In this document: piece by piece, positions 1-43,103 of the stretch | Layout of the letters: every line of letters begins with the position of its first letter | Numbering within the stretch: position 1 is the stretch's first letter | Assembly (NCBI GenBank): GCA_031264465.1 | Contig: JAISDX010000148.1 | Span: 1-43,103, forward strand | Source of the DNA: Deltaproteobacteria bacterium | GTDB taxonomy: Bacteria > Desulfobacterota > Desulfovibrionia > Desulfovibrionales > Desulfovibrionaceae | Length of the DNA: 43,103 nucleotides | Reading direction: 5' to 3' | Notes under the pieces: model-generated | Seen by the model: the letters and a program-made list of their open reading frames with translations, nothing else | Told to the model about the DNA's origin: nothing | Database searches by the model: none | Translations under genes and position numbers: made by a program

Positions 1-1
1 G

Positions 2-238
2 TTCGCCGAGCGCGACTTTACCGTGGCCGTTACCCGGCGCGGCGAAAACAAACTCATGGCCGACACCGACTACATCGTGACCGGCACGGTGCGTTCCATC
101 CGCAAACGGACCAAGGAAGTGGCCGACGTTTATTACCAGATCACCTTGGAACTGGTGGACCCGCAAAGCGGCGAAATAGTCTGGGCCGACGAGCAGGAAA
201 TCCGCAAAACCACCACTACGCCGAAAATCGGCTGGTAA
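2..238 (+). CDS. LpoB-like penicillin-binding protein activator, C-terminal part
   Basis: The frame is open to the left edge, so the start lies outside the window; only the last 78 residues are seen. The segment reads GTVRSIRKRTKEV, then DVYYQITLELVDPQSGEIVW, then ADEQEIRK. That pattern (a GxVxSI strand, a YYxxTLxLVD strand, then a WxDExEIRK ending) is typical of the LpoB family, outer-membrane lipoproteins that stimulate bifunctional penicillin-binding proteins. The lipoprotein signal would be upstream and cannot be checked. The gene is followed closely by another exported protein with a related fold and then tamA/tamB, all on the same strand, which supports an envelope role. The function as a PBP activator is inferred from the family; other CsgG/LpoB-like proteins look similar. 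Confidence 0.7.
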   Translation, partial: FAERDFTVAVTRRGENKLMADTDYIVTGTVRSIRKRTKEVADVYYQITLELVDPQSGEIVWADEQEIRKTTTTPKIGW

Positions 239-276
239 TGGCAAACAATACAGGCTGTCAACAGGAAGGAGGCCCC

Positions 277-1374
277 ATGCACAATCAAACAAAACGCCGG
301 CCCGCTCTGCCGGCTCTGTACCCCTTGGCCGCTCTGGCCCTGCTTTGCCTGCTCGGCCTGGCAACACCGGCCGCAAGCGCGGCAGCCGGGGGTAACGAGT
401 TCGTTCTGGAGCCCGGCGCCAGGGTGCTGGTGCTGCCGTTCACCTGCTACATTCTGCCTTCCGAGTACCAGGACGCCCAGGAAGCGGTGCTGCAAAGCCT
501 GGAAAGCAACTTGGCCTACGCCCTGCAGCAGCAGGGAGTGCGCGCCCGGACGGAACGCGACGGCCTGGCCGGCGGAACCGGAAAAGCCCCGGCCAAAAGC
601 CCGGCCGACGTCTACCTGCCGCTCACCCCGGCATCTTCCGTAAGCAAGAGCGAACAAGGCGAGCTCAAAGCCGAGCCGCTGCGGGAAGGCCAGTGGGACG
701 GCGAGGCCCCCAATTCCCACATGATGGCCGGAGTTCCGCCGGCCCAGTTTGACGATTCCGACATCGTGCCCTCGGGCACGCTCATGTTGCAGCCGCGCGC
801 CGAACAGGAAAAAACCGGCCGCGGCACCCCGCTGGCAGAGGAAAAGGAACAGGCCGCCGGCCCGGCCCCGACTCCTGCCTCATCCCAGGACCAGGCCCGG
901 GACATGGAAAACCACGACCTAGGCAACGAGGTCATCGCCCAGGTCATGGAGGAATCCGGCATTTTGCAAAAAGCCGCCCAAGCCGGTTTTGACTACATCC
1001 TGACCGGGAGCGTCAGCTTCATCCAGGCCGAGCTCAAGCCGGCCGTGTACGCCGGCAACCGCGAAGTGACCAGCGTGCGCACCGCCTTCAGTTGCAGCTA
1101 CCGCCTCCTGGGCACCGGCGACGGCAAGGTGGCGGCCTTCGGCTCGGCCAGCGGGCGTTCCGGCAAGGTGGTAAACCTGAGCCAGGGCAACTATGGCGAA
1201 GAGCAAATCAACAACTCGGTAAGCGTGGTGCTGAACCAGTCCATCCAGGCCGCCGCCCTGCGGCTGGCCAGCAACCTGACGGCGCCCGGCACGTCCGGCA
1301 AGGCGGACGAAGATCTTTCCGATCAGGAATATTATCAGGACAGCCCCGGCAAGCGGCTGAAGCCTGCAAAATAA
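277..1374 (+). CDS. Exported protein of unknown function, LpoB/CsgG-like fold
   Basis: 365 residues. An in-frame ATG at 238 overlaps the previous stop, but I prefer 277: AGGAAGGAGG lies just upstream (263-272) and translation then begins directly with a good signal peptide (basic MHNQTKRRP, hydrophobic ALYPLAALALLCLLGLA, cleavage near AASA). There is no lipobox, so the product should be periplasmic. The mature N-terminus (ARVLVLPFTCYILP, residues about 47-60) and the later DYILTGSVSFIQAEL segment look like the strands of LpoB/CsgG-type domains. Between them lies a roughly 130-residue Pro/Glu/Ala/Gln-rich stretch, probably disordered. I cannot assign a function. Position after an LpoB-like gene and before tamA suggests a part in envelope assembly, which is inference. 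Confidence 0.7.
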   Translation: MHNQTKRRPALPALYPLAALALLCLLGLATPAASAAAGGNEFVLEPGARVLVLPFTCYILPSEYQDAQEAVLQSLESNLAYALQQQGVRARTERDGLAGGTGKAPAKSPADVYLPLTPASSVSKSEQGELKAEPLREGQWDGEAPNSHMMAGVPPAQFDDSDIVPSGTLMLQPRAEQEKTGRGTPLAEEKEQAAGPAPTPASSQDQARDMENHDLGNEVIAQVMEESGILQKAAQAGFDYILTGSVSFIQAELKPAVYAGNREVTSVRTAFSCSYRLLGTGDGKVAAFGSASGRSGKVVNLSQGNYGEEQINNSVSVVLNQSIQAAALRLASNLTAPGTSGKADEDLSDQEYYQDSPGKRLKPAK

Positions 1375-1404
1375 GGCAGTTATATCGCCGCGACAGATGC
1401 CGGA

Positions 1405-1437
1405 GCAGGGGCCGGGGTGCGCGCGCCCTGCCCCTGC
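1405..1437 (+). other. GC-rich hairpin downstream of the exported protein gene
   Basis: The arms GCAGGGGC (1405-1412) and GCCCCTGC (1430-1437) pair perfectly. There is no T-run after it, so it is not a standard intrinsic terminator; it may stabilise the 3' end of the upstream transcript or reduce read-through into tamA. The rest of the 205-base gap (1375-1579) is AT-richer near its right end, where a promoter for tamA could lie, but I see no convincing -35/-10 pair. Confidence 0.4.
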
Positions 1438-1579
1438 CCCGCGTTTCCATAACGCAAGGCGGCCGCATTTCTCAAAATGCCATTGCTCTTGCGGCCAAAA
1501 ACGGTTTTGTATTGGTTAAAATCACAACTGATCTCCCAGTAAATTATGAACAACTTAAAAGACAGAGCTTTATAAAAGC

Positions 1580-3709
1580 ATGCCGCGCCGCCTACGCCTG
1601 TATTGCACGTGCTGCCTCTTTTGCCTGCTTGCGGCCGGCTGCGGAGGACAAGACTCTTTGTCGCCGCTGAACATGATCGGCCCCGGCCAAAACACCGCCA
1701 TAATTTCCGACATAGCCGACCAGGATCCGGAAGGACCGATCCCGTCCCCGGACATCCCGGACGATTTTAAACAGGCCGACGCCGACTACCGTGCCGCCGC
1801 GGCCTCGACAGGACTGGCCGGCCAGGACGCGACCACCGCCTGGCGCTACAAGGTGGAGGTAACTTCGCCCCAGGCGCCGGAACTGTCCGACGCCTTCATG
1901 CAGGTCAGCCTGCTGGAACAAATGCGGAACACCCCGCCCGACACTCTGACCGGCCTGAACCAGCGCATCCGCCAGGATCTGGAAGAATCCAAAGCCGTAC
2001 TCAGCGCCTACGGCTTTTACGAAGGCCAGGCCTGGAGCCGTATCGAACTCCAGAGCGAGGAACTGCTTTACGAAGGCCGGCCCATCGACAAGCCCGGCAA
2101 CATCAAGAGCGTGGGCGGGCACATCGACGCCCGCCGCCAGGCCGCGCGCTACGAAGAGGCCAGGCAGCGCCGTACCCTGCGCCGGAACGTGATCGTCCAT
2201 ATCCACTTTGTGCCGGGCCAGCAATATACTCTGGGGCGCTCCTCCATCACGGCCGCCGACCCGGAAAACGGCTTTGCCGGGCAACTGCATTCCCGGAACA
2301 GCAACCGCGAGCACGGACGAGACCTGGATACGCTGGACGATGTGAATTTTCCGGCCGGTTCGCCGGCCGTGGCCGAAAAGGTGCTGCGCGCCGTGGATCT
2401 GGTGCGGGACGCCCTGCAGAACAACGGCTACCCCTACGCCGAAATTGCCGACACCCGCTACGTGGTGGATTATGACACCAAAACCCTGGAAGCCGACATC
2501 AAGGTAAACACCGGCCCGATCAGCTACATGGGCGAGCTCAAGGTAGAAGGCGACATCAACGTCGGGCCGGAATACCTTGATGCCGTGCGCAACTGGCGCG
2601 ACGGCCGCCTCTGGAACGCCGCCGTGCTCGACAACTTCAGCGACGCTCTGCGCCAGACCGGCCTGTTCCAGACCGTGAACGTCAAGCCGGCGGACCAAGT
2701 GGGCGAAGACGGGCTCCGGCCGATAATTGCCGAGCTCAGCCCGGCTCTGGAACGCACGGTGACCGCCGCCCTGAAATACAACACCGACTTCGGGATGGGG
2801 CTGGAAGCCTCTTGGACGCACCGCAACCTTACCGGACGCGGCGACCGCCTGAGCGTTGAAATGCCGCTTTGGGAAGACATGCAAATCGTCTTCGCCCAGT
2901 ACCGGCTGCCCTTTTTCATGGATCCTAGCCAGGATTTCGTGGCCCAGGCCGCCCTGCGCAACGAGGACATCGACGCTTATGACCTGAGCTCCCTTTCCAC
3001 GGCCGTGGGTCTGGAACGGCGCTTTAACCGCTTCCTCTCCGGCAGCGCCAAAGTGAGCGCGGAAGGCGGCGAAATGAAAACCCCTGACGAATCCAGAACG
3101 GAATACATCATGTTCGGGCTGCCCCTGAACCTCACCTACGACCGGGCCAACAGCCTGCTGGACGCCACCAGCGGCTACCGGCTCACGCTCCAGGGCAGCC
3201 CCTACACCGGGAGCTACCACCAGGATTTCAACGTCGTGCGCACCCGGCTGGACGCCTCGGCCTACCTGCCGCTGCTGGGCGAAAACAAGCTGGTGCTGGC
3301 GCTGCGCGGCAGCGTCGGGAGCCTGCTCGGCTCCGACTCCGACAATATTCCGGCCACCATCCGCTACTACAGCGGCGGCGGCGGTTCGGTGCGCGGCTAT
3401 TCCTACCAGTCGCTGGGGCCGCGCAACTCCGACGACGACCCTCTGGGAGGAGCGTCGCTGACCGAAGTGAGCGCCGAAGCCCGCTACAAACCGGGCGAAA
3501 ACTGGGGGTTGGCGGCTTTTTTGGACGGCGGCATGGTCTACTCGGATCCTTCGCCAGACTTCGGCGAGGATTTGCGCTGGGGCGCCGGCCTGGGCTTCCG
3601 CTATTACACGATTATCGGGCCGGTACGCTTTGACGTGGCCACACCCCTGAACGGGCGCGACGATGATGACAGCGTGCAGATTTACATCAGCATAGGGCAG
3701 AGCTTCTGA
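1580..3709 (+). CDS. tamA: TamA-type outer-membrane assembly protein (BamA/Omp85 superfamily) with lipoprotein signal
   Basis: 709 residues. TamA is an Omp85-family barrel that works with TamB in moving proteins or lipids to the outer membrane. The N-terminal half has POTRA-like segments (for example VEVTSPQAPELSDAF, IHFVPGQQYTLG, IKVNTGPISYMGELKVEG); the C-terminal half (from about residue 395) is a surface-antigen barrel with the GGGGSVRGYSYQSLGPR segment characteristic of the family, GPVRFDVATPL, and a terminal strand ending in Phe (QIYISIGQSF). Its stop codon overlaps the tamB start (TGATG), so the pair is translationally coupled. Odd feature: the N-terminus ends in LLAAGC at Cys21, a plausible lipobox, whereas classical TamA has a signal peptidase I signal. 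The start is the first ATG of the frame; the ribosome-binding site is weak. Confidence 0.88.
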   Translation: MPRRLRLYCTCCLFCLLAAGCGGQDSLSPLNMIGPGQNTAIISDIADQDPEGPIPSPDIPDDFKQADADYRAAAASTGLAGQDATTAWRYKVEVTSPQAPELSDAFMQVSLLEQMRNTPPDTLTGLNQRIRQDLEESKAVLSAYGFYEGQAWSRIELQSEELLYEGRPIDKPGNIKSVGGHIDARRQAARYEEARQRRTLRRNVIVHIHFVPGQQYTLGRSSITAADPENGFAGQLHSRNSNREHGRDLDTLDDVNFPAGSPAVAEKVLRAVDLVRDALQNNGYPYAEIADTRYVVDYDTKTLEADIKVNTGPISYMGELKVEGDINVGPEYLDAVRNWRDGRLWNAAVLDNFSDALRQTGLFQTVNVKPADQVGEDGLRPIIAELSPALERTVTAALKYNTDFGMGLEASWTHRNLTGRGDRLSVEMPLWEDMQIVFAQYRLPFFMDPSQDFVAQAALRNEDIDAYDLSSLSTAVGLERRFNRFLSGSAKVSAEGGEMKTPDESRTEYIMFGLPLNLTYDRANSLLDATSGYRLTLQGSPYTGSYHQDFNVVRTRLDASAYLPLLGENKLVLALRGSVGSLLGSDSDNIPATIRYYSGGGGSVRGYSYQSLGPRNSDDDPLGGASLTEVSAEARYKPGENWGLAAFLDGGMVYSDPSPDFGEDLRWGAGLGFRYYTIIGPVRFDVATPLNGRDDDDSVQIYISIGQSF

Positions 3710-6700
3710 TGGCCGGCACAGACAAGCGCAAAAACGCGAGGAAAGGGAGGCCCCTGCGCCTGGGTCTGAAAATAGCGGCCGGGCTCGCGGGGCTCCTGCT
3801 GGTGCTCGTGTTCGCCCTGCTGCTCTGGCTGCGCACCAGCCATGCCGAAAAAGTCATTTCCGGGCTGGTCACGGAACAACTGGCCGCCCAGGGCCTGTTC
3901 CTGAAAACGGCGGAGTTTGAAGGCCCGCTGCCCGGCCGGCTGCACCTCAGGGGGCTGGAGCTGGCCGATGAAAAGGGCGTCTGGCTCAGCCTGGACGAGC
4001 TTGAACTGCGGCTCAGGCTGAGTTCCCTGCTGCTTCGGCGACTGGAGGTGGAAAGGCTGCATGTTTCCGGCCCGGCCCTGTTCCGCCTGCCAGAACCGCC
4101 GTCCTCGCCTCCCTCTGTAGCGGGGGCAACGGCAAATGCCACCGACAGCGGGCCGCTGATCTTGCCGGTTTCCATCCGGCTGGCCGACGTGGATATCAGC
4201 GACGGACATATCGGACCCGGCATTCTGGAAATGCTCGGCCAGACCGGCGATGCCGAATCACGGGCACTCACGCTCCCGCGCATGACCTTGAGCGTCAAGG
4301 GCGGAGCCGTCCTTTCCCGGCGCGGCATCGCCGCCAATCTTGAAGCCTCGGCCCTGCAGGAAGACGGCAGCGGCTTCAGCCTGAACCTGTACACCGGGCC
4401 GCTGAGCCCCGGGGAAATCAAAGCGCTGCAGCGCGAACTTTCGCAGGCGGCGGACCTGGACTGGTCGCAGGGCGGCAACGTGCCCGACAGCCTCGGGCCG
4501 GAGTTGCCGGAAGAAGGCGGCGAAACCCCGCTCTGGCCGCTGGGCATGCAGGGACGGGACTACCTGAAGCTGGACATTGCGGCCAGAGAAGCCCAGGGAG
4601 GGCTCCTGGCCTTTCTGGCCGGACGGCCCGATTTCCCAGCCTACGCGGTAACGCTGAACGGCGTGGGCACGCCGCAGGACTGGCGCGGCCTGCTGAGCCT
4701 CAGGGCCGAGAAGCTCCTGGACGTGGAAGGCGGCTTCGAACTCACCTCGTCCGGAAACATGATCAACTTTGAAAGGATTCTCGACGACCGCCTTACGGCC
4801 GGGCTGCACCTGCGGGCCACGGCTCTGGAGGACGTTCCGGAGCAATGGCGCGCCGTCGCGGCCCCGCAGCTCGCCCTGGAAGCCGCGGTTCGCTGGAACG
4901 CGAACAAGGGATTTCTCGACCTGGTAAGCCTGGAGAGCGAAGGTTGGCAAGTAGCTCTGCGCGCTTTTGAATTGAACGACAGCGGCGAGCTTATGCGCCT
5001 GCGCGGCCACTTGCACGCCCGGCTGGACGAAAAGGGCTTCGGAAAGCTTCTGGGCGGCGATGCCGTTGCCGGCGCTGCTGAAAATGGAGCGGGAAACGAA
5101 GCGGCAGCCGGAGCGGCCTTGGGGGCCAACGTCCTGAGCACGGACACCGGCATAGAGCTGGACATCCGGCAGGCCGCGACGGGCCGGTTAGCCGGTCAAT
5201 CCATAAAGCTGGGCCTTACCGGCTTGGCCGCCGCCAGCTTCGAGGGGCAGGAACTGCCGCTCTCCTACAGCCTGGGCGGAGAATTTGCGGAAAACTACCT
5301 GAAAATTTCCGGCCTTTCCATGTCCGGCCTGGGGCTCAACCTTACCGGCAACGGCGAATACAGCCTGGCCCAGGGCAAGGCCATGGCCGACCTGAAGCTG
5401 ACCAGCCGGGGCGGCACGCCCTGGCGGCCCTGGCTGGAAAACATGCTCCAGGCCCCCGGCAGCCTGCCCGGCGGCGACGTGGAGCTGGCCGTGCATCTTG
5501 AATCTAACGAAATAGGCGCGGTTGGCGCCGAGGAATCCGCCGGCGACGGCCATGGGTTCGGCGGCAAGAGCGGCCAGAGGAACAATGGGGGAAGCAGTAA
5601 GGCCAGCCTGGAGCTGCAAGGGCGCAACATGATCTGGCCGGCCCAGGTGCCGGCGGGCCTTTTGGGCGGGAGCGCGGACATCAGGGCCACTTTTTCCGGC
5701 TCGGCGCATACGGCCTACAGTTTTTCCGTGGACAGGCTGGAGAGCGGAATAATCAGCCTGCATGGCGGAGGAAAAGTCTTCACGCCGCTGGACAAGCTCC
5801 GCCTGGACGCGCACGCTTCCCTGCGACTGGCTTCCCTTGAACCTCTCCTGGCCGGCAGCGCCTTCAGCGAGGCGCCGGGCGACGCCTTCCAGCCGCCCTA
5901 CGCCGTTGACGACCAGGCCTGGCCTAATGGCGAACCTCTGCCCAACAAGCTTGGCGGGCGGGCGGGAGCGATTCTGGAAACTTCCGCCCAAGGCTCCCTG
6001 GACAACCTGAACCTGAATTTTCTGCTCCAACTGGCGGACTTGCACCTGCCTTCCAAAAACGTGCTCGGCTCTCCCAGCCTGCGCGTTGTCACGCAGCGTC
6101 AGGCGGCCAGGCCCGGCATGCACGGCCGCCTTGAGTTCACCGCCGTTCAGCGGCCCGGCGGCCCGCTCAGCCTGGGCGGCTACTGGAGTTTCAACCCGGC
6201 CGAAGCCGGTGGGCTGGCGGCCGCGCTCAGCCAATTGGAAGGCAAGGCCAACGGCCTGGCGCTCCAGGCCGACCTGCAACTGAAAATGCCGGCCGGCGCG
6301 CCGCCGCTCCTGGCGGGCGGCGGCCAGTTGAAAATCGACAACTGGCGCACCATTGACGCCTTTACCGGGGCTCGCATCTCCGGGCAGCCGGCCCAACTCA
6401 ATTTTACACTGGAGCCCTCCACCGACGCCGGGCGCGGGCAAAGCCTCACGGCGGACTGGAAAGCGGGCAGCATCTCGCTTTACCAGGAGGCGGACGGCAG
6501 CCAGGGCATCCAGACCAAAGCTTTTGATGTGAGCTCCATGGAAGGCAAGCTGGACGTTACCCGCCTGTTCCAGATGCCGCGCCTCCAGCTTGACCTCAAG
6601 GCCGGACGCGGCAGCGCCGGCGTGCTGCACTGGCGCTCCGGCCTAGCCAAGGTTTCGACCGAGCAGGACGAGGGCAATTTCGAACTGGCGCTTTACGGCT

Positions 6701-9054
6701 GGCGCGGTTCAGGTTCTTCCTGGAGCCAGAGCGACAGCGCAGACAGCGGCCAGAGCGGGCAATCCCGGCAGCGCGGGCAGGACGATTCCACCTCCGGACC
6801 CGGCTCCGAGCTGGTAGCCTTGGGCGGCGCCTTCAATCTGGCCGGCCCAACGCTGGACCTGAAAAAATTTGAACTGCACTCGGCCGACCGCGGCAGCCAC
6901 GCGGTACTGGCCGCGCCGGCCCGCCTGGATTTCAGCCAGGGCCTGCAACTCAAGGAACTGAGACTGGACCTGACCGCCCAAGCCAGGGGCGACTCCATCC
7001 CGCTGCGCCGGCGCGGGCAACAGGGCTCCGGCGCACGGCAGGCAGACGACGCGAACAGGACGGCCCGCACCGAAAAAGGCAGCCTGATGGCCTCGGCCGA
7101 GTTCGTCGGCGAGCGGGCCCGGTTGCAGCTCCGCATAAAAAATCTGCCTTTCCAGATTGCCCGTCTGCTCGTTGAAGGTTCCCTGCCGGAAGGAACGCTG
7201 GACCTGGACCTGAACCTGGACAAGCAGGGGGCAAAATTGCGCGGCAACCTCACGGCCAGTTCGGCCTTTTACCCGAGCGCGGAAGCGCTGCCGGACTCCG
7301 GCGAAAACGGTACCGCCGGCGGTGCGACGGCCGCGCCCGCAACTGGCGCGGCAAGCCCCAATACGGCCGGCACGGGTGACGTTGCGGCCATTGCCCGGAC
7401 CATCCGGGATACGCCGCTCCTGTTCAAGCTCGAGGCCAACTTTGACGAAAACCCTTCCAATATTTTCCCCAGGAGCCAACTGACGCGCGTGGCCGGCATA
7501 ACCCGGCTGATCATGCGCGGCACCATAAATTACGCCGCGGCGCCGGAAGGCTCGCGTGACGGCACCATAGACCTGGACCTGCCCTTGCGGGTCGGGCAGG
7601 AGTTGATGCCGACCCTGGATACGCAGGTGCCGATGATGGCGCACGTCAAATGGCAGGGGCCGCTGTCCATTTTGTGGCGCCTGGTGCCCATGGCCGACCG
7701 GGAGCTTGACGGCTTTGGCAGCATAAACCTGGGCCTGTTCGGCAGCTTGCGGGATCCGCGTTACCAGGGGCGGGCCTACCTGGTGGGCGGCCGCTTTGAG
7801 GACAAAATTCAAGGAGTCCTGCTTGAAGACATTACCCTGGAAGCCCGAGGCAACAGCGGCCGCCTGGATTTGCTGCTTTCAGCCAGCGACGGCGACATGG
7901 GGAGCCTGGCCATACAGGGCGCGCTGCATTCGCCATCCGACACCGGCCCCGGCCTGGGAGCGGAAGAAGGCGGGCGGGAGCGCGCACGGGGCCAGGGCCG
8001 GCACGGCGGCCCGACCCTGATCGGCAGCGCGGAACCGCCGCACCTGACTCTGCGCGGGCAAATCCGCAGTCTCGCCCCTCTGCACCGGGACGATCTCTCC
8101 CTGCAAATTTCCGGCGTCCTGGGCGCCAAAGGCCCGCTTTCCGGCCTGGACCTCAGCGCCCGGATCGACGTGGAGCGGGCCGAGTACAAACTGCTGCAAG
8201 GCATGGGCGGCGGCGTGACCACGCTGGAAATTACGAACCCGGCGGAGGTTGTGCAAAAGCAGGAAAGCAGCCACACGCTTGACGCCGAGGTGAATCTTCC
8301 CGGCCGGGTGTTTGTGCGCGGCTTCGGGCTGGACAGCGAATGGCGCGGCAATGTCCGGGCGGCCGGGCCGGTTTCGGCCTTGAGCGTGACCGGGCAGATT
8401 TCGCCGGTGCGCGGCTATTTTGACGTCTTTTCCAAATCCTTTGAGTTTTCCGGCGGCGGCATCACCTTTGGCGGCGGCACGAAAATCAACCCCGGCCTGG
8501 CTCTCGACCTGACGTACAACGACCCAAACATTACCGCCATCATCGAAATTTACGGCACCGCCCAGAAGCCGCGTTTCAACTTGAGCAGCCGCCCGCCCCT
8601 GCCGCAGGACCAGATTCTCTCCCAGGTGCTTTTCGGCAAGAGCCTGGACAACCTCAGCAACTACGAAGCCATCCAGCTGGCCAACGGCCTCAGGGTGCTT
8701 TCCGGCGAGGGGAGCCTGGATCTGCTCGGCACCATGCGCGACACCCTGGGCGTGGACATGCTGCGCATCAGCGGCGGCAGCGGCACGCAGCAGCGCAACA
8801 CCCACGGCACCCTCGGCGCTTCCGACTTGGGCGGAGGCGCGTCTTCCTCCGATTCCAGCGCCGAAGATTCCATCCCCAAGCTGGAAGCCGGCAAATACAT
8901 AACCGACAAGATTTATGTGGGCGTGGAGCAAGGCGTGACCGCGGACAGCTCCAGCGTGCGGGTGGAGGTGGAACTGCGCCCCAACCTGACGTTGCAGGGC
9001 CGCAGCAGCACCCAGTCCGGCGAGGTGGGACTGGGCTGGAAAATGGATTATTGA
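3709..9054 (+). CDS. tamB: Translocation and assembly module protein TamB
   Basis: 1781 residues, longer than E. coli TamB (about 1260). It is inner-membrane anchored by one N-terminal helix (about residues 19-43, LGLKIAAGLAGLLLVLVFALLLWL) after a basic start, followed by a very long repetitive beta-rich periplasmic body. The C-terminal 350 residues carry the DUF490/TamB domain: LDAEVNLPGRVFVRGFGLDSEW, ISPVRGYFDVFSKSFEFSGG, then PRFNLSSRPPLPQDQILSQVLFGKS, and a closing segment with VGVEQGVTADSSSVRVEVEL. The body contains several low-complexity insertions rich in Ser, Gly, Gln and Arg (around 5520-5600, 6710-6800, 7010-7060, 7950-8010), probably flexible loops. The coding sequence overlaps the tamA stop by one base. 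TamB forms a periplasm-spanning groove thought to carry lipids or barrel substrates; the family call is firm. Confidence 0.92.
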   Translation: MAGTDKRKNARKGRPLRLGLKIAAGLAGLLLVLVFALLLWLRTSHAEKVISGLVTEQLAAQGLFLKTAEFEGPLPGRLHLRGLELADEKGVWLSLDELELRLRLSSLLLRRLEVERLHVSGPALFRLPEPPSSPPSVAGATANATDSGPLILPVSIRLADVDISDGHIGPGILEMLGQTGDAESRALTLPRMTLSVKGGAVLSRRGIAANLEASALQEDGSGFSLNLYTGPLSPGEIKALQRELSQAADLDWSQGGNVPDSLGPELPEEGGETPLWPLGMQGRDYLKLDIAAREAQGGLLAFLAGRPDFPAYAVTLNGVGTPQDWRGLLSLRAEKLLDVEGGFELTSSGNMINFERILDDRLTAGLHLRATALEDVPEQWRAVAAPQLALEAAVRWNANKGFLDLVSLESEGWQVALRAFELNDSGELMRLRGHLHARLDEKGFGKLLGGDAVAGAAENGAGNEAAAGAALGANVLSTDTGIELDIRQAATGRLAGQSIKLGLTGLAAASFEGQELPLSYSLGGEFAENYLKISGLSMSGLGLNLTGNGEYSLAQGKAMADLKLTSRGGTPWRPWLENMLQAPGSLPGGDVELAVHLESNEIGAVGAEESAGDGHGFGGKSGQRNNGGSSKASLELQGRNMIWPAQVPAGLLGGSADIRATFSGSAHTAYSFSVDRLESGIISLHGGGKVFTPLDKLRLDAHASLRLASLEPLLAGSAFSEAPGDAFQPPYAVDDQAWPNGEPLPNKLGGRAGAILETSAQGSLDNLNLNFLLQLADLHLPSKNVLGSPSLRVVTQRQAARPGMHGRLEFTAVQRPGGPLSLGGYWSFNPAEAGGLAAALSQLEGKANGLALQADLQLKMPAGAPPLLAGGGQLKIDNWRTIDAFTGARISGQPAQLNFTLEPSTDAGRGQSLTADWKAGSISLYQEADGSQGIQTKAFDVSSMEGKLDVTRLFQMPRLQLDLKAGRGSAGVLHWRSGLAKVSTEQDEGNFELALYGWRGSGSSWSQSDSADSGQSGQSRQRGQDDSTSGPGSELVALGGAFNLAGPTLDLKKFELHSADRGSHAVLAAPARLDFSQGLQLKELRLDLTAQARGDSIPLRRRGQQGSGARQADDANRTARTEKGSLMASAEFVGERARLQLRIKNLPFQIARLLVEGSLPEGTLDLDLNLDKQGAKLRGNLTASSAFYPSAEALPDSGENGTAGGATAAPATGAASPNTAGTGDVAAIARTIRDTPLLFKLEANFDENPSNIFPRSQLTRVAGITRLIMRGTINYAAAPEGSRDGTIDLDLPLRVGQELMPTLDTQVPMMAHVKWQGPLSILWRLVPMADRELDGFGSINLGLFGSLRDPRYQGRAYLVGGRFEDKIQGVLLEDITLEARGNSGRLDLLLSASDGDMGSLAIQGALHSPSDTGPGLGAEEGGRERARGQGRHGGPTLIGSAEPPHLTLRGQIRSLAPLHRDDLSLQISGVLGAKGPLSGLDLSARIDVERAEYKLLQGMGGGVTTLEITNPAEVVQKQESSHTLDAEVNLPGRVFVRGFGLDSEWRGNVRAAGPVSALSVTGQISPVRGYFDVFSKSFEFSGGGITFGGGTKINPGLALDLTYNDPNITAIIEIYGTAQKPRFNLSSRPPLPQDQILSQVLFGKSLDNLSNYEAIQLANGLRVLSGEGSLDLLGTMRDTLGVDMLRISGGSGTQQRNTHGTLGASDLGGGASSSDSSAEDSIPKLEAGKYITDKIYVGVEQGVTADSSSVRVEVELRPNLTLQGRSSTQSGEVGLGWKMDY

Positions 9055-9156
9055 GGCGAGTTACAAAGGGTCGGTTCAAGACATTTGCCTTTTGCCGGAA
9101 TAATGCTTATCAGACCCTGACTATTTGAACATTTCACCCAAAAGCCGGATTCCAGC

Positions 9157-11247
9157 ATGACCGACCCAAGCAGCGCCGCCACCCCAGCAACCGCAAACCA
9201 GCCGGAGATACTCTCCCCGGCCGGCGACATGTCATCGGCCCTGGCCGGCCTGGCCGCCGGGGCGGACGCCCTGTATCTGGGCCTGAAACATTTTTCGGCG
9301 CGCATGCAGGCGGACAACTTCGCCACGAACGAACTGGCCGCGCTCCTGGACCTGGCCCACAGCCAGGGCCGGAAAATATACGTGGCCATGAACACCTTTT
9401 TCAAACCCGGTGAGGAAGCGGCCGTCTCCAGGATGATCCGCCGCCTGCTGCAGGGGCCGCACCCGGACGCCATTATCGCCCAGGACCTGGCCATCATCGA
9501 ACTGGCCCGCCAGGCCGGTTTTGACGGCGAAATCCATTTTTCCACCCTGGCCAACCTCACCCACCAGGCCTGCCTGTGCTCGGCCGCCAACCTGGGCGCC
9601 AGCCGGGTCATCCTGCCGCGTGAGCTCTCCATTGACGAAATCCGCCTGCTGAACCAGGCCCGGCCGCAAAACCTGGGGCTGGAAATATTCGTGCACGGCG
9701 CGCTTTGCTATTGCGTTTCCGGCCGCTGCTGGTGGTCGAGCTACCTGGGCGGCAAAAGCGGCCTGCGCGGGCGCTGCGTGCAGCCCTGCCGCCGCGTCTA
9801 CAAACAGGGCGGCAAGGAAGGGCGCTTTTTCTCCTGCCGCGACTTCTCGCTGGACGCCCTCCTGAAAACCACCCTGGAATTTTCCGGCATCAGGTCCTGG
9901 AAAATAGAAGGCCGTAAAAAAGGTCCGCACTACGTCTATTACGTGACCACGGCCTACAAGCTCCTGCGCGACAACCCGCAGGACCCCGCCGCCAAAAACG
10001 AAGCCGGGGAACTGCTGGAAATGGCTCTGGGCCGCCCGTACACCCGGGGGCGTTTTTTGCCGCAGCGCGGCCTTTCGCCCACCGCTTTCGGCCCGGCGCC
10101 GAAAACCGACAAGGGCGATAACCGGGGCGGCGACAAAAAAACGAATTACCAGACCGACTCCGGCCTCCTCTGCGGCCGGGTGGTAATGGAGCAGGACAAG
10201 AAAAGCATGGCCGTCAAGGCGTCCATGGAGCTTATCCCCAAAGATTTTCTGCGGATAGGCAGCGAGGAGGATTCCTGGCACCAGACGTTTTCCCTGGGCA
10301 AACGCCTGCCCAAGGGCGGCATGCTGACCTTGAACGCGCCCAAACACAAAACCCCCAGGCTGGGCACGCCGGTTTACCTGATTGATCGGCGCGAGCCGGA
10401 GCTTACGCAAATTCTCAAAACCTGGCAGGACAAGCTGGCGGCGCGGCGCCCCAAGGTCAAAAAAGACGCCGACATACCGGAATTCCAACCCTATGCGCCC
10501 CGGCCGGAAAACATGCGCGGGGCGCGCCGGCTGGACATTGTGGTGCGCGGCGCCCTGCCGCACGGCCGTCGGGGCAAGGAAGGCATAAAGCCCGGCACGG
10601 TTCAGGGCCTCTGGCTTTCGCCCAGAGCCCTGAACGAGGTTTCCCGCACCCTGTTCGGACGCATTTCCTGGTGGCTGCCGCCGGTAATCTGGCCGGATGA
10701 GGAAGAAAACTGGCTGCGCAACATCCGTCAGGCCCAGCGCAACGGGGCCAGGCACTTTGTCTGCAATTCCCCCTGGCAGGAAGCCATGTTCGAGAGCAAG
10801 CAGAACCTTTCCCTCACCGCCGGGCCCTTCTGCAACCTCACGAACGCCTTCGCCCTGGGCGCCCTGGCCCGCCTGGGCTACAGTCAGGCCATAGTCAGCC
10901 CGGAGCTTTCGGCCGCCGACTTCCTGGCCCTGCCGGCGCAAAGTCCCCTGCCCCTGGGGGTGGTGGCGAGCGGCTACTGGCCGGCCGGCATCACGCGCTA
11001 CCCGGTGCTGCCGCTCAAACCGGACGAAGTGCTCCACAGCCCCAAGCGCGAAGGCTTCTGGTTTCGCCAGTACGGCCAGAACAACTGGATTTACCCCTCC
11101 TGGCCGCTGGATTTGAGCGCATACCGCCAGCAGCTTGAAAAAGCCGGCTACATCACCTTCGTGCACCTGCAGGAATACCCGCCCAAAGAACTGGAAAACC
11201 GGCCTGGACGCACCAGCGAATTCAACTGGAAAATTGACGTGCTTTAG
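9157..11247 (+). CDS. Peptidase U32 family protein (probable Fe-S RNA-modification or hydroxylase enzyme)
   Basis: 696 residues. The N-terminus EILSPAGDMSSALAGLAAGADALYLGL is the U32 family signature, as are FVHGALCYCVSGRCWW (Cys184, Cys191) and GRCVQPCRR (Cys207, Cys211), followed by SCRDFSLDALL and SWKIEGRKKGPHYVYYVTTAY. Characterised members (RlhA, TrhP, UbiU/UbiV) bind a [4Fe-4S] cluster through cysteines in this region and act in O2-independent hydroxylation of 23S rRNA, tRNA or ubiquinone. The length and the long C-terminal extension resemble RlhA more than UbiU/V, but I cannot assign the substrate. The gene stands alone after tamB. ATG 9157 is the first start before the conserved domain, with a poor ribosome-binding site. 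Confidence 0.8.
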   Translation: MTDPSSAATPATANQPEILSPAGDMSSALAGLAAGADALYLGLKHFSARMQADNFATNELAALLDLAHSQGRKIYVAMNTFFKPGEEAAVSRMIRRLLQGPHPDAIIAQDLAIIELARQAGFDGEIHFSTLANLTHQACLCSAANLGASRVILPRELSIDEIRLLNQARPQNLGLEIFVHGALCYCVSGRCWWSSYLGGKSGLRGRCVQPCRRVYKQGGKEGRFFSCRDFSLDALLKTTLEFSGIRSWKIEGRKKGPHYVYYVTTAYKLLRDNPQDPAAKNEAGELLEMALGRPYTRGRFLPQRGLSPTAFGPAPKTDKGDNRGGDKKTNYQTDSGLLCGRVVMEQDKKSMAVKASMELIPKDFLRIGSEEDSWHQTFSLGKRLPKGGMLTLNAPKHKTPRLGTPVYLIDRREPELTQILKTWQDKLAARRPKVKKDADIPEFQPYAPRPENMRGARRLDIVVRGALPHGRRGKEGIKPGTVQGLWLSPRALNEVSRTLFGRISWWLPPVIWPDEEENWLRNIRQAQRNGARHFVCNSPWQEAMFESKQNLSLTAGPFCNLTNAFALGALARLGYSQAIVSPELSAADFLALPAQSPLPLGVVASGYWPAGITRYPVLPLKPDEVLHSPKREGFWFRQYGQNNWIYPSWPLDLSAYRQQLEKAGYITFVHLQEYPPKELENRPGRTSEFNWKIDVL

Positions 11248-11371
11248 GTTTTGTAGTTGATCATCAGGTTGAACGCGACCATGTCGCCCGGTGTTGGCAT
11301 AAGCGCGCGCCGCACGCTTTGGAACGGATAAAGTCGCCGCGCGTCAGTTTGTAATCAATACCGTCCACCAT
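11244..11371 (-). pseudogene. Possible remnant of an unidentified protein gene
   Basis: The gap after the U32 gene reads on the minus strand as MVDGIDYKLTRGDF and, after a frame change near 11325, as LYPFQSVRRALMPTP then GDMVAFNLMINYKT followed by TAA, which overlaps the U32 stop. Both pieces look like genuine coding sequence, as of the C-terminal end of a larger protein, but no single frame joins them, no ribosome-binding site precedes the ATG, and a TAA lies immediately upstream. I therefore read it as a decayed fragment; the family is not recognised. The remaining bases up to 11424 show nothing clear. Confidence 0.35.
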
Positions 11372-11424
11372 TTAAACAATGTTCAAAGTAAAAAGCGGGA
11401 AAACCTTTCTGGTGGTACCCACGC

Positions 11425-12141
11425 ATGTCCCATAAAAACACCTGTGCCAGCAGTTACGGCACCCGCCCATGCAGCCGGGGCAAAAGAGGCAAACTGCGGC
11501 TGATTATAGCGGCCGCAGCCGCCCTGCTGCTTTTGGCCGGCGGAGTTTTTGTGCTGGAACGCTACGGGTTGACCAACATCCTGCAACGGACCGGCCTGGA
11601 CAAATCGCTGGCCCAAGCCGGCCTGATTGCGCCGCGCCCGGAAATCGGCGATGCAATAGACAGTTTCAACGGGGTGGCCGTCTACTTCAACGGCCCGGTG
11701 GGCAGCGTGAGCGGGCGCAACAGCGCGCCGGACGGCTACAACCTGGGACAAAAGTACCAGTGCGTGGAATTTGTGAAACGTTACTACTTTGAGGCCCTGC
11801 AACACAAAATGCCCGACCCCTGGGGACACGCCAAGAATTTTTACGATCCGGCCGTGGCCGACGGCCGCCAGAACCCGGCCCGGGGGCTCGTGCAATACCG
11901 CAATGGCGGCCGGGGCCGCCCGAAAGCCCAGGATATGATCGTTTTTGACGGCATCCGGTACGGTCACGTGGCCATTATTTCGGAAGTGGGCGAAGATTAT
12001 ATTGAAATCGTCCAGCAGAACCCCGGCCCCTATCACCCCTCGCGCGAGCGGCACCGGTTGACGGAAAAAAAAAGGGACGGCAAATCGTTCTGGCAAGTGG
12101 ACGGGGCGCGCCACACCCTGGGCTGGCTGCGTAAAGAATAG
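11425..12141 (+). CDS. Membrane-anchored CHAP-domain protein (putative amidase)
   Basis: 238 residues. A basic N-terminal tail is followed by one membrane helix (about residues 28-46, LRLIIAAAAALLLLAGGVF), so the catalytic domain should face the periplasm. The rest is a CHAP (NlpC/P60-like) fold: nucleophile Cys113 in YQCVEFVKRYY, His181 in YGHVAIISEV, and Asn199 in QQNPG form the expected triad. CHAP enzymes cut peptidoglycan peptides or, in the glutathionylspermidine amidase subgroup, gamma-glutamyl-polyamine amides; the YNLGQKYQCVEFVKRYY pattern resembles that subgroup. No synthetase domain is present. Substrate is undecided. The gene is convergent with the DUF523 gene, with 4 bases between their stops. 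Confidence 0.78.
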   Translation: MSHKNTCASSYGTRPCSRGKRGKLRLIIAAAAALLLLAGGVFVLERYGLTNILQRTGLDKSLAQAGLIAPRPEIGDAIDSFNGVAVYFNGPVGSVSGRNSAPDGYNLGQKYQCVEFVKRYYFEALQHKMPDPWGHAKNFYDPAVADGRQNPARGLVQYRNGGRGRPKAQDMIVFDGIRYGHVAIISEVGEDYIEIVQQNPGPYHPSRERHRLTEKKRDGKSFWQVDGARHTLGWLRKE

Positions 12142-12145
12142 GCCT

Positions 12146-12610
12146 TTACCGGCTTTCGCCCGGCAGCAGGTCCAGCGCGGAAACGCATTCGTCCTCGTTG
12201 ATTACCGTGACGCCGTTCGCGGCCAGCAGCGCCGCCGCCAGACCCTGTCCGGCGATTACACGGCCGCTGAAAGTGCCGTCATAAATGCGCTTGCCGCCGC
12301 AGGCAGGGCTCTTTTCCTTGAGTACCGCCAGGCGCAGGTTATACCGCCGGGCCAGCTCCAGCGCCTGTTCGGCCCCGGCCAGCACCCGCTCGGTCACGTC
12401 CCGTCCGTCCTTGCTTACAGCCCGGCCGCCGCGCAGCTCACAAGGCGGGCGCGGCGCGGGGAGCCCGCCGTCCACTTCCGGGCAGACCGGCAGCGCCAAA
12501 CCCTGTTCATACAGCCGGACCAGTTCGGGGTGCGGCGCGGCCCGCCCGTCATAACGGCAAGGGGCGCCGCACAGGCAGGCGCTGGCCAGCAGGCAAGGAG
12601 TATTTTTCAT
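12146..12610 (-). CDS. DUF523 family protein
   Basis: 154 residues, normal for the family. It shows the conserved cysteine clusters of DUF523: SACLCGAPCRYDG near the N-terminus, LPVCPEVDGGLPAPRPPCE in the middle, and KEKSPACGGKRIYDG then FSGRVIAGQGLAAALL in the second half. The family is widespread; its biochemical role is not established, though the cysteines suggest metal or Fe-S binding. It starts 6 bases after the stop of the upstream membrane/spermidine-synthase-like gene on the same strand, so the two are probably cotranscribed. Confidence 0.85.
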   Translation of the reverse strand: MKNTPCLLASACLCGAPCRYDGRAAPHPELVRLYEQGLALPVCPEVDGGLPAPRPPCELRGGRAVSKDGRDVTERVLAGAEQALELARRYNLRLAVLKEKSPACGGKRIYDGTFSGRVIAGQGLAAALLAANGVTVINEDECVSALDLLPGESR

Positions 12611-12616
12611 TATATC

Positions 12617-14272
12617 TCAATACATGAGTGGCAAAGCGTAACGCTCCACCGGGGCGAAATCGTCGTACAAGGGCGGCAGGTCGCCGGCCAGGCGGATGCG
12701 CCATTCGTTTTCCAGCAGGTTTACGGCGGTGTTCAGTTCCTCCCGCGCCTGGAAAGGCCAGGCGGCCAGCTCCGGCGCCAGGCCCCGGCGGCGCAGGTCG
12801 TTTGCCCCGGGCAGATCCCGCTCTTGCTTGAAAGCCACCAGCATAACGTTCTGGATTTGCCCGGAGTGCTGGGAGCTTAACGAAGGGTAGACGCGCACGT
12901 CCGGGAAGACCCGCTCGAAGCTGGCCCGGATGGAGCGCAAAAGCTGGCTTTTCTCGCCGGTGACGGATGAAATGACATTGCCGATGAACAGGCCCTCGTC
13001 ATCCAACGCGGTGTAAATGCTCTGGGCGCACTCCACCGTGCTCATCTGGAACGGGAGGTTGTAAACCGAACTGAAAGTGTCTCCCATAATGATGTCGTAG
13101 CCGGGCGCGTCGCCGGTCCCGCCGCCCGCCGCCAGCGGCACGGAGGAATTCGGGGCGCGCGACCGGGCGTAGCGGTTCAGGTAAAGGCGGGCGTCCTCGT
13201 GGTGGATGGTCAGGCGCGGGTCGTCCTTCAGGGCAAACAGCCGCCTGGCCAGTTCGGTCACTGCCGGGTCGATTTCCACCACGTCCAAGGTGATATCATG
13301 GCGCGTGCGCAGCAGGTATTTGGGAATGGAGTAGCCCGCGCCGCCCAGCATCAAAAAACGCCCGCTGCCGGGTTTGAGCTGCCAGGCCAGGGCGAATTTT
13401 TTGGTATAGGAGAGCGCCAGTTCGGTGGGCGAATCCAGGTACATGCCGGACTGGACAAGATCGGGCGGGGTGTGCAACTCGCGCAGGATGCGGCCGCCCG
13501 GCTCGCGCAGGTCGCGAATTTCCAGGCGGCTGTAGCGGGTATCCACCTTGACCACGCCGGAGCGGAATTCGGCCAGTTCCCACATTTTCTGCATGGCGCC
13601 GAAAACCAGGCAGGCGATGAGTCCCAGTACGGGCATCAGGACAAGGCGCTTGTTTTTGCCGATTTTCACCCCGCCGGCCATGACGGCCAGAAGGGACACG
13701 GACATCAACACCGAGGCCACCATGTAGATGGTCAGGCGCGAACCGATCCAGGCAACGAAAAAATAACCGCCCAAAAAAGTACCCAAAATGGAACCGATGG
13801 CCGAAAGGGCCGAAAACCGCCCGATCAGCGCGCCGGCCTGCCCGACCGGAGTTTTGCGCAGTTCCAGGGCCACGCGCACCGTGTAGGGCGAAACCATGCC
13901 CAAGAGCAGGCTGGCCGGGCCGAACAGAAAAATGGCGGCGAAAATAGCGCCCATCTCCGGCCGAAACCCGGCGCTGGCAATCAGGCTGAGCACGCCGGCG
14001 TGGAACAGGCCGATAAAAAGCACGCTGAAGGCCGCGCCCAAAATGACGGCGGCCAGGCGCTTGGGTTCCGGGGTACGGTCGGCCAGCTTCCCGCCCAGCC
14101 AGTAGCCGACGGACAAAAAGGCCAGGATTACCCCGATCAGGGCCGTCCAGACCAGCACGGAAGCGCCAAGGTATGGCGCCATGATGCGCGAGCCGGTCAT
14201 TTCCAGAATCATCACGGCCGCGCCGCACAAAAAGGCCACCGCTTCAAGCATTGAACGCCTCCAAAAAAGCAA
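12617..14272 (-). CDS. Fused membrane (MFS-like) and spermidine-synthase-like protein
   Basis: 551 residues. The N-terminal 220 residues hold about seven hydrophobic segments (AVAFLCGAAVMILEM, WTALIGVILAFLSVGYWLG and others) as in fused MFS/spermidine synthases. The C-terminal part is a Rossmann methyltransferase-like SpeE domain: FLMLGGAGYSIPKYLL binds the nucleoside, VVEIDPAVTELARRLF is motif II, and IIMGDTFSSVYNLPFQMSTVE replaces the usual catalytic region. In true SpeE the residue after the strand is Asp in D-[ST]-[ST]-D-P; here it is GDTFSS, so polyamine synthesis is not assured. Comparable fusions occur in many bacteria with unknown product. The gene is followed closely by the DUF523 gene. 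Confidence 0.82.
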   Translation of the reverse strand: MLFWRRSMLEAVAFLCGAAVMILEMTGSRIMAPYLGASVLVWTALIGVILAFLSVGYWLGGKLADRTPEPKRLAAVILGAAFSVLFIGLFHAGVLSLIASAGFRPEMGAIFAAIFLFGPASLLLGMVSPYTVRVALELRKTPVGQAGALIGRFSALSAIGSILGTFLGGYFFVAWIGSRLTIYMVASVLMSVSLLAVMAGGVKIGKNKRLVLMPVLGLIACLVFGAMQKMWELAEFRSGVVKVDTRYSRLEIRDLREPGGRILRELHTPPDLVQSGMYLDSPTELALSYTKKFALAWQLKPGSGRFLMLGGAGYSIPKYLLRTRHDITLDVVEIDPAVTELARRLFALKDDPRLTIHHEDARLYLNRYARSRAPNSSVPLAAGGGTGDAPGYDIIMGDTFSSVYNLPFQMSTVECAQSIYTALDDEGLFIGNVISSVTGEKSQLLRSIRASFERVFPDVRVYPSLSSQHSGQIQNVMLVAFKQERDLPGANDLRRRGLAPELAAWPFQAREELNTAVNLLENEWRIRLAGDLPPLYDDFAPVERYALPLMY

Positions 14273-14287
14273 AACGCTTTAACCGCA

Positions 14288-14316
14288 TTGACACTAATAC
14301 GAATCTGTGAAAATAT
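14288..14316 (+). promoter_or_regulatory. Probable sigma-70-type promoter of infA
   Basis: A perfect -35 box TTGACA (14288-14293) is followed after 17 bases by AAATAT (14311-14316), a weak -10 match. It lies 55 bases before infA and in the short gap between the divergent fused SpeE-like gene and infA. A good ribosome-binding site (AGGAGG, about 14361-14366) precedes the infA start. Confidence 0.5.
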
Positions 14317-14370
14317 CCACCGTTCACGTTCAACCGGACAATCCGGGGTTATTCTCAAGCAGGAGGACGC

Positions 14371-14589
14371 ATGGCGAAGGAAGATGCCATTGAAATCGAC
14401 GGTGTGGTGCAGGAAGCCCTTCCCAACGCCATGTTCAGAGTCGAACTGGAAAACAAACATGTTGTGCTGGCGCATATTTCTGGTAAAATGCGCAAGTTCT
14501 ACATTCGCATTCTGCCGGGCGACAAGGTCAAAGTGGAACTTTCCCCCTACGACCTCACCCGGGGCCGCATCACCTATCGCATGAAATAG
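14371..14589 (+). CDS. infA: Translation initiation factor IF-1
   Basis: 72 residues, exactly the usual length. It is an S1/OB-fold protein that binds the A site of the 30S subunit during initiation. The sequence [21 protein letters not shown], then [47 protein letters not shown] is almost the family consensus. It is preceded by AGGAGG at good spacing and by its own promoter, so it is probably transcribed alone. Nothing unusual is visible. Confidence 0.97.
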
Positions 14590-14681
14590 CCCCCCGAGGC
14601 CCTTTCCGCCCCATTCTGGCTTACAGTTTCCCCGGCAGGCGGAGAGCCCGCGGCGCCTTATGCGCGTTCCGCAAGGATTTT

Positions 14682-15944
14682 ATGTTTAACAGCCGGATTT
14701 TCTTCAGCTTTCCCGCCTTGTTGCTCCTGGTCTTTCTCACTCTTTTCGCTGGCGGTTGTTCCGACAAAGAAGATACCGCCCAAGGCGGCCGTCCGGTGCC
14801 GGTGCGCACCGCCGCGGTCACTGTGGACGACGTGCAGCAGACGCTCGCCGTAATCGGCCACGTGGAGCCCTCGGCCTCGGTCAGCGTGGCCTCGCAGGTA
14901 AACGGCCAGCTTCTGGAAGTGCTGGTCAAGCCCGGGCATTACGTCAAGGCCGGGCAGATCCTGTTCCGGCTGGATCGGCGCGCCCTGGAAGCTTCCCTTA
15001 AGCAGGCCGAAGCCATGCTGGCCCGCGACAACGCCCAGCTCCGGCGGGCCCGGCAAGACCTGGCCCGTTACAAAGCCTTGGCCGACCGCAACTACACCAG
15101 CCGCCAGCAGTACGAACAGAGCCTTTCCGAGGTGGAATCGCTTGAGGCCGTCATTGCCGAAGATACCGCCATTATCGACAGCGCCAAGGTCGAGCTCGGC
15201 CACACCGAAATTTCCGCCCCCCTTTCCGGGCGGGTGGGCGAAATTTTGCTCGACCCCGGCAACATCGTCAAGGCGGGCGATATGCGGCTTTTGCTAATCA
15301 ACACCATCAGCCCGGCCAAGGTGAGCTTTTCGGTGCCGGAAAAGCACCTGCCCGAACTGAATCGCCGCATGCGCCAAGGCAAAGTGGAAGTGCGCGTCCT
15401 GCCGGAAGGCGACGTGGGCGCGCCGGCAAGCGGCGCCCTGAGCTCCATTGACAACGCCGTGGACCGCGACACCGGCTCCATCAGCATGCAGGCCGCGTTC
15501 CCCAACACCGACGAGCGCCTCTGGCCGGGGCAGTTCGTGCGGGTGTACATTGTCATGGAAGCGGTGCCGGACGCGCGGATCATTCCCTTCCGGGCCGCCC
15601 TGGAAGGCATGACCGGGCAGTACGTCTATGTTGTGGACAGCGAACACCGGGTAATGCCCCGGCCGGTGAAAAGCTACCTGATCGGCAACAACCGCCTGCA
15701 AATATCCGATGGGCTGGACGCCGGCGAAATAGTCGTCACCGACGGGCAGCTCAACCTTTACCCCGGCGCCAAGGTGGAAATAGTGAGCGGCGACCTGCCG
15801 CCCCGCCCGCCCGCGCCCCCCGATACCGACCAAGACAAAGGCCCGGCCTTGCAGACTCCGGGGATCGGCGGCATCGGCCTGGACGCTCCCCCCTCCCTCC
15901 AACCGCTTGAGGCCGTCCAGTCCGGTCAGCCGGACAAATCGTGA
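14682..15944 (+). CDS. RND efflux periplasmic adaptor (HlyD/MdtA-like membrane fusion protein)
   Basis: 420 residues. A lipoprotein signal ends in LFAGGC with Cys26, so the adaptor is probably anchored to the inner membrane by lipid. Then come the two biotinyl-lipoyl-like half motifs (GHVEPSASVSVASQVNGQLLEVLVKPGHYVKAGQIL and HTEISAPLSGRVGEILLDPGNIVKAGDMRLL) flanking an alpha-helical hairpin (residues about 105-165), a beta-barrel domain, and a Pro-rich C-terminal tail (about 370-400). It links the RND pump to an outer-membrane channel. The stop overlaps the GTG of the next gene by 4 bases (GTGA), so the two are translationally coupled. The channel gene is not in the window. Confidence 0.9.
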   Translation: MFNSRIFFSFPALLLLVFLTLFAGGCSDKEDTAQGGRPVPVRTAAVTVDDVQQTLAVIGHVEPSASVSVASQVNGQLLEVLVKPGHYVKAGQILFRLDRRALEASLKQAEAMLARDNAQLRRARQDLARYKALADRNYTSRQQYEQSLSEVESLEAVIAEDTAIIDSAKVELGHTEISAPLSGRVGEILLDPGNIVKAGDMRLLLINTISPAKVSFSVPEKHLPELNRRMRQGKVEVRVLPEGDVGAPASGALSSIDNAVDRDTGSISMQAAFPNTDERLWPGQFVRVYIVMEAVPDARIIPFRAALEGMTGQYVYVVDSEHRVMPRPVKSYLIGNNRLQISDGLDAGEIVVTDGQLNLYPGAKVEIVSGDLPPRPPAPPDTDQDKGPALQTPGIGGIGLDAPPSLQPLEAVQSGQPDKS

Positions 15945-18900
15945 ACATCAGCGCCCTGTTCATCCGCCGCCCGGTAGCCACCATCCTGCTGATGCTCGGG
16001 GTGATGGTGGCCGGGTTCATGGCCTACCGGAGCCTGCCGGTGGCGGACTTGCCCAGCGTGGACTTTCCCACGATCATGGTCAATGCCAGCCTCCCCGGCG
16101 CCAGCCCCGAAACCATGGCCGCCTCGGTGGCCACCCCCCTGGAAAAACGCTTCGCGATTATTTCCGGCCTGGATTCCGTAACTTCGGTCAACGCCATGGG
16201 CACGACCCGCGTTGTTCTGCAATTCGCCCTGGAGCGCGACATCGACGCCGCGGCCCAGGACGTGCAGACCGCCTTAGCCCAGGCCCAGCGCTCGCTGCCG
16301 GACGACATGCCTTCGCCTCCGACCATGCGCAAGGTCAACCCGGCCGACAGTCCCATTTTTTACCTCACCCTCACCTCGGACACCATGCGCATGTCCGACG
16401 TGAACGAATATGCCGAAAATTTCATGGCCCAGCGCCTTTCCAGCATCAGCGGCGTGGCCCAGGTGGACGTGTACGGCTCGCGCAAGTACGCGGTGCGCGT
16501 GCAGGTGGACCCGCAAGCCATGGCCGCCGTGGACCTGGGCATTGACGAAGTGGCCGCCGCCCTGCGCCAGGGCAACACCAACCTGCCGGTGGGCACGCTC
16601 AAGGGGCCGGAACGGGCCTACACCATCCAGAGCAGCGGCCAGCTCATGAACGCCGACGAATTTCGCCCGCTCATCGTGGTCTGGCGCAACGGGGCGCCGG
16701 TGCGCCTGAACACCATCGCCAAGGTAACGGACTCGGTGGAAAACGACCAGCGCCTCAGCTGGTACAACGGCAAAGAGTCGATGATCCTGGCCATCCGCCG
16801 CCAGCCCGGCACCAACACCGTGGAAGTGGTGGACCGCATCCGCAAGGAACTGCCGGAGCTGCGGCTGCAGGTGCCGCCGGCCATCAACATGGAAATCATG
16901 TTCGACCGTTCCGAGAGCATCCGCGAATCGGTGCACGACGTCAAATTTACCATGGTGCTGACCATCGCCCTGGTTATCGGGGTGATTTTCCTGTTCCTGC
17001 GCAACCTCTCGGCCACCTTCATCCCCAGTCTGGCCTTGCCCCTGTCCATTATCGGAGCCTGCGCGGTCATGTACCTGGCCGGCTTTTCCCTGAACAACAT
17101 CTCCCTGATGGCCCTGACGCTCTCGGTGGGCTTTGTGGTGGACGACGCCATCGTCATGCTCGAGAATATCGTCCGGCACATGGAAAACGGCAAAACTCCC
17201 AGGCAGGCCGCCCTGGACGGCTCGAAGCAGATCGGCTTCACCATTCTTTCCATGACCATTTCGCTGGTGGCGGTGTTCATTCCGGTGCTGTTCCTGGGCG
17301 GCATCGTGGGGCGGCTGTTCCACGAATTTGCCGTGACCATCGCGGCGGCTATTCTCATTTCCGGCGGCGTGGCCCTCATTCTCACCCCGATGCTTTGCAG
17401 CCGCTACCTGAGGCCGGGTGATCATGGGGGCCACGGCGACATTCACGAGCACGGCAGCAAAAAAAAGCAGAACGCCTTTTACGCCGCCCTGGAACACGGC
17501 ATGGACAAGCTGTTCCAGTTTTACCGGCGCACACTCCTCACGGTGCTGCGGCACAAGGGCAAGGCGCTTTTGTCCTCTTTCCTGCTCCTGGGGGTGACGG
17601 CATTTTTGTTCGTGCAGGCTCCCAAGGGTTTTATGCCGTTTGAAGATATCGGTAGCGTGAACATCACCGTGGAAACGGTGCAGGGCATATCTTTTGACGG
17701 GGTGCTGGAGTACCAGGCCCAAGTGGCGGACATTGTGCGGCGCGAGCCGGGCCTCCTGCGCTGGAGCGCCACGGTGGGGGCGAGCGGGCCGCAGTCTTCC
17801 ATGAACAACTTTTCCTTTTCGCTACGCTACGTGAAAAAGGAAGAGCGCGACGAAGACATCCAAAGCATCATGCGCCGCCTGCGCGAGCGCATTTCCGCAA
17901 TTCCGGGCGTGCTGGCCTATGTCTCGCAGCCGCCGCCCCTGCGCATTGGCGGCTCTTCCTCCAAAGCGCTCTACCAGTTCACCCTGCAAGGCACCGACAC
18001 CATCAGCCTGTACGCCAGCGTCGATTCCTTCATGCGCAAGATGTCCGACATACCCGGCGTCATCGACGTGAACTCCGACCTTTCCATGAGCAACCCGGAA
18101 GTGAAGGTGCAAATCAACCGCGACAAGTGCGCCGCCCTGGGCATTACCCCGGCCCAGGTGGAAAATGCCCTGTCCAACGCCTACAGTACGCGCAAGGTCA
18201 GCACCATCCTGGCTCCGACCAACGACTATTCGGTAATCCTGGAACTCCTGCCGGAATTCATGGACGGCATAAACTCGCTCAACTACCTGTACATCCGCTC
18301 CGGCAACGGAACGCTGGTGCCGCTCTCCACCCTGGTGGAAGTTTCCACCGGAGTAGGCCCCCTGGCCGTCAACCACACCGGGCAACTGCCCTCGGTGACC
18401 ATTTCCTTCAACCTGGCCAAGGGGCATTCCATCGGCACGGCCGTGGAAGCGGTGGAACGGCTGGCCGCCACCGATCTGCCCGACAATATCAGCACCAGTT
18501 TTCAGGGCACGGCCCAGGCTTTTCAGGATTCGCTGGACAACCTCTGGCTGCTCCTGCTCATGGCCGTGGTGGTCATCTACATCGTGCTGGGTATTTTGTA
18601 TGAGAGCTTCATCCACCCCCTGACCATCCTTTCCGGCCTGCCCGCGGCCGGTCTGGGGGCGCTGGTGATGCTGCTCATTTTCGGGAAGGACCTGGATATT
18701 TACGGCTTTGTCGGCATCATCATGCTGGTGGGCATTGTGAAAAAAAACGCCATTATGATGATCGACTTCGCCCTGGAAATGCAGCGCGGCGCTGGCGAGG
18801 GAAAAAGCGGCGGGCACGGGCACGGCGCCACCAAGTCCATCACCGCGGGCGCGCTGGTGCGCTTTCGCCCCATTCTCATGACCACCCTGGCCGCCATGAT

Positions 18901-19138
18901 GGGAGCCATTCCCATTGCCGTGGGCTACGGCGCGGGTGGCGAAGCCCGCCAGCCCCTAGGCCTGGCCGTGGCCGGCGGGCTCATGGTTTCGCAGGCGCTC
19001 ACGCTCTACATCACCCCGGTTTACTATATTTACCTGGACCGCTTTCAGGACTGGCTCAGCCGGCATATGAAAAAACACCGGGGCGGAGAACGGAACAAGC
19101 GCCAAGCCGACGGCCCGCTCCAGGAAAAAACGGCTTAA
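15941..19138 (+). CDS. RND multidrug efflux transporter permease (MdtB/MdtC/AcrB family)
   Basis: 1065 residues with the twelve-helix, two-large-loop plan of the HAE-1 family. It starts with MNISALFIRRPVATILLMLGVMV, and TM4 has the proton-relay pair Asp401-Asp402 in VGFVVDDAIVMLENIVRHME; TM10 has GIVKKNAIMMIDFALE, with the lysine that completes the relay. The protein exports amphiphilic compounds using the proton gradient. The GTG start overlaps the adaptor stop. Odd features: two His/Gly-rich insertions on predicted cytoplasmic loops, DHGGHGDIHEHG near residues 493-505, after TM6, and SGGHGHG near residue 956, between TM10 and TM11. Substrate not assigned. Confidence 0.93.
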   Translation: MNISALFIRRPVATILLMLGVMVAGFMAYRSLPVADLPSVDFPTIMVNASLPGASPETMAASVATPLEKRFAIISGLDSVTSVNAMGTTRVVLQFALERDIDAAAQDVQTALAQAQRSLPDDMPSPPTMRKVNPADSPIFYLTLTSDTMRMSDVNEYAENFMAQRLSSISGVAQVDVYGSRKYAVRVQVDPQAMAAVDLGIDEVAAALRQGNTNLPVGTLKGPERAYTIQSSGQLMNADEFRPLIVVWRNGAPVRLNTIAKVTDSVENDQRLSWYNGKESMILAIRRQPGTNTVEVVDRIRKELPELRLQVPPAINMEIMFDRSESIRESVHDVKFTMVLTIALVIGVIFLFLRNLSATFIPSLALPLSIIGACAVMYLAGFSLNNISLMALTLSVGFVVDDAIVMLENIVRHMENGKTPRQAALDGSKQIGFTILSMTISLVAVFIPVLFLGGIVGRLFHEFAVTIAAAILISGGVALILTPMLCSRYLRPGDHGGHGDIHEHGSKKKQNAFYAALEHGMDKLFQFYRRTLLTVLRHKGKALLSSFLLLGVTAFLFVQAPKGFMPFEDIGSVNITVETVQGISFDGVLEYQAQVADIVRREPGLLRWSATVGASGPQSSMNNFSFSLRYVKKEERDEDIQSIMRRLRERISAIPGVLAYVSQPPPLRIGGSSSKALYQFTLQGTDTISLYASVDSFMRKMSDIPGVIDVNSDLSMSNPEVKVQINRDKCAALGITPAQVENALSNAYSTRKVSTILAPTNDYSVILELLPEFMDGINSLNYLYIRSGNGTLVPLSTLVEVSTGVGPLAVNHTGQLPSVTISFNLAKGHSIGTAVEAVERLAATDLPDNISTSFQGTAQAFQDSLDNLWLLLLMAVVVIYIVLGILYESFIHPLTILSGLPAAGLGALVMLLIFGKDLDIYGFVGIIMLVGIVKKNAIMMIDFALEMQRGAGEGKSGGHGHGATKSITAGALVRFRPILMTTLAAMMGAIPIAVGYGAGGEARQPLGLAVAGGLMVSQALTLYITPVYYIYLDRFQDWLSRHMKKHRGGERNKRQADGPLQEKTA

Positions 19139-19170
19139 GAATCCCCCTACAAAGAGCTTTATGATGTGTG

Positions 19171-19199
19171 GCCGGGGAGGAGCGGCGCCCCTCCCCGGC
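19171..19199. terminator. Hairpin between convergent RND and alpha-2-macroglobulin genes
   Basis: The arms GCCGGGGAGG (19171-19180) and CCTCCCCGGC (19190-19199) form a perfect 10-bp stem with a 9-base loop. It sits between the RND stop at 19138 and the A2M stop at 19209, the right place for a bidirectional terminator. No T-run follows on either strand, so termination may be weak or Rho-assisted. Confidence 0.45.
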
Positions 19200-19208
19200 T
19201 CTGCGCGC

Positions 19209-22200
19209 TTATTTCACTTCAATCTTGCCGGGGTTGGTATTGGCCCGGGCGTCCGGGTCGTACAACGCCTCGGCAAACACGGTGGGCAGCGTGTACTTAC
19301 CCTTGTTGATGGCCTTGATGCTGTAGACGAACACGGTGTCGTAGCGGCCGAGCGAGGTATAGGCCACCATGCGGTCTTCACGCCGCTCCACGTGCACCAA
19401 GCTCATGGGCGTGCCCTTGAGGCCGGCTTCGGAGAGCATGCGGTAGACGTCCTGGCGGTGGGCCTCGTTGGGATAGGCCCGGGTCAGGCCGCTGGTCCAG
19501 TCGCTGTCGCCTTCGTCATCGCCTTCATCGTCATCATCGTAGTCTTCCCCGGCCGGGCCGGAGGCCCCGCCGCCGACAATCTGGCCGCCCTTGCTGATTA
19601 CCATTTCGAAGCCGCCCGGAATGAGCGAAGTGATGGCGATGTTATCGACGGCTTCCTGGGCGCTGGCCGTAATCAGCACGTACACTTCGTCGCCCTGGGC
19701 CAGATCTTCCAGGTCTTTGCCTCCGGCCGGGATGTAGCGGGCCGAAATGTTCAGCTTCCTGGCCTTGGCCGCCGGCGGTTCCTTGTCGAAGCCGTCGGTG
19801 GAGATCTGCCAATACAGGTCTTTGCCGCCGCTGAACATGAATTCGGCGGCCTCATTGCCGGCGGCCAGACGTTTGACGGCCTCGCCCACGGCCTCCAGGG
19901 CCAGATTCTGGTGCTGGGCGTCGCGGGCGATCAGTTCGAGACCGTCCTGCTTTTTCATGTTGCCCAGGGCAAAGCCCACCAGGCCGCGAATGGCCTGGGA
20001 GGAGCCGGGAGAGGTGTAGCTGTTGTCCACCACGTCGTTCACGCAGTTCACCAGCAGGTTGTTCACGCGGCTGGTGCCAAGCTGGGCTGGGAAGTAGCGC
20101 GAGTAGACGTTAAGCTGCATGCCGTTGTCCCACAGGCGGCTGTAGAACCAACTGCCGTAGCTCCAGGTGTATTCGTCGGCCTTTTGCGGTACCGGCCGCA
20201 CTTCGGCTATGAGCTTGTCGGCTTCGTCATTTTGCTGGAGCATCTTGTAGCAGGCCGCGATCAGCGCGCCGCAGGCGCTCTTGCGCCAGTCTTTCAGGTT
20301 CCCGTCCAGGTGCTTGACCAACTCCGGCAGACCGGTAAAACGCTGGCCGGAGCGGGTGTACACCCAGGCCGCGTAGCAGACGATGCGGGCCGACTCGCGG
20401 TCGTTGGGCAGGTTCTGCAAAATGGCGGCAACTTCGTTGCGGGTGTTGTTGAAGAGGTCGTCCGGCACTTCGAAGCCGGCCTCGCGGGCGCTCAGCAGGA
20501 AGTCGAAAGCGTAGACGGTCAGGAACGAATAGGGGTGATATTCCCTGGGCCAGAGCGTAAAGCGGCCGGGCTGCACCTGGCGCTCGCGCAGGGTCAGGAT
20601 GCCACGGTTCACGGCGTCCACGGCCTTGCGCCGAGCCTGGGCCGCGGTTTCGCCCCGGGGTATGGGGGCGAGTTCGGGCGACTCGTGCAACACGGCGTAG
20701 GGGAAGGCCTTGCTGAGAATCTGCTCTGTGCAGCCATAGGGGTAATTGACCAGGTAAGTGGAGAGCGCGTCCACCAGCGGCAGGGGCAGGCCTGAGAGGC
20801 TGGCCTCGACGTTGGCGTATTCAGCGTACATGCTGCGCCCGACCGGCACCACCTGATTGTCGGACTTCACAAAACCGGCCTTGAAGCTGGTCATGCGGGG
20901 AGAGGCCGGGCGTACCGACAAGGTGATCGGGCGCTTGACCACCACTTCGCTCCCGTCGAGGCGCCTGGCGCTGGCCACGAAGTTGACCCGGGCCTCGCCC
21001 AGCACGGCGTTGGCCTTGAGCCGGAACACGGCCTTGCCTTCGCGCCCTTCGTCAATGCTCAGGGCGGGTTCGGGCTGGCGCATGAAGCTGAGGCCCCCCG
21101 TGTCGTCCAGTTCGACCTTGACGTTGACCGTAAGGCCCTGGCCGCTGTCCTCGATGTTGTTGGCAATGGCGGCGGTCACTTCAAACTCGTCGCCCGGAGC
21201 CACGGCCACCGGCAGGTCCGGCGTGATGATCAGCGGGCCGCGCACCGTGGTTTTGCGCGAGGTTTCGCCCACGGCCTGGTCCGAGGCGGACACGGCCATG
21301 AGGCGTAGCGTGCCGTTAAAGTAGGCCGGCACTTCCCATTCCAGGTTCACGCCTTGCGGGCCCACGTCCAGCACGCCCGACCAATAGACCACCGAGGGCT
21401 CGGCCTTGCGTTTGAAGGGGTTGAGCTGCTCGGGCGCGGCCCTGGCCACCAGCATGTCGGCCGCGAAGTCGCCGCCGAAGGCCGAGCGGTTCATCAGGTA
21501 GAATTCCGGCATGATCAGGTCGAGGTTCTGCATGGTGGCGACCATGAGCGGATTCTGACGCAGGAAGTAATCCATGGGCGAAGGCGTCTTATAGCTGGTG
21601 AGCTGCAAAATGCCCTCGCTCACGGCCCAGACCACGGCCTTGCCGGGCTTTTGGGCGCTGACCTTCATGCTGAGTACGTCGCCGGGCTGGACCAGCTCGG
21701 GCGCTTCCAGCTTGAGGTACATGTTGCGCTTGGCGATATTGGCCACGAACGGCGCCACCGCGTAGGTGTGCGGCGTGCTGTGCACGGCATCGGAGTTGAT
21801 GTTGCGCACCAGGGAAACGCTGACGAAAGCCCGGCCCTCAAAGTTGGCCGGCACGGTCAGGGTTTGCACGGAGTCGCTGGTGTCGGCCCGGAACCACTTG
21901 TGGGCGTAAACCCGGTCGCTTTCAATGGTGATAAGCCCGCTGCCGGCGTAGGGCGCGCTCACGAAAATGCGCATTTCGTCGCCGGCGTTGTATTCTCTTT
22001 TATCCAGGTGCACGCGCAGGGCCGCGTCGCGCTCCAGGCCGAAGCGGCGCTGCGCCCCGCCGGCCACCACGTAGGAGAGGTTGCTGCGGGTAACGTCCTG
22101 CCCGTCTTTGAGCGTGAGCACAAACTCGCCGGTCTTGTCGGTGGGTAGGGTTATTTCCAGGCCGCGCGCCGCGTCCACACTCACCTTTTCGTCGCGCACG

Positions 22201-25200
22201 CCAATGAGCTTGCGCACGTTGTCGTAGCGGTAGCGGCCGGAGCTGTCGCGAATGAGCGAAGCCACGTAGGTCACTTCGCTGATGTTCAGGCTGAGGTCGT
22301 CCAGCCCGATGCGCTCCAGATTATTGTCAATGGCGATGAAGGAGACCTTTGCTTCGGAGTCGGAAGCCAGGAAGTCCAGCTTGGCTTCGGAAGTCCAGCC
22401 CACCAGGGCCTCCAGGGGCGAGACCAGGAGCCGGGCCGAGGCGGAAACGCTGCGTCCGCCGCCCTGTTCAAAGGCTTCGGCCTCGAAAGTCAGCCAGTAG
22501 GTGCCGCCGGAGAGGCGGTCGGCGGGGATGACGAACGTGGCTTCGCCGTTCTCGTCGGTTTCGTCGCTGCTCAGGCGGTTGGAGTAGCTCGAGCCCCAGT
22601 TGCCCGGGTCGTAGAAGGAATAGCCCTTGAATTTGTTGAAGGACAGGCGGGTGGGCGAGAGCGAGTAAGAAGCTTCCACCCGGTTGCCAACGGCGGCGGT
22701 GCCGTAAAGGTTTTCCACCTTAACCTGGCCGACCAGGTTTGCGGGTTTAACCCAGCCCTTGACCACGGCCGGAATTTCCACAAACGAGGCCCGCACTTTC
22801 AGGTTGTCCGGCTGGAATTCCTCCACCTGCACGTTGGCCGAGCCGATCAGGCTGTTGGAGAGGTAAATATCCAGATTGTAGCGCCCGGTGGGGTAGTTTT
22901 CGTCCATGGGGATATCCAGGTCATACATGCCCTGGGTATCGAGCTTGAAGGCGTTTTCGTAAACCTTGTTGCCGCGCGGGTCGAGCAGGCGGGCTTTCAG
23001 CGGGAGCCCCGCCATTTCGCCGGCGTCCCAGCTGCCGGGTTTGGCAATAAGGCCGAAGCGCAGGTTCTCGCCGGGGCGGAAGATGCCGCGCTCGCTGAAG
23101 CTGAACACGCTCACCCCGTCCTTGTTGATGGCGCGGCCGGCCGTTTCCGGGAAGTGCGACATGGAAAGGCTGCGGGTGCTGTCGTTAAGCGGCAGATAGG
23201 CGAAGTCGTTCCCCTTGGCCACGGTGATGGCCACGGGCTTTTTCTCGTCCGTAAAGCCGGAAAGCTCGGGCAGGGCCACCCGCCCGAGCGAGTTGGTGTA
23301 CATGGAGAACACCGGCAGGCCGTTGCGGCCCAGCACCTGCACCCGGGCTTCGCGCACCGGGCCGCCCTTGGCGAAGGAGCTGACGAACACGTCGCGCTCG
23401 CCGCTGGCGCCCTGCTTGGCGGTGATGCCCAGGTCGGTCACCAGCAGGAAGCGGGTGTCGGATACTTTGTGGTTGTCGTTCAGGTAGCCGGAAAGCTTGA
23501 GGTAGAAAATGCCCTTGCCGCCCTTTTCCAGAAAGGGGGTAAGGTCGACGGAGCTGTAGTCAGGCTGATAACCGTTGGAAACCGTGGTTTTGTAGATATT
23601 GCGGAATACTTCGCTCACATCTTCGAATTCCAGGTTGCCGCTTTCGTCGTAGTAGTAATAGTCGCCGGAGGAAGCGAAGTCGGTGGAAGCCAAGCCGCGC
23701 TGGGTGGCCTGGGTGACCAGCAGGTTCAGGTATTCCGGCCGCACCCGGTGGGCCGTGACCATAATCTCGTCAAGGCCGCGCGACATGATCGCCAGCTTCC
23801 GGGCGCCGCCCATGCTCAAAATGGTGCCTTCCTGCATGATGCGCAGCTCGGGGTCGATGCCGGGCACCTGGCGGATTTCGGCAAATTCGTGCAGTTTGTA
23901 GTCGGTTTCGCTGGGCACGGCGCCGCCGGGGCAGGCAATGTACATGTAGCGCCCGCCGGTGGCTCCGTAGGTGAAGGAAACGGCGCCGGTCATCTCTTCC
24001 AGCGCGGCGTCGGGCTTAAGGTCCACCGGTTGCGCGGCGGCCAGGTCTTCAGCCGTAATCTGGTCGGGCGGAATGTCGCTCCAGTCGGTGCGGCGCTTGT
24101 GCTTCGTATCCTCGCCGGGGCGGGAATAGGGCAGCAGCACGGCCTTGACGGACTTTTGCACGGCCGCCGCCTCCAGTTTGCGGGTGAAGGCGAGCATGAG
24201 CACCTGCTTTTTGTCCTGATCGTCGCTGGTGACGATGGTGTTGTCCATGTTGTCCAGGCTGACAAAGGTATCCTGCCCGACCACGTTCGTCCCCAAAGTG
24301 ACGACCTTGGGAGTTTCTCCCTTGCCGCCTGGGCGCTTCACGCCCTTTTCCACGCGCAGCTGCACGGCCGTGGTCACCGGCGGCAGACCGGTAACGCGGG
24401 CGCTGACGTAAGCGCGGGTTTTGTCGTCGTTGCAGGTGATTTCAACCTTGTCGACCTTAACTGTCGACTTGGAGCTGGTTATGGAAATGCGCTCCTCTTT
24501 CTCCTTGGCCGGCGGCAGGGTGATGGAGAGATTTTTCTCCAACTGGGCCGGATCGATGGTAAAGGGGTAGGCGCTGACGGTGGCCGAAAGCATGATGTTG
24601 CGCGGATTTTGCGGGTCCACCAGGAACTGGAAGCTGGAAAGCTCCAACGTGTAGTCGCGGGAGGTAAACTCGTAATAGGGTTTTTCGATAACCACGTTGT
24701 CGCCCAGCCTGGCTGGCGCGCTCATCCTGAACTTGGCGTCGGTGGGGAACTGTTCGAGCGTGATGGTGGTCTTGGCCGAGTAGCTGTAGGTATCGCGCCT
24801 GGTTTCCCACGGGCTGTCAAAGCTCGGGCTGCTCTTCCAGCCCTTGTCGTCCGGCTGGAGGAAATCCCAGTTGTTGCGGCACAGGACAAGGCCTTCCTTG
24901 TTGCCGTAGTATTTTTTACAGGCGGCCTCGTCGATGGAGAGCGTAAGCGTGAAGTCGGCAAAACGGCCGCCCTCCTTGGCGTAGATGGCGCCGTCGTAGC
25001 CGAGCTTGACGAACAGCTTGGGATCGAGCGGTTTAACTTCGTTCCGGTTGCCCATATTGTCGCCTTTGCTGGACGGGTCGCCGTTTTCGACGGAGTCGTC
25101 GCGCAGGAGCATGTTCGCGGGCTGGTCGTCGGTAATTTTGACGTCCTTTTCCTTGTCGCCGCTCAGGGCCAGGGCGGTGACCACCAGGCCCAGCAGAATG

Positions 25201-25481
25201 AGCAGGGCCAGGCCGGCCAGAATTTTCACGTTGCGCAGCGGGCCGGGAATGAAAGAAGGGAGTTTGCTTGAAAGCTCGTCGGCCTTGCGGTTTACGTCGG
25301 CGGTTATTGCGCCCATGCCTTCCTTGAAGGCCTTGCCGGCGTGAAATTCGCTCAGCTTCCAGTGCTTGCCGCCGCCCGGCTCGCCGGCGGCTTTCCCGCC
25401 GGTTTCCTCCTGGCTGTCCCGGCTTGAAGAAGCGCCGTTTTCGTTTTCCTGATCCGGGGTGTTGTTGTCTTCCGGGTTCAT
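19209..25481 (-). CDS. Bacterial alpha-2-macroglobulin family protein
   Basis: 2090 residues. A cytoplasmic, acidic/polar N-terminal tail (about 70 residues) precedes one membrane helix (about residues 88-110, ILAGLALLILLGLVVTALAL), so the large body is periplasmic and membrane-anchored rather than a lipoprotein. The middle has macroglobulin-like beta domains. The thioester motif is intact, with Cys1584 and Gln1587 in YGCTEQ, in a helical TED domain. Bacterial A2Ms trap proteases that enter the periplasm and are often next to a PBP1c gene; none is visible here. An acidic run EDYDDDDEGDDEGDSDW lies at residues 1979-1995, in the C-terminal receptor-binding-like domain. GGAGACGG lies upstream of the ATG. 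Family call secure. Confidence 0.9.
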   Translation of the reverse strand: MNPEDNNTPDQENENGASSSRDSQEETGGKAAGEPGGGKHWKLSEFHAGKAFKEGMGAITADVNRKADELSSKLPSFIPGPLRNVKILAGLALLILLGLVVTALALSGDKEKDVKITDDQPANMLLRDDSVENGDPSSKGDNMGNRNEVKPLDPKLFVKLGYDGAIYAKEGGRFADFTLTLSIDEAACKKYYGNKEGLVLCRNNWDFLQPDDKGWKSSPSFDSPWETRRDTYSYSAKTTITLEQFPTDAKFRMSAPARLGDNVVIEKPYYEFTSRDYTLELSSFQFLVDPQNPRNIMLSATVSAYPFTIDPAQLEKNLSITLPPAKEKEERISITSSKSTVKVDKVEITCNDDKTRAYVSARVTGLPPVTTAVQLRVEKGVKRPGGKGETPKVVTLGTNVVGQDTFVSLDNMDNTIVTSDDQDKKQVLMLAFTRKLEAAAVQKSVKAVLLPYSRPGEDTKHKRRTDWSDIPPDQITAEDLAAAQPVDLKPDAALEEMTGAVSFTYGATGGRYMYIACPGGAVPSETDYKLHEFAEIRQVPGIDPELRIMQEGTILSMGGARKLAIMSRGLDEIMVTAHRVRPEYLNLLVTQATQRGLASTDFASSGDYYYYDESGNLEFEDVSEVFRNIYKTTVSNGYQPDYSSVDLTPFLEKGGKGIFYLKLSGYLNDNHKVSDTRFLLVTDLGITAKQGASGERDVFVSSFAKGGPVREARVQVLGRNGLPVFSMYTNSLGRVALPELSGFTDEKKPVAITVAKGNDFAYLPLNDSTRSLSMSHFPETAGRAINKDGVSVFSFSERGIFRPGENLRFGLIAKPGSWDAGEMAGLPLKARLLDPRGNKVYENAFKLDTQGMYDLDIPMDENYPTGRYNLDIYLSNSLIGSANVQVEEFQPDNLKVRASFVEIPAVVKGWVKPANLVGQVKVENLYGTAAVGNRVEASYSLSPTRLSFNKFKGYSFYDPGNWGSSYSNRLSSDETDENGEATFVIPADRLSGGTYWLTFEAEAFEQGGGRSVSASARLLVSPLEALVGWTSEAKLDFLASDSEAKVSFIAIDNNLERIGLDDLSLNISEVTYVASLIRDSSGRYRYDNVRKLIGVRDEKVSVDAARGLEITLPTDKTGEFVLTLKDGQDVTRSNLSYVVAGGAQRRFGLERDAALRVHLDKREYNAGDEMRIFVSAPYAGSGLITIESDRVYAHKWFRADTSDSVQTLTVPANFEGRAFVSVSLVRNINSDAVHSTPHTYAVAPFVANIAKRNMYLKLEAPELVQPGDVLSMKVSAQKPGKAVVWAVSEGILQLTSYKTPSPMDYFLRQNPLMVATMQNLDLIMPEFYLMNRSAFGGDFAADMLVARAAPEQLNPFKRKAEPSVVYWSGVLDVGPQGVNLEWEVPAYFNGTLRLMAVSASDQAVGETSRKTTVRGPLIITPDLPVAVAPGDEFEVTAAIANNIEDSGQGLTVNVKVELDDTGGLSFMRQPEPALSIDEGREGKAVFRLKANAVLGEARVNFVASARRLDGSEVVVKRPITLSVRPASPRMTSFKAGFVKSDNQVVPVGRSMYAEYANVEASLSGLPLPLVDALSTYLVNYPYGCTEQILSKAFPYAVLHESPELAPIPRGETAAQARRKAVDAVNRGILTLRERQVQPGRFTLWPREYHPYSFLTVYAFDFLLSAREAGFEVPDDLFNNTRNEVAAILQNLPNDRESARIVCYAAWVYTRSGQRFTGLPELVKHLDGNLKDWRKSACGALIAACYKMLQQNDEADKLIAEVRPVPQKADEYTWSYGSWFYSRLWDNGMQLNVYSRYFPAQLGTSRVNNLLVNCVNDVVDNSYTSPGSSQAIRGLVGFALGNMKKQDGLELIARDAQHQNLALEAVGEAVKRLAAGNEAAEFMFSGGKDLYWQISTDGFDKEPPAAKARKLNISARYIPAGGKDLEDLAQGDEVYVLITASAQEAVDNIAITSLIPGGFEMVISKGGQIVGGGASGPAGEDYDDDDEGDDEGDSDWTSGLTRAYPNEAHRQDVYRMLSEAGLKGTPMSLVHVERREDRMVAYTSLGRYDTVFVYSIKAINKGKYTLPTVFAEALYDPDARANTNPGKIEVK

Positions 25482-25851
25482 AACCGTCTCCTGGCCGCCA
25501 TATCGGGCTATAAGTAATTAAATTTCGCGTTGTTTGAAATCGGGGCAGGGCGGCGTCATAACCCCCCAACCGCCATGGAAAGATAACTAATTACCAGTAT
25601 GTCAAATACGGGTGGCGGTCAATGACGGGACAAGGCCGAAAGGCGGAAAAGCCGCTTGACATCCCCGGCGCGCTGGACTATGTAGCAACGCTTCGGCAAG
25701 CATGATTTGCGTCCGTCGTTTGTCGCGCGCGCCGTTAAAACCCAGTTCACCACCCGCCGCAAATGCCCTGGTAGCAACAGGCAAGGGGCACAGACGGGCG
25801 GCGGTTTATTTTTGTTGCAACCTACTTTTTATACCAGCTTAAGGAGCCTCA
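25482..25851. other. 370-base divergent intergenic region between A2M and rpsL
   Basis: No gene is seen. The left third, next to A2M, is AT-rich and should hold that gene's promoter, but I found no convincing -35/-10 pair. The middle holds the rpsL promoter candidate (given separately). The right third becomes the rpsL leader of about 160 bases, with T-runs and AAGGAG directly before the ATG. No tRNA or repeat is apparent. Confidence 0.5.
25656..25684 (+). promoter_or_regulatory. Probable promoter of the str operon
   Basis: TTGACA at 25656-25661 is followed after 17 bases by TATGTA at 25679-25684. The -35 is perfect, the -10 a weak match with the correct first three bases. It gives a leader of about 160 bases to rpsL. 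Confidence 0.5.
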
Positions 25852-26223
25852 ATGCCCACTATCAACCAACTGGTCCGCCAGGAGCGCAAGAAAGTCCAGA
25901 AGCGCAAAAAAACTCCGGCCCTTCAGGCCTGCCCGCAGCGCCGCGGCGTATGCACCCGCGTGTACACCACCTCGCCGAAAAAGCCTAACTCCGCCCTGCG
26001 TAAAGTCGCCCGCGTGCGTCTTTCCAACGGCATGGAAGTGAGCGCTTACATCATGGGCGAAGGCCACAACCTGCAGGAACACTCCGTGGTGATGATTCGC
26101 GGCGGCCGTGTAAAAGACTTGCCCGGTGTGCGTTACCACATCGTGCGCGGCACCCTGGACACCTCCGGCGTGAACGACCGCCGCAAGAGCCGCTCCAAGT
26201 ACGGAGCCAAGCGCCCGAAATAA
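25852..26223 (+). CDS. rpsL: 30S ribosomal protein S12
   Basis: 123 residues, the standard length. [58 protein letters not shown] and the end [12 protein letters not shown] match the S12 consensus. The [10 protein letters not shown] segment keeps both lysines that mutate in streptomycin resistance, so the allele looks wild type. A strong AAGGAG ribosome-binding site precedes the ATG. It is the first gene of rpsL-rpsG-fusA. Confidence 0.97.
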
Positions 26224-26286
26224 GATTTTCGGTAAATTTGTTTTACGGCGCGCGCCTTGGCCTTTGGCCTGGCCGCGCTTATGTCC

Positions 26287-26315
26287 CCAATCCAGGGTTC
26301 AGGTTTTGGGATTGG
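26287..26315 (+). promoter_or_regulatory. Hairpin in the rpsL-rpsG spacer (possible S7 autoregulatory site)
   Basis: CCAATCC (26287-26293) pairs perfectly with GGATTGG (26309-26315) around a 15-base loop. The S12-S7 spacer is long (151 bases) and contains this hairpin and a second GC-rich inverted repeat (around 26245-26275). In E. coli S7 binds the intercistronic RNA of the str operon to repress translation; the analogy here is inference. Confidence 0.4.
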
Positions 26316-26374
26316 CGAATACCTCGCCCTTCCCCGCTCCTGGCCGAACCTTAATACTTTTTGAGGAGTATAAC

Positions 26375-26845
26375 ATGCCCCGTAAAGGTCCAATTCCGAA
26401 AAGGGAAATTCTTCCGGATCCGGTCTACAACAGCCGCCTGGCCGCCCGCTTCGTCAACCGCCTGATGTACGACGGCAAAAAAGGCGTGGCCGAAAAGATT
26501 TTTTACTCCGCTCTGGAGCAGTTGGCTGAAAAGACCAGTGAAGATCCGATCAAGGCTTTCGAGAAGGCCATCGACAACATCAAACCCTTCATGGAAGTCA
26601 AGTCCCGCCGCGTGGGCGGCGCCAACTACCAGGTTCCCATGGAAGTGCGGCCCGACCGCCAGATTTCCCTGGCCATCCGCTGGATGATCAACTACTCCCG
26701 CGCCCGTGGCGAAAAAGGCATGATCAACAAGCTGGCCGCCGAACTGGTGGACGCTTTCAACGGCCGCGGCGGCGCCGTGAAAAAACGCGAAGACACCCAC
26801 CGCATGGCCGAAGCCAACAAAGCCTTTGCCCATTATCGCTGGTAG
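26375..26845 (+). CDS. rpsG: 30S ribosomal protein S7
   Basis: 156 residues. The start is taken at 26375 because [16 protein letters not shown] is the family N-terminus and GAGGAG lies 8 bases upstream; an upstream in-frame start would only add spacer sequence. Conserved segments [38 protein letters not shown] and NKAFAHYRW are all present. It binds 16S rRNA in the 30S head and contacts the E site. Second gene of the operon. Confidence 0.97.
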
Positions 26846-26883
26846 AAAATATTTTCTTTATTTTTAATTGAGCAATACGCCCG

Positions 26884-26910
26884 CCGCCGCCGACCCGAGG
26901 CGGCGGCGTC
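26884..26910 (+). other. GC-rich hairpin between rpsG and fusA
   Basis: In this spacer of about 106 bases, the run CGCCGCC pairs with GGCGGCG around a short loop (roughly 26884-26910). It is preceded by GAAAATATTTTC and a T-rich run just after the rpsG stop, which together resemble a weak terminator. It may attenuate transcription into fusA or mark an RNA processing site. Confidence 0.35.
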
Positions 26911-26951
26911 TGTAAGAGGGCGCGGCGTATAAAGCTCCAGGAGTTACCCAA

Positions 26952-29030
26952 GTGTCCAGACAAGCCCCTTTGTCCAAATATCGCAATTTTGGCATCATGG
27001 CCCATATTGACGCCGGCAAAACCACCACTACCGAGCGTATTCTCTATTATACCGGCGTGTCCCACAAGCTGGGCGAAACCCACGAAGGCCAGGCCACAAT
27101 GGACTGGATGGAGCAGGAACAGGAACGCGGCATTACCATTACCTCCGCCGCCACCACCTGCTTCTGGAAAGAACACCGCCTGAACATCATCGACACCCCC
27201 GGCCACGTGGACTTCACCATGGAAGTTGAGCGAAGCCTGCGCGTGCTCGACGGAGCCGTGGCCGTGTTCGACGCCGTGGCCGGCGTTGAACCCCAGTCTG
27301 AAACCGTGTGGCGCCAGGCCGACCGCTACGGCGTGCCGCGCATTTGTTTTGTCAACAAGATGGACCGCATCGGCGCCAACTTCGAGCGCTGCGTCGAGAT
27401 GATCAGGGACCGCCTGAAAGCCAAGCCCATTCCGTTGCAGATTCCCATCGGCAGCGAAGACAAGTTTGAAGGCGTGGTCGACCTGGTCACCGGCAAAGCC
27501 ACTTTCTTCGACAAGGAAAGCAAGGGCGCGGAATTTACCGTCACCGACGTTCCGGACAACCTCAAGGACCAGTACGAGCTCATGCACGCCGAAATGCTGG
27601 ACGCCGTGGCCGAAGAGGACGAAGCGCTGCTGGAAAAGTACCTGAGCGGCGAAACCCTCACCGAAGACGAAATTCACTCCTGCGTGCGCAAGGCCACCAT
27701 TGCCCGCAACATCGTTCCCGTGGTCTGCGGCTCGGCCTTCCGCAACATGGGCGTGCAGCCGCTCCTGGACGCCGTGGTCGAATACCTGCCCTCGCCGCTT
27801 GACATCGAGCAGATGACCGGCACCGACCCGGACGACCCGGAAAAGGAAATCGTCTGTCATTCCGACGACAAGGAACCCTTGGCCGGCCTGATTTTCAAAC
27901 TCTTTTCCGACCCGTACATCGGACACCTTTCGTTCTTCCGCATTTACTCCGGCACCATCGAGTCGGGCCAGACCGTTCTTAACGCCAACACCGGCAAGAA
28001 AGAGCGCGTCGGGCGCCTGCTGCAGATGCACGCCAACAAGCGTGAGGAAATCAAATGGGCCGGCGCCGGCGACATCGTCGCCCTGGTGGGCCTGAAGCAG
28101 GTTTCCACCGGCGACACGCTCTGCGCCATGGACCGCCCGGTGCATTTGGAATCGCTGGACGTGCCGGAACCGGTTATTGAAGTGGCCATCGAGCCCAAGA
28201 CCAAGGCCGACCGCGACGCCCTCTCCGCCGCCCTGAACAAGCTGGCCAAGGAAGACCCCTCTTTCCGCGTGAAGGGCGATGAAGAAACCAACCAGACCCT
28301 GATCGCCGGCATGGGCGAACTGCACCTGGAAATCATTGTCGACCGCCTGCTGCGTGAATTCAACGTAAACGCCAACGTGGGCAAGCCCCAGGTGGCCTAC
28401 CGCGAAACCATCACCAAGCCGTCCAAAGAAGACATGAAGTACGCCAAGCAGTCCGGCGGACGCGGCCAGTACGGCCACGTGGTGATCGAAGTCGAACCGA
28501 ACCCGGAAAACGGCTACGCTTTCGAAAACGGCATTGTCGGCGGCGTCATTCCCAAAGAATACATCCCGGCCGTGGACAAGGGCATGCAGGACGCGCTCAA
28601 GAGCGGCGTCATGGCCGGCTTCCCGGTGGTTGACCTTAAGGTCAGGCTGGTGTTCGGCTCCTACCACGAAGTGGACTCTTCGGAACAGGCCTTCTACATC
28701 GCCGGCTCCATGGCCATCAAGGAAGCCATGCGCAAAGCCTCCCCGGTGTTGCTCGAACCGATCATGGACGTGGAAGTGGTCACCCCGGACGACTACGTGG
28801 GCGAAGTTATGGGCGACCTGAACGGCCGCCGCGGCCGCGTGCAGAACATGGAAGCCCGCGCCGGCTCCCAGGTGGTGCGCGCCCAAGTGCCGCTTTCCGA
28901 AATGTTCGGCTACGCCACCGACCTGCGCTCCAAAACCCAGGGCCGCGCCAACTTCACCATGCAGTTCCACCACTACGAACGTGTCCCGGCCCAGATTGCC
29001 GAGGAAGTTGTCAAGAAGCGCACAGCTTAA
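26952..29030 (+). CDS. fusA: Elongation factor G
   Basis: 692 residues, normal for bacterial EF-G. The GTG start is supported by CAGGAG 8 bases upstream and by the usual beginning [20 protein letters not shown]1 is [15 protein letters not shown], the switch II region is [11 protein letters not shown], and G4 is NKMD. Domains II-V follow, with [28 protein letters not shown] and the C-terminal [30 protein letters not shown] catalyses GTP-driven translocation. It is the third gene of the str operon; tuf and S10-operon genes do not follow. Confidence 0.97.
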
Positions 29031-29053
29031 GCGCTGCGCCATACCCAAGCTAT

Positions 29054-29087
29054 AAAGCGGGCGGTCCGAAAGGGCGCCCGCTTTTTT
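29054..29087 (+). terminator. Intrinsic terminator of the str operon
   Basis: AGCGGGCG (29056-29063) pairs with CGCCCGCT (29075-29082), extended by AA-TT, and is followed by a T-run (29082-29087). It ends rpsL-rpsG-fusA just before the convergent VKOR-like gene. Confidence 0.85.
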
Positions 29088-29118
29088 ATGACCACTATTC
29101 CCCGGCTCTCAAAAGACC

Positions 29119-30246
29119 TCAGTCTGAGGTATCCGAAGGGGCGCAGGGTTCGGCCCGACCCGGGCCGCAGTCCAGGGTGTGGTCCAGGAGTTCGGCCGGC
29201 AAATCCGGCAGCCTGGGGACAATGGCGTCGGCCTCTTCAGCCGGGGGCTGGTCCGGAGCGGGGGCCACGGGAGCGGGCGGCGCAGGGATTGCGGGAATGG
29301 CCGGAGCCTGATCAGCTTCTTGCGGAACCGGGGCGGCTTCGCGCGGCGGCAGGACCGGTACCGTTTCAAGCGGGATTACGGGAGTCGGGTGGACTTGGGG
29401 CTTGGCCCAGTTGGCCGGCAGGCCTTCAAACATGATTACCGGCACGGCATCGTAACCCAGGCGGCTCAAACGGGCCTGGTTGCGCATGGTGGAAAAGCGC
29501 AGCCGCAGTTCCTGCCAGAAAGACAGAACCGGGGCCTGGTAAGTGCCGGCCAGGCGCTGTTCGGCCATGTCCTCCAGAGCGGCGGCCAGCCCCTGGCCGG
29601 ATGCCAGGCGCTGTTCCAGGTCGGCAATCATGGCCAGGTCGTCTTCGTTCTCGGCCACGGCGTAAAAGCTGGCCGCCTTGTCGAACGCGCGCGCGGCGTG
29701 CAGGCAGGACGGGCAGGACGGGGAAATATAGACCGAAACCGGGCTGTTCGGGTTGGCCAGGAGCAGGCGCGGCGCCATAACCTCGTTCAGCACCGGCCCC
29801 AGGTTCAGCAGGAAAAGCAGCAGCCAGAGCCCACCCATCAACCCGGCGAAAATGCGGCGCGGCACCACCAGAGTGGTGAACTTGGAGCGCAGGGCTATCC
29901 AGGAACAGAACAGCAGCAGGGCCAGAATCAGGCAGTTGGTGCAGGGAGCCAGAAACAACATCACCAGAAGGAACAGGCAGTCGCCCAGCAGGAAGAACAG
30001 CGCCACCAGCGCGGCCAAGGTACGCAGCCGGAGCAGCGCCAACAGGGTCATCAGCCCGAACAGGGCCGTGGCCGCCCACCAGGGGGAAATGCCGAAAATA
30101 CGCACATTTTCCACTACCTGGCAGCCGCTGGTGATGCAGACGAGTTCCGTCCCGATTCCCAGGGACATGAAAATACACCAGCCCAGGCCCAATAACGAAA
30201 AAATCAACCCCGGCACCGGAATGCTCAAAGATCTGCCGAACAACAT
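29119..30246 (-). CDS. VKOR-like membrane protein with a thioredoxin-like domain
   Basis: 375 residues. The first 160 hold about five membrane helices with cysteines placed as in vitamin K epoxide reductase homologues: a loop pair Cys37/Cys42 (CITSGC) and a Cys-X2-Cys pair Cys102/Cys105 (PCTNC). Then comes a periplasmic segment with SPSCPSC (Cys178/Cys181) in VSVYISPSCPSCLHAARAF, a thioredoxin/DsbA-like active site. Such fusions recycle a quinone-linked electron relay to form disulfides in exported proteins. The tail (about residues 285-375) is Pro/Ala-rich and has two extra cysteines near its end (DCGPGRAEPC). AAGGAG precedes the ATG. VKOR assignment is from Cys placement and topology, so moderate confidence; it might be another disulfide-exchange membrane family. 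Confidence 0.6.
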   Translation of the reverse strand: MLFGRSLSIPVPGLIFSLLGLGWCIFMSLGIGTELVCITSGCQVVENVRIFGISPWWAATALFGLMTLLALLRLRTLAALVALFFLLGDCLFLLVMLFLAPCTNCLILALLLFCSWIALRSKFTTLVVPRRIFAGLMGGLWLLLFLLNLGPVLNEVMAPRLLLANPNSPVSVYISPSCPSCLHAARAFDKAASFYAVAENEDDLAMIADLEQRLASGQGLAAALEDMAEQRLAGTYQAPVLSFWQELRLRFSTMRNQARLSRLGYDAVPVIMFEGLPANWAKPQVHPTPVIPLETVPVLPPREAAPVPQEADQAPAIPAIPAPPAPVAPAPDQPPAEEADAIVPRLPDLPAELLDHTLDCGPGRAEPCAPSDTSD

Positions 30247-30422
30247 TTCGCGCTCCTTATCTGGAGTGCCCCGGCCAACACAGGCTCAAAGGCAGCCCGA
30301 ACCGCGGCAGGTAAGTAGTTTGCTCCGCCCGCCCGCGCCGCTGCGCCAAAAGAGCGCGACGCCTGACGAACCCGATTAGAATAACTTTTTCCCCGGCTGG
30401 AAACAAGGGAAATCGCCTGACC

Positions 30423-32495
30423 TTACATCCAGTGCTTTCTGGAAAGATAGCGCCAGAGGATCAGGCAGATCACCGCCGTGACGGCGCTGATAAGGATGGC
30501 GGCCCAGGGGCTTTCCTGCAGGGGCAGCCCCACGTTCATGCCGTAAAAGCCCACAATGACCATGGGCACGGTCAAAATAAGGGTGATGGCGGCCAAAAAA
30601 CGCATGGCCATGCTCATGTTGTTGGAAATGAGCGCGCCGGCGGTCTCGTTGATGGTGCTGATAATCTGGATGTATATCCCGGCCATGTCGGCGGCCTGGC
30701 GGCATTCGGTGGCCGCGTCGTCCAAAATTTCCCGTTCCGCCTTCTGCTCCGGCTTGAGGAAGCCCGCGGTGGCCTGCATTTTTTCCAGAAGCGCGTAGTT
30801 GCCCTTGAGTGAAGTGGCGAAATAGACCAGGGCTTTTTCGATCTGCATCATGGCGGCCAGGTCTTCGTTGCGCATGCTGCGGTGGACGGCCTGCTCCACT
30901 TTTTCGGTCATGGCGTAAAGTTCCTGCAGGTAGGTGATGTACAGGGCGCAGGCCCGGAACAGGATGCTCAGGGCGGCCGTCAGGCCGGAATCGGGCGCCG
31001 GGCCGTGCGTCTTGGCGTCCAGGAGCGAGCGGATCAGGTCGGCCCGGCCGCACACGGCCACGGTGGCCGTGGGGGCCAGAATCAGCCCCAGCGACACGGT
31101 GCGGTAAGGAGACTTGTCGATCAACCCGGTGCGGTAGGGCACCCGGAAGACGATCAGGGTAACGCCCTGCTCCGTGACCATGTACGGCCGCTCCGAGGGG
31201 TCCAGGCTGTCCGTGAGATGGTCCATGGGAATACCGAAACGGCTGGAAACCTGTTCCAGTTCTTCCGGAGTGGGGGCGGAAAGGCTGACCAGGCACCCGG
31301 CCTCGTGCGCCTCCACGGGAGTTACGCCGCCTTTTTTCGCGTTGCCGTTGCCGGGGCCTGACGGACCGCTCCCGCCCAGGCGCAGATATTCAAGCATGCC
31401 CCCTCCCTTGCGCATCTCCATGATGTTTTCAAAAACCAGTTCCGGCGTGATGCCGTTCATGCACCCGCCGTCGCCCGGGCAGGCGTCCCCGCCGTGCAGC
31501 GAACAGGGGCGGCAGGGCATATTCAGCTCCAACACCTTATTTTTGCCTTCCGGCGGGTAAAACCCCCACTCGCGGGTGGTGGGCCCGAACAGGGCCAGCA
31601 CCGGCAGCCCCACCCCCACCCCCAGATGCATAGGGCCGGAGTCGCCGGTCACCAGCACCGAGCCGCGCTCCAGAATGGCGCAAAGCTCGCGCAGGCTGGT
31701 GGCATTGGAAAAGTCACGCGCGTCTGGAGCAGCGCCCGGAACGTACAGGCCGGGCAAAGGTTCCCCCTGCCCCACCACCAGAAAATTCAGGCCGTGCCGC
31801 TCAAGCTTCAGAATAAGCTCGCGCCAGTACGCGGCCGGCCATTCCTTGCGCGAGTGGGTGGCATAAGGGTGCAGAATGACCAGCCCCTTTTCCCCGTTCG
31901 GAAAAATGCGCGCCAGCCGCCGGCCGGCTTCTTCGCGTTCCTGAGCGCTCAGATAAATTTTCGGCGCCAGGGCCGGGGCTGGCGGCGCGGCGCTTTCCAC
32001 GGCCAGGGCGTAGCGTTGCGGCACATTGAAGCGGCGCAGCCTTTCCGAGCAGCCCCGGCCTTTGCAACGCAAAAACAACCTGCGGCGCAAGGAAAATTTG
32101 GGGTAACGCCGCACCCGCCCCTGCCAGAGCAAGGCGAGCAGGCGCGAGCGCAAACTGGCGTGCAGATCCAGAAGTTCCTGCCCGGCAAAACGCCGGGCCA
32201 GTTCTTTGAAGGAGGAAGCGGCGTTTTTCAGGTCCGCCGCCGTCAGGCCGACAACTTCGTCCACGGCCGGGTGGTTAAGGAACAGGGGCGCGTATTGTTG
32301 CCTGGTCAGCACGGTAAAGCGCCAGCCGTGCTCCCGCGCCCAGTAATCCAGCACGCCGGTCAGCAGGGCCACATCGCCCAGGGCGCTCAGGCGGCAAACC
32401 ACTTTGCGCGTTTGGGGAATCTCCTGGCGGCTGTCCGGCAAAACCGCCGCCCTTGTAACCGCCTGACGGGTATTGTTCGAAAAGTTGTCGGGCAT
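30423..32495 (-). CDS. Fusion of GT9 heptosyltransferase-like enzyme and CorA magnesium/cobalt channel
   Basis: 690 residues in one uninterrupted frame. Residues 1-366 are a glycosyltransferase family 9 (ADP-heptose:LPS heptosyltransferase type) enzyme: RLSALGDVALLTGVL, LVTGDSGPMHLGVGVGLPVLALFGPTTREW, and the CRPCSLHGGDACPGDGGCM cysteine segment. From Met367 (at 31397) a complete 324-residue CorA begins (MLEYLRL), with SLDPSERPYMV, a long helical stalk, and the YGMNV signature at residues 651-655 in the first of two membrane helices. CorA takes up Mg2+ as a pentamer; GT9 adds sugars to LPS core. The join has no linker. The first part ends where GT9 enzymes normally end. Two adjacent genes may have lost the stop codon between them, or a sequencing error may be involved. 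Confidence 0.8.
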   Translation of the reverse strand: MPDNFSNNTRQAVTRAAVLPDSRQEIPQTRKVVCRLSALGDVALLTGVLDYWAREHGWRFTVLTRQQYAPLFLNHPAVDEVVGLTAADLKNAASSFKELARRFAGQELLDLHASLRSRLLALLWQGRVRRYPKFSLRRRLFLRCKGRGCSERLRRFNVPQRYALAVESAAPPAPALAPKIYLSAQEREEAGRRLARIFPNGEKGLVILHPYATHSRKEWPAAYWRELILKLERHGLNFLVVGQGEPLPGLYVPGAAPDARDFSNATSLRELCAILERGSVLVTGDSGPMHLGVGVGLPVLALFGPTTREWGFYPPEGKNKVLELNMPCRPCSLHGGDACPGDGGCMNGITPELVFENIMEMRKGGGMLEYLRLGGSGPSGPGNGNAKKGGVTPVEAHEAGCLVSLSAPTPEELEQVSSRFGIPMDHLTDSLDPSERPYMVTEQGVTLIVFRVPYRTGLIDKSPYRTVSLGLILAPTATVAVCGRADLIRSLLDAKTHGPAPDSGLTAALSILFRACALYITYLQELYAMTEKVEQAVHRSMRNEDLAAMMQIEKALVYFATSLKGNYALLEKMQATAGFLKPEQKAEREILDDAATECRQAADMAGIYIQIISTINETAGALISNNMSMAMRFLAAITLILTVPMVIVGFYGMNVGLPLQESPWAAILISAVTAVICLILWRYLSRKHWM
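31398..31409 (-). promoter_or_regulatory. Internal ribosome-binding site before the CorA part
   Basis: On the minus strand AAGGGAGGGGG followed by C lies immediately before the in-frame ATG at 31395-31397, which is where a normal CorA protein begins. This strong Shine-Dalgarno-like sequence within the fusion suggests that CorA is, or was, translated separately. Confidence 0.55.
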
Positions 32496-32584
32496 GATGA
32501 TTATATAGCAGGTTTCTATTTATTTTAAAGCTTCTTGCCTGTATAAAGTAGGTATTGATACAGGAGCAGATACGCCGTATTCAC

Positions 32585-33748
32585 ATGAGTTCTTCAACAA
32601 AACCAGCTTTATCCGACCCCGGGCATATGGAGCAGCCCCAGCATCTGCACCGAAGCACGCGCCTGACCCTGCTTTCCGTCGGCCTGCTGCTGGTGATGCA
32701 GGCCATAGGCCTCGGCTTTTATATTTTCACCAGGCTTGCGGAATCAAGCCTGCGCGCAAATTACGGCCTGAGCCTGTGGAGCGTGATTTCGCTCCTGGCC
32801 GGCTTCTGGCTAGTCATACGGGCTTGGCAGTCTTCCGGCAAGGAAAATGTTGGACAGCCGATCCTGCGCAAGGACGCTCTCGGCCGGGTAAGCGCAAACC
32901 TCACCCTGGCCACGCTCGGCGCGACCATGCAGGAAGGCCTGGCGCTCCTGCGCGACGGGAAAATCATCTACGCCAACAACTCCCTGAACTACCTCCTGGG
33001 CACCCAGGAGGAAGACTTGCTGGACACGGACATTTACCAGCACATCCACCCGGAAGACGCCGGCCTGCTCGACTTGCAGCCCATGCCCGCGCCCGGCCAC
33101 GGCAACCCGGGTGGCCAGGCCCTGCCCCCCGAAGGCCCGCCGGCCGCCCTGCCCCTGCCCCGGCGCTGCACCCTGCGCATGGCCACCAGCCTGGGCGATC
33201 ACCGCTGGGTGATTTGCAACGTGCACAATATCTACTGGGAAAACGCGCCGGCCACCATGATCTTCTTCGAAAATCTCGGGCCGCTGAAGCAGGCCCAGCG
33301 TTCACTCCAGGAAAGGGAGCAGGAGTCGCGCATCCTGCTGGAACGCACGCCTCTGGCCATTGCGGTCTTCGACGCGGTCGGGCAGATGAAAATAGCCAAC
33401 AGCCTGTGGTATTCGTTCTGGAGCAACGTCACCGGCCCCTCGCCGCGCGGCTTCAACATCCTTACCGAGCCGCTCCTGCCCAGGCCGGACCTGACGCGCG
33501 CCATCGAACAGGCTTTCGCCAAAATCCCGAGCGCGGTCAAGAACCTGGAGCACAGCACCCCTTGGGGTGAGACGCGCTGGTTCGATTTGGGCTTCCACCC
33601 CATGCTTTCGCCCACCAATAACATCATGGGCGTAATCATGGTGCAGCAGGACATTACCGACATGACCCGCTCCACCCGCCGTCAGCTCGAACTGGGCGCG
33701 CAACTGGCCGAAGCGCTGCGGCAGCTCCGCGAACGAAAATTAAATTAG
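32585..33748 (+). CDS. Membrane protein with two PAS domains, no output domain
   Basis: 387 residues from ATG 32585; an in-frame TTG at 32555 is an alternative start. Two membrane helices (about residues 28-49 and 61-79) precede a short cytoplasmic linker. PAS domain 1 spans about residues 100-240 (TMQEGLALLRDGKIIYANNSLNYLLG, HPEDAGLLDL) and contains a Pro/Gly-rich insert. PAS domain 2 spans about 245-365 (LLERTPLAIAVFDAVGQMKIANSLWYSFW, PTNNIMGVIMVQQDITDMTRS). The C-terminus ends in a coiled helix STRRQLELGAQLAEALRQLRE, typical of the linker into a histidine kinase, yet the frame stops there. No kinase, GGDEF or HTH is visible. Role as a signal receptor is inferred. Confidence 0.75.
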   Translation: MSSSTKPALSDPGHMEQPQHLHRSTRLTLLSVGLLLVMQAIGLGFYIFTRLAESSLRANYGLSLWSVISLLAGFWLVIRAWQSSGKENVGQPILRKDALGRVSANLTLATLGATMQEGLALLRDGKIIYANNSLNYLLGTQEEDLLDTDIYQHIHPEDAGLLDLQPMPAPGHGNPGGQALPPEGPPAALPLPRRCTLRMATSLGDHRWVICNVHNIYWENAPATMIFFENLGPLKQAQRSLQEREQESRILLERTPLAIAVFDAVGQMKIANSLWYSFWSNVTGPSPRGFNILTEPLLPRPDLTRAIEQAFAKIPSAVKNLEHSTPWGETRWFDLGFHPMLSPTNNIMGVIMVQQDITDMTRSTRRQLELGAQLAEALRQLRERKLN

Positions 33749-33790
33749 GGGCTGTTTCCCAGGAAACGCCGCTTAATTGTGTTTCCCGAG

Positions 33791-34420
33791 TTATTCAAGA
33801 ATGGAAAAACCGGCGGCCCGGATAGCCGCGATACCGACGGCGCCGGGGCGCCGTATTTTTACCAGGCCGCCCACGGTTTCCACTATGGTCGAGGGAAGCC
33901 CCCCGGCCGGCTCGGGTCCGTCCAGCACCACGCCGCCCCGGGCGGCCAGCAGAAGCCAGGGCTCCAGTTCCGAGGCGCTCCTGGCGGCCGGCTGCCCGTT
34001 CAAGTTGGCGCTTGAAGAAACCAGCGGCCGCCCGGCCATTTTGCTCAGGGCCGCGGCCACGGGGTGGGAGGAAAGGCGCACCGCCACCTGGCCGGTGCCG
34101 GCGCTCAGAGCCACCGGCAACGAGGAAAGGGCCGGGAACAGAATGGTCAGAGGGCCGGGCCAGAACGCCCCGGCCAAATCCAGCGACAAGCTGCCGCCGC
34201 CCCCTGCGCTCACGTTGGTCAAAAGCCGCAACTGCTCCGTATGACCAATGATCACCGGCAGGGCCGAGCCGTAAGGCCGGCGCTTGGCTTCGTAAACTCC
34301 GTTAACGGCGGCCGGGTTGAGGGCGTCGCCCCCCAGAGCGTAAAAAGTCTCGGTGGGGTAGAGCAGGAGCTTCCCTTCCCGAATGGCGGCCACAGCCTCC
34401 TCTTGACTCACGCTGTTCAT
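33791..34420 (-). CDS. Sua5/YciO/YrdC family protein (probable threonylcarbamoyl-AMP synthase)
   Basis: 209 residues from ATG 34420. Members make threonylcarbamoyl-AMP from threonine, bicarbonate and ATP for the t6A modification at tRNA position 37. The family pattern is clear: LLYPTETFYALGGDALN, VYEAKRRPYGSALPVIIG, FWPGPLTILFPAL, VAVRLSSHPVAAALSKMAGRPLVSSSANLNGQPAA and a C-terminal PSTIVETVGGLVKIRRPGAV. The KRR segment and S-S-S-A-N motif place it with YrdC. I chose 34420 because the residues before it (MLWCTMARFVATLPN) do not fit the family; no ribosome-binding site is clear at any candidate. It diverges from rlmH. Confidence 0.85.
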   Translation of the reverse strand: MNSVSQEEAVAAIREGKLLLYPTETFYALGGDALNPAAVNGVYEAKRRPYGSALPVIIGHTEQLRLLTNVSAGGGGSLSLDLAGAFWPGPLTILFPALSSLPVALSAGTGQVAVRLSSHPVAAALSKMAGRPLVSSSANLNGQPAARSASELEPWLLLAARGGVVLDGPEPAGGLPSTIVETVGGLVKIRRPGAVGIAAIRAAGFSILE

Positions 34421-34496
34421 GTTTGGCAAAGTAGCAACAAATCTTGCCATTGTACACCACAACAATTATCCCCGCCGGACGCCCGGCGCACCTGAT

Positions 34497-34973
34497 ATGG
34501 CGAAATGCATCATTCTCTCGGTCGGCCGGCTGAAAATCCCCTTCTGGAGGGAAGCGGCCGACTATTACCGCAAAAAGCTGCGCCACACCTGGAAAGTTGA
34601 AGAAATACAAGTGCGCGACGGCGACGCCGCCCTAGGACCGGACGAGCGCAAACGCCAGGAAGGGGTGCGGCTCCTGACCGCCCTGCCGCCGGCCTCCAGC
34701 GGGGCCGTGCACATTTGCCTGGACGAGTATGGCCGGGAAATCAGCTCGCAAGACCTGGCCGGCCTGCTCCAGGAGTGTCAGATGGAAACCCGCGTCCCCT
34801 GTTTTATCATCGGCGGCGCCTACGGGCTAAGCGCCGAAGTGTTGCAGCGCGCGCACCGACGCCTCAGCCTGAGCAAACTGACTTTTACCCACGAACTGGC
34901 CCAGGCCCTGCTTTGGGAGCAGCTCTACCGGGCGGATTCAATTTTGCGTAATACCGGCTATCACCATGAATGA
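34497..34973 (+). CDS. rlmH: 23S rRNA (pseudouridine1915-N3)-methyltransferase RlmH
   Basis: 158 residues, standard for this SPOUT enzyme, which methylates Psi1915 in helix 69 of 23S rRNA in assembled 70S ribosomes. The start is set at 34497, where MAKCIILSVGRLKIPFW begins; longer starts add unrelated residues. Conserved features: EEIQVRDGDAAL, ALPPASSGAVHICLDEYGREISSQDLAGLL, the SAM-binding knot FIIGGAYGLSAEVLQRAHRRLSLSKLTFTHELAQALLWEQLYRADSILRNTGYHH, ending as in RlmH. It stands divergent from the Sua5-family gene and is convergent with the flavoprotein gene. Confidence 0.95.
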   Translation: MAKCIILSVGRLKIPFWREAADYYRKKLRHTWKVEEIQVRDGDAALGPDERKRQEGVRLLTALPPASSGAVHICLDEYGREISSQDLAGLLQECQMETRVPCFIIGGAYGLSAEVLQRAHRRLSLSKLTFTHELAQALLWEQLYRADSILRNTGYHHE

Positions 34974-35021
34974 TTTCCGCACCACCATTGACCAGGGAAA
35001 ACCGGGAATATAGCTGGTCCC

Positions 35022-35057
35022 GAAAATCAGAGCGCGGGGTTCGCCCCGCGCCCTGAT
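35022..35057 (-). terminator. Intrinsic terminator of the CO dehydrogenase operon
   Basis: The arms ATCAG-N-GCGCGGGG and CCCCGCGC-N-CTGAT (35026-35057) pair with one mismatch and a TTCG loop. On the minus strand the stem is followed by TTTTC. It ends cooS-cooF-oxidoreductase, and on the other strand may also stop rlmH transcription. Confidence 0.75.
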
Positions 35058-35072
35058 TCCTGCATGGCCTGT

Positions 35073-36308
35073 TTATACCGTCGCCGCGGCTGCGTAGCGG
35101 TATTCGCCGTTCTCTTCCAACCCGTAGAAACGGGTGTAGGAAAGGCGCCAGATATTGTCCAGGTGCCCCGACACGTCGATCTTGTTCTTGATCAGGTACT
35201 GCCAGAAACCGCTGTTGCCGATGTCGCCTTGGAGCAGCACGCCCTTGACCACCCCATCGCGGATTACCAGCTTTTCGTAGCGGGCGTTGTCTTCGCGGGT
35301 CAGCACCAGATCGTTCCCGGCCGGGGCGAGGTTGCCTACGGACAGAGTTTGCAGGCCGTAGAAGTTGACGGTGTTCTTGAGGGCGTAAGTATCGTCGTAA
35401 ACGGCGCTTTGCCCGCACATGTTCCGGGCCGCCACCTCGCCCTGCTTGACCGCGTTGGGCCAGATGCCGGACAGGCCGGTGACGTCGCCGGCCGCGTAGA
35501 CATCCGGGGCGGAAGTACGCATGCCCTCGTCCACCTTGACGGCGCGCTCGGCCTCGATGCCGCTCTCCCGCACCCAGTCCACGGCCGGGCGCACGCCCGT
35601 GGCCGCGACCACAAAGTCGCAGGGCAGGCGCTCGCCGCTGCCGAGGAGCACCGCCGTGACCTTGCCGGCCGGGTCGGACTCGGTGCCGCTCGCGCCGGCG
35701 CCCAGGCGAAAGGCGCAGCCATGCGCCTCGAACCGGGCCTGGTAGACGGCGGCGGCGTGCTCGTCCAGTTGTTGCGGCAGGACGCTGTCGGCCGTGCCGA
35801 CCACCGTAACCTTTCCGCCCAGCTCGAGCAGCCCGCAGGCGGCGTCCAGCCCGACAAAACCGGCCCCGACCACCACCGCCCGCCGTCCGCCGGAGGCGGC
35901 TTGCGCAATGGCCTTGGCGTCGGCGATATCCCGCAGGCCGAAGACGTTTTTGGCCGTGCGCAGCGCGCCCACCGGCGGAACGGCGCTGACCGCGCCGGTG
36001 GCGATCAGCAGCCGGCCGTAGCTTACCGGCCCGCCGGAGTCGGTATGGACCAGTCCGGCCGCCGCATCAATACGCTTGACGGTGACGCCGCCCAGCCAAG
36101 TCAGGCGCGGGCTCTCGAACAGCCCGTCCGGCGCGAAGTTCAGGCTCTCCAGGCTGCGGCCGCCGCTGATATAGTGGTGGAGCATGCAGCGCGAATGCAC
36201 TTCCCGGTCGGTGGAAATGCAGACAATTTCGTCATCCGGGCGCAAATTACGGATGGTTTTGGCCGCGGCAACGCCGGCGGCGCCCACCCCGATAATCACA
36301 TGTTTCAT
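35073..36308 (-). CDS. FAD/NAD(P)-dependent oxidoreductase of the CO dehydrogenase operon
   Basis: 411 residues. The two dinucleotide-binding motifs are GVGAAGVAAAKTIRNL near the N-terminus (FAD) and VVGAGFVGLDAACGLLELG in the middle (NAD(P)H), with ATGAVSAVPPVG and the FAD-closing VYAAGDVTGL further on. It resembles nitrite-reductase-like/FNOR flavoproteins that accompany CooS and CooF in several anaerobes, where it would pass electrons from CooF to NAD(P)+ or another acceptor. The ATG overlaps the cooF stop by 4 bases (ATGA), so the two are translationally coupled. Acceptor is unknown. Confidence 0.85.
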   Translation of the reverse strand: MKHVIIGVGAAGVAAAKTIRNLRPDDEIVCISTDREVHSRCMLHHYISGGRSLESLNFAPDGLFESPRLTWLGGVTVKRIDAAAGLVHTDSGGPVSYGRLLIATGAVSAVPPVGALRTAKNVFGLRDIADAKAIAQAASGGRRAVVVGAGFVGLDAACGLLELGGKVTVVGTADSVLPQQLDEHAAAVYQARFEAHGCAFRLGAGASGTESDPAGKVTAVLLGSGERLPCDFVVAATGVRPAVDWVRESGIEAERAVKVDEGMRTSAPDVYAAGDVTGLSGIWPNAVKQGEVAARNMCGQSAVYDDTYALKNTVNFYGLQTLSVGNLAPAGNDLVLTREDNARYEKLVIRDGVVKGVLLQGDIGNSGFWQYLIKNKIDVSGHLDNIWRLSYTRFYGLEENGEYRYAAAATV

Positions 36309-36826
36309 TTCACGTCCTCCAAATCCGGCGTGTCGGCCGCCACCTCTTCAATCCACAGCGCCCCGGTCGGGCAGGCCCGCACGCAACTGGGGCCGGCTGC
36401 AAGGCGCACGCAAAAATCGCACTTGACTACCTTGGAACGGGTCAATTGGTCAGGCTTGGGCAGCCCATAGGGGCAGTTCATCACGCACATGAAACAGGCG
36501 GCGCACTTTTCCGGGTCGTAGCGCACCTGGCCGGCGGCCTGGTCGCGCTGGAGCGCGCCGCTCATGCAGGAAGAAACACACTCCGGCCGCGCGCAATGCC
36601 GGCAGAACAGCGGCAGGTAGCCGCCCTTGCCGTCCGCGTGAATGAAATTTCGCGCTTCATTCGTGGGGTCGGTCAGGTCGAGAGTGTAGACGCTCTGCTC
36701 CTCAACCGTAGCTCCGGGGTCAGGCGCGGTTCCGGGGACAGGCGCGGCCCGGTGCGCGTTCATGCAGGCCAGCGAGCAGTTCATGCAGCCGTCGCACTTG
36801 CCGGGATCGATAAAAATCCGCTTCAT
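36305..36826 (-). CDS. cooF: CooF-like 4Fe-4S electron-transfer protein
   Basis: 173 residues. It has four cysteine groups typical of poly-Fe-S ferredoxins: CDGCMNCSLAC at the N-terminus, CRHCARPECVSSC, CAACFMCVMNCPYGLP, and VVKCDFCV plus SCVRACPTGAL near the end. CooF takes electrons from CO dehydrogenase and hands them on. It begins 11 bases after the cooS stop, with a GGAGGGGT ribosome-binding site, and its stop overlaps the flavoprotein start, so cooS, cooF and the flavoprotein form one transcript. Confidence 0.9.
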   Translation of the reverse strand: MKRIFIDPGKCDGCMNCSLACMNAHRAAPVPGTAPDPGATVEEQSVYTLDLTDPTNEARNFIHADGKGGYLPLFCRHCARPECVSSCMSGALQRDQAAGQVRYDPEKCAACFMCVMNCPYGLPKPDQLTRSKVVKCDFCVRLAAGPSCVRACPTGALWIEEVAADTPDLEDVK

Positions 36827-36837
36827 GGTTACCCCTC

Positions 36838-38733
36838 CTATATGCCGAGCGCCGTACGCTTTTCACTGATAATATCCTCCAGGATATCCGCTGTGGCTTT
36901 GGCGTCGGGGTTGATAATCACCTGCCCGCCGGTCAGTTGCTTCATGTCTTCGCACAATACTTTGCAGGCCAGGGGGCTGCCGGTGACAAAGGGCGGCAGG
37001 CCCAGGTGCAGCGGCAAACCGAGCGCCAGGGCGAAGGCGCCGTCGGCCAGGGCCTGCTCTTCCAGCCACTGGGCGGCGGAGAGCACCAGCGGCAACTGCG
37101 GCAGGTCGACGTCAAGCGCTTCGGCCAGTTCGGTGGCGACGATTTCCAGCCGCCCGATGGCCAGGCAGGGGCCGAAGTTCAAAACGGGCGGGATGCCGAG
37201 CTTCTTGCAGACGTCCTTGAGGCCCGGGCCGGCCAGGTCGGCGGCTTCGGGGGTCATCAGGCCGCAGTTTTCAATGCCGCCCGAGGAACAGCCGGCCGTG
37301 AGCACCAGGATGTCGCGCGCGATGAGCTCCTTGGTGAGATCCACGCTGAGCACGTCGTGCCCGCCGGCGGTCAGGTTGGAGCAACCCACCACCCCGGCCA
37401 CGCCTTTGATCTTGCCGGCCACGATCAGATCGATGAGCGGCTGCCAGTTGCCGCCCAGGAATTTCTTGAGCGACACTTCAGACACGCCGGTCAGGGTGTT
37501 GTCGTTGCCGTGCCCGGCGCACAGGCGCAATTTGACTTTGTGGCGGCGCGCCTTGTAGGCCTCGACAACCTCTTCGATAATTTCCGTGGAAAGGCGCTCG
37601 CGGTCCGCAAAACGGAACTCCTTGAGTTCGGCGTTGGCTTTTTTGGCCACCGGGTCGATGCAGATCTGCTTGATCCGGAGCGCATCGCAGATGGGCTCGA
37701 TGCCGGGCAGCGTACAGTTGAATTCGCTGAGCACGGCGTCAATGGCGCCGGTGGCGAGAATGGCTTCGCTGGTGTAGTTGTTGCCGGCGTGGCCGTCAAA
37801 AACCTCGGTGTAGTGGGCGCCGCGCAGTTGCAAATCCTGCCCCACGCAGGTGCAGCCCACCAGCTTGAAGCCCTTGGCGCCGGCCTTGACGGCCAGGGCC
37901 TTGACATCCGGGTCGGTCAGGCGATCTTGCAGGTGCACGAACATGGAGTGCTGGTGCCCGGTAATCATGATGTTGATATAGTCGGGGTCGATAACCCGCA
38001 GGCCCACCGGGGCGAAGCGCAGTTCAGGCTCGCCCAGCAGCACGTCGTTGAGCAGGTTGGTCAGGGTCAGCCCGTAAATGCCGGTGGAAATTCCCAGGCG
38101 CAGGCAGGCGAGCAGCATGTCGACCGGGTCGGAGCTCAGGTTGGTGGAGCACTTGACCACGCCGTGGAACACTTCGCCCTTGGCGCCGCCGGGCAGGATG
38201 CCCAGCTCCCGCCAGCGCTTGTAGCGCATGGGGTAAGCCAACCGCTCGACCAGTTCCATCTTTTCATACTCGGGCTTGTGCAGGTCGGCCAGCACGGCCT
38301 CGGCGACGGCAACGGCTTTTTTGTTAGGGTCGGCGGCGGTAATGCCGAATATTTCGCCCAGCCGGTTCAGCGCGTTCAGGCCCTTGAGCTCGCCGCCATG
38401 CGCACTCAGGGCCAGGGCCGTGTTTTTCAGGTTAAGGGCGGTATTTTCCACAATATGGATATAGCAGCCGGAGCCGGAAGCCACGGCCCGCAAAAAGTTA
38501 CGGGTGACGATGGTGTCGGCGTTGGCGCCGCAGACGCCGCGCGGGGCCTTGGGCGTAATGCGGCAGGGGCCGTTGGCGCACAGGCGGCAGCACACGCCCT
38601 GCAGCCCGAAGCCGCACTTGACGGACTGGCTTTCCATACGGTGGTGGGCGGTTTCCATGGGCAGGTCGGCGATAAAGGCGCCGAGCGGCGCGTCCGCGTT
38701 CCGGCAGGTGGTGCAACTGAATTTCTGATTCAT
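36838..38733 (-). CDS. cooS: Anaerobic carbon monoxide dehydrogenase catalytic subunit
   Basis: 631 residues from ATG 38733; an upstream in-frame ATG at 38754 begins inside the ribosome-binding site (GAGAGGAG), so the shorter start is better. It oxidises CO to CO2 at a Ni-Fe-S centre. D- and B-cluster ligands are present: Cys40, Cys48, and Cys49/52/57/68 (KCGFGLQGVCCRLCANGPC). C-cluster ligands are all there: His260 (TGHQHS), Cys294/296 (GCTCVGQD), Cys340 (FNCTLPG), Cys451 (GCSNL), Cys482 (AGCSSGG), Cys523 (NFGPCLA). So it is a complete monofunctional enzyme. CooF and a flavoprotein follow. No cooC nickel-insertion gene, cooA regulator or energy-converting hydrogenase is seen nearby. Confidence 0.96.
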   Translation of the reverse strand: MNQKFSCTTCRNADAPLGAFIADLPMETAHHRMESQSVKCGFGLQGVCCRLCANGPCRITPKAPRGVCGANADTIVTRNFLRAVASGSGCYIHIVENTALNLKNTALALSAHGGELKGLNALNRLGEIFGITAADPNKKAVAVAEAVLADLHKPEYEKMELVERLAYPMRYKRWRELGILPGGAKGEVFHGVVKCSTNLSSDPVDMLLACLRLGISTGIYGLTLTNLLNDVLLGEPELRFAPVGLRVIDPDYINIMITGHQHSMFVHLQDRLTDPDVKALAVKAGAKGFKLVGCTCVGQDLQLRGAHYTEVFDGHAGNNYTSEAILATGAIDAVLSEFNCTLPGIEPICDALRIKQICIDPVAKKANAELKEFRFADRERLSTEIIEEVVEAYKARRHKVKLRLCAGHGNDNTLTGVSEVSLKKFLGGNWQPLIDLIVAGKIKGVAGVVGCSNLTAGGHDVLSVDLTKELIARDILVLTAGCSSGGIENCGLMTPEAADLAGPGLKDVCKKLGIPPVLNFGPCLAIGRLEIVATELAEALDVDLPQLPLVLSAAQWLEEQALADGAFALALGLPLHLGLPPFVTGSPLACKVLCEDMKQLTGGQVIINPDAKATADILEDIISEKRTALGI

Positions 38734-38769
38734 AAGATTCTTTTCTCCTCTCATCTTATAAATTTAAGT

Positions 38770-38798
38770 ATTATAAATTCAAAGTTTGGCAAAGTCAG
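38770..38798 (-). promoter_or_regulatory. Promoter of the cooS operon
   Basis: On the minus strand CTGACT (complement of 38793-38798) is followed after 17 bases by a perfect TATAAT (complement of 38770-38775). It predicts a start about 30 bases before the cooS ATG. A GAGAGGAG ribosome-binding site lies between. Confidence 0.65.
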
Positions 38799-38815
38799 AT
38801 ATATTTAGTCCAAAC
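38784..38815 (-). promoter_or_regulatory. Inverted repeat overlapping the cooS -35 region (possible Rrf2 operator)
   Basis: GTTTGG (38784-38789) and CCAAAC (38810-38815) form a perfect 6-bp inverted repeat separated by 20 bases. It brackets the -35 element of the cooS promoter, where a repressor would act, and the rrf2 gene is immediately upstream. A second pattern, two AATTTATA copies, lies over and after the -10. Whether the Rrf2 protein binds here is inference. Confidence 0.35.
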
Positions 38816-38821
38816 TCAAAC

Positions 38822-38841
38822 CCGGCCTCTCTCCCGGCCGG
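38822..38841. terminator. Hairpin after rrf2
   Basis: CCGGCC (38822-38827) pairs with GGCCGG (38836-38841). In the minus direction it lies downstream of rrf2 and upstream of the cooS promoter; only a mixed GTTTGAGTTTGG follows, so it is a weak terminator candidate. Confidence 0.4.
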
Positions 38842-38878
38842 ATTTTTCTCTTTTAAAAATTAAAACAGCGCGCCGCCG

Positions 38879-39271
38879 TCAAACCAGGTCGGACAGGCGG
38901 TTTTTCTTGAGTTCGTTCACGAACTGCTCCTGGATGTCGCGCAGCACCCGGCGCACGCAGCAACGTCCGCCCTGGTCGTTCGGGCAGGCGTAACCCTCCC
39001 GCAGACATTCGCTGATGTGCAGCCGGCCCTCCACCGCCTCGTAAATGCTGTAGAGGTTGATGGCGGCAAGGTCCGCGACCAACTCGTAACCGCCCTGCAT
39101 GCCCCGGTAGCCTGTCAGCACCCCGGCGCGCTCCAGCTTTTTCAAAATCTTGTAGGCGTAGGGCTGGGGGATGTGCTCGGCTTCGCAAATCTGACCCACC
39201 GTCAGCCGGCCCTTGCCGGCCAGCGCCCGCACCACCCGGATGGCATAATCGTATTCGCGTGAAATAAACAT
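38879..39271 (-). CDS. Rrf2 family transcriptional regulator
   Basis: 130 residues from ATG 39271, where the family N-terminus MFISREYDYAIRVVRALAG begins. The winged helix includes GQICEAEHIPQPYAYKILKKLERAGVLTGYRGMQGGYEL. The C-terminal half has SECLREGYACPNDQGGRCCVRRVL, with the cysteine spacing that in IscR/NsrR-type proteins holds an Fe-S cluster, so it may sense O2, NO or Fe-S status. It has its own promoter and lies directly upstream of the cooS operon on the same strand, which makes cooS regulation likely, in place of CooA. Effector and target are inferred. Confidence 0.88.
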   Translation of the reverse strand: MFISREYDYAIRVVRALAGKGRLTVGQICEAEHIPQPYAYKILKKLERAGVLTGYRGMQGGYELVADLAAINLYSIYEAVEGRLHISECLREGYACPNDQGGRCCVRRVLRDIQEQFVNELKKNRLSDLV

Positions 39272-39301
39272 GGTTTTTTCCGCATCCTTTGTCTGAATCC
39301 A

Positions 39302-39330
39302 ATCATGCCTTTTTAGACCAATATTGTCAA
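39302..39330 (-). promoter_or_regulatory. Promoter of the rrf2 gene
   Basis: On the minus strand TTGACA (complement of 39325-39330), 17 bases, then CATGAT (complement of 39302-39307), a 4/6 match to the -10. The start codon follows about 30 bases later. Confidence 0.6.
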
Positions 39331-39376
39331 GATTAGAAAACAAAATAGCGGCCGCTTCGCCCAAAAGCTCCTCAAC

Positions 39377-39529
39377 TTGAGGAAACGCAGATTAATGAGG
39401 ATTTTTGTTTCTTGGCAAGGAAGGCGAGTTCCGGGCGGAGCGAATTGTATCAAGACATACATGAGCTTCGCTCGGGAGGAGCCTGACGCGGCCAGGGAGC
39501 AAAAAGACCATTAATCTGCGTTTCCTTAA
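39377..39529. repeat. ~150-bp palindromic, MITE-like element
   Basis: GGAAACGCAGATTAATG (39381-39397) is repeated in perfect inverted form at 39509-39525; with one wobble the arms extend to about 21 bp at their outer ends. Inside, the similarity continues imperfectly: TTTTTG segments pair at 39402-39407 and 39501-39506, GAGCGAA (39438-39444) pairs with TTCGCTC (39467-39473), and GTAT/ATAC close a 6-base loop (39451-39456). The whole block folds into one long hairpin. It sits between the methyltransferase stop and the rrf2 promoter. It has no reading frame of note, which fits a non-autonomous transposon or a structured RNA. No second copy was noticed in this window. Confidence 0.7.
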
Positions 39530-39536
39530 TAAGGCA

Positions 39537-41063
39537 TCAGGCAATGCCCAGGCTTTTCAGTATCGTCTCTCTTTTCTGGTGAAAATCCGCCAGGAATTCT
39601 TCCAGAAAGTGCTTGGCTTCGGCTTCGTTTTCGGCGTTCCGGCCATTTTTCATGATTGCGATGTTGCCGGCTTGCAGAGTGCGCAGCAGGTACGGCGCAA
39701 CCTCGTTGCCGCTGCTGGCCGCGTCCAGGACGAGCTGGTCCATGCGGGACACCGCGACGCCCACTCCGGTGACCGGCGAGGCCAGGCAGCGGAGGTCGTC
39801 GCGCGTGCCGGCCAGGCGGCAGATGGCGGCGTTAAGGGCCCGGGCCGTCGCCCGGCAGCGTTCGGCGGCTTCCGGCGTCTGGCAGGGCAGGATGACGCCG
39901 ACGCCCATGAGGTTGATGCAGACCGACAGCAACTGGGAGTAGTCCAGTTTGCCCCCGAGGCGCTCGCGCAGTTCTTCCAGGCCCTTGGGCGAGTGGCCGT
40001 CCTCGGCCAGCGCCGCGACGGCCGGCCGGTAAATTTCCTCCAGAAAGCTGGCCGTGCCCATGCCCACCTTGAGGGTCATGTCGATGCCGGCCGGTTCGCG
40101 CGTCAGGATGAAGCGCTGGGCGAGCATCCGTTCCCGGTACGCGGCCTCGCCCAGGGGCAACGCGCCGCGTACGTAAATATCCTTGCGGAAGGCGCGGTTC
40201 ACGAAATAGTCATACAACTGCTGGTAGAGGAACGGGTCCGCCACCTTGTTCAGGTACTCCCGCGCCTCGTCCGACATGCCCAGTCCCTTGACGCTCTCGT
40301 GCGGCACGGCCGAGGCGGCGAAGTTCAGCCGCGCGCCGGCGAGCATTTCGGCCACGTCGCTGAAGTACATGATGTCCCAGTTGGCGTTGAAATATTCGTG
40401 GGCCAGGTAGCGCGGCGAAGCGTTCTTCAGGGCCTCGAAGCGGGCGCCCACGTTGCCCGAAGAGTGAAAATAATGCGGCCCCGCCTGAAAAATTCGCTCG
40501 GTGAACTCCAGCGCGCCCTGGATGCGCTCCAGGGAAGAAACGCCTTCGCCCAGGCGGCGGCCGTGCAGCATGAACAGCTTGCGCATGGGCTCAATGGCGG
40601 CCAGGCCCGGGTAGCAGTTGTAGGAAACGTAAAACGCCCCGCCGCGCTTCAGTCGCTTGTTGGCGAACTCCACAATCTGACGCCGGTTGGCGTCGTTGAT
40701 CCAGGACCAGATGCCGTGCAGGGCTATATAGTCGAACTGCGGCAAATCCCGCCGGGAAAAGTCCTCGAAGCTGTCGTCGCACACCGCCAGGTCGCTGCCG
40801 GCGGCGCCGGCCAGCCTGGCGGCGAAAGCGGCCTGCTCGGAGTTGAAATCGGTGCCGGCGAAGGCGCCGGGGGAGGCGGCGGCATGCAGGTTGAGCGACA
40901 GCCCCTGCCCGAAACCCAACTCGCAATAGTTGAACTCTTCCGCCGGGGGCGGGGTCAACTGCTGGATGAGCAGGCAAAACCGAATGATTGCCGGTGAGAG
41001 TTCCTGGTAGTACCCAGGGATATAGGTCACGTCCGTAACATAACCCGATGACCAGTCCGCCAT
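39537..41063 (-). CDS. SAM-dependent methyltransferase with methyltransferase regulatory domain
   Basis: 508 residues from ATG 41063, which has GAGGCGG just upstream; a TTG at 41084 is a poorer start. Residues about 45-170 form a class I methyltransferase (NYCELGFGQGLSLNLHAAA as the SAM-binding loop, FDYIALHGIWSWIN, LKRGGAFYVSYNCYPG). The following region (about residues 205-300) with SPRYLAHEYFNANWDIMYFSDVAEML is characteristic of the methyltransferase regulatory domain. The C-terminal part is less conserved. Such proteins are often found near surface-sugar or flagellar loci; none is here. Substrate unknown. Confidence 0.8.
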   Translation of the reverse strand: MADWSSGYVTDVTYIPGYYQELSPAIIRFCLLIQQLTPPPAEEFNYCELGFGQGLSLNLHAAASPGAFAGTDFNSEQAAFAARLAGAAGSDLAVCDDSFEDFSRRDLPQFDYIALHGIWSWINDANRRQIVEFANKRLKRGGAFYVSYNCYPGLAAIEPMRKLFMLHGRRLGEGVSSLERIQGALEFTERIFQAGPHYFHSSGNVGARFEALKNASPRYLAHEYFNANWDIMYFSDVAEMLAGARLNFAASAVPHESVKGLGMSDEAREYLNKVADPFLYQQLYDYFVNRAFRKDIYVRGALPLGEAAYRERMLAQRFILTREPAGIDMTLKVGMGTASFLEEIYRPAVAALAEDGHSPKGLEELRERLGGKLDYSQLLSVCINLMGVGVILPCQTPEAAERCRATARALNAAICRLAGTRDDLRCLASPVTGVGVAVSRMDQLVLDAASSGNEVAPYLLRTLQAGNIAIMKNGRNAENEAEAKHFLEEFLADFHQKRETILKSLGIA

Positions 41064-41181
41064 ATCCGCCTCGCATGGTAACAAGTTTTCAATTATCCGC
41101 TATAAACTCTCTTGAATGGAGAGGAGAATATAGACAAGCCGCCTTGGACGCAACCCTGTTTTGCAATTCCGGCGCGCTGAT

Positions 41182-41208
41182 AAAGAGGCGGAGCTTGCGC
41201 CCCGCCTC
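41182..41208 (-). terminator. Probable terminator of brnQ
   Basis: GAGGCGG (41185-41191) pairs with CCGCCTC (41202-41208). In the minus direction the stem is followed by TTTAT. It lies 27 bases after the brnQ stop. Confidence 0.6.
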
Positions 41209-41234
41209 GGATCAGCCTTGAAAGCGGTCAAGGG

Positions 41235-42536
41235 TCAGTCGGGCAGACGTTCGCCCTTGGGCTTGATGAAATAGCCCATGATACAGCCGAGCATGGCGAG
41301 GAGGAGCCAGCCAAAACCGTGTTCGGAGAGCGGCAGCACATTGATGACGTTGGCGGCTTCAACGCCGTTCATCCTGGCAACGTCCAGAATGGCGTAAATG
41401 ATGGTGAAACCCGTGCCGATCTTGTAAATGTTGTCGTTCCTGATGCGCTTGGCGAACAAACCGAGAACGGCCATCAACAGGTACGGCGGGAAGATGATCA
41501 GCAGAATCGGCACAGCGAAGGCCAGAATGTTGGCCAGACCGATGTTGGAGACCAGAGCGTAGGAGAAGCACACCAGGGTGACGATCACGTTGTACTTGAG
41601 CTTGCCGTTGGTCAGGCGGGTGAAGTAGGTGGCCGGGGCGCCGGCCAGAGCAGCGCCCGTGCTCAGGCAGGCCAGCAGCACCACGATGCCCAGGAAGACG
41701 GAACCGCCGAAGCCCAGTATGCTCTGGAACAGGGAAACCACCAGGTAGCCGTGCTGCACATTGGTGTCGTACACGGAAGCCGCGGTGGCGCCGACATAGC
41801 AGAGGCCGCCGTAGACGATGAGCATCAGGAAGGCCATCAGGAAGGAAGAGCAGACCACGGCCTTAACCTTTGATTCCGGCGTGGCGTATCCTTTGTTGGC
41901 CAAGTCCTTGGAAACGATGAAACCGAACACGACGGCGGTACAGGCGTCCAGAGTCTGGTAGCCGGAAATCAGACCCATGTACCAGACGTTGGGTTCGCGG
42001 GCCGGAATCATTTCGCCCACCGGATTGGCCATGCCGACGATGATCAGGCCGATCAGGCCAATCACCAGCAGTGGGGTCAGGAATTTGCCGATCATGTCGA
42101 TCATTTTGCTTTCACGCACGCAGAACAGCCAGGCCGCGATGAAGTACAGAGCCGAATAGACGGGCAGGCCATAGGGGGTGTCGCCGATAATCGGGGCTAC
42201 GCCCAACTCGTAGCTGACGGTACAGGTGCGCGGGCCGGCGATGTAGCCCACGCTGAGAATAATGCCGCCGCACATGATGCGGGCGGGCCAGTAGCCAAGA
42301 CGGTAGAAAGTGCTTTCAAAACGGTCGATGGTTCTGGAGGTCAAAAGAGAACAGAAGGCCATGACCGCCAGCCCGATGTCCGCAAAGAAGTAGGCGATAA
42401 AGCCGAGGAACCAGCTATCGCCCGCGATAACGCCGATGTAGGGTGGAAAGATGATGTTGCCCGCTCCGAACAGCATGGCGAACAGGGCCAAACCGACGAT
42501 TACGGAGTCGTACACCACGTTGTGCTGTTTGTTCAT
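41235..42536 (-). CDS. brnQ: Branched-chain amino acid transport carrier BrnQ (LIVCS family)
   Basis: 433 residues with about twelve membrane helices. The N-terminus VYDSVIVGLALFAMLFGAGNIIFPPYIGVIAGDSW is the family signature, followed by GFIAYFFADIGLAVMAF and RTCTVSYELGV. It imports leucine, isoleucine and valine with Na+ or H+. A GCGAGGG sequence precedes the ATG. The gene is flanked by a terminator and by a structured leader of more than 200 bases; such leaders often regulate amino acid genes. Not clearly in an operon with the methyltransferase gene, which is 171 bases further on. Confidence 0.93.
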   Translation of the reverse strand: MNKQHNVVYDSVIVGLALFAMLFGAGNIIFPPYIGVIAGDSWFLGFIAYFFADIGLAVMAFCSLLTSRTIDRFESTFYRLGYWPARIMCGGIILSVGYIAGPRTCTVSYELGVAPIIGDTPYGLPVYSALYFIAAWLFCVRESKMIDMIGKFLTPLLVIGLIGLIIVGMANPVGEMIPAREPNVWYMGLISGYQTLDACTAVVFGFIVSKDLANKGYATPESKVKAVVCSSFLMAFLMLIVYGGLCYVGATAASVYDTNVQHGYLVVSLFQSILGFGGSVFLGIVVLLACLSTGAALAGAPATYFTRLTNGKLKYNVIVTLVCFSYALVSNIGLANILAFAVPILLIIFPPYLLMAVLGLFAKRIRNDNIYKIGTGFTIIYAILDVARMNGVEAANVINVLPLSEHGFGWLLLAMLGCIMGYFIKPKGERLPD

Positions 42537-42673
42537 AAACCCTCGCTTGCGTTAAATGTTCACAGACCTGCGGCGGCGATTACAAAACCGACGCCAAACT
42601 CCGCCGAACCCGCCGTAAAGAGTGTCTGCAGTACTCCTTCCGGTTTCTTCCTGTCGTAAGTTGCAGCCGCTCG

Positions 42674-42715
42674 GGGCCTAAATACCCTGCGGCGGACAAA
42701 AGCCGCTCCAGGCCC
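42674..42715 (-). promoter_or_regulatory. Nested hairpin in the brnQ leader
   Basis: GGGCCT (42674-42679) pairs with AGGCCC (42710-42715), and inside GCGGC (42689-42693) pairs with GCCGC (42702-42706). It lies about 140-180 bases upstream of brnQ, transcribed on the minus strand. No leader peptide rich in Leu, Ile or Val codons and no T-box motif was seen. A regulatory role is inferred. Confidence 0.35.
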
Positions 42716-42730
42716 TATGCCCGGAAAACG

Positions 42731-42774
42731 ACAAAAAGCAGCCTTGGCATAAAGCTGCCAAGGCTGCTTTTTGT
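42731..42774. terminator. 19-bp perfect hairpin, bidirectional terminator-like
   Basis: ACAAAAAGCAGCCTTGGCA (42731-42749) and its exact complement (42756-42774) enclose the 6-base loop TAAAGC. The outer A/T ends give T-runs on both strands, as in bidirectional intrinsic terminators. On the minus strand it lies upstream of brnQ and would stop transcription entering from the right. Confidence 0.75.
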
Positions 42775-42790
42775 AACAGTAATTAGAGTG

Positions 42791-42836
<46 letters not shown>

Positions 42837-43103
42837 AAGGAACGTGCCGAAACTAGGCCGCGGAAGCGGTTTTGGCGAAAACCAGCGCGTTTACGAGCGA
42901 AGTTTGCCATGGCCTTTCTCTCTTCTTGTTTCCGAACAGGCGCGACATCAAACTCGACACTGGACGATTTTCCGGGAGGAGCGTCCGCACGCCTTTCGGT
43001 TTCTTCCAATGGAGGAATAAAATCTACGAGATACGGGATCCGGAGTCAAGAAAAAATTGCGGCACTCGCGACAATGGCGGCATAAAATTATAGCATATAA
43101 TCC

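Follow-up and report, generated by a model that had tools for sequence, protein, structure and literature searches.

A single open reading frame joining a GT9 glycosyltransferase to CorA, probably with a separate internal CorA start, in a draft genome of the Desulfovibrionaceae

The locus and its domains

We analysed a window of 43,103 nucleotides, positions 1 to 43,103 of contig JAISDX010000148.1, from a draft genome of 176 contigs. On its minus strand a stop-free frame of 690 codons (30423-32495) carries a GT9 glycosyltransferase followed by CorA, thus the sequence runs through both coding frames as one open frame, as is expected of a gene fusion. The features of the locus, all on the minus strand, are as follows.

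31398..32495, minus: GT9 glycosyltransferase part, residues 1-366 counted from ATG 32495 (Pfam PF01075; Foldseek 3tov/1psw/2h1h)
30423..31397, minus: CorA part with its own start Met367 (Pfam PF01544; Foldseek 4ev6/2iub; start aligned with that of CorA in the relative G006)
31399..31409, minus: Shine-Dalgarno-like AAGGGAGGGGG before the internal CorA start (anti-SD duplex -11.8 kcal/mol)
31296..31403, minus: linker, residues 365-400, with a Gly/Pro/Asn-rich insert (pLDDT <50; insert missing from 8 free CorAs)
31390..31392, minus: TGA in the -1 frame inside ATGCTTGA, the GT9 stop if the G-run were one base longer (three-frame translation)
32439..32441, minus: TTG, likely the true GT9 start (SD energy -6.8 vs +1.8 for ATG 32495)
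32500..32529, minus: promoter-like site TTTAAA/TATAAT directly before ATG 32495 (consensus scan 10/12)
Peptide spanning the GT9-CorA join: ...EMRKGGGMLEYLR...

The GT9 domain (PF01075) covers residues 108-331 (E 2.8e-19, 69.9 bits vs the Pfam gathering cut-off of 22) and, together with the GT-B fold and the Foldseek matches 3tov and 1psw, places this part in the GT9 family. Its activity is assigned at family level only, and to no particular sugar, since the matches to the heptosyltransferase I-III equivalogs stayed below their cut-offs (TIGR02193 47.2 vs 185.3, TIGR02195 63.4 vs 134.6 and TIGR02201 23.7 vs 170.2 bits). The CorA domain (PF01544) is complete and above its gathering cut-off (residues 402-686, E 8.2e-37, 127.5 bits vs 27, profile positions 6-292 of 292), and the family's GMN motif lies at residues 652-654 (YGMN 651-654), before the last membrane helix. 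The CorA part is likewise assigned at family level, and to no particular ion, because the CorA equivalog TIGR00383 scored 68.8 bits vs a cut-off of 200.75. This is the sole PF01544 protein of the host genome, which has one MgtE besides. Structure prediction (mean pLDDT 75.5) recovered both folds, with a predicted GT-B domain up to about residue 363, disorder at 365-400 and the CorA domain from about 402; Foldseek searches against the PDB (4ev6/2iub for CorA, 3tov/1psw for GT9) agreed with the sequence searches. The initial annotation of one frame joining GT9 to a full-length CorA with the GMN signature was thus borne out.

The start of the GT9 part appears to lie further inside than the longest frame implies. 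ATG 32495 is without an SD and stands beside a -10-like TATAAT that ends at 32500, therefore transcription from that putative promoter would start at or after this codon; the consensus scan of the region found 2 promoter-like sites vs 0.6 expected. Judged by the SD energies, the in-frame TTG 32441 is the more likely start and the protein therefore more likely 672 aa long. Residues 1-27, counted from ATG 32495, are predicted to be disordered.

Downstream on the same strand lies a 375-aa protein (29119-30246) whose N-terminal half is hydrophobic and which carries a CPSC motif ahead of a Pro-rich tail; no match to it was found in Pfam or NCBIfam. Further along, 19209-25481 (minus strand) encodes a 2090-aa bacterial alpha-2-macroglobulin with MG2, bMG3, bMG5, A2M_BRD, A2M and bMG10 domains; the long opposite-strand ORFs over it are probably not genes.

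The join and the internal CorA start

At the join the GT9 part reaches ...MR, where free GT9s end, and is followed by KGGG and then Met367 (31397-31395), which in the alignment coincides with the initiator Met of the free G006 CorA (MLEYLRL / MLEYFSL). A normal GT9 end and a normal CorA Met, as first annotated, were therefore confirmed, whereas the claim that no linker is present does not hold: residues 365-400 are disordered by prediction, and the Gly/Pro/Asn-rich stretch after MLEYLRL is absent in all 8 aligned free CorAs.

The duplex energy of the AAGGGAGGGGGC-ATG site ranked first among 225 internal ATGs in 17 window genes and second among 770 internal ATGs in 104 ORFs, taken from 13 sampled stretches of the host genome; it exceeded that of the best candidate start of each of the 104 ORFs (median -6.25). 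Because this site is so strong, CorA is probably also made alone from Met367, as the initial annotation had considered. Just one internal ATG had a stronger SD (AAGGAGGCCCCGC-ATG), in L099 4480-5190 (minus strand) of the same genome; that ORF is probably over-extended, with this ATG as its true start.

The run at the join consists of five G, and a serious rival reading starts from it: the locus may be an ordinary two-gene operon from which one G is missing, by assembly error or strain-level indel, with GT9 ending at the TGA in ATGCTTGA, an 8-nt overlap with the CorA start and CorA translated through coupling and its own SD. One extra G would indeed end the GT9 frame with ...GHA-stop at the CorA start, leaving two ordinary overlapping genes; co-directional gene pairs are commonly arranged with a short overlap (PMC10666635), a change of frame from one gene to its neighbour is known to be confused with frameshifts and fusions (PMC3711429), the strong SD suits a normal gene start and the host assembly is a draft. 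Against this, five G are few for a homopolymer error, and the other Pfam-supported genes of the window, including those of 1781, 1065 and 2090 residues, are intact. Moreover, the TGA belongs to CorA's own start codons and is present yet unused in G006, therefore its position is no evidence of error. We regard a missing G as possible, though on the unlikely side. Programmed -1 frameshifting at AGGGGGC is another reading that we considered and put aside, given the shortness of the run, an SD that overlaps it rather than lying upstream and the lack of supporting conservation.

The locus in related genomes

In four members of the genus (G001, G003, G004 and G006) the GT9 gene is accompanied by a divergent PAS-domain gene, therefore the locus is orthologous. 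In the window this PAS-domain protein is encoded at 32555-33748 (plus strand), divergent from GT9; it has 397 aa here, 408 aa in G006 and 505-721 aa in G003, G001 and G004, the longer versions having an extra C-terminal part. No CorA gene was found next to GT9 in G001, G003 or G004 (G003 has a CorA on another contig); the contig of G005 breaks off at this point, and no close match to GT9 was found in G002.

The sole relative found with GT9 followed by CorA is G006 (JAITWK010000037.1, the MAG Deltaproteobacteria bacterium TD116_bin81), where the two genes are separate: GT9, 346 aa long, has a TAG stop, and 193 bp later CorA starts at an ATG with its own SD-like AGAGGAG. BLASTP identity to the fused frame is 57% for GT9 and 43% for CorA. 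Since G006 keeps the genes apart, the fused state is derived, in line with the proposal that an old two-gene arrangement became a single frame. The initial annotation had held that a stop codon between the parts in a close relative would speak against the fusion; G006 does have that stop, but at about 50% protein identity it shows only that fusion is the derived state.

No other in-frame GT9-CorA was found in the genus, family, class (348 genomes) or phylum (395 genomes) samples, the last two overlapping in part, and the fused state is known from one draft genome. With the CorA part as query (E <= 1e-25), 48 genomes of the class sample and 56 of the phylum sample gave matches, among which only the window's own frame (698) and that of G088 (792) exceeded 600. 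The G088 frame was rejected as a fusion for want of a second Pfam domain, as were the long GT9 frames that the family's G048, G049, G112 and G093 contain, each with GT9 as its sole Pfam domain; those of G048, G049 and G093 are each overlapped by a further GT9-like ORF in a different frame. Given the single Pfam domain of each and these overlapping ORFs, the five long frames are extensions without a stop rather than fusions. Furthermore, the whole fused protein had no matches among genome contigs and viral contigs, a scan with a CorA alignment returned only the G006 record and distant CorAs, and a literature search for GT9-CorA fusions retrieved unrelated matter only. The architecture, of which the initial annotation knew no described example, was thus found nowhere else in the sampled genomes, which also fits a missing G.

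Interpretation

We favour, at a probability of roughly 55% and as read from the sequence, the view that the in-frame join is real and has two products: the fusion, initiated upstream, and free CorA, initiated at Met367. The join is supported by the single open frame with both full domains, the predicted disordered Gly/Pro-rich linker and the separate pair of G006, in the same order and beside the same divergent PAS gene; occurrence in one draft genome only, and the two ordinary genes that one more G would give, count against it. Met367, matched to the CorA start of G006 and preceded by its strong SD, also speaks for the favoured reading, as does the absence of a further PF01544 protein from the host genome. 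GT9 and corA, once separate and co-directional, would have been joined in this lineage through loss of the GT9 stop and the intergenic stretch, with agreeing frames. Ribosomes loading at the GT9 start would meet no stop before CorA and produce a GT9-linker-CorA protein of about 672-690 residues, a cytoplasmic transferase hung by a flexible linker on the cytoplasmic N-terminus of CorA, and those loading at the strong internal SD would produce CorA alone, 324 residues long. The output of CorA would thereby be kept, and this GT9 made only in tethered form; four GT9 loci exist elsewhere in the host genome, so loss of the free enzyme might be tolerated. We infer the synthesis of both products, mixed CorA pentamers and a working GT9.

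GT9 enzymes lie in the cytoplasm, as does the N-terminus of CorA, and the fusion is therefore topologically permitted. This topology, the flexible insert at the join and two domains that look intact would also suit a selected bifunctional protein, in which GT9 is tethered to a Mg2+ channel so as to be placed at the inner membrane or coupled to Mg2+. The fusion is, however, conserved in no other sampled genome, the internal CorA start is still very strong, the separate activities are assigned at family level only, with the CorA and heptosyltransferase I-III equivalogs below cut-off, and the host has its other GT9 loci. Nothing in the analysis requires selection for such a protein, which we consider improbable. 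It is also rather unlikely that this is a retained dual-output gene, supplying free CorA by internal initiation together with CorA-tethered GT9, in inner-membrane pentamers that would bear varying numbers of glycosyltransferase domains. Under the favoured two-output reading the join is probably tolerated, not selected, and may be a recent accident.

If real, the locus holds a domain pairing absent from the other genomes sampled, and two neighbour genes have been caught becoming one frame with the downstream start kept. If an error, it illustrates how, in a draft genome, a single base of a G-run can be enough to give the appearance of a composite protein.

Comparison with known systems

The fused GT9 part resembles members of its family (WaaF/RfaF 1psw, WaaC 2h1h and the Veillonella GT9 3tov) in domain, length and C-terminal end and shares the conserved stretches TGDSGPMHL and ALFGPT, but it lacks a stop at the usual end and continues into CorA. 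Similarly, the CorA part is like the CorA Mg2+ channels (4ev6, 2iub) in having a full-length domain with the long helix, a pair of C-terminal membrane helices and YGMN, and differs by the GT9 in frame before it and the Gly/Pro-rich insert after MLEYLRL. The G006 pair has the same order, strand and divergent PAS gene as the fused locus, from which it is distinguished by the TAG stop and the 193 bp between the genes. In translationally coupled overlapping gene pairs (PMC10666635) the downstream start and its SD lie inside the upstream coding end, as at Met367, whereas in the fused locus the upstream frame meets no stop there and passes into the downstream frame.
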